Source of the DNA: Halobacteriovorax marinus SJ
GTDB lineage: Bacteria; Bdellovibrionota; Bacteriovoracia; Bacteriovoracales; Bacteriovoracaceae
Assembly: GCF_000210915.2 (NCBI RefSeq)
Contig: NC_016620.1
Span: 372,001-436,000, forward strand
Length of the DNA stretch: 64,000 nucleotides
Direction of reading: 5' to 3'
The notes beneath the pieces are model-generated. The model was not told where the DNA came from. It saw nothing but the letters and a program-made list of their open reading frames with translations, and made no database searches. A program made the position numbers and the translations under genes. Below, one piece after another: positions 1 to 64,000 of this stretch (positions are counted from its first letter, which is position 1; each line of letters starts with the position of its first letter).

Positions 1-1
1 A

Positions 2-997
2 GCAATTTTAATAACTGGTGGAACAGGCTCGTTTGGTAAAGAGTTTGTTAAAACAATTCTTAGGAATTACCCTGGGGTGAAAAGGCTCGTAGTATATTCA
101 CGCGATGAGCTAAAACAGTCGGAAATGGCTCAAGAGTTCTCTGCGGAGAAGTATAAGGCAATTAGGTACTTTATTGGCGATGTAAGAGATGCTGAAAGGC
201 TTAAGATGGCTTGCGAAGGAATCGATGTGATTATACATGCAGCGGCAATGAAGCAGGTCGTTGCTGCGGAGTATAACCCAATGGAGTGTATTAAGACGAA
301 TGTACTTGGAGCGGAAAATGTTATTAATGCGGCTTTAGCAACAAACGTTTCTGATGTTGTTGCGCTCTCTACTGATAAGGCCGCTGCACCTATTAACTTG
401 TATGGTGCAACAAAATTATGCTCAGATAAGCTTTTCGTTGCTGCCAATAACATGAAAGGTTCTCGAGAGTTAAAGTTCTCAGTTGTCAGGTATGGAAATG
501 TTCTTGGTTCTAGGGGCTCTGTAATTCCTTATTTTTTGAAAATGAGAGAGACTGGAGAGTTGAGTATAACTCATGAAGAGATGACTCGTTTTAGTATCAG
601 TCTTCAAGATGGTGTTCAGTTGGTTTTAAATGCAATAGATAAGCACTGGGGTGGAGAGATTTTCATTCCTAAAATTCCTTCTTATAGAATCACTGATGTT
701 GCTAAGGCTATAGCGCCGGACGCAAAGATTAATATTATAGGTATTAGGCCAGGTGAAAAACTTCATGAGGAGATGATCACTGAAACGGATTCAATCAACA
801 CGGTTGAGTTTGATGATCATTACGTAATACTGCCTTCCACTCCAATTTGGGATGTCGATGAATTCGAGAAGTTGAAAAAGGGGAAGAGGCTTGATTATGG
901 GTTTAAATATAACTCAGGAACTAATGATGAATGGCTTACTGTTGCGCAGATTAGAGAAGAGATTAGACTTCATGTAGACCCATCTTTTGAGGTTTAA
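2..997 (+). CDS. pseB: UDP-N-acetylglucosamine 4,6-dehydratase (inverting), PseB; 5' end outside window
   Basis: First enzyme of pseudaminic acid synthesis: it dehydrates and C5-epimerises UDP-GlcNAc to a 4-keto-6-deoxy-L-altro sugar nucleotide in the cytoplasm. The reading frame is open from base 2, so the N-terminus lies before the window. The visible part begins with a Rossmann nucleotide-binding loop (TGGTGSFGK) and has the PseB/FlaA1 active-site arrangement: a TDK triad (Thr-Asp-Lys) followed by LYGATK with the catalytic Tyr and Lys. The C-terminal RPGEKLHEEM motif is typical of the FlaA1/CapD-short family. pseC starts 3 bp after its stop, so it is the first visible gene of a tight operon running to 11231. 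Family assignment is firm; the pseudaminic branch follows from the neighbours. Confidence 0.95.
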   Translation, partial: AILITGGTGSFGKEFVKTILRNYPGVKRLVVYSRDELKQSEMAQEFSAEKYKAIRYFIGDVRDAERLKMACEGIDVIIHAAAMKQVVAAEYNPMECIKTNVLGAENVINAALATNVSDVVALSTDKAAAPINLYGATKLCSDKLFVAANNMKGSRELKFSVVRYGNVLGSRGSVIPYFLKMRETGELSITHEEMTRFSISLQDGVQLVLNAIDKHWGGEIFIPKIPSYRITDVAKAIAPDAKINIIGIRPGEKLHEEMITETDSINTVEFDDHYVILPSTPIWDVDEFEKLKKGKRLDYGFKYNSGTNDEWLTVAQIREEIRLHVDPSFEV

Positions 998-1000
998 CAA

Positions 1001-2167
1001 ATGGACAAAAAGATTCCTTATGGCAGGCAAGAAATTTCTAAAGAAGACATAGATCTAGTTGTTTCTACTTTAAAATCAGACTTTTTAACTCAAGGGCCAA
1101 GGGTTGTTGAATTTGAAAACGCTTTTGCCTCCCAAGTAAAAGCAGAGTATGCACTATCCTGTTCGAATGGAACAGCCGCTCTCCATCTCGCAATGATGGC
1201 TTTAGATTTAAAGCCTGGGGAAAAAGTTTTAACCACATCTATTACTTTTGCAGCCTCCGCTAACTGTGTTTTGTATCAGGGAGGAGTCGTCGAGTTTATT
1301 GATATTTCATTAGATGATTATCTATTAGACTTGGACTTACTTGAGAGGCATCTCTCTGGCTCTGATGATAAGTATGCCGGAATTATAGTGGTGGATTTTG
1401 CTGGCTTTCCTGTAGATCTTGAGAGGTTGAGAAAAATAGCTGATCAGTACGGAATGTGGATTGTTGAAGATGCATGTCATGCTCCTGGAGCAAGTTTTAC
1501 TGATTCAAAAGGTGAAGTTCAACCAGTTGGCGGCTCTAGATATGCGGACTTAACTCTATTCTCTTTTCACCCTGTTAAGCATATTGCTTGTGGTGAAGGT
1601 GGTATGATCACGACACATAGGAATGATTTATTTAAAAGACTCGAAATGCTTCGTTCACATGGAATTACAAAGAATAAGAAAGACTTATTGAATCAGTCGA
1701 TGCCTGCATGGTTTCACGAGATGCAGGAGCTTGGTTATAACTATAGAATTTCCGATATTCAGGCCGCACTTGGACTATCACAACTTACAAAGCTAGAAAG
1801 TTCAGTGAGAAGGAGAAATGAGATAGCTAAGATCTATCTTAAAGAACTAGCAAGCCTTCCTCTAGTGTTGCCAAATATTCCAGATGAGATTGTTCATGCC
1901 CTACACCTTTTTGTTGTAAGGACTTCAAGAAGAGATGAGCTATATTCATATTTATCGTCTAAAGGAATATTTACTCAAGTTCACTATATACCCGTTTACC
2001 TTCATCCTTATTACAGTAAAAAGGGCTATGAGAAAGGTTTGTGTCCTGTTGCTGAAGAGTACTTCGATGGTTGCTTAAGTCTTCCTATGTATCCTTCAAT
2101 GTCCAGTGAAGATATATCATATGTTGTAAAAGTGATTGTAGAATTCTTTAGTGAAGTGGATGATTAA
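1001..2167 (+). CDS. pseC: UDP-4-keto-6-deoxy sugar aminotransferase, PseC
   Basis: PLP-dependent transaminase of the DegT/DnrJ/EryC1/StrS family, placed to aminate C4 of the PseB product. It has 388 residues, normal for PseC. Visible motifs are the substrate-loop NGTAALHLA, the PLP aspartate segment VEDACHA, and the Schiff-base lysine in FSFHPVKHIACGEGG. The opening residues (IPYGRQEISKEDI, then LTQGP) are characteristic of PseC/FlaB-type aminotransferases. A GAGG element lies a few bases before the ATG. Its stop overlaps the next start as TAATG, which indicates translational coupling to pseH. Confidence 0.94.
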   Translation: MDKKIPYGRQEISKEDIDLVVSTLKSDFLTQGPRVVEFENAFASQVKAEYALSCSNGTAALHLAMMALDLKPGEKVLTTSITFAASANCVLYQGGVVEFIDISLDDYLLDLDLLERHLSGSDDKYAGIIVVDFAGFPVDLERLRKIADQYGMWIVEDACHAPGASFTDSKGEVQPVGGSRYADLTLFSFHPVKHIACGEGGMITTHRNDLFKRLEMLRSHGITKNKKDLLNQSMPAWFHEMQELGYNYRISDIQAALGLSQLTKLESSVRRRNEIAKIYLKELASLPLVLPNIPDEIVHALHLFVVRTSRRDELYSYLSSKGIFTQVHYIPVYLHPYYSKKGYEKGLCPVAEEYFDGCLSLPMYPSMSSEDISYVVKVIVEFFSEVDD

Positions 2168-2619
2168 TGTTTAATTTAGAAATGAGGCCTGCCTGCAGTT
2201 CAGATGTTGAAGTTTACTATGAATGGGTAAATGATGTGGATGTTAGGAGGAATTCATTCAATTCTAATGAGGTTAAGTTCGAGGACCATCAGAGATGGTT
2301 CAACTTAAAGTTAAATGATGCAAATAGTGAGCTATTGTTGTTCTTGATAAATAGTAACCCTGTTGGACAGGTTCGTATCGAAGTTACTGAGTACGGACTT
2401 ATTAACTTTTCTATTGATAGGGGACATAGGGGACTTGGACTTTCCAGTAAAATGCTAATTGAGTCTTCCAATTATTTCTTCTCTAGGTTTGGGGAGAAGC
2501 TTAGTTTAGTTGGCTTTGTAAAAAAAGAGAATATTCCATCTCAAAAAGCTTTCAAAAAAGCTGGTTTTGTGGAGATTGATTTAAAAGATAAGCTTAAATA
2601 TGAATTGAGGAAGGTATGA
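2167..2619 (+). CDS. pseH: GNAT N-acetyltransferase, PseH (UDP-4-amino-sugar N-acetyltransferase)
   Basis: Small (150 aa) GNAT-fold acetyltransferase expected to acetylate the 4-amino group made by PseC, using acetyl-CoA. The fold is supported by the acetyl-CoA pyrophosphate-loop region DRGHRGLGLSSKML and a late NIPSQKAFKKAGF segment, which is standard for the last helix-strand of GNAT enzymes. The position between pseC and pseI is the classical place for PseH. It starts by TAATG overlap with pseC and ends by ATGA overlap with pseI. On sequence alone it would only be called a RimJ/RimL-like GNAT; the specific role rests on the cluster. Confidence 0.9.
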   Translation: MFNLEMRPACSSDVEVYYEWVNDVDVRRNSFNSNEVKFEDHQRWFNLKLNDANSELLLFLINSNPVGQVRIEVTEYGLINFSIDRGHRGLGLSSKMLIESSNYFFSRFGEKLSLVGFVKKENIPSQKAFKKAGFVEIDLKDKLKYELRKV

Positions 2620-3668
2620 AGTTTATAGAAATTAATGGCCGAAAAATTGGTTCAGAATTTGCTCCATATATAATTGCTGAAGTATCTGCAAATCATAATG
2701 GAGACTTAAATAAAGCTTTAAAGCTTATTGAGATAGCTAAAGACAGTGGAGCCGATGCTGTTAAGATTCAAACATATACTGCAGACACAATGACTGTTGA
2801 TAGTGATATGGAGGACTTTCAGATAAAGGGTGGATTATGGGACGGATATACTTTGTATAAATTATATGAAGAAGCTCACACACCATGGGATTGGCATAAG
2901 CCAATTTTCGAAAGAGCTAAAGAGCTGGGAATAACTGTTTTTAGTACTCCTTTTGACGAATCATCGGTGAACTTTTTGATGGACTTAGATGTACCTGCAT
3001 TTAAAATTGCCTCCTTTGAGATGACTGACCTTCCTCTTGTCGAATACATTGCAAAACAAGGGAAGCCAATAATTATGTCAACAGGAATGGCTTCACCTGA
3101 GGAAATAGAAGAGTCAATAAATGTAATTAAAAAATATAATCAACAAATCATCGTATTACATTGTGTAAGTGGTTACCCGACTCCGATAGATCAATCTAAC
3201 TTATCTACCATTAAAGAAATATCTAAGAGGTTTGATGTTGTGTCGGGGCTTTCTGATCATACATTAGGAACAGCTGCTTCTGTAGCCGGTGTAGCTTTAG
3301 GTGCTTCTGTAATTGAAAAGCACTTTACTGAAAGTAGGTCTGAAAAAGGTCCTGATTCGGAGTTTTCTTTGGAGCCTTCAGAACTTGAGAGTCTAGTAAA
3401 TGAGACAAGGTCAGTGTGGAACTCCGTGAGATCAACACCTTTCAAAAGAGAGTCTGCAGAAAAAGTAAATTTAAAATTTAGAAGATCGATTTACTTTGTA
3501 AGAGATCTGGAAGAAGGGGAAGAGATTACCCTTGATTCAGTTAAGAGAATTAGACCAGGTTATGGACTTGAACCGAAGTATTTCAATGAAATAATTGGCA
3601 AAAAAGTTTTGAGGAAGGTAAGCAAGAATACTCCAGTAAAACTACTTGATATAGATATGGGGAAGTAG
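2616..3668 (+). CDS. pseI: Pseudaminic acid synthase, PseI (NeuB family)
   Basis: Condenses 2,4-diacetamido-2,4,6-trideoxy-L-altrose with phosphoenolpyruvate to give pseudaminic acid. The N-terminal two thirds form the NeuB TIM barrel: IIAEVSANHNGDL near the start, DAVKIQTYT, FSTPFDESSV, FKIASFEM, and later SGLSDHTLG and EKHFTESR. The C-terminal part from about residue 285 is an antifreeze-like SAF domain (RRSIYFVRDLEEGEEIT, then IRPGYGLEP). The GGLWDGYTLYKLYEEAHTPW segment is the form seen in PseI rather than NeuB sialate synthases. Length of 350 aa is normal. The start overlaps the pseH stop (ATGA). Confidence 0.95.
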   Translation: MKFIEINGRKIGSEFAPYIIAEVSANHNGDLNKALKLIEIAKDSGADAVKIQTYTADTMTVDSDMEDFQIKGGLWDGYTLYKLYEEAHTPWDWHKPIFERAKELGITVFSTPFDESSVNFLMDLDVPAFKIASFEMTDLPLVEYIAKQGKPIIMSTGMASPEEIEESINVIKKYNQQIIVLHCVSGYPTPIDQSNLSTIKEISKRFDVVSGLSDHTLGTAASVAGVALGASVIEKHFTESRSEKGPDSEFSLEPSELESLVNETRSVWNSVRSTPFKRESAEKVNLKFRRSIYFVRDLEEGEEITLDSVKRIRPGYGLEPKYFNEIIGKKVLRKVSKNTPVKLLDIDMGK

Positions 3669-3670
3669 CA

Positions 3671-4267
3671 ATGTTAGGAGTTATTGAGTATGGAGCTGGG
3701 AATATAAGATCTGTCTTAAATGCTTTAGATTTTCTAGGTATTGAATCCTTAGTTATAAACAATTGCGAAGATTTTGATAAAGCTTCTCACCTGATTTTAC
3801 CTGGAGTAGGTGCTTTTGGGCACGGAATGCATGAATTGCAAAGGCTTGGCTTTGTAAACAAAATTTTAGATCATGTTAATAATAAAAAACCGTTACTTGG
3901 TATATGCCTAGGGATGCAATTACTATTTGAAAAAAGCTATGAACAAGGAGAGTTCGAAGGCTTAGGTATTTTAAAAGGAGAAGTCCTACCATTTTCTAAA
4001 GTAATTGATGATCTTAGAGTTCCACACGTTGGCTGGAACGAATGTAAGCAGTCTAAGGATTCACATTTCAATGTAAATGAGAGTTATTATTTTACTCATA
4101 GTTATTACTGCGCACCCTCTAATCAAGAGGACATCTTGTCATCAACGGAATATGGAGTAGAATTTACTTCATCAGTGTTAAGTGACAATGTCTTAGGCTT
4201 TCAGTTTCATCCTGAGAAAAGTCATCATGATGGCTTAATGTTGTTGAAAAAATTTCTGGAAATGTGA
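3671..4267 (+). CDS. hisH: HisH-like glutamine amidotransferase of the sugar amidation module
   Basis: Class I glutaminase that releases ammonia from glutamine. The nucleophile elbow GICLGMQLLFE carries the catalytic Cys, and the FQFHPEKSHHDG segment supplies His and Glu of the triad; the N-terminal GAGNIRSV loop is typical of HisH. The copy lies inside a pseudaminic acid operon next to a HisF-like protein and an N-acetyl sugar amidotransferase. By analogy with the WbpG/HisH2/HisF2 set of Pseudomonas O-antigen, it should feed ammonia to PseA rather than serve histidine synthesis. It starts 2 bp after pseI, and its TGA overlaps the next ATG (TGATG). Confidence 0.92.
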   Translation: MLGVIEYGAGNIRSVLNALDFLGIESLVINNCEDFDKASHLILPGVGAFGHGMHELQRLGFVNKILDHVNNKKPLLGICLGMQLLFEKSYEQGEFEGLGILKGEVLPFSKVIDDLRVPHVGWNECKQSKDSHFNVNESYYFTHSYYCAPSNQEDILSSTEYGVEFTSSVLSDNVLGFQFHPEKSHHDGLMLLKKFLEM

Positions 4268-5052
4268 TGTTAAAAACTAGATTAATACCTGTCTTGAATA
4301 TTATGAATGGCCTAATTGTAAGGAGTGAAGACTTCATAACTCATCAGAGTATGGGAAATGTTGTTAATCAAGCATCACGATATAATGAGTGGAATGTTGA
4401 TGAATTAATTTACTTAGATATAAGTAGAGAATTTAGCTATGACTTAGGAAGAGACGATCATAAAATCTCAAGGTATTCAAATATAGAAGAAATTATTCAA
4501 AGAATTGCTAAGGTATGTTTTATGCCTCTAGCCTTTGGTGGTGGAATAAAAAAAATTGAGGACGTCGATTTAAGAATAAAAAATGGTGCAGACAAAGTGA
4601 TAATTAATACTAAGGCTTTAGAAGATTCTAGTTTTATTACAACTATTTCTAATAAATATGGAAGTCAGGCAGCTATTGTATCAGTTGATTATCGAATAAT
4701 AGATGGTCAGGCAATGGTGTTTGATAACTTTGGAAGTATTCCTACAAATAAGAAATTAGTGGACTGGTGTCGTGAGATTGAGTCTTATGGAGCTGGTGAA
4801 GTGTTCATTAACTCTATTGATAGAGACGGAAAAGCCAACGGCTATGATATTGAAAATATTGCTGAGGTAGTTGATGCTCTAAAAATACCTGTGATTGCCT
4901 GTGGTGGAGCAGGCATTGTTGATGATTTTTTAGAGCTTGCAGAAGATACGAATGTTTCAGCAATTGCAGCTGGAAACATCTTTCATTTCACTGAGAATGC
5001 ATATCCAAGAGCAAAGAAGTTTTTAAAGAGGGAAGGAATAAATGTTAGATAG
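4267..5052 (+). CDS. hisF: HisF-like ammonia-channel partner, first catalytic Asp replaced by Asn
   Basis: Beta/alpha-barrel protein of the HisA/HisF family, 261 aa from the ATG at 4267; a GTG at 4264 is also possible. The ATG is preferred because it overlaps the hisH stop and because it puts the first strand in register with canonical HisF. In that register residue 11 is Asn (PVLNIMNG), where true HisF has the catalytic Asp of the CLD motif. The second active-site Asp appears kept (VSVDYRI, about residue 141), as do the phosphate-binding loops (AFGGGI, ACGGAG, AAGNIFHF). This fits a barrel that now channels ammonia for sugar amidation instead of making imidazole-glycerol phosphate. The functional shift is inference. 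Confidence 0.9.
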   Translation: MLKTRLIPVLNIMNGLIVRSEDFITHQSMGNVVNQASRYNEWNVDELIYLDISREFSYDLGRDDHKISRYSNIEEIIQRIAKVCFMPLAFGGGIKKIEDVDLRIKNGADKVIINTKALEDSSFITTISNKYGSQAAIVSVDYRIIDGQAMVFDNFGSIPTNKKLVDWCREIESYGAGEVFINSIDRDGKANGYDIENIAEVVDALKIPVIACGGAGIVDDFLELAEDTNVSAIAAGNIFHFTENAYPRAKKFLKREGINVR

Positions 5053-6214
5053 TAAGTATAGTAAAGAACCTGCCAAAATGAAGTATTGTTCAAGTTGTGT
5101 TTACCCTGGTGTGTCCGCTACGCCTTTAACCTTTGATGAAAAAGGTCTTTGTTCTGGTTGTAGAACATCTGGTCAAAAGTCCGAAATCGATTGGGACAGA
5201 AGAGCAAAGCAGTTTGAGAAACTCATTAATAGATATAAATCTAAAGATGGAAGTAATTATGATTGCATTATCCCTGTGAGTGGAGGAAAGGATAGTTATT
5301 TTCAAATTCATATAATTAAAAAAGTATACGGGCTAAATCCTCTACTTGTTACATATCATGGAAATAATTATACCCCTACAGGGATGAAAAACCTTTTAAA
5401 TATGAGAGAGGCGTTTGATGTTGATCATATTTTCTTTACTCCTAGTATAAAAGTTTTAAAGGCGATGAATAGAATCGGTATGGAAATGATGGGGGATATG
5501 AATTGGCATGGGCATGCGGGAATATTTACATATCCTATTCGCGAGGCTGTGCAAAAGAGAGTTCCACTAATGATTTGGGGAGAGCATGGCTTTATGGACT
5601 TAGGTGGTATGCACTCTTACAATGATCTTGTTGAGTTTACATACAGATATAGACATGAGCACTGCTTGAGAGGATATGAGTGGGGAGACATTCTAGAGAA
5701 GGGTCTGGAATATGGAGAGGATCTTAAGAAGAGTGACTTTATACCTTGGATGTATCCTACTGATGAAGAAATTGAAGATGTAGGTGTTCGAGGAATATAT
5801 ATATCAAACTTCTTTAAATGGGATGCAAATGAACATGGACCTCTTATGATGGAGAAGTATGGCTTTTTAGAATCTGAGGAGCCGTTTGAAAGAACATATA
5901 GAACAATGTCCAATTTGGATGATATGCATGAAAACGGTATTCATGATTATATGAAGTATATTAAATTTGGATACGGACGAGCCACTGATCACGTTTGTAA
6001 AGATATTCGTTCTGGTAAAATGACTAGAAAAGAGGGAATAGAGATTGTTCGCAAAATGGATCCGATAAAGTCTAAGGATTTATATCGATGGTTGGAATAT
6101 GTAGGTTGGTCGGAAGAAAAGTTTGATGAAGTTGCAGATAGATTTAGAGATCCTAGAGTATGGTGGAAAGATTCTAATGGTGACTGGAAGAAGCATAATA
6201 TTTGGGATGATTAA
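5042..6214 (+). CDS. pseA: N-acetyl sugar amidotransferase, PseA/WbpG family
   Basis: ATP-dependent amidotransferase expected to turn an N-acetyl group on pseudaminic acid (or a precursor) into an acetamidino group, using ammonia from the HisH/HisF pair. The PP-loop ATP-pyrophosphatase signature SGGKDS lies near residue 80, preceded by a probable zinc knuckle: MKYCSSCVYP and then GLCSGCR. WGEHGF and the long Tyr/Trp-rich C-terminal half are typical of the family. The open frame overlaps the hisF end by 11 bp; the internal ATG at 5078, starting MKYCSSC, matches the usual family N-terminus and is an alternative start. Family call is firm, exact acceptor inferred. Confidence 0.9.
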   Translation: MLDSKYSKEPAKMKYCSSCVYPGVSATPLTFDEKGLCSGCRTSGQKSEIDWDRRAKQFEKLINRYKSKDGSNYDCIIPVSGGKDSYFQIHIIKKVYGLNPLLVTYHGNNYTPTGMKNLLNMREAFDVDHIFFTPSIKVLKAMNRIGMEMMGDMNWHGHAGIFTYPIREAVQKRVPLMIWGEHGFMDLGGMHSYNDLVEFTYRYRHEHCLRGYEWGDILEKGLEYGEDLKKSDFIPWMYPTDEEIEDVGVRGIYISNFFKWDANEHGPLMMEKYGFLESEEPFERTYRTMSNLDDMHENGIHDYMKYIKFGYGRATDHVCKDIRSGKMTRKEGIEIVRKMDPIKSKDLYRWLEYVGWSEEKFDEVADRFRDPRVWWKDSNGDWKKHNIWDD

Positions 6215-6224
6215 GTAGGTATAA

Positions 6225-6926
6225 ATGAGTAAAAGAAAGGTTGTTGCGGTAATCACAGCAAGGGGAGGAAGTAAGAGAATTCCTCGCAAAAATATTAAGC
6301 CTTTCTTGGGAAAGCCATTAATTGAGTATTCTATAAATGCTGCTTTGAAGTCAGGGCTTTTTTCTAGAGTTCTTGTTAGTACTGATGATGAAGAAATTAG
6401 AGAAGTTTCCATTAGTGCTGGAGCAGAAGTGCCTTTTTTAAGGTCTAAAAAAAACTCTGATGACTTTTCAACAACTTCAGATGTATTGTGCGAGGTGGTT
6501 GAGCAACTTGAAGGGGTAGGTGAGTATTATGATGATATTTGTTGTTTATATCCAACTGCACCGTTTGTAACTTCGAGCAAGCTGAAAGAGTCTTACCAGA
6601 TAATGCAAAAAACTCAGGCTAAAAGTGTCGTTTGTGTTACAGAGTACGCAAGTAACCCACAAAGATCGTTTAATATTACAATTGATAACCTTCAGTTCAA
6701 TTTCCCAGAGTTCTTAAATACAAGATCTCAGGATCTTGAGAAATGGTATTACGATTGTGGCCAATTTTATTGGTTAGATGTGAGAGAATTTAAATTAGAT
6801 AAAAAGATTTTTACCAATTCATCAGCACCTTTTATAGTTTCTTCTTTAGAATCCCAAGATATAGATACTCTTGAGGATTGGAAATTAGCAGAGCTCAAGT
6901 ATTCGCTTATGAAGGGGTCTGTGTAG
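6225..6926 (+). CDS. pseF: CMP-pseudaminic acid synthetase (cytidylyltransferase), PseF
   Basis: Activates the nonulosonic acid with CTP to give the CMP-sugar used by glycosyltransferases. The N-terminus holds the nucleotide-binding signature of CMP-sugar synthetases: ITARGGSKRIPRKNIKPF, followed by GKPLIEYSI and VSTDDEEI. LYPTAPF near residue 107 and the DCGQFYW segment match PseF rather than NeuA or KdsB. The length of 233 aa is normal. It sits 10 bp after pseA, and its TAG overlaps the GTG start of pseG by one base. Confidence 0.94.
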   Translation: MSKRKVVAVITARGGSKRIPRKNIKPFLGKPLIEYSINAALKSGLFSRVLVSTDDEEIREVSISAGAEVPFLRSKKNSDDFSTTSDVLCEVVEQLEGVGEYYDDICCLYPTAPFVTSSKLKESYQIMQKTQAKSVVCVTEYASNPQRSFNITIDNLQFNFPEFLNTRSQDLEKWYYDCGQFYWLDVREFKLDKKIFTNSSAPFIVSSLESQDIDTLEDWKLAELKYSLMKGSV

Positions 6927-8002
6927 TGACTTCAAGTATTGTTTTTCGAGTGGATTCAGGGGCTCATATTGGCAATGGACACCTTTTTAGATGCTTGTCT
7001 TTGGCCGAAGAGTTTAGAGAAAGAGAGTTTAATGTAAGCTTTATCTGTAGAAAGCATCATCAAAATAGAAATTTATATATTAAGGAGAGAGGCTTTGATT
7101 TAAGAGAGTTGGAATCAAATAATGATTTAATTGATCTTAATAATTCTGAGATGTGGCTAGGGCAAACTAAAGAGGCTGAGGTTATAGAGGTAAATGAACT
7201 ACTCAGTAAAATAAGCAATGTTTCTCTATTAGTAATTGACCACTACAGTATCGATGTTGAGTTTGAAAAGTTATTTGATGTTGATAGGATTTTGGTTATT
7301 GATGATCTGGAAAGAGAGCATTGTGCAAATATTATTATTGATCAAAGTTTGTCATCGTCAGGGACTCTTTATAAGAGAAAAAATCAAAGGGAAGAGGCGA
7401 AATATTTGTTAGGGCCAAGGTTTGCATTAATTAATAAAAAGTTTAGGAGAATGAGAGAAGCCAACTCTAAGAGAGGTAGTAAGAGAGTTCTCGCATACTT
7501 TGGGGGATTGGATCTTACAAATGAAAGTATGAAAGTTGTAAATGCTTTCTTATCCTTAAATATAGAAGGCTATAGTATGCGTGTAATTCTTCCAACTGAA
7601 CATAAGGACTTTCTTGCTCTAGAAGAGATTGCACGACAAAAAGAGTCGATAGAGCTTCTAAGTTACACAGCTACAATGGAAAAAGAAATTGCAGAATCTG
7701 AGCTTTGCTTAGGGGCAAGTGGTGTTTCGATATGGGAAAGAGCTTGTTTATGTAAACCCTCGATTGTTATTACCTCTGCTGATAATCAGCTCGCAGGCTC
7801 AAAGAAGTTATTTGAAATGGGATTATTGAATCTTTTAGGTTCGGGGGACTCAACGACGAGTGACTCTTGGAAAAGTGCATTGAGTGAATATTTTGATAAC
7901 CCTTTGAGGTATCAAGAAGTGGCAATGGAGCTTAGAAAAATCTGTGATGGAGATGGTATTCGTAGGGTTACTGATATAGCGATAGAGGAATTAGCAAGTT
8001 GA
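6926..8002 (+). CDS. pseG: UDP-sugar hydrolase, PseG (UDP-2,4-diacetamido-2,4,6-trideoxy-L-altrose hydrolase)
   Basis: Removes UDP from the diacetamido sugar before PseI acts. It has the GT-B-like fold of PseG: the VDSGAHIGNGHLFRCLSLAEE opening includes the glycine loop and catalytic His region, VIDHYSID and VIDDLER follow, and the C-terminal half has GASGVSIWERACLCKPSIVI. The GTG at 6926 is preferred: it gives a family-like start (SSIVFRVDSG), overlaps the pseF stop as TAGTG, and has GAAGGGG just upstream. A start at 6878 would lie inside pseF. The product is 358 aa, normal for PseG. Confidence 0.92.
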   Translation: MTSSIVFRVDSGAHIGNGHLFRCLSLAEEFREREFNVSFICRKHHQNRNLYIKERGFDLRELESNNDLIDLNNSEMWLGQTKEAEVIEVNELLSKISNVSLLVIDHYSIDVEFEKLFDVDRILVIDDLEREHCANIIIDQSLSSSGTLYKRKNQREEAKYLLGPRFALINKKFRRMREANSKRGSKRVLAYFGGLDLTNESMKVVNAFLSLNIEGYSMRVILPTEHKDFLALEEIARQKESIELLSYTATMEKEIAESELCLGASGVSIWERACLCKPSIVITSADNQLAGSKKLFEMGLLNLLGSGDSTTSDSWKSALSEYFDNPLRYQEVAMELRKICDGDGIRRVTDIAIEELAS

Positions 8003-9690
8003 ACAGTGAGTCTAATACATTAATCTTGGGGACAATTGAGAGTGGAGAATCCACTTTGGGAAAAGTACCCTTTGCTACATGGAGCCTCATCAATAACTCA
8101 AACAATAGTGGTTTCGACGATATAAAGTTTCCAAACGATCCCTTATCTACCCATTCGAACTTTGAAGCGATAGAAAAAAGTTATAATGAATATTATAAAT
8201 ATTACTTTCCTAGGGTAGTGTCATACCTGAATAAGATAAATGATACAAATTTATCGGCAAAGTACTGGAGTGTTATTATAGCTCCCTGGTTGTCGTGCTT
8301 AATTCAGACTGTCTTAGAGAGAAATATGAGACTTTCTATTCTTTTTGAAGAGCATGGGAAATCGAACCTTAAATTGAATGGAATAAACTTTCTAAATGAA
8401 GAAAGTCTTTTTGAAGACTCTTATGATTTCCAGGTTAATGGAATGAGGAACCCATACTTTCAAGAGTGGATCTTGAGTAGACTAATCGAATTGAGATGTA
8501 AGGAAGTTCCTAAAGGGTGGCATTTAGTTAAAAAAAGCATTCCTTTTAAAAAATTAAAGATACAGTCCTCTGATGGAATCAAAGAAAAATCCAAATTCTT
8601 TATAAAGAATCTTTTTTCGATCTATGGAGTAAAAGGCATATCATTTTTCGATAATTTGAAATTTAGCCTGACACTTTTACTCTCGAGAAAGAAAAGTATT
8701 AAGGAAACATTGTTTGAAAGTAGCCGTATTGATGGATTAGACCTTTGGAGTCTTATCTTATGCTCTATGCCTAGAAGGTACAAAACGATTTCAAGTCGAA
8801 GGAATTTGTTATCAGGTATCTTTTTGAAGAAAGCAATTATTGTCAGTGGAACTCAACTCTATACTGAGGATAAACAAAAAGAATACTTTGCTGATTTTGT
8901 AGAGGCCGGCGGGATGCTATATAGTGTTCAACATGGCTCTCACTATGGGTACATAAAGTACTATACTTACTGTAATGAGGTTGAGTATAAGCATGATGGG
9001 TTCATAACATGGGGATGGAAAAAGCAAGGACATTATCAAGGTCGATTTATCCCATTGAAGAGTCCTCAGATTTCGGAATTTTCTAAATCTGTAAAAGAAG
9101 AGAAAAGTAATGATATTGTTTTCATTGGAACTGCAATGCCTGCTTGCTTTGACAATATCATGAGCATTACACAGTCAAATAAATACCTATTTTATAGGAA
9201 AGATAAAATTTCCTTTCTAAGGTCACTAGATAGTAACGTTTTTAAAAACCTCTATTATAGGCCTTATTTTAATTTTGAATACTTGTATGCAGATGAAGAA
9301 TATGTAAAAAGAAATGTTCCTTCTATTGAAATACTGAAGGGAGATTTACACTCTAAGTTAACTGATTCTAAGTTAGTGATTATGGATAACCCTGGAACAA
9401 CACTTAATTTATGCATGGGAGCAAATATTCCAACTCTTTGTTTTTGGGAAGAAGGGGATTATATTTATACGAGCGATGGGAAGAGGTTGTTTGAGAGCTT
9501 AGTTCAAGCGGAAATCCTGTTTCACTGTCCTAAGAAGGCAGCAGAAAAAGTAAATGAGATAAATGACGATATTCAAAAATGGTGGCTTTCTGAGACTGTT
9601 CAGAAAGCAAGAGCGGACTGGGTGGATGAGTACGCTTTACTAGGTTCTGATTGGAGATCGGACTGGATGGAGTTTTGTAAGAAAATATGA
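7999..9690 (+). CDS. LIC12162-type putative transferase
   Basis: A 563-residue protein with the shape of the LIC12162 family: the opening TLILGTIES, a middle stretch on an aged Rossmann core with VQHGSHYGYI and GFITWGWKK, and late MDNPGTTLNLCMGANIPTLCFW, which looks like the nucleotide-binding end of a GT-B enzyme. Members are found beside nonulosonic acid genes and are presumed to transfer such sugars; no catalytic residues are assigned here. The start is a TTG at 7999 overlapping the pseG stop, with GAGGAA about 10 bp before it; no ATG or GTG in frame gives a full-length N-terminus. The role in pseudaminic acid transfer is inference. Confidence 0.78.
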   Translation: MNSESNTLILGTIESGESTLGKVPFATWSLINNSNNSGFDDIKFPNDPLSTHSNFEAIEKSYNEYYKYYFPRVVSYLNKINDTNLSAKYWSVIIAPWLSCLIQTVLERNMRLSILFEEHGKSNLKLNGINFLNEESLFEDSYDFQVNGMRNPYFQEWILSRLIELRCKEVPKGWHLVKKSIPFKKLKIQSSDGIKEKSKFFIKNLFSIYGVKGISFFDNLKFSLTLLLSRKKSIKETLFESSRIDGLDLWSLILCSMPRRYKTISSRRNLLSGIFLKKAIIVSGTQLYTEDKQKEYFADFVEAGGMLYSVQHGSHYGYIKYYTYCNEVEYKHDGFITWGWKKQGHYQGRFIPLKSPQISEFSKSVKEEKSNDIVFIGTAMPACFDNIMSITQSNKYLFYRKDKISFLRSLDSNVFKNLYYRPYFNFEYLYADEEYVKRNVPSIEILKGDLHSKLTDSKLVIMDNPGTTLNLCMGANIPTLCFWEEGDYIYTSDGKRLFESLVQAEILFHCPKKAAEKVNEINDDIQKWWLSETVQKARADWVDEYALLGSDWRSDWMEFCKKI

Positions 9691-11231
9691 AGACTAGCTA
9701 TTTAAGTAACTATATTAAGCTGTATTTCTGGCAAATTATTGCAATCGTCCTAAACTTTGTGTCAATGTTTATCGTTTTACCTTACTTATCGAGTAATAAG
9801 GTTATATTTGGAATTTATTCTCTTTGCTTATCTTTTAATATTTTTCTAAGTTATGCTGACTTAGGCTTTATTGGTGCTGGATTTAAGTATGCAAGTGAAG
9901 CTTTTGCTAGAAAAGATAAAGAAGGTGAGCTGGAAGTTATTGGCTTTACAACTTTTATTTTACTTATTGCTGTTTGTATTTTCTCAGCAGTAATGCTCAT
10001 GGGGGCATTTGATCCTTCTCTTTTAATTTCTGATATAGGTAACGGCTCTGAAATAGATATAGCAAAGAGTATGTTCTTTATTCTATCTCTATTTTCAATA
10101 ACTACAGTATTGCAAAGAGTGTTGCAGTTTATCTATGGGGTTAGGGTTGAGGACTTCATTGTTAGAAAAATTAATATTCTAGGGCATATTGCAAAAATTT
10201 CATCTGTATTCTACTTCTTTAGAGAAGGTTCCTATAATATTATAGGATATTATCTATTCTTCCAGGTTGTTAATCTTTTATGTGCCCTAATTGGCCTTGT
10301 GGTAGCACGGAGAATTTATTCACTAGATCTAAAGAAGCTGGTTAAGAATATTAGATTCTCATGGCCTGTTTTTTATAAGGTTAAGTCTCTTGCGCTTACT
10401 TCTTTCATTATGTCTGCTCTCTGGATTGCTTATTATGAAATAGATTCCCCTGTTATTGCTAAATTTTATGGAGCGAATAAGCTTGCATATTATGCGATAG
10501 GTTTAAGTTTACTTTCCTTTCTACGATCAATATTTGGTATATTATATTCCCCTTTTTCTGCTAGGTTTAATCATTTTTTAGGGCTTAGGGATGAAGAGGG
10601 GTTAAAAAGATTTTACTATAATACAATAGTTTACCTTCTGCCGATGAGTGTATTTTCTGTTTTAACAATTACCATACTGATGGAGAATATAGTATTTACT
10701 TGGGTTGGACAGCAATACTCTGAGTCTATTGTAACGGCTCAGTTACTAATTTTGACATTCTTATTTGCTTTTAATAATTATCCGGCGGGAATTCTTCTTA
10801 TGGGAAAAGAGAAGAATAATGAGCTTAGAATTGTTAACTTATTTATTGCAGTAGCTTTTTGGCTAATTATTTTGTTACTCAATAATCAATATGACTATCA
10901 GTCCTTTGCGATATCAAAGTTGATAGTCTTTAGTGTGTCTACAGTGTTTTATGTGTACTTTACGAGAGATTATATATTTGGAGCTAATAAATATATTAAA
11001 GAGATTATAGTTCCAATGTTTGTAGGTGCAATTACGACTTCTGTTGTAGCCTATTACTTCTCATTGATATTGCCGGTGGGGCAAAGCAAAGCAAATTTAT
11101 TCTTAGTTGCTGCTGCTTGTGCTATTTGCTGCTTTTGTGGGCTGTTGAGCTACTTTGTAAGCAATAGTAAGTTTAGAAAAGATATAGTGTCTACTGTAAA
11201 AGAGACTAACTATTTTAAAACTTCTAAGTGA
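9687..11231 (+). CDS. wzx: Wzx-like polysaccharide flippase (MOP superfamily)
   Basis: A 514-aa integral membrane protein with about a dozen hydrophobic segments spread over its whole length, the layout of O-antigen/capsule flippases of the MOP/MATE superfamily. The N-terminal SNYIKLYFWQIIAIVLNFVS and the early YLSSNKVIFGIYSLCLS resemble Wzx openings. It is the last gene of the pseudaminic acid operon and starts by ATGA overlap with the LIC12162-type gene. Expected job: moving Und-PP-linked repeat units across the inner membrane. Its last 22 bp overlap antisense with the convergent methyltransferase gene. Flippases diverge fast, so the exact substrate cannot be read. Confidence 0.85.
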   Translation: MKTSYLSNYIKLYFWQIIAIVLNFVSMFIVLPYLSSNKVIFGIYSLCLSFNIFLSYADLGFIGAGFKYASEAFARKDKEGELEVIGFTTFILLIAVCIFSAVMLMGAFDPSLLISDIGNGSEIDIAKSMFFILSLFSITTVLQRVLQFIYGVRVEDFIVRKINILGHIAKISSVFYFFREGSYNIIGYYLFFQVVNLLCALIGLVVARRIYSLDLKKLVKNIRFSWPVFYKVKSLALTSFIMSALWIAYYEIDSPVIAKFYGANKLAYYAIGLSLLSFLRSIFGILYSPFSARFNHFLGLRDEEGLKRFYYNTIVYLLPMSVFSVLTITILMENIVFTWVGQQYSESIVTAQLLILTFLFAFNNYPAGILLMGKEKNNELRIVNLFIAVAFWLIILLLNNQYDYQSFAISKLIVFSVSTVFYVYFTRDYIFGANKYIKEIIVPMFVGAITTSVVAYYFSLILPVGQSKANLFLVAAACAICCFCGLLSYFVSNSKFRKDIVSTVKETNYFKTSK

Positions 11232-11746
11232 AATGTTAAGGAGTTTAGCGGATATAAATGAGATAATTTATGCTCATAGATTCGTGTATGCTTTTCTGCA
11301 AACTTTATCATTAACTTGTGCCATGGTTTTATTCCAGGCCTTTTCCATTCTCTATCAAACTCAACGTTTTTTACACGAATTGTACTTTTAGAGTAACAAT
11401 ACTTCTTAAAATAATCATGGTCTGGGTCAAAATAATTAAACCACTCCGCAGTAAAGAGGTTTTTATGAGTTGGGTCTATTGCTGAGTAAAGGCTTCTAAA
11501 ATATGGAACTCCAACATGTATTGTTGCTCCAGCCTTCGAAATTCTAAATAACTCATTTACACAATCAAATGGGGAGTCTAAATGCTCCAGTACCTGATCC
11601 ATCCAAATTTCTTCAATCGCGTTGTCTTCAAAAGGATATGGGAAAACATTCAAGTCATGAACGACATCAACATTCTCTAGTTGTAAGCAATCCACTCCAG
11701 TATATCCAATTCTCTTAGAGTTTCCGCACCCAATATCTAGCTTCAT
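11210..11746 (-). CDS. Class I SAM-dependent methyltransferase
   Basis: A short (178 aa) methyltransferase of the type common in glycan clusters. Motif I is MKLDIGCGNSKRIGYTGVD, which binds SAM; an acidic loop follows, then DQVLEHLDSP, the Methyltransf_11-like post-motif, and GATIHVGVPYFRSL. It stands alone on the minus strand between two plus-strand operons. A strong Shine-Dalgarno (GAGGGAAGT) directly precedes the ATG. Its 3' end overlaps the wzx 3' end by 22 bp. The substrate is probably a sugar or glycan end group; this is context only. Confidence 0.85.
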   Translation of the reverse strand: MKLDIGCGNSKRIGYTGVDCLQLENVDVVHDLNVFPYPFEDNAIEEIWMDQVLEHLDSPFDCVNELFRISKAGATIHVGVPYFRSLYSAIDPTHKNLFTAEWFNYFDPDHDYFKKYCYSKSTIRVKNVEFDREWKRPGIKPWHKLMIKFAEKHTRIYEHKLSHLYPLNSLTFHLEVLK

Positions 11747-11771
11747 ACTTCCCTCTTTGTCATTTAAGACA

Positions 11772-11777
11772 ATTATA
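11772..11777 (-). promoter_or_regulatory. Putative -10 box (TATAAT) for the methyltransferase gene
   Basis: A perfect TATAAT on the minus strand about 25 bp before the methyltransferase ATG. It leaves a short leader that contains the GAGGGAAG ribosome binding site. No good -35 was found at the usual distance. Confidence 0.4.
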
Positions 11778-11831
11778 CTGAAAATTATAAATATGTCTTG
11801 TTACTTTCTGGAATAAATAGCTTTAAGTGTC

Positions 11832-11837
11832 TATAAT
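11832..11837 (+). promoter_or_regulatory. Putative -10 box (TATAAT), leaderless geometry
   Basis: A perfect TATAAT ends 7 bp before the ATG at 11845, and there is no Shine-Dalgarno. Transcription from it would begin at or next to the start codon. The -35 region is weak (around 11808-11814). The gene is the first of its operon, so a promoter must lie in the roughly 100 bp before it. Confidence 0.4.
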
Positions 11838-11844
11838 TTACCAT

Positions 11845-12777
11845 ATGGAAAATACTAAAAAACGAACACTTGTTATTGGTGGTAGTGGCTTTATTGGAAC
11901 TCACACTGTCAACTCTCTGCTTGACCAGGATCACCAGGTTGGAGTTATTTCGCGAAGCATAGGTATCCATAACAATGTTGAATATTATTGCGGAAATATT
12001 TTAGACGAGGATTTTTTATCTCAGTCTATTTCTGACTTTGATCCAAACTTTGTCATTCATCTTGCCGGTTCAAAAAATAGGTCTATTCAAATTGATGACT
12101 TTAAAAGTGATATTAATACAAACTTAAATGGGACATTAAATATTTTTGGATGTTTAATTTCTCTAAAGTCTCTAGAGCAAGTGATTGTTGTAGGTTCTAC
12201 AGAAGAGTATGGAGATGCAGAATCGGTCCCTTTTGTAGAAAGTATGAATGAAACTCCGATTAGTAGTTATTCCTTTTCTAAAACTTGTACTAAGTACCTG
12301 GCAGAAACTTTTGCTCGAGTTTACGGCTTACCTGTAGCCTATGTAAGGCCTTCCATTGCTTATGGACCAAGGCAAAACCCTGATATGTTTATTTCTTCAC
12401 TTTGTACGACTCTTCTAAAAGGAGAGAGGTTTCAGATGAGCTCTGGGGAGCAAAGAAGAGATTTTATATATATTGATGATTTAGTAGAGCTGTTTATGGC
12501 AATAATTAACTTCAATTCTCCTGTGACAGGAACTTTTAATGCAGGAGGTGGTTCTAGTGTGCAGATTAAGAAAATTGCAATGATGATTGCTGATAAATTA
12601 TCTAGTGAGAGCTTAATTGATATTGGGCATATTAAAACGAGAGCATTAGAAAGCGATGAACATTTATTAGATAATTCAAAAGCGTCCTCTCTTTTAAATT
12701 GGAATCCTACGACTTCCCTAGAGGAAGGTATTAGTAAAACAGTAGAATTCTTTAGTAAGAGTACTCATGAAGAGTAA
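11845..12777 (+). CDS. NAD-dependent epimerase/dehydratase (extended SDR)
   Basis: A 310-residue extended short-chain dehydrogenase acting on a nucleotide sugar. It has the NAD-binding TLVIGGSGFIGTH at the N-terminus, VIHLAG, a catalytic Ser/Thr region VVGSTEEYGD, the YSFSK catalytic Tyr and Lys, then VRPSIAYGPRQNP and RDFIYIDDLVEL. The start is taken as ATG 11845; a GTG at 11827 is in frame but the TATAAT box lies between the two. It begins an operon (11845-16251) of sugar-tailoring and transferase genes. It could be a 4-epimerase, a 4,6-dehydratase or a 4-reductase; the sequence does not decide. Confidence 0.87.
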   Translation: MENTKKRTLVIGGSGFIGTHTVNSLLDQDHQVGVISRSIGIHNNVEYYCGNILDEDFLSQSISDFDPNFVIHLAGSKNRSIQIDDFKSDINTNLNGTLNIFGCLISLKSLEQVIVVGSTEEYGDAESVPFVESMNETPISSYSFSKTCTKYLAETFARVYGLPVAYVRPSIAYGPRQNPDMFISSLCTTLLKGERFQMSSGEQRRDFIYIDDLVELFMAIINFNSPVTGTFNAGGGSSVQIKKIAMMIADKLSSESLIDIGHIKTRALESDEHLLDNSKASSLLNWNPTTSLEEGISKTVEFFSKSTHEE

Positions 12778-14008
12778 TTTACACTATCATTCAGATTGCC
12801 CTTTTTTTGGTGGTTGTGAGAATATGATTGCTAATTTCTTAAATAGTGATCAAATACACGATCAATTTAGTGTAAGTTTCACATATAGAAAGTCGGCTAG
12901 GTATGAAGCAGGACTTAGGCAGAGAGTAGAGAAAAATATTCTGAAAAAAGGATTAATACTATTCTGTTGGCCATCGTACTTAGGTTGGATTAACTCTAAA
13001 TTCCCTAGTATTATATCCTTGATAATTAAAGGGGTTTCCCTTTTACTTCAATTTAAAACTATTTTCTTCTTAATTGATATTTTTATTCTTTATTTTACCT
13101 TTAGAAAAAGAAATATAGACATTCTGCACATTAATAATGGAGGATTTCCTGCTGCAACATCTGCTAACTCTGCTGTTATTGCAGCAAAAATGCTTGGAAT
13201 AGAAAAAATATTTTATGTTGTGAATAATATTGCTTCACCATATTCAAAAATAGATAGAATATTTGATTGGCCAATTGATTACCTTGTAAAAAAGAGTACT
13301 ACAAAGTTTATAACTGGATCTAGGTATGCTGGAAAAGAATTAGTAAAAGTATTAGAACTTCAGACTGAGCAATATTCTACTATTAATAATGGGATTTCAC
13401 ATCGTCCTCTAAGTGAAAGTCGAGAAGAGGTTTTAGAACGGTTAGGTATTCCTACTACAAGAGTTATTGTAGGTATCGTAGCAAATCTCGAAAAAAGGAA
13501 AGGACATAAGTACTTACTTTTGGCATTTGCAGAGATTATTAAAAAAGTTGAGAATGCTTTTCTTATAATTGAGGGTGATGGAGAGGAATTAAACAATATA
13601 CAAAAAGATATTGAAAATTTAAATTTAAAGAATTTCACACTTCTCATTAAAAGAGAGGAAAGAATTTTTAACTTAATAAATGCATTTGATGTACTAGTGC
13701 TGCCTTCCATTTATAATGAAGACTTTCCTAATATTATTATCGAAGCAATGAGCCTCGAAAAGCCCGTTGTGGCCACAAGAATAGCAGGGATTCCAGAGCA
13801 AATTGACCAAGATAAAACAGGTCTAATTGTAAAACCTAAAGATGTAGAAGAGCTAACATCGTCTCTTAGTTCTTTGATATATGATAGAGAGATGAGAGAG
13901 AAGATGGGGCAGTTCGGAAAAGTTAAATTTGAACAAAAATATGAAGTAAATGTTTCTATAAGTAATTATATTGATTTATATACGAATCAGAATTTGGAGT
14001 TAATATGA
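12767..14008 (+). CDS. Family 4 glycosyltransferase (GT4)
   Basis: A 413-aa GT-B retaining glycosyltransferase. The C-terminal half carries the GT4 signature: VGIVANLEKRKGHKYLL, then a donor-binding E-x7-E type segment in NEDFPNIIIEAMSLEKPVVATRIAGIPE. The N-terminal half has the acceptor-side loop and HINNGGFPAATSA, plus a hydrophobic stretch (about residues 78-105) that may touch the membrane. It starts inside the end of the preceding SDR gene (11 bp overlap) and overlaps the next gene as ATGA. The sugar it transfers is not readable. Confidence 0.88.
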   Translation: MKSNLHYHSDCPFFGGCENMIANFLNSDQIHDQFSVSFTYRKSARYEAGLRQRVEKNILKKGLILFCWPSYLGWINSKFPSIISLIIKGVSLLLQFKTIFFLIDIFILYFTFRKRNIDILHINNGGFPAATSANSAVIAAKMLGIEKIFYVVNNIASPYSKIDRIFDWPIDYLVKKSTTKFITGSRYAGKELVKVLELQTEQYSTINNGISHRPLSESREEVLERLGIPTTRVIVGIVANLEKRKGHKYLLLAFAEIIKKVENAFLIIEGDGEELNNIQKDIENLNLKNFTLLIKREERIFNLINAFDVLVLPSIYNEDFPNIIIEAMSLEKPVVATRIAGIPEQIDQDKTGLIVKPKDVEELTSSLSSLIYDREMREKMGQFGKVKFEQKYEVNVSISNYIDLYTNQNLELI

Positions 14009-14442
14009 TAGAAGGCGTTAAGATAACACCATTAAAAACTATAGCTGACGATAGAGGAAAGATAATGCATATGCTCAGAAGTGATGCTGAGCACTTTTCT
14101 AAGTTTGGAGAAGTCTATTTTTCTTTTGTAAATAATGGCGTGATTAAGGCCTGGCATTACCATAAGGAAATGACTATTAATTATGCTGTCCCTGTAGGAA
14201 AAATAGATTTCGTCTTATATGATTCAAGAGAAGAGAGTTCCACTTTTGGGGAGACACAGGTTATAACGATGAGCCCTGAGGACTACTTCTTAGTGACAGT
14301 ACCACCTAGAGTTTGGAATGGTTTTAAAGGCTTGAGTACTGAGCCAGCTATGGTTGTTAATTGTACAGATATACCACATCGTGGCGATGAAATTGAGAGG
14401 TTAGACTTTAATACAGATAAAATTCCATTCAAGTGGGACTAA
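14005..14442 (+). CDS. RmlC-like cupin (dTDP-4-dehydrorhamnose 3,5-epimerase family)
   Basis: A 145-aa cupin that resembles the RmlC/WbpE-side epimerase family: TIADDRGKIMHMLR near the N-terminus, EVYFSFVNNGVIKAWHYHKE containing the His pair of the active site, and VPPRVWNGFKGL. It probably epimerises or isomerises a 4-keto nucleotide sugar. It lies between a GT4 and an SDR gene with 4-bp overlap and 3-bp spacing, so the three are co-expressed and it likely works with one of the flanking SDR enzymes. No separate dTDP-rhamnose genes (rmlA, rmlB, rmlD) were recognised, so classical rhamnose synthesis is not implied. Confidence 0.82.
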   Translation: MIEGVKITPLKTIADDRGKIMHMLRSDAEHFSKFGEVYFSFVNNGVIKAWHYHKEMTINYAVPVGKIDFVLYDSREESSTFGETQVITMSPEDYFLVTVPPRVWNGFKGLSTEPAMVVNCTDIPHRGDEIERLDFNTDKIPFKWD

Positions 14443-14445
14443 ATT

Positions 14446-15372
14446 GTGAAAATTCTTGTAACTGGAGGAGAAGGATATGTTGGAGGTAGAGTTACCAGCT
14501 ATCTGAGAAAAAGTAGTAAGTTTGAAGTAGTTACAACTTCTACTAATAAAGATTCCTCCAACTCTATTTATTTTGATTTGTGTGATGACTCTAACCTTTT
14601 TGATAAAGTCAGAGATGTAGATACACTTGTTCATCTGGCAAGTGTTAATGAAGTGGTGTGTGCACAGGATCCAGAAAAGGCTTTGAATGTTAATACTCTC
14701 GGTAGTTTTAAACTAATTAGAGATGCGATCGAAGCTGGGGTAAGAAGAATAATTTACTTTTCAACTGCACATGTTTATATGTCTCCTCTTGTAGGTAATA
14801 TCTTCGAAGAAACAGCTACTCGTTCTACTCACCCCTATTCTTATACACATAAGTTTGTAGAAGATTACCTTTTTACAGCTCATGATAAGGGAGATGTGGA
14901 AGCCGTTGTTCTGAGATTGACGAACTCATTCGGTGCACCAGAAAAAAAGTCTGTTAATAGATGGACATTACTAGTAAATGACCTATGTAAAAAAGTTGTT
15001 CATACTAAAGAGCTCCACCTTAAAAGCTCAGGTGTACAGAAGAGGGACTTTATAACGCTTACTGATGTTTCAAGAGCTGTTGAACATTTCGTAAACTTAG
15101 ATATAGATAAAATTGAAAATGGACTATTTAACCTCGGAGGGGAGAACTCGATGAGGGTAATAGATATGACTACTTTTATTCAAGAACGATGTGAAGCTGT
15201 ACTTGGGTTTAAGCCTGAAATAATAACTCCCAGTTTGAATAGTGATGAAGCTAGTGAAGAGCTAAATATCTCAATAGAAAAACTCAAAAAGACAGGCTTT
15301 AGACTAGAAAATAATATTAAAGAGGAGATAGATAGAATGCTACTTTTTTGTAAAGATAATTTTAAAGAGTAG
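14446..15372 (+). CDS. NAD-dependent epimerase/reductase (SDR) with altered YxxxK motif
   Basis: A 308-aa extended SDR beginning with a GTG. The Rossmann loop is LVTGGEGYVGGRV, followed by TLVHLAS and FSTAHVYMSP. The catalytic region reads HPYSYTHKFVEDY, so Tyr and Lys are not in the usual Tyr-x-x-x-Lys register: there are four residues between the first Tyr and Lys and two between the second Tyr and Lys. RLTNSFGAP and RDFITLTDVSRAV are otherwise typical. It probably reduces or epimerises the cupin product. Either a subfamily variant of the motif or lost activity is possible; the intact frame and tight spacing favour a working gene. Confidence 0.82.
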   Translation: MKILVTGGEGYVGGRVTSYLRKSSKFEVVTTSTNKDSSNSIYFDLCDDSNLFDKVRDVDTLVHLASVNEVVCAQDPEKALNVNTLGSFKLIRDAIEAGVRRIIYFSTAHVYMSPLVGNIFEETATRSTHPYSYTHKFVEDYLFTAHDKGDVEAVVLRLTNSFGAPEKKSVNRWTLLVNDLCKKVVHTKELHLKSSGVQKRDFITLTDVSRAVEHFVNLDIDKIENGLFNLGGENSMRVIDMTTFIQERCEAVLGFKPEIITPSLNSDEASEELNISIEKLKKTGFRLENNIKEEIDRMLLFCKDNFKE

Positions 15373-15378
15373 GATCCA

Positions 15379-16251
15379 ATGGCCATTGTTTCAATTATAA
15401 TTCCAACATACAATCATGCCCACCTTATTTCAAGATGCCTTACTTCTTTAATTTCCCAGTCCTTTTCTGATTGGGAGGCGATAGTTGTGAATAACTTCTC
15501 TTCGGACAACACTATTGATGTTGTAAATAGCTTTCAGGACCCTAGAATTAAAATTATTAACTTTAATAATAATGGAGTTATTGGAGCAAGTCGTAATAAA
15601 GGGTTAGAGGAGGCCAGTGGAGAGTATATTTCATTTCTTGATAGTGATGATTTTTGGAAAAAAGATAAGCTTGAGATTTGTGTTTTGAAACTAATTGATG
15701 GAGCAGATATTGTTTATCATCCAATGGAAATATACACTTCGAAAGGAGAGTCAGGGGAAGTAAAGTACTCTAGAAAGCTCTCAAGGCCTGTTTTTAATGA
15801 TTTTATGTTACATGGAAATGAAATCATCAATTCGAGTGTCGTGATAAAGTCATCTATAATAAAGAAAGCAGGAGGATTGAGTAACTCAAAGAAACTTTTT
15901 GGAGTCGAAGACTATGACTTGTGGATAAGAGTTTCAAGAGTGACTGAAAAATTTGAATTTATAGATATGTGTTTAGGTTACTATTGGGTAGGAGAAGGGA
16001 ATAACTCAAATCCTTCTCCTGAGTATATTGAAAGATATAAATTTTTATATTCACAATACTCTGCATTTGTCCCTTCTGAATTAACTTCAAAGCATAAAGC
16101 ATTTGTTCAATATGAGATTACAAGACAGGCTCACAAGTGCGGAGAACTTCAAAGTTCACGAGTATACTTCGAAATTTTTTATAGATTAGATACATTAAAG
16201 CAAAAGTTGAAGGCCTTCTACTTCGGACTTAAATTGTCCCTAGGTTTTTAA
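15379..16251 (+). CDS. Family 2 glycosyltransferase (GT2)
   Basis: A 290-aa inverting GT-A glycosyltransferase. It opens with VSIIIPTYNHAHLISRCLTS and has the donor-binding SDNTIDVV and the metal-binding DSDDFW; VEDYDLWIRVS near residue 180 supplies the likely base. It is the last gene of the operon starting at 11845 and has AGGATCC just before the ATG. The 3' end overlaps the convergent flippase gene by 23 bp. The sugar is unknown. Confidence 0.88.
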   Translation: MAIVSIIIPTYNHAHLISRCLTSLISQSFSDWEAIVVNNFSSDNTIDVVNSFQDPRIKIINFNNNGVIGASRNKGLEEASGEYISFLDSDDFWKKDKLEICVLKLIDGADIVYHPMEIYTSKGESGEVKYSRKLSRPVFNDFMLHGNEIINSSVVIKSSIIKKAGGLSNSKKLFGVEDYDLWIRVSRVTEKFEFIDMCLGYYWVGEGNNSNPSPEYIERYKFLYSQYSAFVPSELTSKHKAFVQYEITRQAHKCGELQSSRVYFEIFYRLDTLKQKLKAFYFGLKLSLGF

Positions 16252-17461
16252 TTTTTCTAATCATTAAGAGAAGAATTAGTTCTGAGAATATAAGGCTATA
16301 TACTGCCCCTTTTAGTCCAAAATAATGAATAAAAGGGAAGCAAGTCACGAGTAATATTGTTCTACTTATAATAATTTTCTTGTTGTACTCTTTTATATTT
16401 TGAAAAATAAGAATATATTTTGAATAAAAGTACGTTGATATCTTTAAAAATATCAGTATTGAGGAAGTCTTTGCAATTGGGATGGAGTCAATATAGTTAT
16501 CTCCAAGCAAAAGGGGAATATAGAAGTCAGCACTTAAGTAGAGAAGTAATGAGAAAACTAATCCTGAAAACAGGAGGAGGTATTTATTTCTGTTGTATCT
16601 TACAACGAATTCATTCTTACCATAGTCTGCCCAAGAGTTTGTAATAGTATTGCTAATAGTATTTACAAATTCTTGAGATTTAAAAGTGTACATAGTTCCA
16701 GCTTCATATAGACCAATTAAGGATGGATTTATAAAACTGACAAATGCTTTATCAATTGAATTACAACTAATAGTAACAAAGTGAGTAAGTGTAAGCTGTA
16801 ATGATTCTTTAATATAATCTATTTTCTCATTGGACTCTTTCAAATATTTTTTACAAGTACTATAGCTTAAATAGCTTAAAGTAAATTGATAGAATACTCC
16901 TCCAATGAGAACAATATTAATATTCTTTGTGAAATAAGCCGTAAGTCCAAGTCCAGAAAACCTTAGAAGAGATGAAAATACTAAGAGATAAGTTAATTCT
17001 TTAAACCTCTTAAATGCAGGTAAGACGTCATGATGTTTCTCATAAGTTCTTAAGCTTATAAAAACCAGCGAGAAAATAATTAGTTTAATATCAAAGTATT
17101 TACTCTGAATTTCAAAGATGTTACCTAGGGCTACTGCCATAGTGATTATAAAAAATGAAAAAAGAACTGAAGTATAAAACGAGAACCGATATATACTCTT
17201 ATAAACGCCAACTTTTTTGTGATGAATTGATTTATTCAACAGTATATTTCCACCAGGTATACTAATAAAATTTAGTAGCTCTATCATTACAAAACAAATC
17301 GTAACTTTATTAAAATCCTCGAGACTTAAACTACGGGCAAGCAATGTGATAGTAGAAAGTCCAATAAAGGTTGTAAGTACTTTTCCCGTTAAAGTAATAT
17401 TGATACTCTTCATAGTTTCTTTTGAGAGTATTTTAAGTATATTAGAAATGAGCTTATTCAT
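16229..17461 (-). CDS. Second Wzx-like flippase
   Basis: A 410-aa polytopic membrane protein with repeated hydrophobic helices, of the polysaccharide-biosynthesis MOP superfamily. The N-terminal layout (a short amphipathic start, then GKVLTTFIGLSTITLLARSLSLEDFNKV) matches flippases, where the LARSLS-type motif after helix 1 is common. It is the last gene of the minus-strand operon 20508-16229 and overlaps the upstream GT4 by 8 bp. Being in a different operon from the first flippase, it may serve a second repeat unit. The initiating transferase of its own operon is its natural partner. Confidence 0.83.
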   Translation of the reverse strand: MNKLISNILKILSKETMKSINITLTGKVLTTFIGLSTITLLARSLSLEDFNKVTICFVMIELLNFISIPGGNILLNKSIHHKKVGVYKSIYRFSFYTSVLFSFFIITMAVALGNIFEIQSKYFDIKLIIFSLVFISLRTYEKHHDVLPAFKRFKELTYLLVFSSLLRFSGLGLTAYFTKNINIVLIGGVFYQFTLSYLSYSTCKKYLKESNEKIDYIKESLQLTLTHFVTISCNSIDKAFVSFINPSLIGLYEAGTMYTFKSQEFVNTISNTITNSWADYGKNEFVVRYNRNKYLLLFSGLVFSLLLYLSADFYIPLLLGDNYIDSIPIAKTSSILIFLKISTYFYSKYILIFQNIKEYNKKIIISRTILLVTCFPFIHYFGLKGAVYSLIFSELILLLMIRKIKNLGTI

Positions 17462-18440
17462 TGTAGACTTTTACTGTTTCTAATATACAGTTTTTTATTT
17501 CGTATTTATTTTGAAATTGGGCTGATCTTGCATTGTTAATCTTATTTAAAAATGAAGATTTGTTGCCTAGTTCATAAAGGTAATCCTGTGTCAGTAGATC
17601 TTTGTGTCCAGTTACATTACTTACGAGAACTTTTCTATTTGAAGATATTGCCTCTAATAAAGAGTAAGGTAAGCCTTCACCCTTTGAAGCACTTACAAAA
17701 ATCGATATTCGTTCTAAGAATTTAGGGATATCTTCTATTTTTCCAAGGAATTCAACATTCTTTGGGGCAATGCTATTCAGGTACTCCCATTCTTCACCAT
17801 CTCCAGCAATCAATAACTTAAGGTGAGGAAGTTCTTCCATAAATTGGACCAGTTCTAAGTTATTTTTATGAGGGTCTAGTCTTGAGATCGTTCCTATCGT
17901 ATTTGATGGGCCTAAAGGAATATTTTTAAATTTCGATGTATTTATCCCATTTGGAATAACGACAAGATCTCTTTCATTGGCAAGGTTTAAATTGATTGCA
18001 TTTTTCATTTCACTATCTGAGACAGAGATAAACTTCTTTGTAAAAAACTTAAGTATAGACTCTATAAAGATAATGATTCTTTCTTTTAAGTTTTTTGGCC
18101 TGTGAACACCATGAAATGTGTGAATTACATCAAAACCGAAAGGGCTTAAGAGTCTCGAGTATATACCAGCGCCTCTACCATGGGAATGAATGGTGTTTAT
18201 GTTATTTTCTTTACAGAAAATTAATAATTTGAAGAATGTATTGACTTGAAATTTTCTGTGAGGAAGTTTAAGAAAGCCTTTTGAATTTTTAATAAATAGT
18301 TTGCCATAAGGCTCTTCTAAGGGGGCTGCAATATACACATGACTTGTTTCTATATGAGTTACAAGGTCATAAAGGTGTTTAGGACCTCCTCCTGTATCAG
18401 ATCTTGCAGAAATATATAATATATTCTTATTAATACGCAT
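17454..18440 (-). CDS. Family 4 glycosyltransferase
   Basis: A 328-aa GT-B enzyme. The N-terminus has YISARSDTGGGPKHLYDLV, the acceptor-side loop; the middle has IIHSHGRGAGIYSR-like residues and VIPNGINTSKF; the C-terminus has TISRLDPHKNNLELV and SASKGEGLPYSLLEAISSNRK with the conserved Glu pair. It overlaps the initiating transferase upstream by 11 bp and the flippase downstream by 8 bp, so it probably adds the second sugar to the Und-PP-sugar made by its neighbour. That order is inference. Confidence 0.88.
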   Translation of the reverse strand: MRINKNILYISARSDTGGGPKHLYDLVTHIETSHVYIAAPLEEPYGKLFIKNSKGFLKLPHRKFQVNTFFKLLIFCKENNINTIHSHGRGAGIYSRLLSPFGFDVIHTFHGVHRPKNLKERIIIFIESILKFFTKKFISVSDSEMKNAINLNLANERDLVVIPNGINTSKFKNIPLGPSNTIGTISRLDPHKNNLELVQFMEELPHLKLLIAGDGEEWEYLNSIAPKNVEFLGKIEDIPKFLERISIFVSASKGEGLPYSLLEAISSNRKVLVSNVTGHKDLLTQDYLYELGNKSSFLNKINNARSAQFQNKYEIKNCILETVKVYNE

Positions 18441-19803
18441 TCTTATTGATAAAGCCCTTTACAAATGTGAGTAAGAGAATTTTAAAGTCTAAAATCAGCG
18501 ACCAATTTCTTATATAGTAAATGTCGCATTCAATTCTTTTTGAGAGATCTGTGTCTCCTCGCCAACCATTTACTTGCGCCCAGCCGGTGATACCAGCTTT
18601 CATTTTATGTCTAAGCATATAGTTTGGAATTTCATTTTTAAACTTCTCCACAAAGAATGTTCTCTCTGGTCTTGGTCCAACTAAAGACATATCACCTATT
18701 AATACATTCCAAAGTTGAGGTAGCTCATCTAAGCTCGTGGACCTAATAAATGAGCCAAATTTTGTTTTTCTAGGGTCTTCTTTCGATGACCAGGTTGTCT
18801 GATCTTCATTGTCATTAGCAACTCTCATTGATCTAAATTTCCACATATTAAACTTTCTTCCATTGATTCCAACTCTTTCTTGTCCATAAAAGATAGGGCC
18901 AGGGCTTGAAAGCTTAACCCCAATTGAGAGCATAAGCATGAAAGGGGAGATTATAAGAAGGCCCATGAGTGAAGCTAAAAAATCAAAAAGTCTCTTTAGA
19001 AAGAGTTCAAATGAAGAAAATGATGGCTGATTAAAGGTAAGAATTGGTATCCCTGCAAACTCTTCAATTTGATGCCCTACTAGAGAGAAAGAGAGATCAG
19101 GAAGAAGCTGAATTGGAACAATATCGTTATAATTCTTTTGTAGAAACATTTTTTGCTTATCTATACTACTTGAATCGTAAGATAAGATAATACTATCTGG
19201 AGTTATATTTTTCGAATACTCATCATAGCTTTGAGTTATTTTTTCAACTTGTATGGATGTGTCACTAGGGGGATCAATCCATCCCATGAAAGATATTCCA
19301 CTGTCTTTATATTTCTTTACAGCATGATAATAATTCTCAATATTTTTTCCGTCACCCACAAGTAATACATGTCTTAAGTTCTTTCCTTTTGCTCTTAGAG
19401 TTCTAAGAAAATTTCTAATCGTAATTCTTGTAACTAGTAATATTGTGGATGAAATTGAAAAATAAATTGCTAGGTGAATTCTAGAAAGTCTTTCAAACTT
19501 TAAAAAGTATAGGATAACGATAAGAGCAATAAAGCTAAAGAAGTTGGCTTTTAATGTATTGAGAATTTCAATAAAGCGTGATGAAAACCTTTGAGATTTA
19601 TAGAGTTCGAACTTGTCAAAGAAGTATAGTGAAATAGGTATTAATATAAGTCCAACTTTAAAAAAATCTAAAAATAGTCCTTGTTGGCCATCTGGTATAA
19701 AATTGAATCTTACATAATAAGCTATAAGCCATGCAATGAGGATGATTGTTGAGTCTATAATTCTTTGCAAAAGTGCAAACGTCTTCTCGCTTTCTTTAAG
19801 CAT
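18430..19803 (-). CDS. Undecaprenyl-phosphate hexose-1-phosphate transferase (WcaJ-like)
   Basis: Initiating enzyme of a lipid-linked glycan: it moves a sugar-1-phosphate from a nucleotide sugar to undecaprenyl phosphate. The 457-aa protein has four N-terminal membrane helices (about residues 12-120), a CoA-binding-like soluble domain with VLLVGDGKN, a fifth hydrophobic hairpin near residue 275, and the catalytic domain with RLFDFLAS, SPGPIFYGQERVG, KFRSM, TSLDELPQLWNV and GPRPER. This is the layout of WcaJ/CpsE-type polyprenol-P hexose-1-P transferases. The first sugar is probably Glc or Gal; sequence alone does not decide. Confidence 0.92.
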   Translation of the reverse strand: MLKESEKTFALLQRIIDSTIILIAWLIAYYVRFNFIPDGQQGLFLDFFKVGLILIPISLYFFDKFELYKSQRFSSRFIEILNTLKANFFSFIALIVILYFLKFERLSRIHLAIYFSISSTILLVTRITIRNFLRTLRAKGKNLRHVLLVGDGKNIENYYHAVKKYKDSGISFMGWIDPPSDTSIQVEKITQSYDEYSKNITPDSIILSYDSSSIDKQKMFLQKNYNDIVPIQLLPDLSFSLVGHQIEEFAGIPILTFNQPSFSSFELFLKRLFDFLASLMGLLIISPFMLMLSIGVKLSSPGPIFYGQERVGINGRKFNMWKFRSMRVANDNEDQTTWSSKEDPRKTKFGSFIRSTSLDELPQLWNVLIGDMSLVGPRPERTFFVEKFKNEIPNYMLRHKMKAGITGWAQVNGWRGDTDLSKRIECDIYYIRNWSLILDFKILLLTFVKGFINKNAY

Positions 19804-19806
19804 GAG

Positions 19807-20508
19807 TTAAACCTTCATAAACCTAAGCTTAATTAGAGTGAAAATATAAGTCATGATGAACTTTGGTAGATTTCTCTTTGTTTCTCCAAACATGCGTTGC
19901 TTGAAGCTGAAGGGGATCTCTTTAATTTTAAGTCCCTTATTTTTCTTGAGTAATTTGTAGAGAACTTCTTCAACAATATCGAAGTTCTCACATTTAAGTG
20001 TAAGCTCTTTCAGCTTTTCACCATCGTAAAGTCTAAAGCTATTTGAAACATCCTTGCACTTTATATTTAGGACAAAAGCAAAGCCCCAATTTACAATTTT
20101 ACTCATTAATATCAAAATAGGGCTATTTTCTGTGTGACCACCTTCCATGTATCTTGACGCAATGATGACATCAGAGCCGTCTTTTTCATGATAGAGTTTT
20201 TTAATAAACTCTGGATGGTGCGACCCGTCAGCATCCATAAAGATAATTTTCTTTCCATTGGCCATGGATATACCTGTTCGAATAGCTGCTCCATATGTAT
20301 TACCACCAGTTCTATTGAAGTACTCAACCTTAGACTCAGCGCAAGCATTTGGAGTGCCGTCCATGGAAGCTTCTGTGTCTACAACTATGACTTCATAGCT
20401 TGATGTAATTTCTGAACAGACTTTTGTGATTCTTGGCAAAAGAAGTCTTAAATTCTCCTCTTCTAGGTACGCCGGGAGAATAACGCTTAAATCTTTAGTT
20501 AATTCCAT
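19807..20508 (-). CDS. Dpm1-like GT2 (polyprenyl-phosphate sugar synthase)
   Basis: A 233-aa GT2 enzyme of the dolichol-phosphate mannose synthase type. It has LSVILPAYLEEENL, then VVDTEASMDGTPN, the metal site MDADGSHHPE, ASRYMEGG and SNSFRLYDG, all hallmarks of the DPMS group. No long C-terminal membrane anchor is present, only a short hydrophobic end. Such enzymes make polyprenyl-P-sugars used by GT-C transferases; several of those lie downstream at 25594-36678. First gene of the minus-strand operon; 98 bp separate it from the divergent rfbH. Confidence 0.88.
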   Translation of the reverse strand: MELTKDLSVILPAYLEEENLRLLLPRITKVCSEITSSYEVIVVDTEASMDGTPNACAESKVEYFNRTGGNTYGAAIRTGISMANGKKIIFMDADGSHHPEFIKKLYHEKDGSDVIIASRYMEGGHTENSPILILMSKIVNWGFAFVLNIKCKDVSNSFRLYDGEKLKELTLKCENFDIVEEVLYKLLKKNKGLKIKEIPFSFKQRMFGETKRNLPKFIMTYIFTLIKLRFMKV

Positions 20509-20606
20509 TAAATTTCTCTTTTATGTAAGTATTCTCTTAAATATACACTATTATTTTGATAAATTAATCCCTAAATAAATTCGTAAATGACAAAGAGAGT
20601 TACTGA

Positions 20607-21896
20607 ATGCGCAGTGAAATTATTGCTAAGTCACGTGAGTTCTTTAAAGAAGAACTAAATAAGAAGAAAATTATTCCTGGAGAAAGCTACATTCCTCCAT
20701 CGGGAAAAGTAATGGATGAAGATGATATGGAGTACTTAATTGATGCTTCATTAGATATGTGGCTTACTGCTGGAAGGTATCATAAGCAATTTGAAAAAGA
20801 GTTTGCTAGCTTTATGGACCAGAGATTTAGCCTGCTTGTGAATTCTGGCTCCTCTGCCAATCTTGTAGCTTTTGCTGCGCTTACTTCTCCGAAGTTGGGC
20901 GATAGACAGATTAAGCCTGGCGATGAAGTTATCACTGTTGCAGCAGGGTTTCCTACTACTGTGAACCCTATAGTTCAGCATGGTTGTATTCCTGTCTTTG
21001 TTGATGTTGAGCTTGAAACATATGAGCTTGATATATCCCAACTTGATCTTGCTCTTTCTAAAAAAACAAAAGCTGTTATGGTTGCTCATACACTTGGAAA
21101 TATGTTCGATGTAAAGTCAGTTAAAGAATTCTGCGATAAGCATGGTCTCTGGTTAATAGAAGATACGTGCGATGCTCTTGGGGCAAAGTTTGATGGAAAA
21201 ATGGCCGGAACATATGGTGATATCGCTACAGTTTCATTTTATCCAGCTCACCATATGACAATGGGTGAAGGAGGGGCTGTTTTAACTTCAAACCCAAGAC
21301 TTAAAAAAATTATAGAATCATTTAGAGACTGGGGAAGAGACTGTTGGTGTCCTCCTGGTGTAGATAATACATGTGGTAAGAGATTTACTTATCAGCTGGG
21401 TGAACTTCCTAAAGGCTTTGATCATAAATACACTTACTCTCATATTGGGTATAATTTAAAAGTTACTGATATGCAGGCAGCTGTTGGATTATCTCAATTA
21501 AAGAAAATCAAAAAGTTCATTAAGAAGAGAAACTCTAACTTTGATTACTTGAAATCTAAATTAGAAGGCCTTGAAGATAAGCTAATTCTTCCTAAAGCAA
21601 CTGAAGGTTGTGAAGCCAGTTGGTTTGGCTTTCTAATTTCAGTAAAAGAGGGGAGTGGAGTCTCAAAGCAAGAGTTATGTGAGTTCCTAGAAGACAATAA
21701 GGTTGGAACGAGACAGCTTTTTGCTGGGAACTTAGTTAAGCAGCCTTTGTATGAAGGAGTTGAGAAAAGAGTTATCGGTGAGCTTCCAAATACTGATTAT
21801 ATTCTGAATAATTCTTTTTGGGTAGGCTGTTGGCCGGGGCTTAATGAAGAGCATTTAGACTATATTGCTGATAAAATAAGAGAGAAGATGTCGTGA
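20607..21896 (+). CDS. rfbH: CDP-6-deoxy-hexulose-3-dehydrase E1 (RfbH)
   Basis: Removes the C3 hydroxyl of CDP-4-keto-6-deoxyglucose, the committed step of CDP-3,6-dideoxyhexose synthesis. It is a PMP-dependent, iron-sulfur member of the aminotransferase fold. The usual Schiff-base Lys is replaced by His in SFYPAHHMTMGEGG (His215 aligns with the E1 catalytic His). The 2Fe-2S ligands fit C-x57-C-x-C-x7-C exactly: Cys188, Cys246, Cys248 and Cys256. Length of 429 aa is normal. No E3-type ferredoxin reductase, which E1 needs, lies nearby. rfbE overlaps its end by 4 bp. Confidence 0.96.
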   Translation: MRSEIIAKSREFFKEELNKKKIIPGESYIPPSGKVMDEDDMEYLIDASLDMWLTAGRYHKQFEKEFASFMDQRFSLLVNSGSSANLVAFAALTSPKLGDRQIKPGDEVITVAAGFPTTVNPIVQHGCIPVFVDVELETYELDISQLDLALSKKTKAVMVAHTLGNMFDVKSVKEFCDKHGLWLIEDTCDALGAKFDGKMAGTYGDIATVSFYPAHHMTMGEGGAVLTSNPRLKKIIESFRDWGRDCWCPPGVDNTCGKRFTYQLGELPKGFDHKYTYSHIGYNLKVTDMQAAVGLSQLKKIKKFIKKRNSNFDYLKSKLEGLEDKLILPKATEGCEASWFGFLISVKEGSGVSKQELCEFLEDNKVGTRQLFAGNLVKQPLYEGVEKRVIGELPNTDYILNNSFWVGCWPGLNEEHLDYIADKIREKMS

Positions 21897-22912
21897 AGTA
21901 TCTTATTACAGGTGGTTGTGGATTCCTAGGCTCAAACCTTGCTGCAGAAGTATTAAAAAGAGGTGATGAACTAGTTATTTTTGATAACTTATACCGTCAT
22001 GGAACTGAAAAAAATCTTGAATGGCTTAGGTCGCTTGGAGAATTTAAATTCTATAGAAACGATATAAGAAATAGAGATGATGTTCAGTTCTGTATTAAGT
22101 CAGAGAAGCCTGATGTGATTTTTCATGTTGCTGGACAAGTTGCGATGACGACATCTCTAGAGAGACCAAGATTTGACTTCGATATTAACGTAGGTGGAAC
22201 ATTCAACTTACTAGAGGCCGTAAGGGATCATTGCCCTAATGCTTCAATCGTTTACTCCTCTACAAACAAAGTCTACGGGGATTTAGAGCATTTAGAATAT
22301 CACGAAAGTGATACTAGATACTCTATACCTAAATTTCCAAAGGGGCTACCTGAGTCGATTGGACTGGACTTTACTACACCATATGGATGTTCAAAAGGTG
22401 CAGCTGATCAGTATATGAAGGACTGGGCAAAGTGCTTTGGCCTAAAAACAGTTGTTTTTAGACATTCATCAATTTTTGGGGGAAGGCAGTTTTCTACATT
22501 TGATCAAGGCTGGATTGGTTGGTTTGTCTCTCGAGCAGTCGAAACACAACGTGGAAATTTAAAAGAGCCATTCACGATTCAAGGAAATGGAAAGCAAGTA
22601 AGAGATGTTCTTTTTTCTGAAGACATAGTGAAGTGCTATTGGGCTGCCGTGGAGAATATTGAGAAAACAAAAGGTCAGTCATTTAATATTGGTGGCGGTA
22701 TGGATAATAGTTTATCTATATTGGAGCTCTTTGCTCATCTTGAGAATGAGATGGGAATAAAGCTTGATTACAAAGAATTAGCACCAAGAGAAAGTGATCA
22801 GAAAATGTTCGTTGCGGATATTGCTAAGGCAAAAGAGTATTTTGGATGGGAACCGAAAGTTAAGACAGCTGAAGGTTTGAGAAAAATGATTGAATGGGTA
22901 AAAACAATTTAA
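21893..22912 (+). CDS. rfbE: CDP-paratose 2-epimerase (RfbE / tyvelose epimerase)
   Basis: Converts CDP-paratose to CDP-tyvelose by C2 epimerisation with bound NAD. The 339-aa extended SDR starts with GTG (overlapping rfbH) and shows TGGCGFLGSNLA, HVAGQVAMTTS, YSSTNKVYGD and the catalytic YGCSKGAADQY. The specific stretches RHSSIFGGRQFSTFDQGW and VRDVLFSEDIVKCY are those of the tyvelose-epimerase group. Its presence predicts a tyvelose- or paratose-containing glycan. AAGGAGATATAT follows its stop and supplies the ribosome binding site of rfbF. Confidence 0.92.
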   Translation: MKYLITGGCGFLGSNLAAEVLKRGDELVIFDNLYRHGTEKNLEWLRSLGEFKFYRNDIRNRDDVQFCIKSEKPDVIFHVAGQVAMTTSLERPRFDFDINVGGTFNLLEAVRDHCPNASIVYSSTNKVYGDLEHLEYHESDTRYSIPKFPKGLPESIGLDFTTPYGCSKGAADQYMKDWAKCFGLKTVVFRHSSIFGGRQFSTFDQGWIGWFVSRAVETQRGNLKEPFTIQGNGKQVRDVLFSEDIVKCYWAAVENIEKTKGQSFNIGGGMDNSLSILELFAHLENEMGIKLDYKELAPRESDQKMFVADIAKAKEYFGWEPKVKTAEGLRKMIEWVKTI

Positions 22913-22922
22913 GGAGATATAT

Positions 22923-23699
22923 ATGAAAGTATTAATACTTGCTGGTGGTTATGGAACTAGAATTAGTGAAGAGACGGGAATTAGGCCAAAGCCAATGGTT
23001 GAAATAGGTGAAAAGCCAATTATTTGGCACATTATGAAACACTACTCTTCTTATGGCTTTAATGAATTTGTAATCCTTTGTGGTTATAAAGGTCATTGTA
23101 TTAAAGAATATTTTGCAAATTACTTCGTTAGAGAGAGTTCAGTTACTTTTGACCTTGCTAATAACTCTATGGAAACAATTAGCAGCGACGGTGTTGAAAA
23201 ATGGAAAGTAACGTGCTTAGACACAGGGGATGGAACATTAACTGGTGGAAGAATTAAGAGAGCTCAGGACTTTGTTGGAAATGAGCCATTTATGCTTACT
23301 TATGGTGATGGCGTTTCTAATGTCGACATAAAAGCATTGGTTGAAAGTCACAAATCATCTAATCGTTTATGTACCATGACTGCTGTCCAGCCAGCTGGTA
23401 GATTTGGTGCACTAGAGTTTGATTCTTCTGAACAACTTACGGCATTTAAAGAAAAGCCAAAAGGTGAAGGAGGATGGATTAATGGTGGCTTCTTTGTGTG
23501 TCAGCCTGAAGTCTTCAACTATATTACAGAAGGCGATAAAACGATTTTTGAGAGATCTCCTCTTGAAAACCTTGCAAGCTCTAATGAAGTTAACTGTTAT
23601 AGACATAGCGGTTTTTGGAAGTGTATGGACACGCTTGCCGATAAAAACGCATTAACTGAGATGTGGTCATCTGGAGAGGCAAAGTGGAAAACTTGGTAA
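22923..23699 (+). CDS. rfbF: Glucose-1-phosphate cytidylyltransferase (RfbF)
   Basis: Makes CDP-glucose from CTP and glucose-1-phosphate, the entry step of the CDP-dideoxyhexose route. A 258-aa nucleotidyltransferase with LAGGYGTRISEETGIRPKPMVEIGEKPIIWHIMK at the N-terminus (split here over the signature glycine loop and the Lys-Pro-Met motif), TYGDGVSNVD with the metal-binding Asp, and GGFFVCQPEV. It has AAGGAGA 6-7 bp before its ATG, the clearest Shine-Dalgarno in this operon. The end overlaps rfbG by about 16 bp. Confidence 0.95.
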   Translation: MKVLILAGGYGTRISEETGIRPKPMVEIGEKPIIWHIMKHYSSYGFNEFVILCGYKGHCIKEYFANYFVRESSVTFDLANNSMETISSDGVEKWKVTCLDTGDGTLTGGRIKRAQDFVGNEPFMLTYGDGVSNVDIKALVESHKSSNRLCTMTAVQPAGRFGALEFDSSEQLTAFKEKPKGEGGWINGGFFVCQPEVFNYITEGDKTIFERSPLENLASSNEVNCYRHSGFWKCMDTLADKNALTEMWSSGEAKWKTW

Positions 23700-24796
23700 A
23701 TCAAAACCTCTTTGGAGGAGTATATAAAGGAAAAAAGGTTTTTGTAACTGGGCATACTGGCTTTAAAGGTTCTTGGATGTGCTTTTGGCTAACGCAAATG
23801 GGAGCAGAAGTTTATGGTTATTCTTTGGAAGCACCAACAGTTCCTAATCATATTGAAAAGCTACAGTTAAATATTCAAGAAACTATAGGGGACATTCGAG
23901 ATAAAGATTCTCTGGAGTCCGCGCTAAGTGGATTTCAACCAGATATTGTATTCCATATGGCAGCTCAGCCTTTAGTAAAACTATCTTATAAAGAACCAAT
24001 TGAAACATTTGAAACAAATGTAATTGGGTCGATGAGAGTTTATGAAGCTTGTAGGAAAACTCCATCTGTAGAGTCGATTGTGACAATTACTACTGATAAA
24101 GTTTATGAAAATAATGAATGGGATTGGGGATATAGAGAGAACGATAAACTTGGTGGAAAAGACCCTTATTCTGCTTCTAAAGCTGCAATGGAAATTATGA
24201 CTAACTCGTATAGAGAGTCATATTTTAATATAAATAAGTACGGCTCTGATCATAATGTTCTAATGGCCACTGTTCGAGCTGGTAATGTTATTGGTGGTGG
24301 AGATTGGGCATTAGATAGATTAATTCCTGATATTGTAAAGGCCTCTGTTGATGGAAACCCTGTTTCCATAAGAAGTCCATACTCTACGAGACCTTGGCAG
24401 CATGTTCTTGAACCTCTTTCAGGATATCTGATGATAGGGCAAAAGCTTATTGAGAAAGACAAATCTTTTGCTGATGCGTACAACTTTGGGCCATCTGTTA
24501 CTGAGGATGTCAATGTTGAAGAAGTTGTTACTATTTTGCGTAAGTATTGGGAGACGATTGACTATAGAATTGAGAGACCGAAAGAGGTCTTACATGAAGC
24601 AGGTCTCTTAAAGCTCGACTGTACTAAAGCATATAGAAATTTACGATGGATTCCTGTCTGGAATGTAGAAGATGCTCTTAAAAATACAATTCTTTGGTAT
24701 AAAGAATATTATGAAAATAATGAGATTAAGACAGAGCTCGACCTTAATAACTATATAGCATGTGCAAAAGAGAAGTCACTTGCTTGGACAAAGTAA
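23684..24796 (+). CDS. rfbG: CDP-glucose 4,6-dehydratase (RfbG)
   Basis: Turns CDP-glucose into CDP-4-keto-6-deoxyglucose, the RfbH substrate. The extended SDR has VFVTGHTGFKGSWM at the N-terminus (the fully typical RfbG glycine loop), HMAAQPLVKLSY, TTDKVYEN, PYSASKAAMEI with Tyr and Lys, and STRPWQHVLEPL. The start is taken as GTG 23684 (370 aa) because GGAGAGG lies 6 bp upstream; a GTG at 23663 is also in frame. It overlaps the end of rfbF and runs into the next gene, so the block is translated as a coupled unit. Confidence 0.95.
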   Translation: MENLVNQNLFGGVYKGKKVFVTGHTGFKGSWMCFWLTQMGAEVYGYSLEAPTVPNHIEKLQLNIQETIGDIRDKDSLESALSGFQPDIVFHMAAQPLVKLSYKEPIETFETNVIGSMRVYEACRKTPSVESIVTITTDKVYENNEWDWGYRENDKLGGKDPYSASKAAMEIMTNSYRESYFNINKYGSDHNVLMATVRAGNVIGGGDWALDRLIPDIVKASVDGNPVSIRSPYSTRPWQHVLEPLSGYLMIGQKLIEKDKSFADAYNFGPSVTEDVNVEEVVTILRKYWETIDYRIERPKEVLHEAGLLKLDCTKAYRNLRWIPVWNVEDALKNTILWYKEYYENNEIKTELDLNNYIACAKEKSLAWTK

Positions 24797-25616
24797 GAGA
24801 GCTCTGGTTAGTGGTGGGACGGGCTTCCTCGGAAGTCATGTCTCGCGATTCTTACTAAGTATTGGCTTCTCTGTAACTATAATAATAAGAAAAAGCTCAT
24901 CATTATCAAGGCTTGAAGATGTCTCAGATCAGCTATCTTATATTTTAATCGATGACTTAAATTCTATAGAGCCTTCATATGATTATTTCTTTCACCTTGC
25001 GACTTGCTATGGAAGAAATGGAGAAACTAATAGTGAGATGGAGGCCATTAATATTTCTTTTCCCATGATGGTAATCGAAAAACTTTCAGAAAACTGTGTT
25101 ATTTATAACTTTGGAACCTCGCTGAGTTCAGATGTTAACTTTTATGCGAAATCAAAGAATAAGTTTTATTCAAAACTCACCTCTGAGTATTCTTCTAGAA
25201 CTATTGTTAACTTAAAATTAGAGCACTTTTTTGGTCCTAAAGATGGAAGCTTTATCGAGTTTTTAGTTCGTTCTTTTCAGGAGAAGGTGAACTCTATCCG
25301 ATTAACTAAGGGTGAGCAGATCAGAGATTTTATATACTATAAAGATGTCATATCTGCTTTGCACTACATCTTAAAATCCGATAATTCGGGAGATTACTCT
25401 ATTGGTTCGGGAAGAGAAATTCTATTAAAAGATGTTGTAGTTAAGATTAAAGAGATCGTAGGGAATAGTGTGACTCAATTAAGGTGGGGAGATGTCCCAT
25501 ATCGAGAAAATGAAGTTATGTACTCAGTTGCAAATACAAAAAGATTAACGGATATAGGGTGGGCTGCAGAATTTAGTCTAGAGGAAGGAATACGTGATCT
25601 ACTTAAAGAAAAATAA
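24762..25616 (+). CDS. Probable CDP-4-keto-3,6-dideoxyglucose 4-reductase (RfbS/RfbJ-like SDR)
   Basis: A 284-aa SDR placed after rfbG and predicted to reduce the RfbH product to CDP-paratose (RfbS) or CDP-abequose (RfbJ). It has VSGGTGFLGSHVSRFL, FFHLATCYGRNG, the catalytic FYAKSK, LEHFFGPKDG and RDFIYYKDVISAL. The presence of an RfbE epimerase, which works on CDP-paratose, favours the paratose synthase reading. The start is unsure: GTG 24762 (inside the rfbG end) or TTG 24780. A general SDR of another pathway cannot be excluded. Confidence 0.72.
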   Translation: MQKRSHLLGQSKRALVSGGTGFLGSHVSRFLLSIGFSVTIIIRKSSSLSRLEDVSDQLSYILIDDLNSIEPSYDYFFHLATCYGRNGETNSEMEAINISFPMMVIEKLSENCVIYNFGTSLSSDVNFYAKSKNKFYSKLTSEYSSRTIVNLKLEHFFGPKDGSFIEFLVRSFQEKVNSIRLTKGEQIRDFIYYKDVISALHYILKSDNSGDYSIGSGREILLKDVVVKIKEIVGNSVTQLRWGDVPYRENEVMYSVANTKRLTDIGWAAEFSLEEGIRDLLKEK

Positions 25617-27027
25617 ACTAATTGCTCTTTCAAGCCTACTTGTCGCATTTATATTTCTACCATTAATAGTGAATCTAAAGGGTGTGTTGTATAACTGCTT
25701 CCATGCTTATGACCTTGGTCTTTATCAACAGGCTTTCATCAATATGGCTGATGGCAATTGGAATCCTTATCTTACTATTCGCGGATTAAATATTTTTAAT
25801 GACCACTTCATGCCGATTATATTTACATCCATTCCATTCGTCTGGATTTCAAACTATAGTCCATTTTCAATGATATTTTTAGAGTGGTTTTACTATATAA
25901 CCTTTATCATTGTTACATTTCTTTATGTTAAACCAAGAGGATTGGGGAGAGCTCTATTTGCAGTGTTTATGATAGTCTTTTCAAAAGGCGTTATGAGTGC
26001 AATAGAATTTCCAATTCATCCAGGAACTTGGTCAATGTTTGCTTGGTTCTTACTTGTTTATGGTATTAATAAGAAAAATAACTACTATATTATTATTTGC
26101 TCAGTTCTCGTTTGCTTATTTAGAGAATCTTACCCTTTTTCTATTTTTATGCTCTCCTTGTACTATTTAGTAAAAAAAGAAGTAAAGCTAGGCAGTGTCT
26201 TACTATCTTTCAGTGTCATTTACTTACTCTTTATTTTTAAAATAAGACCGACCTTTATTGGACCTGTGCATGATTATGGTGGCTGGATCGTAGAGGGAAT
26301 TTTAAGTAACCCTATCTTATTCACTTATCAAAAAATTATAAGTATCGATTGGATGGTTCCTTTAAAAATATTTGCACCTTTCATTATTCCTGTCATTTTG
26401 ATAATAAAGTCGAAGCAAAGAAAATTAGATACCTTGTTCACTCCTTGTTTTCTAATGTTGATCCCTCTTTTTGCAATACATATTATTTCTGGGAAGTTTC
26501 ATTTTCACTATGGCCCACCATTTATGTCTGTGTTAATTGCTTATCTTTGCTTTGATGATGATTTTTGGAAGTTAATTGAAAATAAGAAAGTTCTATATTT
26601 AACGATTTTTTTATTTTTAATAACTAGCTCTTCTCGTTATACAAAGTTTTTTAGATTCCTTGTGTTAGGAAAAGGTAAAAACTGTCGAGTAGTTGATGCA
26701 AAGTTAGATAGTACAAAACTAATTAAAAATAAGATGAAGAATATTTCCAATGATAAAATATTTTTATCTACAGGAGGAGTTATTCAGATGATTTTAAAGC
26801 CTGGTTTAAAAGTATACCCTCCATATACTTTAGTGACCTTGCCAGATAAATTTGATTACGTATTATTTGAAAAGAATAATCATGGGGATGTTTATCCAAT
26901 GACTAAAGAAGAAGTTGATCTTGCAATAAAGAAGTGCCATGAATTCTCTAATAAAGTATTAATGAATGATGATTATTTCTACTTTGCAGAAGGAGATTTT
27001 CCCAAAGAGTGTGTGAGTGTTAAATAG
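25594..27027 (+). CDS. DUF2079-type polytopic membrane protein (GT-C-like)
   Basis: A 477-aa membrane protein with about ten hydrophobic segments followed by a soluble C-terminal tail from about residue 360. The first extracytoplasmic loop carries FHAYDLGLYQQA and later NDHFMPI, the D-L-G-x-Y-x-Q plus H pattern of DUF2079, a family resembling GT-C glycosyltransferases. Its start overlaps the RfbS-like gene and its end overlaps the next GT39 gene by 11 bp, so it belongs to the dideoxyhexose operon. A transfer reaction from a polyprenyl-P-sugar is plausible; no activity is proven for the family from sequence. Confidence 0.72.
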   Translation: MIYLKKNKLIALSSLLVAFIFLPLIVNLKGVLYNCFHAYDLGLYQQAFINMADGNWNPYLTIRGLNIFNDHFMPIIFTSIPFVWISNYSPFSMIFLEWFYYITFIIVTFLYVKPRGLGRALFAVFMIVFSKGVMSAIEFPIHPGTWSMFAWFLLVYGINKKNNYYIIICSVLVCLFRESYPFSIFMLSLYYLVKKEVKLGSVLLSFSVIYLLFIFKIRPTFIGPVHDYGGWIVEGILSNPILFTYQKIISIDWMVPLKIFAPFIIPVILIIKSKQRKLDTLFTPCFLMLIPLFAIHIISGKFHFHYGPPFMSVLIAYLCFDDDFWKLIENKKVLYLTIFLFLITSSSRYTKFFRFLVLGKGKNCRVVDAKLDSTKLIKNKMKNISNDKIFLSTGGVIQMILKPGLKVYPPYTLVTLPDKFDYVLFEKNNHGDVYPMTKEEVDLAIKKCHEFSNKVLMNDDYFYFAEGDFPKECVSVK

Positions 27028-28450
27028 ACTGCAGAAATACTCTAAAGAGTTATTACTGATTTGTACATTCTTAATCTTTTATGGGCACTCAATAAACCTC
27101 TGGGGTTTTTTTCATGATGGATATCTATATGCCGCGCTTGGAAAGAATTTTCCTTGGGATAGTTGGTTAATACCATCTCAATCTGCTAGCCAGTTTCATG
27201 AATTCTCTCACCATCCACCACTTTTCTTTATATTAGAGGGAGTTTTTTTCAAGCTCTTTGGAAGTAGTTTTGCTGCAGCAAGAATATTTGGGTCATTGTG
27301 GGTACTTGCTTCAGCATTGATTACCTTTCACTTTATAAAGAAAAACTATAATAGCATTCTTGCATCCGTAAGTAGCATTCTTCTTTTAACTTTACCCAGT
27401 CTAATGAAAAAGTCTCGCTTTCCTAATATGGATCAAGCTTTACTTTTTTCTTATTTAACATGTCTTTTAATCTACTTTGAAGCCTATAGAAATCGATCTT
27501 CGAAGACTATGGCGTTGAGTGGATTATTTTGGGGGTTATCATTACTGATTAAAGGACTTTCTGGAGTACTTATATTGCCTCTCGTATTTATTCATCAGTT
27601 GATGGTAAGAAAATCACTAAGGTTTCTACTGGAAAGGGAAATTTGGGTGGCCTTTATTGTTGGTGGGCTTGTTTTTTCTTTGTGGCCAATATCGCTTTTT
27701 TCAATTGGGCGATTTGATATTTTCTTAAGCTATTTGGATTTTCAATTATTTTCGACTGCAATATCTGGCAGGGGAGAGACTGAGCTTAACTTCTTTCTGT
27801 ACTTTTTTCACCTACTAAAATCAGCTCCACATATATGTTTTTTAACTCTTTTAAGTGTTTATCTCTTTGTTAAAGGAAGAATTAAGGAATTCAGAGAGTT
27901 TTATTTTTTTAATTTAGTATGCGTTGTAAGTTATTTGTTGATTTTGTCATGTATGAAATTCAAGTATTCGCATTATCTTATCCCAATTTACCCCTTTCTT
28001 TCTATTTTAGCAGGGTTCTCTGTCTACTCTTTAGTTGAAAAAAATCTAAAGAGGGTGACAATATCTTATGTCGCAATTCTTATTATTTCATTTGTCGTTT
28101 TATTCCCATTAGGTGTTACAAATAAGGTTAAGCGAGATAAGGAAGTATATGAAATCTCTAAATTATTTAAATCTCTTGAAAGGGTTCCAAGAAATTGGGT
28201 CATTGTAGATAATTCATATAGCTATTGGGCAATATCTGGATTGAGTTCCTACTTGTATGGAGCAAATCCTTATAATCTAAACTCTGATGAAGCACGAAAG
28301 AAAGCCCTTAGTTTATCAGATACGCTCTTTGTAACAAGAGGAAGTCTAATGAGTTCTGAATTGAAAAAGAGCTATAAACCACTTATGTCAGTGGAGTCAG
28401 ATTTAAAATTCTGGGTGCCTAAAAAATCTTTAAAGCGAAAGATTGAGTAG
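27017..28450 (+). CDS. GT39/ArnT-like membrane glycosyltransferase
   Basis: A 477-aa GT-C enzyme of the PMT/ArnT type. The first loop contains FFHDGYLYAALGKNF, whose Asp is the likely catalytic base, and HHPPLFFILEGVFFKLFG, a classic early ArnT motif (H-P-P-L). About ten membrane helices follow, and a soluble segment with a Tyr-rich end is C-terminal. It starts with GTG and overlaps the DUF2079 gene. Expected reaction: transfer of a sugar from undecaprenyl-phosphate onto a periplasmic acceptor. The last 79 bp overlap antisense with the convergent gene. Confidence 0.82.
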   Translation: MLNRLQKYSKELLLICTFLIFYGHSINLWGFFHDGYLYAALGKNFPWDSWLIPSQSASQFHEFSHHPPLFFILEGVFFKLFGSSFAAARIFGSLWVLASALITFHFIKKNYNSILASVSSILLLTLPSLMKKSRFPNMDQALLFSYLTCLLIYFEAYRNRSSKTMALSGLFWGLSLLIKGLSGVLILPLVFIHQLMVRKSLRFLLEREIWVAFIVGGLVFSLWPISLFSIGRFDIFLSYLDFQLFSTAISGRGETELNFFLYFFHLLKSAPHICFLTLLSVYLFVKGRIKEFREFYFFNLVCVVSYLLILSCMKFKYSHYLIPIYPFLSILAGFSVYSLVEKNLKRVTISYVAILIISFVVLFPLGVTNKVKRDKEVYEISKLFKSLERVPRNWVIVDNSYSYWAISGLSSYLYGANPYNLNSDEARKKALSLSDTLFVTRGSLMSSELKKSYKPLMSVESDLKFWVPKKSLKRKIE

Positions 28451-29751
28451 AGCAAAATCATAAAGGCAATTAGATAGTAGTAGTTACAAAAAGCCTGCTT
28501 ACCAAAAAGAAAAACGATACAGTAGTTAATTACTATAAAAAAAAGAAGATCTGTAATACTTGAATGAGCTTTCTTCATTAAGTAAATGGCCCCAAGAACT
28601 GTAGGTGTGAAATATATTATACCGGTTAAATAACCAGGGATTTTAACCTTATAATGAAAGAAGAGCCAAGAGTACCAAGAGAGAGAGTCTCCCCTTGGTT
28701 GATATTTGAGTACATCTAGAAGAGTTGTTTGAAGAAAAGAATCATAATCCCAAATTAAAAATGGGAGAAAAACTAAAAGAGAGCTGGTAATAGCAATTAA
28801 GGTATACTTTGCTGCTCCAAGTAAGCTTGAATTCTTGTAGACATAGAAGAATGAAAGAATGGCCAGGAAGATATTGTACTGCTTCGTTGCACATAATAAA
28901 CCAAGTGCAATTGCTGCATAGGAGAACTTTTTTAAGTTTAGGAAGAAAAAAAGTATGCAAAGCTGAAGTATAATTAAGTTTTCCGTCCATGTTTGTTCAA
29001 GAACAAAAAATGTAACTGGGAATAAAGACCAGAGTAAAGGAAAGGACTTCGCTTGAAGTCGACTATAGCCAAGCTTTAGTGATAATCTATAAAGAATTAA
29101 TAAAGTAAGTAATTGAAAGAATATATAAGAATATCTCACATCTCCAAAAATCCATTTGAATGGACTGAGTGATAAGAGGACTCCTGGCCAGTATACATAT
29201 CCAGCAACATAACCATATCTCCCTTTAAAGATATCAGTATAAGATTGAATATATGGGTTAAGTCCTTGTTTCAGAAAATCTGCTCCCTCCATTGTTACGA
29301 CAAAGACGTCAGTGATAGGGTTTGACGATGAAACTATTGTTAATATGTAGGACATAGCTATAAGAATAAATGAGATTGAAAAAATGCGATTAAGAATTAA
29401 CCTCTTTTTTATGTTTGAAAAAAAAAGTAGTGTGTAGATTGATCCTGTGAAAATAATTCCACTACATAGCTGTATACCTAAAAGAGCATATTGGTTTGTT
29501 GGGTAAAATAGATCAGGCTTAAGTGAAAGAATAAGACTAAAGATTGATGTCAGGATTGGAGTAATTTTTTCATTGAATGAATATTTAATATTTTTAAAGT
29601 GAAGCAATGTGAAGACGACAAGAGCTGTAGACAAGTAGATGAGGTGGCTAGTTTTGATAAATCCATGAGTTCTTCTAAGGCTATATGCAAGAAGACAGAA
29701 AAATATTAATGGGAAATAAAACTTTATGTTTAGTTTTATTGAGTTATTCAT
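28372..29751 (-). CDS. GT87-like polytopic mannosyltransferase (DUF2029 type)
   Basis: A 459-aa membrane protein with about a dozen hydrophobic helices. The first long loop has GADFLKQGLNPYIQSY, the D-x-x-x-x-x-G-x-N-P-Y pattern of GT87/DUF2029 transferases, and YVYWPGVLLSLSPF follows. The end of a four-gene minus-strand operon starting at 33731; its ATG overlaps the stop of the GT22 gene upstream (ATGAATAA). The C-terminal 26 codons overlap the end of the plus-strand GT39 gene. Likely a GT-C enzyme on a polyprenyl-P-sugar donor; the sugar is unknown. Confidence 0.72.
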   Translation of the reverse strand: MNNSIKLNIKFYFPLIFFCLLAYSLRRTHGFIKTSHLIYLSTALVVFTLLHFKNIKYSFNEKITPILTSIFSLILSLKPDLFYPTNQYALLGIQLCSGIIFTGSIYTLLFFSNIKKRLILNRIFSISFILIAMSYILTIVSSSNPITDVFVVTMEGADFLKQGLNPYIQSYTDIFKGRYGYVAGYVYWPGVLLSLSPFKWIFGDVRYSYIFFQLLTLLILYRLSLKLGYSRLQAKSFPLLWSLFPVTFFVLEQTWTENLIILQLCILFFFLNLKKFSYAAIALGLLCATKQYNIFLAILSFFYVYKNSSLLGAAKYTLIAITSSLLVFLPFLIWDYDSFLQTTLLDVLKYQPRGDSLSWYSWLFFHYKVKIPGYLTGIIYFTPTVLGAIYLMKKAHSSITDLLFFIVINYCIVFLFGKQAFCNYYYLIAFMILLYSIFRFKDFLGTQNFKSDSTDISGL

Positions 29752-31246
29752 TTAGGCACCTATATATAGTCCAAGCTTTAGATCTCTTTAGTACTTTTTT
29801 AAACATATTAGTGAACCAATTGGGGTAAGTGCTAAACTCTTGAACACAACTTTTCATTTCAAAGAAATTAAAATCGGAGATTTTCTCAACAAGAAACCAA
29901 GTTTCTTTTTCTGACAGAATCGCTTTTTCAGTTTCTTCGTCAGAGTTAAGAGTTATGAACTTAATATTATTCTTCAGATAAATTTTTAGAACATCTCTTT
30001 GGTGATTTTTATATGTATACAACGTATTGATTCTGTCACTTTTCTTATATAAGAACTTATATATGTCTATTGGGGTATAAGCTGGTTTTAGAGATGATAT
30101 AAATAAGAAAATCAGGTTTACAACGATACAAAGAGAAAAGACCTTCTTGAGCCACTTCGCATTTAAATAGTGGGAATATTTCTCAAAAATAAAAGCACAT
30201 ACTATAGGAATAAAAATAGTGAGAGGAAATATGTATCTCAGTTCTTTGTGCCCTATTGCTGAGTGTAGAGCAAAAACAGGGAGAGTAATCCAAGTTAGAA
30301 TATTCTTAGGGTACTTTAACCAGAGAGTAAGAAAAGCTAGGATAATTGCAATACTAAATGGAGGCACACCTTTTGAAAAAGTCTTACTGATGTAATAATA
30401 CCATGGAGAAGTTCCAAACCCACTTGAAACATTTCTAGTGAACTCTTGGTAAAGATAATTCCAGGTACTATAAGTGATTTCTCCATAGCCCCAAGTATCA
30501 AAGCCGATAGTAAATAGAATGGATATCAGTGTCCCACTCAGTATCAGGAGAATAGACTTCAGCTTAATGTCGCCAAAAAGATATAGCCATAGAATTAGAA
30601 AGAAAGGCATTGGGGCGAGAGGAATTCTGAAGTTTACAGACATCCCAAGTAGGAAGCCTCCTACAATGGACTGCAAAACAGGAATGGAACTTTTCTTATT
30701 AAGAAGAGTTGCTTTAGCTTCTCTGACATTTTGAATATGTGACTTTTCAACTAATAGCATTAGGGCGATTGCAAAAACATTCATGCCGAAGTTCTCAGCT
30801 GTTGTTCTCGCGTGTATAAATGGGAAGAACCAGAGACCATAGAATAATATATTCGCAAAATTTTGCGATTGAGTAGATTTTAAGAAACTCTTGGAGAATA
30901 TAGAGAAGCGGTACAATGTATAGAAAGAAAATGCAGAGGTCACTAATCTAAGTATAAAAGTTAAAATAAATGGGTTTGTTAATCCAAGTGTATAAAAGGG
31001 CTTTAGTAGAAAATAGTACAGTCCAGGCTGAACCCAATTTCTAATTTTTACAGGGTATTCCCAGGAAAGCTCATCTATAGGGTATTGACCAAGCTTAACG
31101 AAAACATACCTTAACATTCCTAGGTGTTCGTCTGGGCGGTGGAATCCTTCTGAAAATATAACCGCTAGGATGTGAAAACCAATACTGAAGATCAATAACT
31201 TTTTAAATAATTCTTTGGAGTCACTATTTATTAATTTTTCAAACAT
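29744..31246 (-). CDS. GT22-like (ALG9/PIG-B type) membrane glycosyltransferase
   Basis: A 500-aa GT-C protein. The loop after helix 1 has FHRPDEHLGML, the D-E-H motif of the GT22 mannosyltransferase family, and further on HARTTAENFGM and HKELRYIFPL, the second hallmark (H-K-E-x-R-F/Y). The start is taken as ATG 31246 because it overlaps the TAA of the upstream gene (TAATG); the longer frame from 31273 lies inside that gene. It is a paralog of the broken gene just upstream and of the gene at 35242. It likely adds a hexose on the periplasmic face. Confidence 0.82.
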   Translation of the reverse strand: MFEKLINSDSKELFKKLLIFSIGFHILAVIFSEGFHRPDEHLGMLRYVFVKLGQYPIDELSWEYPVKIRNWVQPGLYYFLLKPFYTLGLTNPFILTFILRLVTSAFSFYTLYRFSIFSKSFLKSTQSQNFANILFYGLWFFPFIHARTTAENFGMNVFAIALMLLVEKSHIQNVREAKATLLNKKSSIPVLQSIVGGFLLGMSVNFRIPLAPMPFFLILWLYLFGDIKLKSILLILSGTLISILFTIGFDTWGYGEITYSTWNYLYQEFTRNVSSGFGTSPWYYYISKTFSKGVPPFSIAIILAFLTLWLKYPKNILTWITLPVFALHSAIGHKELRYIFPLTIFIPIVCAFIFEKYSHYLNAKWLKKVFSLCIVVNLIFLFISSLKPAYTPIDIYKFLYKKSDRINTLYTYKNHQRDVLKIYLKNNIKFITLNSDEETEKAILSEKETWFLVEKISDFNFFEMKSCVQEFSTYPNWFTNMFKKVLKRSKAWTIYRCLNE

Positions 31247-32760
31247 TAGTTCTTGCACCTGAAAATTGACCATAATTCAGAACGTGAAATCCAACTTCCA
31301 ATATTAATACTGAGGGTCCACTGAGGTATACTCATATATTGTATTTCACATAAAGAGTTATTTATAAGCTTAAAGTAGTTTTTTCCACGACTAGCGAAGA
31401 CTAGAATTTCTTCGTTATTTATTAATAGATCTCTAATATTATTTTCTAGTTCGTGTTCTGAAATAAACTTTTCAGTAGGGTAGTGAAAATTATAAAAATG
31501 CATATCCAGTGCAGCAACTCCATAAGGCTTCAAATCTCCAACAACGTAAACCTCTTTGAAAGGGTTGTTATATGCCCATTTGTAGAATGGTATTGAAGTC
31601 TGAACTGGTCTTAAGATAGCTTGCCCCAGCAGTATAAGGTTTACTGTAAATACTAATTTTAAAGAAAATTTAGATAGTTTAGATTGTTTAAATTTGAACT
31701 CATCTAATAGAAGTATAAGCATAACTGGGAAGTAGATTAGAATAGGGAATAGAAACCTCAGCTCCTTATGGGCCACGTAGCTGTGTACAAAGAAAAAAGA
31801 GAGAGTTAGCCAAGTTAGTTCATGCTTCCACTTTCTCATCCAAAATATTAACCCTGCAATAATAAGAGGTAATGATATAGGAAATACACCTTTTTCAAAT
31901 GTACTTTTAAAGTATCCCCACCATGGACTTACTCCCCATTTATTTGCAAGTTTAAGAACTATATTTTGATGGTAGTACCAATAGGGCGCTAGGGTCCACT
32001 TCCCATACCCCCAATAGTCAACACCTATCCCAAGAAGTATGGCAAAGACTACTCCAAGTGATAATACGAATAATGATCTAATTGTTAGTTTATGAAATAT
32101 TAGGGCCCATAAAAAGCAGAATAGAATCATAAAGCCAATATGATATCTCATTTGAAAAGAGAGTCCCATAATCAGTCCGATTATTAGGGAGTGGTGCACT
32201 TTGAGGTCTGTCTTTTGATAACTATTATCAATTATTTTATAAAGCAAAAGACAAAAGCCTATAGTAAATAATGAGCCTCCGACTGCTTCACTCGATGTTC
32301 TGGCATGTATGAATGGTATAAACCAGAGCAGATTTAGTAGAATAATTATCCACTTCTTTTGCCATTCTTTATTGGAGATCTTTAAGGTGTAGAGAGAGAG
32401 GAGAATTATGGAATAAAAGCCTACTAGCGAGGATATAAGTCTTAGTATAGTTATCCAAACAAATCTATTTTCAATACCTATAAATTGCAGTGATTTAATA
32501 ACTGGGTAGTAGAGAAAAGGCTGAATCTAAGGCCTCATAGTCTCCCCGTATTCCATTGTTAGTGCAGACTCGGGGGTAATACCTAACTTAAAACTTAAAA
32601 ATTCTATGATTTCAAAATGCTCATCATATTGTAGATAGCCTTCCGAAAAAAAAGCGGCGATTAAATGTACAATAAACCCTAGCAAGAACCACTTTTTATA
32701 CTTACCTAGGAGTAAGTCTTTTGTTGAGGCTAAACTGGGGAAGAGATTGGGTGTCTGCAT
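31246..32760 (-). pseudogene. GT22-like membrane glycosyltransferase interrupted by one in-frame amber codon
   Basis: A 505-codon frame that reads through as a complete GT22-like protein except for a TAG at 32527-32529. The N-terminal piece (78 codons from ATG 32760) ends MEYGETMRP; the next codons after TAG read IQPFLYYPVIKSL in the same frame with no indel. The paralogs have RPWFQ and RNWVQP here, so TAG stands at a conserved Trp and is explained by one TGG-to-TAG change. D-E-H (YDEHFE) lies before the stop, and HARTSSEAVGG and HKELRFLFPI after it. The start overlaps the GT4 stop and the end overlaps the next ATG, both as TAATG. I looked through 32247-32526 and found no further stop. Sequencing error, suppression or recent decay are all open. 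Confidence 0.85.
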
Positions 32761-33731
32761 TAGTATTCCAATAAGTCTTCTGAGTCTTGAGGCAATTGCC
32801 AAGTTGGCTCTTCTTTGTGCAGGCAATTTCCTGAAATGACTTTTTCATAAAGTTTAAGGTACTCGTCAGTGAGTTTCTCTATGCTAAAGTGTTCTTCAAC
32901 ATATTCTCTAATCTTGTCTGGTTCATATGAGCTATCTTTTTTGGAGATTTCACTTAGAAGCTGCTCGTAATTATGACAAATTTTTCCTGCGATTGGTTGA
33001 ATTATCTCTGGAAGTGATCCGTAGGGACTTCCAAGTACAGGCATCCCCATTGCCATAGCCTCGATAATTGCAATTCCAAAAGGCTCGTGCCATCTCACAG
33101 GAAATAAGAAAGCATCACACTTCTTCATAACTGCGAGTTTTTCTTCACCACCAACCATTCCATGAGAGTGAATATATTTTGAAGGAAGAAGGCTTCGTCC
33201 ACCTGCAATATGCAGATTCTTTTTGGCTTTTTTACAGGCCTTAATGCAGTGTTTTAGATTTTTGACACTCCAAGAGCCTTTGGCGAGAAATAAAAAGCTC
33301 TCGAGTGATTTAGAGCTTTTTGAATTATAAGGGTACTCTGAGAAATCCAGCGCATTATGTATAAAGACCTCAGCTCCATGGTTCTCAGCATGTTTCTTAG
33401 ATACAAAAACTGAATTTCTTGGAAACTTTTCCCCAATTTTTCCGTTGCACTGCATATTCACAATAGTGGGAACTTTGGTTTTTGGAATATAGTTGTAAGT
33501 AAGGTGAACAATATCTGCATCATCAGGAATGAGGTCATCTAGGTCTTGAGCCTGCTTTACACCAGGAAGGAGAGTTATACCAAATCTCTCAACATCTGAC
33601 TCTGGGTGCCCAAAAAGAATGACTTCATGACCTCTTTTAGCGAGTTCTTTCATATGCCAAAAGAGTATGCGCTCAATACCACCATATTTTTTTACAGGTA
33701 GTATCCCTTTGTGTTCAAAAACAATTTTCAT
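32760..33731 (-). CDS. Family 4 glycosyltransferase
   Basis: A 323-aa GT-B enzyme of the trehalose/hexose GT4 kind. The N-terminus has KKYGGIERILFWHMKELAKRGHEV, a loop used by GT4 proteins with the GGIER motif; VHLTYNYIP and FVSKKHA follow; the C-terminus has FLFLAKGSWSVKN and FPVRWHEPFGIAIIEAMAMGMPVLGS with the two conserved Glu residues. First gene of the minus-strand operon 33731-28372, and its TAA overlaps the next ATG. AAAGA lies just before its start. Substrates are not readable. Confidence 0.88.
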   Translation of the reverse strand: MKIVFEHKGILPVKKYGGIERILFWHMKELAKRGHEVILFGHPESDVERFGITLLPGVKQAQDLDDLIPDDADIVHLTYNYIPKTKVPTIVNMQCNGKIGEKFPRNSVFVSKKHAENHGAEVFIHNALDFSEYPYNSKSSKSLESFLFLAKGSWSVKNLKHCIKACKKAKKNLHIAGGRSLLPSKYIHSHGMVGGEEKLAVMKKCDAFLFPVRWHEPFGIAIIEAMAMGMPVLGSPYGSLPEIIQPIAGKICHNYEQLLSEISKKDSSYEPDKIREYVEEHFSIEKLTDEYLKLYEKVISGNCLHKEEPTWQLPQDSEDLLEY

Positions 33732-33796
33732 TCTTTAATTATTACCACTTTAAATGATATAAATGAATAGTTAATCTTTTAAACTAATGGTTTAGT

Positions 33797-34519
33797 ATGT
33801 CCATATGCCTAGTCATTCCTTGCTATAACGAGGAGCGACGACTTGATATTCATGAATTTAGTAAATTTGCAGCCTCAAATGTCGGTTACCATATTTTATT
33901 CGTTAATGATGGTTCAGTGGATGGGACACCTTTTTTACTCGAGAAGCTAACAGCTCAATATGAGAATATGAGTTTTTTAAACCTTGAGAAAAATGGAGGA
34001 AAAGCAGAAGCGGTGAGACAAGGCTTCTTGCATGCTTTAACTTTAAACGATTTTTCATATATTGGTTTTTGGGATGCTGACTTGGCCACCCCATTAAGTG
34101 AGTTGAATCAATTCAGTACTCCCTTGAGGGAAAATAAATATGATATTGTTATGGGCTCAAGAGTCCTCAGGCTCGGAGGTCATATTGAGCGGAAGTGGTA
34201 TAGACATTTATTAGGTCGGTTATTCGCAACCGTTGCAAGTGTATCTTTAAAGCTTCCCGTGTATGATACTCAGTGTGGTGCAAAGTTCTTCAAGGCATCA
34301 ATCGTGAAAGATTTATTTCTGTCGAACTTCATTTCTTATTGGATTTTCGATGTAGAGCTCCTGTTTAGATACTGTCAAAAGAATGAAAATGCTTCAGAGA
34401 GAATTTATGAAATACCTCTAAATCATTGGGTAGATGTGGCTGGATCAAAGTTATCTCCTTTGGATTTCTTTAAGGCACCGATGGAGCTTTTTAAAATTTA
34501 TAAAAAATATAAAGGTTAG
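33797..34519 (+). CDS. Dpm1-like GT2 (polyprenyl-phosphate sugar synthase)
   Basis: A 240-aa GT2 enzyme of the DPMS/GtrB/ALG5 type: LVIPCYNEERRLD, FVNDGSVDGTPFLLE, KNGGKAEAVRQGF, WDADLATPLSE with the D-A-D-L motif, GSRVLRLGG and DTQCGAKFF. The D-A-D-L and D-T-Q-C-G motifs are standard for polyprenyl-P-glucose or -mannose synthases. It begins a plus-strand operon with a methyltransferase and a GT22-like enzyme, which makes a donor-synthase/GT-C pairing likely. No C-terminal membrane pair is present. Confidence 0.87.
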   Translation: MSICLVIPCYNEERRLDIHEFSKFAASNVGYHILFVNDGSVDGTPFLLEKLTAQYENMSFLNLEKNGGKAEAVRQGFLHALTLNDFSYIGFWDADLATPLSELNQFSTPLRENKYDIVMGSRVLRLGGHIERKWYRHLLGRLFATVASVSLKLPVYDTQCGAKFFKASIVKDLFLSNFISYWIFDVELLFRYCQKNENASERIYEIPLNHWVDVAGSKLSPLDFFKAPMELFKIYKKYKG

Positions 34520-34520
34520 A

Positions 34521-35258
34521 ATGGATATTAAAGAAATTAATGAATTAGACATTCAGAGTGAGAGAAAGCATTGGTGGATAAGAACGAGATTTCAATATAT
34601 AGAGAAATTATTCAACTTCTTTAATAGAGGAAATTTAAATGTCGCAGAATATGGCTGCGGTAGTGGACAGAATCTTTGGTATCTAAAAACACAGAGTCCA
34701 AGTATTGGTAAGGTGAAAAGTGCAGTTGGTATTGATCCAAATCTCCCTGCTGAATTTAAGGGTGACTGGTGTGATGAAAATTTTAGACTCTCTAGCAATT
34801 TAAATGAATGTAGTGAAGAAAAAGCCGATGTACTCCTTGCTATGGATGTTCTAGAGCACGTTGATAATGACGAAGAAGTTTTAAAGCAGTGGGTAAGTAC
34901 GATGAAACCTGATGGTTCTATTCTTATTACTGTTCCTGCTTTTCAATCTCTCTGGTCGTATCACGATGAATTTTTAGAGCATAGAAAAAGGTATACTAGA
35001 AAAGAGTTATTAGAGGTCGCCAAAAAGGCAGGTTTAGAACCTGTTTATTTAAAATATGCATTTGGATATCTTTTCCCAGTTGTTTTTATTGTTAGAAAAT
35101 TTTCTAAGGGGTCAAAGGATCAGCAAGATCTTAAGCTCCCAAACCCAGTGATTAATTTAATTATGATCCTTCTTGGGAAAATTGAAAAAATCCTTGGGGG
35201 AAACCCGTTTTTTGGGACATCAGTCATAGGGATATTTAAGTTTGAAAAATCTAAATAA
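34521..35258 (+). CDS. Class I SAM-dependent methyltransferase
   Basis: A 245-aa methyltransferase. The SAM-binding motif is VAEYGCGSGQNLWYL; VLLAMDVLEHVDNDEEVLKQW and GSILITVPAFQSLWSYHD follow, and HRKRYTRKEL is frequent in the group of glycan-cluster methyltransferases with a C-terminal hydrophobic stretch (here around LKYAFGYLFPVVFIV). The start at ATG 34521 is 1 bp after the GT2 stop; the longer frame from 34434 lies inside that gene. It may modify a polyprenyl sugar or glycan; the substrate is unknown. Confidence 0.86.
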   Translation: MDIKEINELDIQSERKHWWIRTRFQYIEKLFNFFNRGNLNVAEYGCGSGQNLWYLKTQSPSIGKVKSAVGIDPNLPAEFKGDWCDENFRLSSNLNECSEEKADVLLAMDVLEHVDNDEEVLKQWVSTMKPDGSILITVPAFQSLWSYHDEFLEHRKRYTRKELLEVAKKAGLEPVYLKYAFGYLFPVVFIVRKFSKGSKDQQDLKLPNPVINLIMILLGKIEKILGGNPFFGTSVIGIFKFEKSK

Positions 35259-36678
35259 TTATAAAAGTATTCTTTATATTTCACTTCTTTTTCATGTTCT
35301 GGCCGCAGTTTTTAGTACGGGGTTCCAGCATTTTGATGAGCACTTTCAAATTTATGAATTTTTAAACTTTAAGCTAGGTAATATTCCAAGCTCAAACTTA
35401 CCTTGGGAGTTTAGAGAGCAAATTAGACCTTGGTTTCAAGTTTTCATTTATTTCTTGATTTATAAACCTCTCTCTATATTTGGTGTCGAGTCTCCCTTTG
35501 TATTTGCCTTTATTTTTCGGCTTTTCACTTCTCTCTTTGGCCTATTTGCTCTTACAAGAGTTTGGCCACTCATTAAGATTTGGATAAAAGGAGAGAGGTA
35601 CCAATTATTAACATGGGCCATGTTGAACCTGACTTGGTTTGTTCCTTATATACAAGTTAGAACCAACTCTGAGAGTTTTGGAATAAGTTTCTTTTTGTGG
35701 GGAATGTCTGTATTTCTTTTAGCTGCTGTAGAGAGGAAAAACTTAGTTTATGCGGGATTATTCTCTGGTTTACTTTTTGGCTTTAGTTATCTTTCAAGGT
35801 CTCAGATGGCTTTTATGGTGGCCTTCCTTTGGTTCTGGGGGATGTTTATAAATAAGTCCGGAGCAAAGCTGCTTATTAGTAGTGCTATTACTATTTTAGT
35901 TGCAATAGGTCTTGGAGTTCTTTTTGATTACTGGGGATATGGAAATTTGACTTTTTCTACTTGGCACTACTTTAGGACTAACTTTTTAGAAGGAATTATG
36001 AGTAGTGTTAAACAGTATCCATGGTGGTGGTACTTTAGACTTGCTCTCAATAGAGGAATTCATCCAGTTAGTTTGCCACTTATTATTGTGACGGTTTGGG
36101 GCTGGTGGAAGCTTAGAAAGCATCCTCTTACTTGGGCAACACTCCCTCTCTTTATTTTTCATTGCTATGTTGGTCATAAGGAGTTGCGCTATATTTTTCC
36201 AATTATTATCTTAACTCCAATATTCTGCGGCCTTTTTATTTCAACTTATAGAGATAAAATTGAAGAACTATATAAGAAGAAATGGCTTAGAGGTATTTGG
36301 AAATTTTGTGTCTATGTAAACTTTCTATTTTTAATTATTGCTACTTTTAGGGCTGCAAACCCATCTGTCGATTTCTATAAATTTGTTTGGAAGAGTGAAA
36401 TTAAGACACTCAACGTTCATGGTGAGAATCCATTTACAATGCTAGGTCTCCCTCTTGAGTTTTATAAGAAAAAAGATCTAGTCATTAATGAAGTCAAATC
36501 TTTTCCTGCAGAGGGGGAGCATTACCTCTTTTTTAATAAGGGAAGGTTTGTGAAAGAAATGGAGAAGCACACTAGGTGTGAGCTCATTTATTTAACTTAT
36601 CCAAAGTGGGTTTTAAAATTTAATATTGGGAATTGGATATCTCGGTCTAGGGTTTGGTCAATTTATAAATGCTTATGA
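35242..36678 (+). CDS. GT22-like (ALG9/PIG-B type) membrane glycosyltransferase
   Basis: The third GT22 paralog, 478 aa, starting at TTG 35242 inside the end of the methyltransferase gene. It has FQHFDEHFQIYEFLNF after helix 1, RPWFQVF (Trp intact where the broken paralog has TAG), RTNSESFGIS and HKELRYIFPI. The C-terminal NWISRSRVWSIYKC closely matches the end of the broken paralog (SWISRSELWSIFRC), which suggests recent duplication. About ten membrane helices. Expected to use a polyprenyl-P-hexose made by a Dpm1-like enzyme such as the one two genes upstream. Confidence 0.83.
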   Translation: MKNLNNYKSILYISLLFHVLAAVFSTGFQHFDEHFQIYEFLNFKLGNIPSSNLPWEFREQIRPWFQVFIYFLIYKPLSIFGVESPFVFAFIFRLFTSLFGLFALTRVWPLIKIWIKGERYQLLTWAMLNLTWFVPYIQVRTNSESFGISFFLWGMSVFLLAAVERKNLVYAGLFSGLLFGFSYLSRSQMAFMVAFLWFWGMFINKSGAKLLISSAITILVAIGLGVLFDYWGYGNLTFSTWHYFRTNFLEGIMSSVKQYPWWWYFRLALNRGIHPVSLPLIIVTVWGWWKLRKHPLTWATLPLFIFHCYVGHKELRYIFPIIILTPIFCGLFISTYRDKIEELYKKKWLRGIWKFCVYVNFLFLIIATFRAANPSVDFYKFVWKSEIKTLNVHGENPFTMLGLPLEFYKKKDLVINEVKSFPAEGEHYLFFNKGRFVKEMEKHTRCELIYLTYPKWVLKFNIGNWISRSRVWSIYKCL

Positions 36679-36688
36679 CTAGATTGCA

Positions 36689-37453
36689 TTAATCAATCGA
36701 CCTACCGTCCTGTAAATCCTTGAGCTTGGAATATTTTAAAAGAGCAGAAAGAGAGTTTATACAGCAAATAATGAATCCATACCTTCCATCTAGAAAACCT
36801 CTTTTTAGAAAGTAATCTTTTATAAATTTAAGAATTGGTCTTGATACGATTTTAAAGTTACTTGAACGCTTACCTTCTTTAAATGCAGCCTTTGCCGCGA
36901 TCGTTGTAAACTTATTCGTTTGGTTAACATGATCACTGATTGAGTCGTAGCTATAGTGAAGAAGGTCCCCATTTATTCTTTTAATAGTTGATCCATCCTG
37001 CATTTTGATAATGTCATGTGGGTTTGTACCACTCCAAGTACCTTTATTTTTATTAAAGAGTCTTAGCTTCGAGTCAGGGTACCATCCTGAGTGATATACC
37101 CATTTGTCTACATAGTTGGTAAGTCTATTAAAGTAGTAGCCATCTGCCTTGAAATCTTCTTTTACTTTAAGAATTTCAATTTTAAGTTGCTTGTCTAAGG
37201 CCTCATCCGCATCAAGTGACAAAACATGGTCATATTTGGCAGCTTTAAGGGCAAAATTCTTCTGTTCAATATGACCAATAAATTTATTTTGAATCCATCT
37301 AACGTTATGTTTCTGGCAGATTTCCTGCGTTTTATCTGTAGAAAATGAGTCCACCACAACAATCTCATCAACGATTCCCTCAAGTGACTTAAGGCATCGT
37401 TCAATATTATGTTCTTCATTAAATGTAATGATTACTGCGGATAGTTTGATCAT
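36689..37453 (-). CDS. GT2 glycosyltransferase (WaaE/KdtX-like core transferase)
   Basis: A 254-aa GT2 of the lipopolysaccharide-core beta-glucosyltransferase type. It has LSAVIITFNEEHNIERCLKSL, VVVDSFSTDKT, the metal site SLDADEAL, then GWYPDSKLRLFNKN and LLHYSYDS. These motifs define the WaaE-like group that glycosylates LPS core heptose. It is single on the minus strand and divergent from a heptosyltransferase-like GT9, which supports a core role. The ATG lacks a Shine-Dalgarno and has a -10 box 6 bp before it. Confidence 0.87.
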   Translation of the reverse strand: MIKLSAVIITFNEEHNIERCLKSLEGIVDEIVVVDSFSTDKTQEICQKHNVRWIQNKFIGHIEQKNFALKAAKYDHVLSLDADEALDKQLKIEILKVKEDFKADGYYFNRLTNYVDKWVYHSGWYPDSKLRLFNKNKGTWSGTNPHDIIKMQDGSTIKRINGDLLHYSYDSISDHVNQTNKFTTIAAKAAFKEGKRSSNFKIVSRPILKFIKDYFLKRGFLDGRYGFIICCINSLSALLKYSKLKDLQDGRSID

Positions 37454-37459
37454 TTCTCA

Positions 37460-37488
37460 ATCATAGACTGCATTATTCTTTTTGTTAA
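37460..37488 (-). promoter_or_regulatory. Sigma70-type promoter, leaderless geometry (GT2 gene)
   Basis: On the minus strand: -35 TTAACA (37488-37483), 17-bp spacer, -10 TATGAT (37465-37460), then 6 bp to the ATG at 37453. Transcription would begin at the start codon. Its -35 shares the palindrome TGTTAACA with the opposite promoter. Confidence 0.6.
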
Positions 37489-37513
37489 CACATTGTTGCA
37501 ATTTAGATATACT
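37485..37513 (+). promoter_or_regulatory. Sigma70-type promoter, leaderless geometry (GT9 gene)
   Basis: On the plus strand: -35 TTAACA (37485-37490), 17-bp spacer, -10 TATACT (37508-37513), then 6 bp to the ATG at 37520. It is the exact mirror image of the opposite promoter about the centre of TGTTAACA at 37483-37490. Confidence 0.62.
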
Positions 37514-37519
37514 ATTATA

Positions 37520-38539
37520 ATGACATATCGAACAATTCTCGTTGTGAAAAATAGGGCCATGGGAGATTCCATCATGGGCCTATCGACGCTTCAATATATT
37601 CGAAAGCTTTATCCTGAGGCAAAAATTATTTATGCGATACCTTCGTGGATAACCCCGCTTTATAAAAACGTTGAAATTGAGTGTGATGAAGTCATTAATT
37701 GCGACCTTAAGGTAGCAAAGGATTGGGCAGCTCTTCTTGGGCGACTAAGAAAAATTAAGCCTGATGTTATCTTTGAAATGCAGTTGTCCGGTAGGACTTT
37801 TAAATTCTTCAATATATATTCCAAACTCTTTGGTATTCCTTATTATTTTCACGATCATCATTCAAAAAAATCTCCCAATTCATTAAAGGACAGGGGGATC
37901 TTAGATCAAGGTGTGATTAAAGCAGTCATTCAACGAGATTTAGATGGAGCTTATTCTTGTTTAGGTGCTGATGATCAAGTGCCTAATTACTTAAGCTACG
38001 TACCTAAAATCTCTTTTGAAAAGGCACCAAAGAATCGTCTAGTTTTAGGCGTTGTTGCAACAAGGGCCACTAAGATGTGGCCATTAGAGTACTATGTTGA
38101 ATTAGCAAAAATTTGCAGAAGAAATTATCCTAATCTAAGTATCAAAATTCCATTATCTAAATCACTTGGTGATATTGAAATTAAAGAAAGATTAGAAGAA
38201 TTAAACTTTAACGACTACGGTGAGATCGTTCACGTACCGCTGTCTCAGTTACCACGCTTTGTCGGCAACTCTAAGCTTTATGTTGGAAATGATACTGGAC
38301 TTAAACATCTGGCCATTTCTACAGGTGTTAAGTCGTATACTCTCTTTGGGCCAGAACCTCCAAATGAGTGGCATCCATATGATAAAATAACTCATCCCTA
38401 CTTTTATAAAGATCCTCTTGAATGTAGAACTAGAGACGCTCACTACTGTGGACTTTCTAATTGCTCGAGTATGATTTGTCTTAATGAGTTTATGCCAACA
38501 CAGATTTTTGATGAAATTAAAAAGGACCTAGATGACTAA
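37520..38539 (+). CDS. Family 9 glycosyltransferase (heptosyltransferase-like)
   Basis: A 339-aa GT9 enzyme like ADP-heptose:LPS heptosyltransferases. It has ILVVKNRAMGDSIMGLSTLQYI at the N-terminus with the acceptor-side glycine and Asp, LVLGVVATRATKMWPLEYY, and the donor-site VGNDTGLKHLAISTGV followed by FGPEPPNEWHPY. The ATG at 37520 is preferred over the upstream TTG at 37493 because a strong -35/-10 pair ends 6 bp before it. It overlaps the next gene by 8 bp. Probably adds heptose or a related sugar to the core. Confidence 0.88.
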   Translation: MTYRTILVVKNRAMGDSIMGLSTLQYIRKLYPEAKIIYAIPSWITPLYKNVEIECDEVINCDLKVAKDWAALLGRLRKIKPDVIFEMQLSGRTFKFFNIYSKLFGIPYYFHDHHSKKSPNSLKDRGILDQGVIKAVIQRDLDGAYSCLGADDQVPNYLSYVPKISFEKAPKNRLVLGVVATRATKMWPLEYYVELAKICRRNYPNLSIKIPLSKSLGDIEIKERLEELNFNDYGEIVHVPLSQLPRFVGNSKLYVGNDTGLKHLAISTGVKSYTLFGPEPPNEWHPYDKITHPYFYKDPLECRTRDAHYCGLSNCSSMICLNEFMPTQIFDEIKKDLDD

Positions 38540-39419
38540 GTTAATCTCTGGAATAACATTTATAAAAAATGGGCTTACTCTCGGCTATCCAATAAAAGAG
38601 TCTATTGAAAGTATAGACTCACTTTGTGATGAAATAATTATTAATGTTGGTTTCGATAATCCAGAACTCACAGAAGATGATGGAACTTGGGATTATTTAA
38701 CGACTCATTTTAAAGGTGAAAAATATATTTTCCTAAAAAGTTACTGGGATCCTGCCATGACTTCAAAGGGGTTGATTTTATCACAGCAGACTAATATTGC
38801 CCTCGAAAGAGCGAGTGGAAAGTACTGTCAATATATTCAAGGTGATGAATGCCTTCACGAAAATGATTTGGAGACCATTAGAAAAGAAGTTGAGAAGATG
38901 GAATCTGATCATTCTTATAATGGACTTGTGTTTAATTATATTCACTTCTACGGCAATGTTAATGTTCAAAAACAAACAAAGAAAACTTATAGGCGTGAAC
39001 TACGATTGATTCGAAATGGCTTAGGAATAAAATCTTGGCTAGATGCTCAAGGGTTTAGGAATAAGGATGATTCTAAGGTTTTATGTAAGCAGATAAATGC
39101 TACTGTCTATCACTATGGATGGGCTAGAGCAGAGCAAGTGATGCAGGCAAAAACTAGGGCCTTTGAAAAACTATATCACGGTGACAAAAAGAAAGATGAA
39201 AGCTTTAATTATGAGAGAGTCTGGGGACTAAGACCATTCAAGGGGGAGCACCCTAAGGTCATGAATAATTGGATTGAAGCAAATAAGAATGACCTCGACA
39301 TTCTCTCTCTTCCATATAAGTTTAATGTTAAAGATATAAGACTAATGCTTAGTGACCGCTTCGAATATTTAACAGGTATTCGTCTTGGGGAATTTAAAAA
39401 TTTTAAATTAAAGAATTAA
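38532..39419 (+). CDS. GT2-like glycosyltransferase
   Basis: A 295-aa protein that looks like a divergent GT-A enzyme: SGITFIKNGLTLGYPIKESIESI at the N-terminus, ALERASGKYCQYIQGDECLHENDL with a G-D-E in place of the usual D-x-D, and VYHYGWARAEQVMQAK near residue 195. The tail has a YLTGIRLGEFKNFK end. It follows the GT9 gene with overlap, so it likely acts on the same glycan. It may be an enzyme of the family found in Bacteroidetes and Proteobacteria core clusters; the sugar is unknown. Confidence 0.75.
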   Translation: MTKLISGITFIKNGLTLGYPIKESIESIDSLCDEIIINVGFDNPELTEDDGTWDYLTTHFKGEKYIFLKSYWDPAMTSKGLILSQQTNIALERASGKYCQYIQGDECLHENDLETIRKEVEKMESDHSYNGLVFNYIHFYGNVNVQKQTKKTYRRELRLIRNGLGIKSWLDAQGFRNKDDSKVLCKQINATVYHYGWARAEQVMQAKTRAFEKLYHGDKKKDESFNYERVWGLRPFKGEHPKVMNNWIEANKNDLDILSLPYKFNVKDIRLMLSDRFEYLTGIRLGEFKNFKLKN

Positions 39420-40336
39420 GAGTTCTCTTTTCTAGAAAGCCCTTCAATCGCCGCTAGTCCCATTGCTCTGATCGCTTCAATTGAAGATCCTCCAATATGT
39501 GGAGTTATAAAAAAATTATCTAGAGACAGAAGTGGATTATCAACTGGTGGTTCCTCTGAAAGAACATCGAAGGCCGCAGCAGAAATGAGCTTTTCTTTAA
39601 GAGCTTTTTCTAGATGCTCTTCATTCACAATTCCTCCTCTAGAGGTATTAATAAGCACTGACTCTTGGTTCATTAAAGATAAAAGGGATTCATCTACAAG
39701 ATGTGATGTACTTTCATTGTATGGAATGTGAAGGCTTACAATATCTGATTCCTTGAAGAGTCTCTCCTTGGATACTAATTCAATATTGTGCTCTCTAGCG
39801 AAGGATGACCTATCATCAATATCATTGGCCAAAATAGTACAATTAAAGGGAGACAGAAGCCTGGCCAAGTCTTGTCCAATATTGCCAAGGCCAAGTATTC
39901 CAAACGTCTTATCACTAAGCTGTTTGCCTGGTAATTGCATCCACTGATTAGTCATAGCAAGGGAGTTTGCCTTGAAAGTATTCCTAAGAGAAAGTAATGC
40001 AAAAGAGAGTGTAAGTTCAGATACGGACCTCTTATTAACGCCAGCACTCCAGCCTAGATTTATATTTCTTCTTTTAACTTCTTGAAGATCAATATTATCT
40101 AGGCCAACGCCATACTTTGAAATGGTTTTTAAATTAGGAAGCTTATTTAAAATGTCCTTGTCTAAGATCTCAAGGCCAATAATGACAGCATTGGCATCGT
40201 AAAGAAAGTCGACAAGTTCATCTCCAGCTAACTTTAACCCTTTATGATTATACTTAATATCTTGGTACTTTTTTTCGAGTTCAGATTTTAAAAAAGCATT
40301 CTTTGAAAAAGATCTGGATGCGACAGCGACTTTCAT
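39416..40336 (-). CDS. D-isomer-specific 2-hydroxyacid dehydrogenase
   Basis: A 306-aa NAD-dependent dehydrogenase related to phosphoglycerate dehydrogenase. The nucleotide-binding loop is TFGILGLGNIGQDLARLL, the catalytic Arg lies in NTSRGGIVNEEHLE, and the His in ITPHIGGSS; the Glu of the triad is in VLSEEPPVDNP. It follows the SIS-domain gene with 2 bp between them and ends 4 bp inside the convergent GT2-like gene. In this setting it may make or use a sugar-derived hydroxy acid; classical serine synthesis is possible but less likely given its neighbours. Confidence 0.87.
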   Translation of the reverse strand: MKVAVASRSFSKNAFLKSELEKKYQDIKYNHKGLKLAGDELVDFLYDANAVIIGLEILDKDILNKLPNLKTISKYGVGLDNIDLQEVKRRNINLGWSAGVNKRSVSELTLSFALLSLRNTFKANSLAMTNQWMQLPGKQLSDKTFGILGLGNIGQDLARLLSPFNCTILANDIDDRSSFAREHNIELVSKERLFKESDIVSLHIPYNESTSHLVDESLLSLMNQESVLINTSRGGIVNEEHLEKALKEKLISAAAFDVLSEEPPVDNPLLSLDNFFITPHIGGSSIEAIRAMGLAAIEGLSRKENS

Positions 40337-40338
40337 TA

Positions 40339-40950
40339 CTATTTCTTAGTTTGAATATATTGAAAGAGATAGCTCCCTATCATGTGATCAAGAATCATAT
40401 GAATATCCTCAACAGGTCCATATTCTCCTTGGGCCGTAGGGATAAGAATAAATTGATCACAAAGCTCTTTAAGTTTGCCACCATCAAAACCGAGAAGACC
40501 AATCGTTTTATTGCCCTTTTCTTTTGCGTACTGAATAGCCCTTACAAGGTTTTCTGAATTTCCAGATGCAGAGATAGCAACAACAATATCGCCCTTATCT
40601 AGGTGAACTTGAAGTTGTTTCTTAAATACTTCTTCATATCCATCATCATTTGAAATGGCCGTGAGAATCGCAATATTGTCACTTAGGCTCATGGCCTTAA
40701 ATGGCCTTTCATATTCTCGCGTCCCAATACTAATATCGTTTGCAAAGTGAGAGGCTGTTGCGGCTGAACCACCATTTCCAATGAAGAGAATTTTACTTCC
40801 ATGGTCACGTGTTTTAAGAATCTTATCTATAAAGCTTGCAATGGCTTCAAAGTCCAGACTCTGAAGAAGGTCAGTAAGATAATTGATATATGACTTACAG
40901 TAAGCCGCAGGGTCTTGATTCTCTGAATATATTTTTTGGAGCTTGTTAAC
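40339..40950 (-). CDS. SIS-domain phosphosugar isomerase (GmhA-like) lacking a standard start codon
   Basis: A phosphoheptose isomerase-like protein of about 200 aa. The frame is open from 40953 and holds KILFIGNGGSAATASHFANDI (phosphate-binding loop), SLSDNIAILTAISNDDGYEEVF, AISASGNSENLVRA, GFDGGKL and GEYGPVEDIHMILDHM. The only standard start codon in frame is the ATG at 40692, which would delete the NGGSA loop and leave 117 aa. A TTGACT-TATTAT promoter and an AAGGA at 40962-40958 point to a start 7 nt later, where the codon is GTT (40950-40948). GmhA converts sedoheptulose-7-P to heptose-7-P; here it may feed a heptose or related sugar. Confidence 0.75.
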   Translation of the reverse strand, partial: VNKLQKIYSENQDPAAYCKSYINYLTDLLQSLDFEAIASFIDKILKTRDHGSKILFIGNGGSAATASHFANDISIGTREYERPFKAMSLSDNIAILTAISNDDGYEEVFKKQLQVHLDKGDIVVAISASGNSENLVRAIQYAKEKGNKTIGLLGFDGGKLKELCDQFILIPTAQGEYGPVEDIHMILDHMIGSYLFQYIQTKK

Positions 40951-40981
40951 TGTCTATTCCTTATTGCTTTAAACTTATTGG

Positions 40982-41011
40982 ATAATATCTTACTCACTGA
41001 AATTTAGTCAA
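40982..41011 (-). promoter_or_regulatory. Sigma70-type promoter for the SIS-domain gene
   Basis: On the minus strand: -35 TTGACT (41011-41006), 18-bp spacer, -10 TATTAT (40987-40982). Transcription would start near 40975 and give a leader of about 25 nt with AAGGA at 40962-40958. Confidence 0.5.
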
Positions 41012-41057
41012 TAAAAGTGATTAAAACACCAATAACCGTCGAATATCTAGCTTTTTA

Positions 41058-41086
41058 TTTACCTCTAATTAATCTCTCGTTATAAT
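41058..41086 (+). promoter_or_regulatory. Sigma70-type promoter for the HpcH aldolase gene
   Basis: -35 TTTACC (41058-41063), 17-bp spacer, perfect -10 TATAAT (41081-41086). The -10 ends 2 bp before the ATG at 41089, so that ATG would lie upstream of the transcript start; the ATG at 41119 is the better start. Confidence 0.5.
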
Positions 41087-41118
41087 TTATGGCACATAAT
41101 GTAATAAAGACTGGGCCC

Positions 41119-41895
41119 ATGATAAAAGTAAAAGAAGAGCTGAAATCAAATAATAAAATCTCCATAGGTTCGTGGATAACCATACCTAATAGAATTATCG
41201 CTGAAATTATGAAGAATGCGGGATATTCTTGGGTTTGTATTGACCTGGAGCATACGATGATTACTTTAGAGCAGGCCGGGGACTTGATAGCTGCCATTGA
41301 CTCTAAAGAGTGTTCTCCACTTGTTCGCTTATCCTCTAATGATTCTGTTCTGATAAAGCGAGTAATGGATGCTGGAGCTCACGGAGTTATTGTTCCAATG
41401 GTAAAAACCAAGGACGATGTCCTAAATGCTTTTGAATCTATGCATTATCCACCGCTTGGTAAAAGAGGTGTTGGTTTAGCTAGAGCGCAAAAGTATGGTG
41501 TGGCCTTTGATGACTATCAAAAATGGTTATTAGAAAACTCAGTTCTTATTGCGCAGATTGAGCATATTGATGCTGTTCAAAATATTAAAGAGCTTTTAGA
41601 GATGAATGAGCTTGATGGATATATTGTTGGTCCTTATGATTTAAGTGCTTCAATGGGGATTGCTGGAGAATTCGATCACCCTGACTTTATAAGTGTGATG
41701 AAAAAAATTGAGGACGCTATTAAAAAGTATAATAAGCCAGGCGGTCTGCATGTGGTGGAGCCAGATACTTCAAAGCTAAAAGAAGTTATTGAAAAGGGTT
41801 ACCGATTTATTGCTTATAGTGTTGATATGAGAATGTTAGATAAGAGCTGTAGGGAAGGGGTCGACTTGGCCTATAGAGTTGCTGATGAGTCATAG
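41119..41895 (+). CDS. HpcH/HpaI-family aldolase
   Basis: A 258-aa class II pyruvate aldolase. It has SIGSWITIPNRIIAEIMKNAGYSWVCIDLEHT with the catalytic His/Asp environment, VRLSSNDSVLIKRVMDAGAHGVIVPMVKT, and ARAQKYG and YDLSASMGI; the metal-binding Glu and Asp of the family are in AQIEHIDAV and VGPYDLS. These enzymes cleave or form 2-keto-3-deoxy sugar acids. The ATG 41119 start is supported by the promoter position. The next gene starts 11 bp before its stop. Its context with a sugar oxidoreductase suggests synthesis of a glycan sugar acid (inference). Confidence 0.85.
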   Translation: MIKVKEELKSNNKISIGSWITIPNRIIAEIMKNAGYSWVCIDLEHTMITLEQAGDLIAAIDSKECSPLVRLSSNDSVLIKRVMDAGAHGVIVPMVKTKDDVLNAFESMHYPPLGKRGVGLARAQKYGVAFDDYQKWLLENSVLIAQIEHIDAVQNIKELLEMNELDGYIVGPYDLSASMGIAGEFDHPDFISVMKKIEDAIKKYNKPGGLHVVEPDTSKLKEVIEKGYRFIAYSVDMRMLDKSCREGVDLAYRVADES

Positions 41896-42922
41896 TGTTT
41901 TTAATGTTGGAATTGCTGGGTACGGTGTCGTCGGTAAGAGACGAAGGACATGTATCGATGAGCATCCAAATTTTAAAACAGTTGCAATTTGCGATCTTTG
42001 TTTTGAAAACTCTTTAGAAGACTTTGGAGATATTTCTACCTACACAGATTACACTAAGATGTTAGAGCAGGAGCAATTAGATGTTCTCTTCGTTTGCCTT
42101 CCAAATAATATTGCTCCAATTGTAACAATTGCTGGTCTTGGGAGTGGACTTCATGTTTTTTGTGAGAAGCCTCCCGGTAGAACGGTGGATGATATCTCGA
42201 AAGTTATGGAAGCAGAGCTTCGCGCTCCAAATTTAAAGTTGATGTATGGCTTTAACCATAGATATCACGGCTCGGTAAAGAAGGCCTTGGAAGTTATTTC
42301 AAGTGGAGAGCTTGGAGAAATTATTAATCTAAGAGGAGTCTACGGCAAGTCTAAAATAATTTCTAAAAACTCTGATTGGAGAAGTAAGAGGGAACTCTCT
42401 GGTGGTGGAATACTACTTGATCAAGGCATTCACATGGTAGATCTCATGAGAATGTTTGCTGGTAACTTCTCTGAGTATAAGAGCTTTATCGATAGTAACT
42501 TTTGGAATTATGATGTTGAAGATAATGCTTATGCGCTAATGAAAACTAAAAGTGGCGTTGTGGCCTTCCTAAATTCTTCTGCTACTCAATGGAGACATAG
42601 GTTTAATTTAGAGATCTCTCTTACAAAGGGCGCGATAACATTATCCGGAATACTTTCGAGCTCAAAGAGTTATGGACCAGAGAAAATAATTATTTCTTAC
42701 CCTAACGAAAGTGAGAATGAAGGGGAAGGCCCAAGAGAAGTCACTGTTAAGTATGATGAAGATAATTCTTGGTGTGAGGAAACGAATTACTTCGCCAGTT
42801 GTATACTCAATGACTCTAAAGTTGAGCAAGGAGCTTCAAGTGACGCTTTTGAAACTATGAAAGCGGTTTACAATATCTATCTAGCTGATGAAGAGTGGAA
42901 GTTAAAACACGAGCTCAAATAA
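41885..42922 (+). CDS. Gfo/Idh/MocA-family oxidoreductase
   Basis: A 345-aa NAD(P)-dependent sugar dehydrogenase. It has the Rossmann loop VGIAGYGVVGKRRR, DVLFVCLPNN, the family hallmark HVFCEKPPG with the catalytic Lys, and GGGILLDQGIHMVDLMRMF with the conserved His. The ATG 41885 is preferred to the TTG at 41879. It overlaps the aldolase gene by 11 bp, and a strong terminator follows its stop, so the two form a closed unit. Substrate: a glycan sugar or sugar acid. Confidence 0.86.
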   Translation: MSHSVFNVGIAGYGVVGKRRRTCIDEHPNFKTVAICDLCFENSLEDFGDISTYTDYTKMLEQEQLDVLFVCLPNNIAPIVTIAGLGSGLHVFCEKPPGRTVDDISKVMEAELRAPNLKLMYGFNHRYHGSVKKALEVISSGELGEIINLRGVYGKSKIISKNSDWRSKRELSGGGILLDQGIHMVDLMRMFAGNFSEYKSFIDSNFWNYDVEDNAYALMKTKSGVVAFLNSSATQWRHRFNLEISLTKGAITLSGILSSSKSYGPEKIIISYPNESENEGEGPREVTVKYDEDNSWCEETNYFASCILNDSKVEQGASSDAFETMKAVYNIYLADEEWKLKHELK

Positions 42923-42953
42923 AAAAAGCAGGCCTTTAGGAACCTGCTTTTTT
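42922..42953 (+). terminator. Rho-independent terminator
   Basis: An AAAAGCAGG stem arm pairs with CCTGCTTTT, ending in a run of T. It directly follows the Gfo/Idh stop and marks the downstream edge of the glycan region. Confidence 0.85.
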
Positions 42954-43103
42954 CAAATAGGGGGAGAGATATCAAAAAGTTCTTACCTTTCGATGAATTA
43001 AATATAGCAGAAAAAAGCATTTGAATGTCTCAAGATGTAATTACTTCTAGGGGTGTATAAACATTGAACACATTAGGTGATTTCAGTGGCTTATAGCAAG
43101 TTT

Positions 43104-46100
43104 CTAAGAGAAAAGATCCTCGAAGTCCTTCATTGAAAGCTTACCAGTAAATAGGCTTTCATCATCATCTGGCAGCAGGTCTTTAAAGAGTTGCTTCTTC
43201 ATTTCTTGTAGCTTTAAGACTTTCTCTTCCACCGAATCTTTTATAATTGGCCTGTAAACAGTAAGTGTATTTTGCTGTCCAATTCTATGGGCCCTATCGA
43301 TTGCCTGAGATTCAACGGCCGGGTTCCACCAAGGGTCCATGATAAAAACGTAACTCGCAGCTGTTAAGTTTAGACCGACCCCACCAGCTTTAAGTGAGAT
43401 CAGGAATACATCGGACTTTCCTGATTGGAAGTCATCAACTTGTTGCTGTCTCTTTTTAATAGATTGGCTTCCATCAATTCTTGAAAGTCTCCAATGTTTA
43501 TCAGAGAGAGTGTTCTGAATTAAGTCTAAGTAAGTTGTAAATTGAGAGAAGACAATTGTCTGATGGCCTTCTTCTATAATTTGTTCAAGTTGTTCAACTA
43601 AGAACTCAATCTTGGTTGAGGCAATATTCTTATAATTTAAGCCCGCTGTAGGGGACTGCCATAAACAGCTTTGTCTTAATTGAAGAAGACCTTTTAAAAT
43701 CTCACCGTATTTCTTTCTCGAAGGTGAAGCATTAATTTTCTGCTTTATAGAAACAAGGTTATTGAGATATGTCTTTCTCTCCCCATCATCAAAGTTGAGA
43801 TAGACATTGTTCTCAAGTTTTGGAGGTAGATCGGTTAGAACTTGGTCTTTTGTTCTTCTTAAAATAAAAGGTGCAGCAGTTTTTCTGGCCATGAGTCTAG
43901 ACTTTTGATTTGAGGTCGTCCTAATGAACTCAAGATCTCCCCAAATTCCAGGAACTGATAGATCTATAATATTATAGAACTCGGCTAGATCATTCTCTAC
44001 AGGAGTACCTGTAAGACAAATTCTATAATCGGCCTTAATCTTTCTTGCAGCATAAGCTCCAAGAGATCTAATATTTTTCAAGTGCTGAACTTCATCAAGT
44101 ACTAAGACATCAAAGTGCTTATCGGCGAAAGTCTCATCGATCTCTCGCTTCATTACACCGTAACTTGTTAGTATGATTTTAGTATCTTTGGGAAAACTTC
44201 TCTCTCCACCGTGATAGATATGAATATCAAGCTTAGAGAATTTTGTGATCTCTTTTTCCCAGTTTAATAGAATTGATACTGGGCAAACAACAAGTACTCT
44301 ATCAATTTGTTCATGAATACTTTGAATAAAGGCAATTGTTTGAAGTGTCTTACCTAGACCCATATCATCAGCTAAACAAGCACCTAATTTATTTTCATGT
44401 AGGAACTTAAGCCAGTTGTAACCAGTTTTCTGATATGGTCTTAGAGTGGCATCGAGATCCTGTGGAAGATCATATTCCGGAACTTGTTCTAGTGTAGCAA
44501 GTCTCTCGCAGAGATCTTCTTCTTCCTTCGTAAGAGCACCTTCAATACCTAATTTTTTAAGTTCGAATAGCTCAAAAATTCTTGCTCGATTAAATGGAAG
44601 TAAAAACTTCTGAAAAGGTGTCTCTGAGTTTTCTTCTTCCTCTGCTTCGGCAGGCTTTTTCGCCTCATATTTCGTATACTTTCTCATGAACTTCATGAGA
44701 TCTTTTTGTTCTTTATTAAGTAGAACAAGACCTTTGTCTGTTAGAACAAGTCCTGTTTCCATATCTGCTTGCTTTATAATTTCTAAGTCATCATTGGAGA
44801 CATAGAGTTCTAGATCAAACCACTTTGTTGACGAAGCTCTTCTTTCAAAGCGAATTTTTGAGTTCCAATTTGCGAGCTCTGACTTCTCATAGAATATAGA
44901 AACTCCATAAGGAGTAACCTTGTCATGGAAAGCGGATAGCCCACCAAAAATAGAACTCATTGAAGCTTGAAAATAAATTGTTTTAGATTCGCTTCTATAC
45001 TCGGCATACCTGAAGAAAAGTTCTCCAAAATGCTTGTAAAGTGAGTTGATTAGAAGAGTGAGAAATTGGTTGTTAAAATCACAAATCTCTTTTTCTTCAC
45101 TATCGTAGATGAATGTCTTCTCATTTTTCATCGTATAGTTAATAAGCTCAATCCACTTATCTTTTTTACTACTTGAATGAAGAGATTTTCTATAATCAAT
45201 AACGTCGTCTTCAATATGTTCAGAGAAGTGACCAATGAAGTCGTACGCATCTTTCTTCTTTTTAAAGTTGGAGAGATATCCACCTTCAAAAGTGAATGAT
45301 GTTAGAAAATCAGGAGGGGAGATAACCTTACTGTCGTCGTCGTGAAAATTGAGCTCCACTTCAACTAAACCTTTACGCGATCCTGGAGATAGTGTCAGTC
45401 TACAGCCTGCATTGATTTCTTTTACTTGATTGAGAGGAATGCCATCAATAACAATTTCACACTTCTCAGAGAGCTCTCTGTGCATGGCCATTTTTATAAT
45501 TTCATTCGTCGTAAGGTTTATTCCACGAATTTTAATTTTTTGTATCAACGTCTTTAAATCACTCGTTAGGTGAAAGGCATCGCCAGTTGTCCAGTCAAAG
45601 AGATAGAGGTTTTCAAATAGAGAGATTTCGTTAACTACAGAATCATCTCCTCTCTTGTGTTGAAATTTTAGCTTTGGAAAAGTTCTCTCTTCATTGGGAC
45701 TGAAAATATTTAAAATAACTTTACCTTCAAATTTCTCAGGAAGCGGAAAGTTTACAACTTTCTTATTGTGTAAGAGATATTGTAGAGATGAGTAAGTTGC
45801 AGTAGTTGAAGCCCCCTGTAATTCTCCAGGTGCTTTTAAAATCGTTCCGTATTCAAGAACATTCACTCCGTTCAATCCAAAGTTGGGAATTGGAGGTGCT
45901 GATGTATCTTGTGGTTTATCGCCCTCTAGTTGAAGGTGATACCCAAGAAATAATGCCGCTGTATGAGAGCAATGTCCCTCGGTTGTCCAATCATGACAAT
46001 CGCAATTAGAAGAGAGTGGACCTTCGTCAGTACCTTCGAGTCTTTTCTTGTATACGATTTTACATTCGTGCGTACGATCATGCTTCACTATTCCTGAAAC

Positions 46101-46253
46101 AATGTAATAGGTTTCAGGGCTTCCTTTAGTGAAAGAGATATTGACCTTCGATAGACTTAAAAATTTCTTTGCATTTGTTATATCAACTTCTTTAAAGAAG
46201 TTTCGCGCAGACTTTTCAAGGTTTTCTGGCAATATGAAAATATCTTGAAGCAT
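43104..46253 (-). CDS. SWIM zinc-finger SNF2-family helicase
   Basis: A 1049-aa DNA translocase. An N-terminal SWIM zinc finger (Cys84, Cys86, Cys95, His97 in CDCHDW...HCSH) is followed by a long linker and a C-terminal SNF2 ATPase: ADDMGLGKTLQTIAF (Walker A), VLDEVQHLKN (D-E-x-x box), LTGTPVEN, then VFSQFTTYLDL, LKAGGVGLNLTAA and DRAHRIGQ. All motifs are intact. Likely a chromatin/DNA-remodelling or repair factor, like the HepA group; the SWIM domain probably binds DNA or protein. It is single, with AGGA 9 bp before the ATG. It is not part of the glycan region. Confidence 0.92.
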   Translation of the reverse strand: MLQDIFILPENLEKSARNFFKEVDITNAKKFLSLSKVNISFTKGSPETYYIVSGIVKHDRTHECKIVYKKRLEGTDEGPLSSNCDCHDWTTEGHCSHTAALFLGYHLQLEGDKPQDTSAPPIPNFGLNGVNVLEYGTILKAPGELQGASTTATYSSLQYLLHNKKVVNFPLPEKFEGKVILNIFSPNEERTFPKLKFQHKRGDDSVVNEISLFENLYLFDWTTGDAFHLTSDLKTLIQKIKIRGINLTTNEIIKMAMHRELSEKCEIVIDGIPLNQVKEINAGCRLTLSPGSRKGLVEVELNFHDDDSKVISPPDFLTSFTFEGGYLSNFKKKKDAYDFIGHFSEHIEDDVIDYRKSLHSSSKKDKWIELINYTMKNEKTFIYDSEEKEICDFNNQFLTLLINSLYKHFGELFFRYAEYRSESKTIYFQASMSSIFGGLSAFHDKVTPYGVSIFYEKSELANWNSKIRFERRASSTKWFDLELYVSNDDLEIIKQADMETGLVLTDKGLVLLNKEQKDLMKFMRKYTKYEAKKPAEAEEEENSETPFQKFLLPFNRARIFELFELKKLGIEGALTKEEEDLCERLATLEQVPEYDLPQDLDATLRPYQKTGYNWLKFLHENKLGACLADDMGLGKTLQTIAFIQSIHEQIDRVLVVCPVSILLNWEKEITKFSKLDIHIYHGGERSFPKDTKIILTSYGVMKREIDETFADKHFDVLVLDEVQHLKNIRSLGAYAARKIKADYRICLTGTPVENDLAEFYNIIDLSVPGIWGDLEFIRTTSNQKSRLMARKTAAPFILRRTKDQVLTDLPPKLENNVYLNFDDGERKTYLNNLVSIKQKINASPSRKKYGEILKGLLQLRQSCLWQSPTAGLNYKNIASTKIEFLVEQLEQIIEEGHQTIVFSQFTTYLDLIQNTLSDKHWRLSRIDGSQSIKKRQQQVDDFQSGKSDVFLISLKAGGVGLNLTAASYVFIMDPWWNPAVESQAIDRAHRIGQQNTLTVYRPIIKDSVEEKVLKLQEMKKQLFKDLLPDDDESLFTGKLSMKDFEDLFS

Positions 46254-46541
46254 ATTATAAGTTCCTAATTTTTAAAGCCTATATTGTATCTCGAATTTAA
46301 CGAAAAAGACACCTCGGCACATTAGTCGGCTATTAGTAGCTGACCAAAATACTTGCCTAAATTGAAAATATAAAATTGCTCGAGCGATTAAGAAATCTTA
46401 AGAAAGCAGGGGATAAATATTAAAATTTATTAATAATCAATATATTGCAAGAAATCTTACCTTAAATCTGAAGTTCTCTGGCCCGAAACTCTAAACAGTG
46501 AATATTTTATTTTAATCAAAAAACTAAAAAAGGAATTTAGA

Positions 46542-48533
46542 ATGAAATTTAAATTACTCAATTGTTTATCTACAACGGCATTTATGCTCGCTCTTGCTTC
46601 TTGTGGTGGAAGCTCAAGTGGAGGAAGTTCGGCCGGTGGAACAAGCGGATCAACAATCAAGCTAGTTGACCCATATATTGTTGGCGGAACAATGTTCTGG
46701 GATAAGAATAATAATGGAAAGCTAGACTCTGGAGAACCTGTCTCTGGTGCATCTAACGCAAGTGGTGTAGCTCAATTTTCTGTTACAGTTTCAGAAGATG
46801 CAAAACTTATACAGCTTGCTAAAGGGGTTTCTGGAGGGAAACCCTTTAAAGGGAAATTGAAAGTAAAATTCAAAAAAGATAAGAACTTTGCTACTCCAAT
46901 AACTACAATGAGAGAGAATGGTTACGATGATGATGATATTCTTGCTCTTGTAAATGATGCAAGTGGATTAAGCTTTTCATCAGTTGATGACCTAATAAAT
47001 AACCCAATGGAAGCAGTAGATAATGGAGCATCTTCTGATGACGATCTAGATCTACTTAAAGCAACTATGGCGGTCACAAACCTTTTGAATTCTTCTGAAA
47101 AAGGCTTTGATGCTACACCAACCGACTTAGATATTACTAATGCTGGAATTAAGACTAAGTTTAAGGACAGTGCTGATGTTTATGAAAGAGTTGTAACAAA
47201 AGCAAAGCTAGATGCTGGTTCTGATAAAGCAATAAAAACAGCTGTTGCAGTCCAGACATATATTGATAATGCTGGAGTTACAGCTTTTGGTGGTAGTGGT
47301 TCAATTAGTACTGGTGATGTTGATGCCGCCATCACTCAGTTAGAAACGGCCTATGATGGTGCAAGTGAAGATGTGCAAGAGTTAGAACTGAAATATGATG
47401 GTTCTAATTTTGTATCAGAAGCCAGAGAGAAGAATAACATTCCAAATGGAACATATGATTACATCAAGCTCAACTTAAAAAAGTTCTCAAGGACAGCTGA
47501 TGAGGCAGGGGATTTTTGGGGACCTAATATGACAGTTTCTGTAGATTTTGGTCAGCAGGCTTTTCGAGATAATAATCTTGTCTTAGATGATGATGAAGAT
47601 GAGTTTTCATCTACATTTGACTCATCCACTGGCCTTCTAACAGTTAAATTAGAAGAGTCAATAACTGATGGAGCTACAATTGATTGGGCAGATATTACTT
47701 TTAATAACTCAAGTAGTGGATTTGCGGTCAGTGAAGCTAGGGGTGCAGGTGTTTATAAGCTTGATGTTCCTGTGAATGGAGTATTTAGAGCTTATGGAAC
47801 GATGAACTTAAGTATTGATTGGATGGGTGCAATGCCACAAGGTGATGGGAATTATGTTGTTGATAAGTCTGTAAATAACCACTGTATAGATATGAACTCT
47901 ACTGCATCAGACTACACAGATGATACAGTTGTTAGATGTTCAACACATTCAGGTAATGCTTCAACTGGAAAGTTTTCATTTGTAGATGAAGAGGTTAGAC
48001 AAGATGAATTTTATAATTTTATGGATAGTTCTCTTGATGAAGCCGCGCCTAGTGCCGTTACATTCACAATAGAAGATGTAGAGGGAGTATTCACACTAGA
48101 TACAATAACAACTTCTGATAAAGCTTTAGTTGTAGGAAGAAATTCCTCAAATTCGTATGATGTTCTTGAGCTAGCGGATGATAGCACTAAAGATCTAGAT
48201 ATGAGTTTTTCAATGAGTTTTTCATCAAAGTACGATGGTAGCTTTCCTTCAAGTTATCCAATAAAGTTGATCGCTAATACTCTTAAGATTAAGAAGGGGA
48301 CTACTGACCTAAATGTCGCTGTAAACTCTACAGGTTTTCCATTCTATAAAGGAGGCTTTATGTATATTCCTCTTGATGATAGTACTGGAACTTTTACTGA
48401 CGATACGACACAGGATGATGAATTTAGATTTCTTCTTTTAGACACTAAGTCAAAAAAGGGATACGCAATTTCAACTGGACTAAATGGGTATATGAAATTG
48501 AATGAAGTAACAATTATAACTGTTACACCATAA
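46542..48533 (+). CDS. Large surface or periplasmic lipoprotein, unknown function
   Basis: A 663-aa lipoprotein: a short basic and hydrophobic signal ends in the lipobox LASC, with Cys21 as the lipidated residue, followed by a Ser/Gly-rich linker. Next comes FWDKNNNGKLDSGEP, an EF-hand-like calcium loop (D-x-N-x-N-G-x-x-D-x-x-E) as in carboxypeptidase-regulatory-like or dockerin-type domains. The rest is acidic and beta-rich, with DDDEDEF stretches and paired cysteines near residues 450-465. AGGA lies before the ATG and a terminator follows. No enzyme motif seen; it may be an adhesin-like or matrix protein. I do not recognise a named family. Confidence 0.8.
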   Translation: MKFKLLNCLSTTAFMLALASCGGSSSGGSSAGGTSGSTIKLVDPYIVGGTMFWDKNNNGKLDSGEPVSGASNASGVAQFSVTVSEDAKLIQLAKGVSGGKPFKGKLKVKFKKDKNFATPITTMRENGYDDDDILALVNDASGLSFSSVDDLINNPMEAVDNGASSDDDLDLLKATMAVTNLLNSSEKGFDATPTDLDITNAGIKTKFKDSADVYERVVTKAKLDAGSDKAIKTAVAVQTYIDNAGVTAFGGSGSISTGDVDAAITQLETAYDGASEDVQELELKYDGSNFVSEAREKNNIPNGTYDYIKLNLKKFSRTADEAGDFWGPNMTVSVDFGQQAFRDNNLVLDDDEDEFSSTFDSSTGLLTVKLEESITDGATIDWADITFNNSSSGFAVSEARGAGVYKLDVPVNGVFRAYGTMNLSIDWMGAMPQGDGNYVVDKSVNNHCIDMNSTASDYTDDTVVRCSTHSGNASTGKFSFVDEEVRQDEFYNFMDSSLDEAAPSAVTFTIEDVEGVFTLDTITTSDKALVVGRNSSNSYDVLELADDSTKDLDMSFSMSFSSKYDGSFPSSYPIKLIANTLKIKKGTTDLNVAVNSTGFPFYKGGFMYIPLDDSTGTFTDDTTQDDEFRFLLLDTKSKKGYAISTGLNGYMKLNEVTIITVTP

Positions 48534-48542
48534 TTTGAACTG

Positions 48543-48570
48543 AGCCTCCTTCGGGAGGCTTCTTTTTTTT
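48543..48570 (+). terminator. Rho-independent terminator
   Basis: GCCTCC pairs with GGAGGC around a TTCG tetraloop, followed by eight T residues (48544-48570). It closes the lipoprotein gene. Confidence 0.9.
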
Positions 48571-48582
48571 CAAGCTTTAAGG

Positions 48583-48588
48583 TAAAAT
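48583..48588 (+). promoter_or_regulatory. Possible -10 box (TAAAAT) in leaderless position
   Basis: TAAAAT ends 6 bp before the ATG at 48595. Only 24 bp separate the preceding terminator from this ATG. A promoter in this gap must overlap the terminator; read-through is the alternative. Confidence 0.3.
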
Positions 48589-48594
48589 TCTTAT

Positions 48595-49272
48595 ATGAAT
48601 AAAATTTTATATATCGACGATAGCAAAGAAAACCTAGAAAGATTCCATCAAAAGTTAAGTGACCAATTTGAATTAACTCTTTGTGAGTGCCCCGTTGAGG
48701 GGATTAATCTCGCGAAAAAAAATGATTACGACTTGATTTTGGCCGACATTCTTATGCCGAAAATGAATGGACTAAAGCTGTATAGTGAAGTTACAAATTC
48801 GCCATGGTACTCGGGAACTCCGATAGTTTTAAAGTCCTTAAGTATGGAAGAGTCAATTAAGTTAGAGGCCCTTGAGGTAACGAAGAGCGACTTCTTAACT
48901 CATGGAATGAGCTTTGATGAAATTGCTCTCAGACTCTCTAACCAAATTCACCGTCACGTAAGTCATAAGAAAATTCAGCTAGGATATTCACTTATTCTAG
49001 ATATAGATGAAGTATGTGCACTTTATAAAAGTGAAGACTTAAACTTGACCAAACAAGAATTCAAAATTTTGAAAACTCTTTCAGAGAGAAAGCTAAAGAG
49101 TAAGAGGGAATTGGTTGAATCTGTTTGGGGCGTAGGTGCTATGGTAGATGATAATAATATCAATACTCACCTCGTAAACTTAAGAAAGAAGCTTGAGCCA
49201 ACAGCACATAGGGTTGTGAATGTTAGAAATAAAGGGTTCAGACTCGTTGTTGATGACAGTGTTCTAGAATAA
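48595..49272 (+). CDS. OmpR-type response regulator with an atypical receiver
   Basis: A 225-aa two-domain regulator: an N-terminal receiver and a C-terminal winged helix (Trans_reg_C) from about residue 125, seen in LTKQEFKILKTLSE, RELVESVWG and NTHLVNLRKKLEP. The receiver has the acidic pair Asp8 and Asp9 and the phosphorylated Asp51 in LADILMPKMNG. The signalling Lys normally followed by Pro is replaced: LTHGMS has His103. So the phospho-switch may work differently or not at all. No sensor kinase is next to it. It is followed by its own terminator. Target genes cannot be read. Confidence 0.87.
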   Translation: MNKILYIDDSKENLERFHQKLSDQFELTLCECPVEGINLAKKNDYDLILADILMPKMNGLKLYSEVTNSPWYSGTPIVLKSLSMEESIKLEALEVTKSDFLTHGMSFDEIALRLSNQIHRHVSHKKIQLGYSLILDIDEVCALYKSEDLNLTKQEFKILKTLSERKLKSKRELVESVWGVGAMVDDNNINTHLVNLRKKLEPTAHRVVNVRNKGFRLVVDDSVLE

Positions 49273-49276
49273 AAAA

Positions 49277-49301
49277 GGCGTCTATTTTAGACGCCGTTTT
49301 T
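49277..49301 (+). terminator. Rho-independent terminator
   Basis: GGCGTCT (49277-49283) pairs with AGACGCC (49289-49295), with T residues after and A residues before. It can end the response-regulator gene and could work in both directions. Confidence 0.85.
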
Positions 49302-49465
49302 GTCACTTTGCTTAGCGCTTTTACGAGATGAAAGTGTCACATCTGCGGTACTAAATTCTTAGTACTCTTTAAGTATATAGATTTTATTGGTTAATTAGCA
49401 GTGAAGTTATAGTTAACTAAGGTAAATTTATTGTAAATAAAGTTAATTTTCTTAACTCTTAGTAA

Positions 49466-49491
49466 GAAAAAGCCCCGCGGTTAAGCGGGGC
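49466..49491 (-). terminator. Rho-independent terminator of the rpoD operon
   Basis: On the minus strand: GCCCCGC and GCGGGGC (49472-49478 and 49485-49491) with a 6-nt loop and a T run. It lies about 30 bp after the rpoD stop. The 160 bp between it and the opposite terminator are AT-rich and I see nothing coding there. Confidence 0.88.
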
Positions 49492-49518
49492 CTTGAGTAT
49501 GAGTAAATTTAAATTGGA

Positions 49519-51267
49519 TTATTCTTTGTCTACGTAAGACTTAAGCATCTTAGCTCTAGACGGATGTCTAAGCTTTCTAAGGGCCTTAGCTTCGATCTGA
49601 CGGATACGCTCTCTTGTAACAAAGAAGTCTTGTCCAACTTCTTCTAGAGTGTGGTCTGATTTTTCACCAATACCAAAACGCATTCTTAGAACTTTCTCCT
49701 CTCTTGGAGTAAGAGTTGAGAGTACCGATCTTGTTTGCTCTGAAAGAGTCACACTCATAACTGCATCAGCAGGAGAGATGATCTTGTCGTCTTCAATGAA
49801 GTCACCAAGAGAGCTATCTTCTTCTTCACCAATTGGTGTTTCAAGTGAGATAGGTTCTTTAGAGATTTTTTGAACCTTCTTAACCTTATCAACTGGAAGC
49901 TCCATTCTCTCTGCAATTTCTTCTGGAGTAGGTTCTCTTCCAAGCTCTTGGATAAGTTGTCTAGAAGTTCTAACCATCTTATTAATTGTTTCGATCATAT
50001 GAACTGGGATACGGATCGTTCTTGCTTGGTCAGCAATGGCCCTTGTGATTGCCTGACGAATCCACCAAGTCGCATAAGTTGAAAATTTATAACCACGACG
50101 GTACTCAAATTTATCAACCGCTTTCATAAGACCAATATTTCCTTCCTGAATTAAATCTAGGAATTGAAGACCTCTATTTGTATATTTCTTAGCAATAGAA
50201 ACAACAAGTCTTAGGTTGGCCTCAACAAGTTGAGACTTCGCAACGTCGGCTTTTGTCTCACCTTTAAGGATAATATTGTAAACATCTTCAATATCAGTAA
50301 ATTCCATTCCCGCATCTAAACTTAGTCTTCTAAGTTTTCTGATAACGTCTTCTTGGTTTCTGATTAGCTGCTCGATCTTAGCATCAGTAGTGTAGAGGTC
50401 TTTTGCAAGACGTCTCTTAAATGCATCGTCTTCAAGCACTTTCTCATAGAGAACTTTATAATCATCTTGTCCTTCAACTTCTAGGAACTTGAAGATACGT
50501 TCTTGTTGCTCGTAAAGCTCTCTAAACTGAAGGTAGTACTTCTTAACTGGCTCAACGAAACTATTGATGATTTTTCTGTTGAAAGTTAGATCCGCTAGGC
50601 GAAGAGCGATAGTGTCCATCTTCTTCTTTTCTTCCTGCGTGTACTCTTTGATAGTACCGTCTTCGTTTTCAACTCTGTTGAGAAGAGTTTCAAGATTGTC
50701 ACAAACTGAATAAATCTCGTCGCGAACTTTGGCGATATCTGCGTTTGAAGACTCGTCATCAAGACCACGAACTAATTCTTTAACGAACTCATTTTGATTT
50801 TCTTGAGTTTCTACTTTTTCTTTTAGTTTGATGATCTCTTTAATTGCGTGAGTAGATTTAACAGCTGAAAGAATAATCTCTCTTTCACCTTCTTCGATTT
50901 CTTTTGCAATAACAACCTCTCCTTCACGAGTAAGGAGGGCTACAGATCCCATTCTCTTAAGATATAACTTAACTGGATCTGTTGAAGCAGACTTTAGCTC
51001 AGCTCTTTCTTCTTTAGAAAGCGTCTCTTCGATAATTTCTGTACCGTCTAAGCGGATACCGTCATCTTCTTCCTCAGATGTCTCATCCTGAATATCAATA
51101 CGCATCTCTTGAATCTTGAGCATGATTTCATCGATGGCCTCTGGCTCGATAATGCTCGCTGGGATTGCGTCGTTGATTTCTTCAGCAGTTAGAAAAGATT
51201 GGTCCTTTCCTTTGATGAGAAGTTTTGAGAAATCTTTTGAATTAATAAATACGGTAACAATCGACAT
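49519..51267 (-). CDS. rpoD: RNA polymerase primary sigma factor, RpoD (sigma70)
   Basis: The 582-aa housekeeping sigma factor. Region 1.2 has [21 protein letters not shown]; regions 2.1-2.4 run through [34 protein letters not shown] and [15 protein letters not shown]; region 3 has [13 protein letters not shown]; regions 4.1-4.2 have [14 protein letters not shown] and [18 protein letters not shown]. The -10- and -35-binding residues appear as in E. coli sigma70, so standard TTGACA/TATAAT promoters are expected here. Its ATG directly follows the dnaG stop (0 bp apart), and a strong terminator follows. Confidence 0.98.
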
Positions 51268-53193
51268 TTATTTTCCCCCGGGGGTTTTATATTTTAAAGC
51301 TTTCACTTTAGCTCTTTCTTGTTTCTTTGCGAGAAGCTCACTCATTAACTTATTATTTTCTTCGTCAGTGGTGCACGACTTTTGTTTTAAACTTAATTCG
51401 TCACACTCAATGTCGAGCTTCGTGAGTTCAAGTTTTTTTCTAACGTCAAAAATGATTTTAGAAATGGCCTTGTCATCATGAGAGATTGCTCTGTAATTTT
51501 TTAGTGCAGAAGCAATGACTTCTTTTAGCTCACTTGAAAAAGTTCCGTTATTTGTAAAATTTGAAACGATGGCGACAAACTCACTTTCGTCAATTTCGTA
51601 AAACAATTCTCTTAATCGCGTAAAGTAATTTTGTACCTCATTTGAGGTCACAAAATCAAGTAATTCCCCGATTTTATCGCTAGTTAGACACTCTGGGTGC
51701 TTGATGATTTCGCTTAAAAAAGTGGTCTCAATTTTGCTAAGGGATGGGGAGTCGACCAACTCCATTTCACCACTCAAGTATTGAAGTTCCTCGTAAGGAA
51801 TTTCTTCATGAAAAGATTCTGTAATTAGACCTTCTGTTTCCTCACTTGGTGTCGGTGCAAAGTGCTGAACAGGTGGCTGATCTCCTGAGAGAAAGTCTTT
51901 GTAATTACTAATTATTTGAGAGGCCTCAGACTTTAGACCAATGGTCTTTGCTGCTTGTGCGGCGCGCTCTGTCGCGGCCAAGGCGTCTTTCAGAGGCGAA
52001 AGGATTGCAAAGACTTTATTTAAAATTTGAAGTTGAGCATCGAGAAGCTCGGGAACTTTGGTTGGGATCGCTCGCTCTATTTGCACATCAATAAAGGCCT
52101 TGGCGTTATCAATTCTCTTTTGTAATTCAATACTGCCCTCGGCCTGAAGAAAATCATCGGGGTCCTTGTGAGGTGCAAGGTCAATAAACTTTGCGGTGAT
52201 ACCGCTTTCAAGGCATTGAGTATTAATACGAGTGGCCGCATTCCAGCCTGGGTTGTCGTTATCTAAGGCGAGGTAAATATTTTTTGTAAGCGCTTTCAGT
52301 TTGACTAGGGAACTATCACCCATGGCGATCCCTTGAATCCCCACTGAGTTTGTAAATCCTTTGTTAAATAGTGCGATTTGATCCATATTTCCTTCGACCA
52401 GTATGACAGCGTCCTTGCTCCTGATACTACTCTTTGCAAGGTGCAGTCCATAAAGGATATGTTTCTTCTTAAAGATGAAAGACTCGAGGGAATTCATATA
52501 CTTAGCTTTTTGATAGTCAAAGACTGCTCGACTGGTATAGCCAACGACTTGGCCATATTGGTCCCAGATAGGAAAGATTATTCGGTCCCTGAAAGTGTCA
52601 TAGTGGGACTTAGAGTCATTTTTGTCTACGCGAATAAGTCCCAGTTCTTTGGCCACAGAAAGAGCAAAGTCTCTCTCTTTTTCATCGGGAATAGAACTTA
52701 AGTATGTCGTAAGTTTACTATCTTTGGGGGCGTAACCAAGATTATATGTCTTGGCTATATCTTTGGAGAGTCCGCGATTCTTTATGAATTTTGTATACTC
52801 TTCGTAGTGACCTGATTCGGCAATGCGCTGATAGAGTTGACTACTCTTAGTCAGAATTTTTTCGGCCATTAAAACCTTGGGAGGCTTGGCCTTTTGCTTA
52901 TTGTAATCATCAAAATTAATTCCATGATTAGAGCAAATTTCTTTTAACGCCTCAATGAAGTCCAAGTTTTTATAGTTGATAACAAAGTCAATGGCGTTGC
53001 CACCAGCTTCACAGGCAAAACATTTGTAGCGCCCTCGAGAGTCAGTCACATTCATAGAAGGTTTGTGATCATCGTGAAAAGGACAAATAGAAAGGGCCGT
53101 GTTTCCTTTTTTGGTCACGGTAATATAATTTCCAACTATCGCAGATATTGGAATTTCATTTACAATTCTTTCTTTGAGGTCCTTAAGGGACAT
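51268..53193 (-). CDS. dnaG: DNA primase, DnaG
   Basis: Makes RNA primers for replication. The 641-aa protein has the zinc-binding domain CPFHDDHKPSMN with KCFACEAGG (C-H-C-C), a toprim catalytic core with ILVEGNMDQIALFNKGF and LALDNDNPGWNAA, and a C-terminal helicase-binding region. The ALKEICSNHGINF and VVGYTSRAVFD segments are typical. It lies between trmB and rpoD on one strand, the well known dnaG-rpoD macromolecular-synthesis arrangement. The stop is immediately followed by the rpoD ATG. Confidence 0.97.
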   Translation of the reverse strand: MSLKDLKERIVNEIPISAIVGNYITVTKKGNTALSICPFHDDHKPSMNVTDSRGRYKCFACEAGGNAIDFVINYKNLDFIEALKEICSNHGINFDDYNKQKAKPPKVLMAEKILTKSSQLYQRIAESGHYEEYTKFIKNRGLSKDIAKTYNLGYAPKDSKLTTYLSSIPDEKERDFALSVAKELGLIRVDKNDSKSHYDTFRDRIIFPIWDQYGQVVGYTSRAVFDYQKAKYMNSLESFIFKKKHILYGLHLAKSSIRSKDAVILVEGNMDQIALFNKGFTNSVGIQGIAMGDSSLVKLKALTKNIYLALDNDNPGWNAATRINTQCLESGITAKFIDLAPHKDPDDFLQAEGSIELQKRIDNAKAFIDVQIERAIPTKVPELLDAQLQILNKVFAILSPLKDALAATERAAQAAKTIGLKSEASQIISNYKDFLSGDQPPVQHFAPTPSEETEGLITESFHEEIPYEELQYLSGEMELVDSPSLSKIETTFLSEIIKHPECLTSDKIGELLDFVTSNEVQNYFTRLRELFYEIDESEFVAIVSNFTNNGTFSSELKEVIASALKNYRAISHDDKAISKIIFDVRKKLELTKLDIECDELSLKQKSCTTDEENNKLMSELLAKKQERAKVKALKYKTPGGK

Positions 53194-53199
53194 GTGACT

Positions 53200-53940
53200 T
53201 TAATCCTTCTTTTTAGATACGAGTTCAAATGCTTTGATCTTTATACCTTTTTCTAAAAAGATCTTTTCAAACTTTGTAGTAAAGCTAGCAAGAAAGTGGT
53301 CTGGTAACTCTTCTCTTAGATTTGCTGTCGACATTACAACTTCGAAATCTTCATTCTTATCCATGACTTCTTTCATAAACTCTGCATAACCATCGTGATC
53401 AGTCTTTATAAAAATTCTACCACCGGGCTTAAGAACTTTGTAGGCTTGATTAAGAAAAGGCTCTTGAAATAATCTCTTCTTTTGATGTCTTGTCTTTGGC
53501 CAAGGGTCAGGGAAGAAGTAAAAGATTCTATCTAATTCATTCTCTTCAAATAAAAAGTGAATCCTCTCTCCCTTACCGCGGAGATATTTGAAATTCTTAG
53601 TTGGATGCTCTGATAATTTTCTCGCTAACGAAAAACTTCTTTTGAATCGATAGTCGAGACCGACAAAGTTTACGTCAGGATTATTTTGGGAAAACTCCAT
53701 CATGAAGTGACCATATCCACTACCAATTTCTAGATAGAGAGGAGCTTCTCTTTTAAATGCTTCGCTATTCCATTTCCCTTTCATTTCCTCAGCTTCATGA
53801 TCTCGATAAACGAAATCTTTAAAGTCATCAAGCTTGTCGTGATAAGGATTTGTAGAAGAGTACTTGAACTCATCGCTATAAGTGAGATCGACCATATATT
53901 CCCCAAAATGTCTGAATTTTCCAGTGTTTCTAACTAGCAC
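53200..53940 (-). CDS. trmB: tRNA (guanine-N7)-methyltransferase, TrmB
   Basis: Methylates G46 of tRNA using SAM. Motifs are PLYLEIGSGYGHFMMEFSQNNPDVNFVGLD (SAM site), RIFYFFPDPWPKTRHQKKRLFQEPFLN (the TrmB signature) and LKPGGRIFIKTDHDGYAEFM. 246 aa from a GTG at 53940; an ATG at 53895 with GGGGA before it is an alternative and would remove 15 residues. It ends 6 bp before dnaG and is probably co-transcribed with dnaG and rpoD. Confidence 0.95.
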   Translation of the reverse strand: MLVRNTGKFRHFGEYMVDLTYSDEFKYSSTNPYHDKLDDFKDFVYRDHEAEEMKGKWNSEAFKREAPLYLEIGSGYGHFMMEFSQNNPDVNFVGLDYRFKRSFSLARKLSEHPTKNFKYLRGKGERIHFLFEENELDRIFYFFPDPWPKTRHQKKRLFQEPFLNQAYKVLKPGGRIFIKTDHDGYAEFMKEVMDKNEDFEVVMSTANLREELPDHFLASFTTKFEKIFLEKGIKIKAFELVSKKKD

Positions 53941-54161
53941 GCAAGGGGTCGAAGATCAAGATGAACTCCCTCAATAAAGTTCAGAAGTTTTGATGCAAGT
54001 TATGAAGTAGAAGTTGGTTACGTTTATGATGTTAATCTTAGTTAATCTAGGCCCCATTTTCATCTCTTAATTAGCTATCGTAAGTATATAAATTTTATAA
54101 AATGACTCAGTGTGTCGTCTGTTTGTGGTATCTATTCCTAAATCAAAATTTAGGAGTTTAT

Positions 54162-54929
54162 ATGAAAAAGACAATGTTAGCGATCACTATCGGATTTTGC
54201 ACACTTACATCATCAAACGTATTTGCAGAATCTAAATCGACCTTTTGCTCTAAGCGAAACTCTTCTAATAAAATTCAAAAACAAGTGGCCAATAGTGACA
54301 ATTTCTTGGCCTTTAGAAATCAAGGTGGCCTAATAAATGGTGGCGTTTGTTGGTGGCATAGCCGCTTTCAAAGAAATGCTATGGTTGTTGCTCGTTTTAG
54401 ACCAGAGCTTAGTGAGCCAACAGAGAAAGAGGTTAAAAAGATAATTAAGGCCATCAGGAAAGGTAAGAGTGTTGTTGAAATTGGTGGATATTATAATATT
54501 AGAGACTTCTCTTATGATCATGCTGATCTGATTCAAAGAGAGCTTGAGAAGTGGCAAAAAGGCGATGGTTTCCTTAGGCAACAGTGGGCAGTAGGTCTAT
54601 GGGGTTCTAGTGAAGTTGATGAAGAAGAAATGAAGGAGCGAATGGACGACCTTTATACATATGTAAAGAAAGAAGGAAATATCGCTTATCAAATGCTTCA
54701 GATTAAAGGAATCGACTCACATGCTTGGTTGGTTTTTGATATGGAGAAGACTTCAAGTGGCTATGATTTACTAGTTTTAGACTCTAACTATCAGCGATCT
54801 CAAGTTTATCACTACGATGAAGGAATGACTTCTTTTCATCACTCATACTATGGTGACTTCGTTCCTTATACTGGAAAAAAATCTGAGTTTAGAAAAGCTC
54901 TTAAGGCCGTAGAAAAATACTGTAATTAA
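54162..54929 (+). CDS. Secreted protein with a possible Cys-His-Asp hydrolase core
   Basis: A 255-aa exported protein of no family I recognise. The ATG 54162 has TAGGAG 7 bp upstream and gives a clean signal peptide (MKKTMLAITIGFCTLTSSNVFA); the longer frame from 54102 lacks this. The mature part has GGVCWWHS (Cys63), GIDSHAWLVFD (His187) and VLDSNY (Asp207, Asn209), an order that fits papain- or transglutaminase-like enzymes. The context shows no partner; a strong terminator follows. Cysteine hydrolase activity is a guess from these three motifs only. Confidence 0.72.
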   Translation: MKKTMLAITIGFCTLTSSNVFAESKSTFCSKRNSSNKIQKQVANSDNFLAFRNQGGLINGGVCWWHSRFQRNAMVVARFRPELSEPTEKEVKKIIKAIRKGKSVVEIGGYYNIRDFSYDHADLIQRELEKWQKGDGFLRQQWAVGLWGSSEVDEEEMKERMDDLYTYVKKEGNIAYQMLQIKGIDSHAWLVFDMEKTSSGYDLLVLDSNYQRSQVYHYDEGMTSFHHSYYGDFVPYTGKKSEFRKALKAVEKYCN

Positions 54930-54939
54930 TGAATTGTGA

Positions 54940-54967
54940 AGCTAGGGAATCTCCCTAGCTTTTTTTT
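54940..54967 (+). terminator. Rho-independent terminator
   Basis: AGCTAGGG pairs with CCCTAGCT, followed by eight T residues. It separates the secreted-protein gene from the convergent gene at 54971. Confidence 0.88.
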
Positions 54968-54970
54968 GGC

Positions 54971-55744
54971 TTAGTGAATTTCAATTTCTTTAGCGACTCG
55001 AATAGTTCCAACATCTTTATCGGTATAAGCATTAAATGGATCGTCTTTTAAATCTTCTTTAGTCATTCTCTTAATCCAGATAATATATCCATCATCGGTA
55101 TTCCAAGAGTAGAATCCGTCCTTGCGAACGTCTGCAACCTTAGTTAGGCCAAAGGTCTTCTTAGCTGCAGCTACAGCTTCAGCAAATGCGTCAGCGGAAG
55201 GTCTGTATTCAAAAGACATATGTTGAACAAATGGCTTCCCCGCCTCGTCAGTGAAGACTTGGGCGTGAAAATAGCGTGTTCCTGGGAGAGAGTTATTTGT
55301 TCTAAGGACTGTCATGCTGCCAGTGTAGGGGTTTGAGTCTTTAGTTGAAACAATATCGAGTCCACTCTTAGTGAGCGAGCTCTTAAGAGCATCTACGTCG
55401 AGATTTCTTCTTCCAAATTCAGAGACGATTTCTCCGAGTTCAACCAGTGACTGACCTGCAGAATCAGTTGGAATATCAACTTCCTTTACTTCGAAGCCCT
55501 CGTCACTATTTCCGTGATCGTGACCTTGGTGTGAAGCTTTGCTAGAGGTATTCTTAGTCGCTTCTAATTTCTTTGTATTTTTAGGGGAGGTTTTCTCTTT
55601 GTCATGTGAGTGGTTATCGTCGCTATGTGCGTGATGGTCTTTGTGGTCTTGATGATCTTCTGCTTGATGCTTTGAACCTAAAAAGGACTGAGCAAAATAA
55701 ATGCCCAGTCCTACTATTATTATACCGAATGTAATTTTCTTCAT
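54971..55744 (-). CDS. Membrane-anchored protein with His-rich linker
   Basis: A 257-aa protein. The start at ATG 55744 overlaps the stop of the M23-like gene upstream (TAATG) and gives a clear N-terminal membrane helix (KKITFGIIIVGLGIYFAQSF). A linker follows that is very rich in His and Asp (roughly residues 25-75, then a short HQGHDHG), suited to bind Zn, Ni or Cu. The C-terminal 150 residues are a compact domain with AVAAAKKTFGLTKV and DGYIIWIKRM. No known family seen. Coupling to an M23-like protein suggests a cell-wall role in the periplasm. Confidence 0.78.
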   Translation of the reverse strand: MKKITFGIIIVGLGIYFAQSFLGSKHQAEDHQDHKDHHAHSDDNHSHDKEKTSPKNTKKLEATKNTSSKASHQGHDHGNSDEGFEVKEVDIPTDSAGQSLVELGEIVSEFGRRNLDVDALKSSLTKSGLDIVSTKDSNPYTGSMTVLRTNNSLPGTRYFHAQVFTDEAGKPFVQHMSFEYRPSADAFAEAVAAAKKTFGLTKVADVRKDGFYSWNTDDGYIIWIKRMTKEDLKDDPFNAYTDKDVGTIRVAKEIEIH

Positions 55745-57426
55745 TAAAACTTTCCAGATTCCCATTTTTGTAAATAATGAGTTGGATCCATCAAGTCACT
55801 TCTTCTTTGAAACTTATTTCCTTTTTGAGATAGTGAACCTCGTCCGGAACCGTCAAATAATTCAAAGTGAAGCATTGGACGACAGCAATTAGAATTTACT
55901 TTGCCCATGTAACCAACTCTTTGACCCATTTTAACCTTTTTTCCACTGGAAACGCCACTTTCTTTTTTCCCTGTGAGCTCACCATATCTCACTATGAAAC
56001 CGCCACTATGTCTTACCTCTAGAGCATAAGTTCCTTGGTAGAAGTAGTAGAGGTCTCTTACTACCACACCAGGGGCCACTGAAAGGATAGGCTCATCTTT
56101 GTATCTGTATAAGTCACAAGCTGCGTGAGATCTAGAACCTCCACCTCTTCTTGCTTTAAACATTCTCATTCCCGAAGTATAACTATGAGTAGGGGCCTTA
56201 ACTGTTGGGAATTCACAACACTTTGGATCGTCTAGTCCGGAGATTTCGACGTCTCTAATAACGTTAATATCCTCTTCGCTTCTTAAATACTTACATTGAG
56301 ATTTCTTCTTAATGTACTTACTTGCAACCCAACCAATCGTTTGATCTTTTTCTTCTCTACTAGAAAATTGAACTTTGATAAAATTGTAAACAACACCATC
56401 GAGAGTAATTTCTTTTTCTTCAGGTTCAAAAGATTGAAATCTTTTTACTTTCTCTCCCGTCTGGGATTTAAAGATAACTTTCTCTAAGCTTTCATCTCTA
56501 ACGTTCAATGTATTGCTTGGAACGCAGACAACGTCTTCAAAGGTTCCCTGGATATCTCCCTCAGGAGTTCCCTTGCTAATTATAGATGAGTCTTTATTGG
56601 TAATAGTATTTCTTCTTTCGATTTCTTCATTCTTAGCAACTTCAATTTTAAATTCTTCAGTACTTGTTAGAAGATTGTCATTTTCTATGAATTGATTTTC
56701 TTCGTTAGATAGAATTTCTTCTAAGTCGTAAGTTGTTTCTGTATCAACTAACTCAACACCTATTTTCGAGATAGGTGTTGTACGGATATCTTTAAAGATT
56801 TTAGATTCATCAAAGTAAACTCCAACAAATGAGCTTGGAGCTTCGTTTTCATTTAAGGTGTTATAAACTCTAAAGAGAGTATAGTCTCTGCCTTCATTCT
56901 TTCCTGGGCAATTTAGCTTGTAGTAACTGCCACTCGCTTCAGCTAACCAATAAGTTGAATTATGATTTGAAAGTATATTCTTCTGCTCTTGTGGGAAGTT
57001 TGTATTCTCTACTTCAATGACATAGTCTTCAATTGGAAGAACTGATTTGGAGTAGAGGTAACCCTGGTCAAGACGTTGAGAGAACCATCTATTAACTCTT
57101 GCATCAGTATTTTTATTAACTCCTACGACTTCAATCTTTTCGTAGTTATTCTTCTTCTTACCATCAATCGTTTTAACGATAGATCCATTAATTAAGTGGG
57201 ACTGCCTAATACCATTATAGTTTCTTAAGTTTTCCGTTTCGCTACTCTTCCAGCCAGTAAAGCTGCTCACTCTAAACGGAGTATTCTCTGAGGGTGAAAT
57301 TTTACAATTTGCCGCAGGAACAAAGCCTTCTTGATTATCCCATAAGTATATGGAGGGATTAGCAAGGGCATTTGCCTGAATGGTTGCAACAAGGGGAAGT
57401 GCGAATAAAAGGTTTCGTTTCTTCAT
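55744..57426 (-). CDS. Exported SH3 and M23-like protein with altered catalytic His residues
   Basis: A 560-aa secreted protein with a signal peptide (ends ANALA). From about residue 290 there is an SH3-like domain (VCVPSNTLNVRDESLEKVIF...), and a C-terminal M23/LytM-like domain. The zinc ligands look conserved: His and Asp in SHAACD and the last His in MLHFELF. The first His of the usual H-x-H is Met, and the YGEL segment has Glu where LytM has a catalytic His. It could be an altered hydrolase or a non-hydrolysing regulator. Downstream gene is coupled by TAATG. Confidence 0.82.
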   Translation of the reverse strand: MKKRNLLFALPLVATIQANALANPSIYLWDNQEGFVPAANCKISPSENTPFRVSSFTGWKSSETENLRNYNGIRQSHLINGSIVKTIDGKKKNNYEKIEVVGVNKNTDARVNRWFSQRLDQGYLYSKSVLPIEDYVIEVENTNFPQEQKNILSNHNSTYWLAEASGSYYKLNCPGKNEGRDYTLFRVYNTLNENEAPSSFVGVYFDESKIFKDIRTTPISKIGVELVDTETTYDLEEILSNEENQFIENDNLLTSTEEFKIEVAKNEEIERRNTITNKDSSIISKGTPEGDIQGTFEDVVCVPSNTLNVRDESLEKVIFKSQTGEKVKRFQSFEPEEKEITLDGVVYNFIKVQFSSREEKDQTIGWVASKYIKKKSQCKYLRSEEDINVIRDVEISGLDDPKCCEFPTVKAPTHSYTSGMRMFKARRGGGSRSHAACDLYRYKDEPILSVAPGVVVRDLYYFYQGTYALEVRHSGGFIVRYGELTGKKESGVSSGKKVKMGQRVGYMGKVNSNCCRPMLHFELFDGSGRGSLSQKGNKFQRRSDLMDPTHYLQKWESGKF

Positions 57427-57689
57427 AGCAGTCTCTATTTAAATTAATATTGCTTCCATTGTAGGAAAAAATGAGAGGCGTTTGTGGTTTGGTGAAAGGT
57501 TTTCAAGGGGTGTAAAAAGATTAGTCACCCTGCAGCTGATCCATGGCCAAGAGAAGTTGGCGCTTCAAAATAGGGAGGGGATAGTTCTAAAGGTTGAATT
57601 TTACGCTTTAAGTTATTGATATGTTAAAGAACGCATAAAAAGACTGGAAAATCATTTTCAAGATATGTTATTTACTTGGCGCAAGGGGA

Positions 57690-57695
57690 TATACT
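57690..57695 (+). promoter_or_regulatory. Putative -10 box (TATACT), leaderless geometry
   Basis: TATACT ends 6 bp before the ATG at 57702. The -35 region is weak. A GGGG run lies just upstream of the box, too far from the ATG for a normal Shine-Dalgarno. Confidence 0.4.
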
Positions 57696-57701
57696 GTTGA
57701 T

Positions 57702-58445
57702 ATGAGAAGAATATTAATCTTGTTTACTTTTTTCTTTAACTTCTTAACTTTTGGGATGGAAGTTAATATTGGCGTCGAAAACTCGTGGCCTCCGTATGCA
57801 AATGAAGATGGTGAAGGGATTTCTTCTGATATTGTCATTGAGGCGTTTAAAGAAGTTGGTGTGAAAGTGAAGCTTCACGTCTTTCCTTATTCGCGAATTA
57901 TGGAGATGACAAAGAGGGGAGAGTTAGATGGTTGCTATAATGTCACCAAGGACAAGAGTACCCATGAAGAGTTTATTTTTGGACAACAGCCAATTCTAGA
58001 GACAACAGCTTCTTACTATCACCTTAGTAATCGTCCGTATAAAAAAGGTCTTAAGTCTGGGGACAAGGTCGCCTTGATGAGAGGATATCAATATGGTGAT
58101 GATTTCGAGAGCAAGAAAGAGAGCTATGTTGAAACGAGAGTTAATACTCAAGAGCAAATATTAAAATTAATCCTAAGAGATAGAGTTAATGTAGGTATTC
58201 TAGCGGATGGGAGTGCAAACTTTCATATCAAGAGACTAAACTTAGAAGATAAAATTAAAAAAGGTGCAGTTCACTTTAAATTAAAAGTCTTTCTTGCATT
58301 TTCAAAAGAGAAGGAAACATCTAAAAAGTTAGCCCTATTATTAGATCAAGGAATTGAAAAGCTTAAGTCTAAGGGAAAGTATCAGGAGTTAGTTAAGGGA
58401 AAGAAAAAGGGCCAAAAGACTTTGGCCCAAATTGAATTAAACTGA
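57702..58445 (+). CDS. Periplasmic solute-binding protein (SBP family 3)
   Basis: A 247-aa exported binding protein like those of amino-acid ABC transporters. A signal peptide of about 18 residues is followed by EVNIGVENSWPPYANEDGEGISSDIVIEAFKEVG, the domain 1 hallmark, then FPYSRIMEMTKRGELDGC with the usual Leu-Asp-Gly segment, and VGILADGS. No permease or ATPase gene lies beside it, so it may be an orphan or a sensor-like protein. The end overlaps the convergent DegT gene by 9 bp. The ligand is unknown. Confidence 0.85.
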   Translation: MRRILILFTFFFNFLTFGMEVNIGVENSWPPYANEDGEGISSDIVIEAFKEVGVKVKLHVFPYSRIMEMTKRGELDGCYNVTKDKSTHEEFIFGQQPILETTASYYHLSNRPYKKGLKSGDKVALMRGYQYGDDFESKKESYVETRVNTQEQILKLILRDRVNVGILADGSANFHIKRLNLEDKIKKGAVHFKLKVFLAFSKEKETSKKLALLLDQGIEKLKSKGKYQELVKGKKKGQKTLAQIELN

Positions 58446-59528
58446 TTTTATAATATTACAGATATATTCTATCTGCTCTTTTGTCGTAAAAGCACTTATT
58501 GGTAAGCAAAGAGTTCTACCAGCAAAAGCCTTCGCTTTTTCATCTTCACCCTCATGACCTTTAAAAGGAGTCATCTCACTCAAGGCCTCAGCATAGAATG
58601 GAGTTGTTGATACACCTTTTTCTGAAAGTAGATTCGCAAGGCTTTCTCTCACTTCAGCGCTCTCACACTGAACAGGGTAGAGGTGCCAAGAAGATGTCTG
58701 TAAATACTTTGTAGGTAGAGTTTTGACTTTAGAACCTTCAAGGTTTTGATGGTAAAGTGTCGCTACTTCTTTTCTCGACTTATTGTACTCTTCGATTTTT
58801 TCAAGTTTCTTATAGAGAACTGCTGCTTGAATATGGTCGCATCTAGAGTTTCTTCCATACATGGCATCGTCGCCTCTTCCATGGTTTCCAATTGTTTTAA
58901 TTTTCTTGTATAGCTCTTCGCTTGGAACAAGAACAGCTCCTGCATCACCAAAGGCCGCTAAGTTCTTAGTAGGGTAGAATGAAAAAGTAGACATATTATT
59001 AGTTGAACCAACTGGCCCAGATGGTAGGAATGTACCTTGTGCTTGTGCTGAGTCTTCGATTATCTTAACACCCTTCGGGTTACAAACAGCTTCAAGCTCT
59101 GCGATTGGAGCAGGAAGTCCGTAGATGTGAACAGGAATAATCGCCTTAAGGTCGTGGGCCTCTACCATTCTCTTAGTAGACTCCGGACAAATAAGTCCGT
59201 CTTCAGGGTTTATATCAATATAAACAGGAGTGGCTCCTCTATTTAATATAGCTTCAATCGTCGCGTAGAAAGTGATGCCAGGAACACCCACTTTATCTCC
59301 GTGACCAATGCCTAAAACCTCGAGAGAAATCTCGATTGCATCTGTTCCATTTCCAACTAGCGCGCAGTAGTTAGCACCTTGCATTTTGGCAAAGTCTTTT
59401 TCAAATTTGTGATTATATTCACCTTCGGCAAATGCATTATTATCAATGATCTCACCAATGATTTCTTTGATCTCTTTTCTGAATTCTTCGTTATGTAAAT
59501 TTTGAAAGTCGTAGAATGAAATTTCCAT
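58437..59528 (-). CDS. DegT/DnrJ/EryC1/StrS-family aminotransferase
   Basis: A 363-aa PLP enzyme of the sugar aminotransferase family. It has GNGTDAIEISLEVLGIGHGDKVGVPGITFYAT (split active-site loop), HIYGLPAPI, IIEDSAQAQG and the Schiff-base Lys in FSFYPTKNLAAFGDAG. GNHGRGDDAMYGRNSRCDHIQA matches WecE/DegT proteins. It is single on the minus strand with AGGA before its ATG, far from the glycan region, so its product may feed glycan or LPS amino-sugar synthesis. Exact substrate unknown. Confidence 0.9.
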   Translation of the reverse strand: MEISFYDFQNLHNEEFRKEIKEIIGEIIDNNAFAEGEYNHKFEKDFAKMQGANYCALVGNGTDAIEISLEVLGIGHGDKVGVPGITFYATIEAILNRGATPVYIDINPEDGLICPESTKRMVEAHDLKAIIPVHIYGLPAPIAELEAVCNPKGVKIIEDSAQAQGTFLPSGPVGSTNNMSTFSFYPTKNLAAFGDAGAVLVPSEELYKKIKTIGNHGRGDDAMYGRNSRCDHIQAAVLYKKLEKIEEYNKSRKEVATLYHQNLEGSKVKTLPTKYLQTSSWHLYPVQCESAEVRESLANLLSEKGVSTTPFYAEALSEMTPFKGHEGEDEKAKAFAGRTLCLPISAFTTKEQIEYICNIIKSV

Positions 59529-59613
59529 TTTTTAATCCTATGATAAAGGTATATAAAATGGAGTATAACAGCGTTTTTTTCTAAGAGCTATAGAGTTATT
59601 AAGGCACGAAGTG

Positions 59614-59853
59614 TTAGTTCTTCTTTGTCCAATTCTCTAATATCTGCGCAGCCTTCTTGGCCATGTCAGGTTCTTTTAATTTTGAATTAATAGATTTTAT
59701 GTAGGCTTCAATCTCTGCTTTATCTTTAGCAGAGTCTGAGTTCGGAGTAGAGGTATTTGATTTACTCTCTGGCTTAGCAAGGCTAAGGGCAGGCTTCTTC
59801 TGCTCCTTAACCTTTTTATTTGTAAATAGATTTTGCAATTTCTTGATTCCCAT
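59614..59853 (-). CDS. Small hypothetical protein
   Basis: A 79-aa basic protein with no recognised domain. The first 25 residues are Lys-rich, a Ser/Thr/Pro-rich linker follows (about 30-45), and the C-terminus is a predicted helix (KDKAEIEAYIKSINSKLKE...ILENWTKK). It is 8 bp after the gene at 59862-60089 and probably co-transcribed with it. Function cannot be read. Confidence 0.6.
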   Translation of the reverse strand: MGIKKLQNLFTNKKVKEQKKPALSLAKPESKSNTSTPNSDSAKDKAEIEAYIKSINSKLKEPDMAKKAAQILENWTKKN

Positions 59854-59861
59854 TACAAAGC

Positions 59862-60089
59862 TTATGCCGCAATTTCAGGGTTTCTTTTAGACTTATTATA
59901 GTACTGAACAACTTTGTCCATATGGTCTTCGATGATCTCATAAAGCTCAAGCTTTGTTTCTCTTGGATCCATACCCTCAGGCATAGCAGAATAGATTACT
60001 TCTTCATTCACTTCAGTGAAAACGTACCAAGTGTTACCAACTTTTTGAAATAGAACTTCTGATTGTGCTTGTGTGTTTTGAGTAGTCAT
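59862..60089 (-). CDS. Small hypothetical protein
   Basis: A 75-aa protein with a strand-rich first half (SEVLFQKVGNTWYVFTEVNEEVIYSAMPEG) and a helical second half (KLELYEIIEDHMDKVVQYY). A strong GGAGG Shine-Dalgarno lies 6 bp before the ATG, which supports that it is real. No family recognised. It may be one of the small conserved cytoplasmic proteins of this group. Confidence 0.65.
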   Translation of the reverse strand: MTTQNTQAQSEVLFQKVGNTWYVFTEVNEEVIYSAMPEGMDPRETKLELYEIIEDHMDKVVQYYNKSKRNPEIAA

Positions 60090-60184
60090 ATAGTGCCTCC
60101 ATGCTGGCTAGTGAAGATTCTCATCCTGAGTCTCTTAGTGTTTCTATATAACTTATCGCCTAGGAGTGTTAAAACTTTAGACAT
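60086..60184 (-). CDS. Possible 32-residue leader peptide
   Basis: A short ORF (MSKVLTLLGDKLYRNTKR, then RMRIFTSQHGGTI) with AAGAG 6 bp before its ATG, ending in TGA that overlaps the next ATG as ATGA. It is basic, has no known family, and is too short for confident calling. It may be a true small protein coupled to the 75-aa gene or chance. Confidence 0.25.
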   Translation of the reverse strand: MSKVLTLLGDKLYRNTKRLRMRIFTSQHGGTI

Positions 60185-60253
60185 TTTTTCACTCTTAAGT
60201 TGTCGAAAATATTGACAATTAATAAATAAAATAAGGGAGCGGAAAGCTCGGTT

Positions 60254-61297
60254 TTAGTAGTTGGCAACAATCCCTAAGTAGAGACTAAAAGTTGCTGAAA
60301 AACCAAAGTCTACTTGATCTGAATTATTCCAAAACTCTTCGATCTCCCCTGGTGTTTTAGTTTTTAAAGAGTAGGGAAGGTTAAAGTTTGTCTCTGCACC
60401 AAAAACAAAGTCCACTTTACTCTCGGGAATAATATCTCGAATATTGTAAGAGAGTCCAAGCTTAGGAGTTAGGGAGTAACCACTAAATAATCTCTCTTCA
60501 AAGTTCTCATCTCTTGTGGCCTGCTCAACTGTGTAGCGATGAAGATTGTAAGTAAATGCACCATAAGTTGTTAGCGATCTATCTTCTGTTCTATACACAT
60601 CGTAAGAAATATAAGGACCAATTCCAATTTCACCATGTGTCTCTTGAGACGTTCTATCGTTAGTAATGAAATATAAACTTCTTTGGCCATGGATTTGTAA
60701 GAGCCCTCCAAAGTAAAAACGATCAAATGAATCGAAATCAACTTTCTTAGTATAAGTTGTAACGAATGAGTAACGGTTTCCAATATTCTCCTCTAGAACA
60801 TTAGAGCCATAGTTAAATCCTGATTTACTTGCCGGCCCAATACCAAACGAAATAGCTGCTCGCGCTTTATCCTGTACAACAAGTGGGTAACCTTCCTCTA
60901 GTGGCTCTTCAATTCTGTAGTCAGTAGGATCATACTTGGCGTAAGGATTCATTTTTAATTCTGATTCTCTCGCATCATTGTAAATGACCTTTACATACTT
61001 CTTAGGAATCCAGGCGACTTTCCCACTGCGAGTAAATGTTTTTAAAAATTCAACCTCTTCCCTAGGTTCATCAATTGCAATTCCATTTGAGTTAACATTG
61101 TAATTCATCTCCCAAGGACTTCTAACAATTCCTTGATTGTGAATATAGAGATTCTTTCCTTTTCTTACTCTCTGTAAAACTTTAGATTTTAGTGCTGGCT
61201 CACTAAGTAGTGGAGCTTCAAGAACGATGACTTGAGCCTCAAGTGCAAAGATATTAAAACTAATGAGAAAACAAAGTAAGAGTTTTAAAGCATCCAT
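60254..61297 (-). CDS. Exported SH3-plus-barrel outer-membrane-like protein
   Basis: A 347-aa exported protein: a signal peptide (ends FALEAQ), an SH3-like domain (VIVLEAPLLSEPALKSKVLQRVRKGKNLYIH...KVAWIPKKYVKVIY), then from about residue 130 alternating beta strands that look like an outer-membrane barrel of eight or more strands. The strand SFGIGPASKSG and GIGPYISYDVYRTEDRS mirror the paralog upstream. The start at 61297 overlaps the upstream gene by 13 bp. Likely an outer-membrane protein linked to the peptidoglycan through its SH3 part; this is inference. Confidence 0.75.
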   Translation of the reverse strand: MDALKLLLCFLISFNIFALEAQVIVLEAPLLSEPALKSKVLQRVRKGKNLYIHNQGIVRSPWEMNYNVNSNGIAIDEPREEVEFLKTFTRSGKVAWIPKKYVKVIYNDARESELKMNPYAKYDPTDYRIEEPLEEGYPLVVQDKARAAISFGIGPASKSGFNYGSNVLEENIGNRYSFVTTYTKKVDFDSFDRFYFGGLLQIHGQRSLYFITNDRTSQETHGEIGIGPYISYDVYRTEDRSLTTYGAFTYNLHRYTVEQATRDENFEERLFSGYSLTPKLGLSYNIRDIIPESKVDFVFGAETNFNLPYSLKTKTPGEIEEFWNNSDQVDFGFSATFSLYLGIVANY

Positions 61298-62319
61298 GTA
61301 TATTGGTATCCTATTGTGAAAGCGTTTTGGGCCATCGTTTCTTTTTCATTTGAGAAACTCGACTGACCAGGTAGTTCACCTTTTGTAGATGTTCGAATAA
61401 ATGATCTATCAAATCCTAGAGAGATATTGCCGTACTTCGTATGGTATACAGACTCAAGTCCTGCTTGCCACGAGAGACTCGAAAAGTTCGCTTCACTTTC
61501 AGAGGAGGTTGCACTAAAGAATAGTGATTTCTTCACTGCAAACTGTGTATTAAAAGTAAAGTTTCCTGTCTTGTAAAAGTCATATTTAATTGTTGGTCCA
61601 ATAGAAAAAGATTTCCAAGTAACAGAGTCACTTTCACCCTCTGCTTTTCCGGTTTGAAAATCAAAGACGAAACCAATATCAATTGGAAGAAGAGAGTTGA
61701 AATATCCTTTTAGACTCAGTGAATTTGAAGCCGCTGTTTCTAAACTATCGTCCGTAAGAATATTAAACGATGAATAGTTAGTACTTTCATTGCGATAGAG
61801 AATATGAAATTCAAAAGGAATATTGCTATCAACAATATTGTACTTACTTTGCATAGGGTAAGTCTCATTGCCTGGTATTGTTGGACGAAGCTTAATCACT
61901 TCTTCGATGAATACAAGATTTTTAGTAAGCGTTTTATATTTTTCCTTATTATCTTTGTTATAAATATATGACCACTTCCCACCGTAGTAGACCTCTCTAG
62001 CGTTAACATAGATTTTTTCAGGGTTAGAAATGACCTTTTCACTTTCAAGAGAGTGAAGGTGTGACTCTTTTTTTAAAACTGCGTAGAGCTTCTTAGGAGT
62101 CGTAGGACTTTGTCTGATAAATTCCTTCGGTTTGTACTTTTTATATTTTTGGTTATCGATATTGAGAACATCAGAAAGTGAATCTAGATTTTGAAAGCTT
62201 ATATCTTCGTCTAGGAACTGATCGAGCACATCAGTGGAAGGCTCAACAATGACAATATCATTGGCGAAGGTATTGCTTATTGATAAGGCCATAATAAAAA
62301 TACTAATTATTGTCTTCAA
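61285..62319 (-). CDS. Exported SH3-plus-barrel outer-membrane-like protein (paralog)
   Basis: A 344-aa exported protein similar in layout to the gene downstream: signal peptide (IISIFIMALSISNTFA), SH3-like region with KLYAVLKKESHLHSLESEKV and GKWSYIYN, and a C-terminal beta-barrel-like part with SFSIGPTIKYDFYKTGNFT and AFTIGYQYTWML at the end. The likely start is TTG 62319 after the Nudix gene overlap; the longer frame begins inside that gene. The two paralogs overlap by 13 bp and should be co-expressed. Confidence 0.72.
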   Translation of the reverse strand: MKTIISIFIMALSISNTFANDIVIVEPSTDVLDQFLDEDISFQNLDSLSDVLNIDNQKYKKYKPKEFIRQSPTTPKKLYAVLKKESHLHSLESEKVISNPEKIYVNAREVYYGGKWSYIYNKDNKEKYKTLTKNLVFIEEVIKLRPTIPGNETYPMQSKYNIVDSNIPFEFHILYRNESTNYSSFNILTDDSLETAASNSLSLKGYFNSLLPIDIGFVFDFQTGKAEGESDSVTWKSFSIGPTIKYDFYKTGNFTFNTQFAVKKSLFFSATSSESEANFSSLSWQAGLESVYHTKYGNISLGFDRSFIRTSTKGELPGQSSFSNEKETMAQNAFTIGYQYTWML

Positions 62320-62728
62320 TCCAATCTCTCGCTGTAGTATATGATTTCCAATTACTTTCAAATCCAAAGCTCTCTTTCGTTAAATCATTTAAGTAAACCC
62401 ATTTGAAGTCTTGATGTTCTTCTTCTGATATTTTTACTTCTACACTCTCTTCAACTTTAGCTAGAAAGACTTTTTCAATAACATCTTTTCCCCATCTATC
62501 GCGAAACTCAAATTGAAGGTTTAATTCAATTAACTCACTTTGAATCCCTGTCTCTTCTTCTAATTCCCTTTGGGCCGCGCTATAAAAAGTTTCACCTTCA
62601 TCAACAGAGCCTGTGACATTTTGCCAATGTTCATCTCTATCTTTTTTGGTTTGCAATAAAAGTAATTGATTAAGTTCTTCGCCTCCAATTACTACAACCT
62701 GAACTTTCCGATGCTTTGTGTTTTCCAT
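62303..62728 (-). CDS. Nudix hydrolase (NudB-like)
   Basis: A 141-aa hydrolase of nucleoside-diphosphate-linked compounds. The Nudix box is complete: GSVDEGETFYSAAQRELEEETGI (G-x5-E-x7-R-E-x-x-E-E-x-G-I). The first strand (HRKVQVVVIGGEELNQLLLLQ) and EHQDFKWVYLND fit NudB-like dihydroneopterin triphosphate pyrophosphatases, a role in folate synthesis. Start at ATG 62728 is preferred: a TATAAT lies 6 bp upstream and the longer frame (62845) adds no family residues. Its end overlaps the SH3-barrel gene. Confidence 0.9.
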   Translation of the reverse strand: MENTKHRKVQVVVIGGEELNQLLLLQTKKDRDEHWQNVTGSVDEGETFYSAAQRELEEETGIQSELIELNLQFEFRDRWGKDVIEKVFLAKVEESVEVKISEEEHQDFKWVYLNDLTKESFGFESNWKSYTTARDWIEDNN

Positions 62729-62734
62729 GTCTCT

Positions 62735-62762
62735 ATTATAACCCCATACGCAAATCTGATAA
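62735..62762 (-). promoter_or_regulatory. Sigma70-type promoter, leaderless geometry (Nudix gene)
   Basis: On the minus strand: -35 TTATCA (62762-62757), 16-bp spacer, perfect -10 TATAAT (62740-62735), then 6 bp to the ATG at 62728. No Shine-Dalgarno lies in the gap. Confidence 0.55.
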
Positions 62763-62882
62763 GTTAGCGGATAAAATGTTTTACGCATAGCGTCTTTTGG
62801 CCATTTTACGACCATATTTTTATGCCAATGGGGACGCTGATTCATTGCTACTCAGTGTGCAAAATGATATGAATATAGAACT

Positions 62883-63545
62883 ATGGCGGACATAAACAAC
62901 TTTTTACACACACTCGCGACGTGCCTGCCGGGATTTTTAATTGGAGTCGTATTTCATGAATACGCCCATGCTTTTGTTGCCACAAAATTTGGCGACGATA
63001 CTCCCGAGCGTTACGGTCGACTAACTCTAAATCCTGCTTCTCATGCTGACATCATGGGAACGGTAATATTTCCACTCGGATTAATGTTCTTTGGTATGAC
63101 TCCTTTTGGTTGGGCCAAGCCAGTTCCTGTGAATCCAGCACGTTTTAAAAAGTATAGAATGGGATCTTTCTGGGTTGCCTTTGCTGGACCTGGGGCAAAT
63201 ATCATAATCTCAATCTTGAGTTCATTTCTCTTTGTACTCATAACTTTAAAAATGCCTGAGACGATCTCTTTCAAAGAGGCTCTTGTGCAAATGTTAAGGT
63301 ACTCGATTCTTATAAACTTAGTTTTAGCAGTCTTTAATCTCATACCATTTCCACCTTTAGATGGATCAAAAATGGTTATGGCCTACTTAGATTACAATGC
63401 TGCAAGAAAATATGAAGAGCTACAGCGCTTCACATTCATTTTCTTTATTTTACTGTGGACGACAAATATTTTCTCGTATCTCTTAAGACCAGTCTTTGCC
63501 TTGTCTGATTTGATTACGGGATTATTTTTTATGCTACTCAACTAG
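62883..63545 (+). CDS. Site-2 protease-like M50 metalloprotease
   Basis: A 220-aa intramembrane protease. The zinc motif is FHEYAHAF (H-E-x-x-H) in the first helix pair, and the second ligand lies in NLIPFPPLDGSKM (N-x-x-P-x-P-x-x-D-G), the standard S2P signature. Four to six membrane segments. It is followed 17 bp later by scpA, the usual neighbour of this subfamily. It may cleave membrane-bound regulators; substrates unknown. Confidence 0.9.
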   Translation: MADINNFLHTLATCLPGFLIGVVFHEYAHAFVATKFGDDTPERYGRLTLNPASHADIMGTVIFPLGLMFFGMTPFGWAKPVPVNPARFKKYRMGSFWVAFAGPGANIIISILSSFLFVLITLKMPETISFKEALVQMLRYSILINLVLAVFNLIPFPPLDGSKMVMAYLDYNAARKYEELQRFTFIFFILLWTTNIFSYLLRPVFALSDLITGLFFMLLN

Positions 63546-63561
63546 CGAACGGAGTATTTGA

Positions 63562-64000
63562 TGCTGGATACAACTATTCAGGTTAAAACAGATAATTTTG
63601 ATGGACCACTTGGTCTACTTCTTTTACTCGTTCAAAAAGAAGAGATGAGTGTAAAAGACTTAGATTTAACTAAGATCACGAGCCAGTACCTTGGTTATAT
63701 TGCCGAGATGAGAGAGCTCAATTTTGATGTCGCTGGGGACTATCTCTATCTTGCGGCAACACTACTTCTGCTAAAGTCAAAGAACTGCATCACTGAAGAA
63801 GAGCAAGAGAGATTAAAGGATCAATTAGGTGAAGGAGAAGGTTTAAATATTACTTCTCAAGCCGAGTTAATTAGAAGATTAGAGGAATTACAGCACTTCC
63901 AGAAAATGGGGGAGAAGCTGTGGGGATTACCAAGGCAAAATGAAGATATTTTTGTTAAGCCAAAAGTAAATAGAAAGGCCATTGTGAATTCAATTTTAAC
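63562..64000 (+). CDS. scpA: Segregation and condensation protein A, ScpA (3' end outside window)
   Basis: The kleisin subunit of the SMC-ScpAB condensin that organises the chromosome. The start ATG 63562 is preceded by CGGAGT and gives LDTTIQVKTDNFDGPLGLLLLLVQKEEMSVKDLDLTKIT (split), the canonical ScpA opening FxGPLxLLLxLI followed by the I/V-x-D-L motif. DYLYLAATLLLLKSK is also typical. It continues past the end of the window with 146 codons seen. Confidence 0.95.

Follow-up and report, generated by a model that had tools for sequence, protein, structure and literature searches.

Probable back-to-back promoters with a shared palindromic -35 element between two divergent, predicted leaderless glycosyltransferase genes of Halobacteriovorax marinus

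In the 64,000-nucleotide stretch of the Halobacteriovorax marinus SJ genome analysed here (NC_016620.1, positions 372,001 to 436,000; "the window"), two divergent glycosyltransferase genes, GT2 and GT9, are separated by 66 bp in which two predicted promoters stand back to back and overlap within a single 8-bp palindrome, TGTTAACA. With a probability of about 0.75, these are σ70-type promoters that share their -35 element, produce leaderless GT2 and GT9 mRNAs, admit one polymerase at a time, and give loosely coupled expression of the two genes.

According to this proposal, the 66 bp would hold two complete promoters for the housekeeping σ (σ70-type), overlapping in one palindromic -35 word. σ Region 4 would bind TTAACA in either orientation, and the orientation of binding would decide whether the polymerase opens the left or the right -10 element. 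Transcription would then start ~7 bp past the -10, at the A of each ATG, generating leaderless mRNAs: one for GT2 (minus strand) and one that covers GT9 together with the following gene (plus strand). With one polymerase at the shared -35 at any time, each gene would have to wait its turn for polymerase binding; if the promoters are of moderate strength, the outcome would probably not be a switch but expression of both surface-sugar transferases at comparable, loosely coupled levels.

The divergent gene pair

GT2 (36689-37453, minus strand, ATG at 37453) encodes a protein of 254 aa that matches PF00535 (E 1.6e-21), and GT9 (37520-38539, plus strand, ATG at 37520) encodes a heptosyltransferase-like protein of 339 aa that matches PF01075 (E 3.7e-14). 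Both lie inside a stretch rich in glycosyltransferases, in a genome of 3.44 Mb (two contigs, G+C ~36%), and their orthologues within the genus share 74-79% (GT2) and 66-82% (GT9) identity. The description of GT2 as "WaaE-like" in the original prediction could not be confirmed: PF00535 is its only match above cutoff, no NCBIfam equivalog passes, and none of those listed is WaaE; a curated equivalog match to the WaaE/KdtX-type LPS core glucosyltransferases is therefore lacking. An open reading frame downstream of GT9 (38532-39419, plus strand) overlaps its end at 38532-38539 and is probably on the same transcript; searches of Pfam and NCBIfam gave no match for its product.

Two predicted promoters meeting at one -35 element

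On the minus strand, the GT2 promoter consists of a -35 element TTAACA (37483-37488), a 17-bp spacer, and a -10 element TATGAT (37460-37465), which is followed by a 6-bp discriminator, TGAGAA (37454-37459), and then by the ATG. On the plus strand, the GT9 promoter has the same form: TTAACA (37485-37490), a 17-bp spacer, TATACT (37508-37513), and a 6-bp discriminator, ATTATA (37514-37519), before the ATG. Neither gene is predicted to have a 5' UTR. Each promoter matches 10 of the 12 consensus positions. The palindrome TGTTAACA (37483-37490, both strands) contains one TTAACA per strand, and the two -35 boxes overlap within it by 4 bp (TTAA); the -10 boxes are 42 bp apart, and the predicted start sites are 67 bp apart. 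The boxes, the spacers, and the distances to the ATGs agree to the base with the original prediction. A perfect TATAAT at 37516-37521, which overlaps the GT9 ATG, was considered as a -10 element and rejected; it is kept only in the congener G004.

The center of the palindrome (37486.5) is also the midpoint of the two ATGs, as had been claimed. However, this coincidence is not extra evidence, since it follows arithmetically from the equal spacings (17 and 6) on each side. Of the 58 positions that flank the 8-bp palindrome, only 16 are self-complementary, which is about chance; thus, the symmetry is one of element layout, not of sequence, and is largely to be expected where two promoters of optimal spacing are joined at a single -35.

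The layout itself is beyond chance. A single promoter of this kind, with the spacing exact, is expected in random DNA of matching composition with P ~1.7e-4, and both together were found in 0 of 400,000 trials. When up to one mismatch is allowed in the 16 specified bases, a search that gave zero control hits, the exact two-sided layout has one match in this genome and is otherwise confined to the orthologous gap of two congeners (G004 and G002). A looser pattern without start codons, ANNNTA-17-TGTTAACA-17-TANNNT, also matches one contig of G047 and, in G003, a different contig that was matched by the control as well. In a 464-kb sample of this genome (the 64-kb window plus 20 sampled stretches of 20 kb), GT2/GT9 is the only divergent start pair with leaderless-type promoters on both sides.

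Conservation and loss within the genus

The same 66-bp layout is present, gap-free and with unchanged box positions and spacer lengths, at the orthologous gap of G004 (55/66 bp identical to this genome) and G002 (46/66), so that these two species also have divergent promoters whose -35 boxes overlap by 4 bp. The palindrome is identical at 8/8 positions in the three species, and is present in G001 as well. Four-fold sites of GT2 and GT9, compared between this genome and G004 or G002, are 0.30-0.44 identical (random, ~0.31); at such near-saturation unselected sequence would not survive, and the intergenic conservation thus reflects selection. Changes in the -10 elements stay within the consensus: the GT2 -10 is TATGAT in this genome and G004 and TATAAT, at the same position, in G002, and all five genus members have either TATACT or TATAAT as the GT9 -10. 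The discriminators vary freely in sequence. The TGAGAA of GT2 shares 0 of 6 positions with its counterpart in either G004 (AAGTCT) or G002 (AACTCC), with the length fixed at 6; the GT9 discriminator is 6 bp in four species and 7 bp in G003. Nothing resembling a Shine-Dalgarno sequence is conserved in the 6 bp before either ATG in this genome, G004, and G002.

In the other two congeners, insertions have split the pair. A crcB gene (PF02537) sits between GT2 and GT9 in G001 (L174 1141-1506, G001:C15), and ends adjoining a conserved TTTCTTTTTGTTAACACA block. Here, the GT9 promoter is intact (TTAACA-17-TATAAT-6-ATG), the minus-strand -10 has been lost, and ahead of GT2 stands another promoter of like type, TTAACA-17-TAAGAT-5-ATG. 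In G003 about 3.3 kb has been inserted (L173 2112-4225, G003:C2), with genes for an AbiEii-type toxin (PF08843), an AbiEi-like partner, and a CopG-type antitoxin; TTAACA-17-TATACT-7-ATG is still in place at GT9, and for GT2 the only candidate -10 is a weak one (TATAGT, at 8 bp). The short distance from -10 to ATG, kept for GT9 on its own and re-made for GT2 in G001, is the strongest sequence evidence for leaderless starts. The original prediction had staked itself on the symmetry persisting in close relatives. This holds for two of four congeners and fails for the two with insertions, and among the family members compared outside the genus none was found with the two-sided layout. Having been lost in two congeners and not being found beyond the genus, the layout is therefore not essential, and the shared -35, to judge from the split pairs of G001 and G003, is dispensable.

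Does sharing of the -35 element matter?

Geometry suggests that two σ Region 4 domains could not both fit the 8-bp palindrome, and binding of polymerase to the two promoters would therefore be exclusive. It is plausible, if unproven, that this exclusion affects expression. At five E. coli bidirectional promoters, basal activity is too low for competition, which appears once one side has been activated (PMC12825309). Since the effect on output thus depends on promoter strength, loosely coupled co-expression, not a switch, is expected here.

The two promoters could be real and yet share a -35 by evolutionary accident, with two standard leaderless promoters simply abutting and an exclusion that carries no regulatory meaning. 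The chances of this are about evenly balanced. Such an accident is compatible with the core of the preferred explanation, differing from it only on whether the sharing matters. Each promoter has the standard leaderless form of this genome, in which case the symmetry about the midpoint becomes arithmetical; insertion has removed the layout from two of the five genus members, and it was not found outside the genus, where the pair is still divergent. GT9 also retains its promoter in G001 after separation. Against an accident stands the TG half of the palindrome, which is needed by the minus promoter only and is nevertheless unchanged across three species whose neutral sites have diverged almost to saturation, although G001 keeps this TG half even though the minus partner has been lost.

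The conserved sequence also extends beyond the -35 boxes. A 25-bp block, TTCTTTTTGTTAACACATTGTTGCA (37476-37500), is invariant in this genome, G004, and G002, and is more conserved than the -10 spacers. It holds a direct repeat with 11-bp spacing, TTGTTAA/TTGTTGC, and G001 keeps its right part as TTGTTAACACAATGTTACA. Many response regulators bind direct repeats of this kind, and the block may be an additional, putative regulator-binding site. That its main role is as the operator of a transcription factor controlling both GT2 and GT9 is more doubtful. Its width relative to the -35 boxes, its conservation relative to the -10 spacers, and the persistence of TTGTTAACACAATGTTACA in G001 all fit an operator. 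However, no second copy (with up to 2 mismatches) occurs elsewhere in this genome, G001, G002, or G004, and no regulon is therefore visible; G003 is without the block at GT9, and the sole second-copy match is a 2-mismatch site in that same species. The block could instead be UP-element and spacer sequence. We consider an operator as its main role unlikely.

It is quite improbable that the palindromic shared -35 is a selected device, in which the polymerase is forced to alternate between two leaderless genes and so keeps two enzymes that act on the same surface polysaccharide in a fixed, low-noise ratio.

Comparison with known divergent promoters

The prokaryotic bidirectional promoters described by Warman et al. 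(2026, PMC12825309), and before that by the same group, likewise consist of pseudo-symmetric DNA, produce divergent mRNAs, and have two mutually excluding orientations of polymerase. They share a common -10 and have starts 10, 18, or 23 bp apart, whereas here the -35 is common and the predicted starts are 67 bp apart; the GT2/GT9 gap has no shared -10, and in the sense of Warman/Grainger is not a bidirectional promoter. At the Pc and Pr promoters of plasmid pLS20 (PMC4207663), elements of divergent promoters also coincide and one polymerase binds at a time. There, however, the proposed overlap is between the -10 of one promoter and the -35 of its partner, rather than between two -35s, and the promoters are of unequal strength and are switched by RcoLS20; no regulator is known for GT2/GT9. 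A limited literature search turned up no earlier description of a palindromic -35 shared by two leaderless genes. Thus, each ingredient is already known and the combination is unusual. The 66 bp offer a clean natural setting for testing polymerase competition free of 5' UTR effects.

Predicted leaderless transcription

Both genes carry the marks of a leaderless gene: a TANNNT -10 element that ends 5-7 bp (in each case exactly 6 bp) before the start codon, and no Shine-Dalgarno sequence. Given the 7-bp optimum between the -10 and the start site (PMC12825309), both transcripts are predicted to begin at the A of the ATG.

The 464-kb sample indicates that this arrangement is not peculiar to the pair. 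TATAAT-like hexamers end exactly 6 bp before the starts of 15 first-in-operon genes, versus ~4 at other distances, and operon-internal genes have none at 6 bp and no peak; these counts are rough, as they come from a home-made gene caller that misplaced the start of GT9. Counted without a gene caller, 17 pairs of -35 and -10 elements lie 6 bp before the ATG of open reading frames of at least 100 aa, versus typically ~3 elsewhere, with GT2 and GT9 themselves being two of the 17. ATGs of short open reading frames in the same sample have no such peak. AGGA, GGAG, or GAGG is present ahead of 37% of first genes, versus 9% in the control interval. The 6-bp peaks thus point to a leaderless class in this genome, which exists alongside genes with Shine-Dalgarno sequences. 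Over the whole genome, TTGACA-17-TATAAT-6-ATG with up to 3 mismatches is dominated by chance and uninformative (209 sites versus 200 in the control); among the matches listed, TTGACA-17-TATAAT sites with up to 2 mismatches number 14 at 6 bp and 5 at 15 bp.

The leaderless starts foreseen in the original prediction are supported by the genome-wide 6-bp excess, by the conservation of boxes and lengths around 6 bp that vary freely, and by the lack of a conserved Shine-Dalgarno sequence; leaderless, or near-leaderless, transcription of GT2 and GT9 from overlapping promoters is well supported at the level of sequence. It is very improbable that GT9 is instead leadered or starts upstream, at one of the in-frame TTG codons at 37493 and 37496, with the -10-like hexamers by the start codons arising by chance in AT-rich DNA: the frame is open from 37493 and at the matching place in G004, G002, and G001 (which has an ATG at the corresponding position), but the extension is unconserved in sequence, has no Shine-Dalgarno sequence, and is shortened in G003, and the conservation of the boxes and the genome-wide 6-bp peak would be left unexplained.

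Among 33 delta-proteobacterial genomes, 8 are predicted to have leaderless genes, marked by a TANNNT ~12 bp ahead of the start codon (Zheng 2011, PMC3160421). Like GT2 and GT9, such TA-led genes, which are also described in Deinococcus-Thermus (PMC12340547), have a -10 within a few bp of the ATG, lack a Shine-Dalgarno sequence, and show a positional peak across the genome. Here, by contrast, both members of a divergent pair are of this type, with good -35 boxes that overlap each other. For Halobacteriovorax itself, no map of transcription starts was found in the literature; that of attack-phase Bdellovibrio describes mainly FliA-type promoters, and leaderless starts go unmentioned in its text. 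A leaderless class in this genus would bear on start-codon annotation in these marine predatory bacteria, and annotated starts may deserve re-checking.

Many family members outside the genus also have GT2 and GT9 in divergent orientation, separated by 14-77 bp. A -10-like box lies 5-7 bp before the ATG of some of these GT9 genes (L089, L090, L095, L097, and L099), a small count that is only suggestive. In Bacteriovorax sp. UBA1852 (L098, ~3971-3988), just 14 bp separates the two start codons, and each promoter must therefore lie largely inside the opposite gene.
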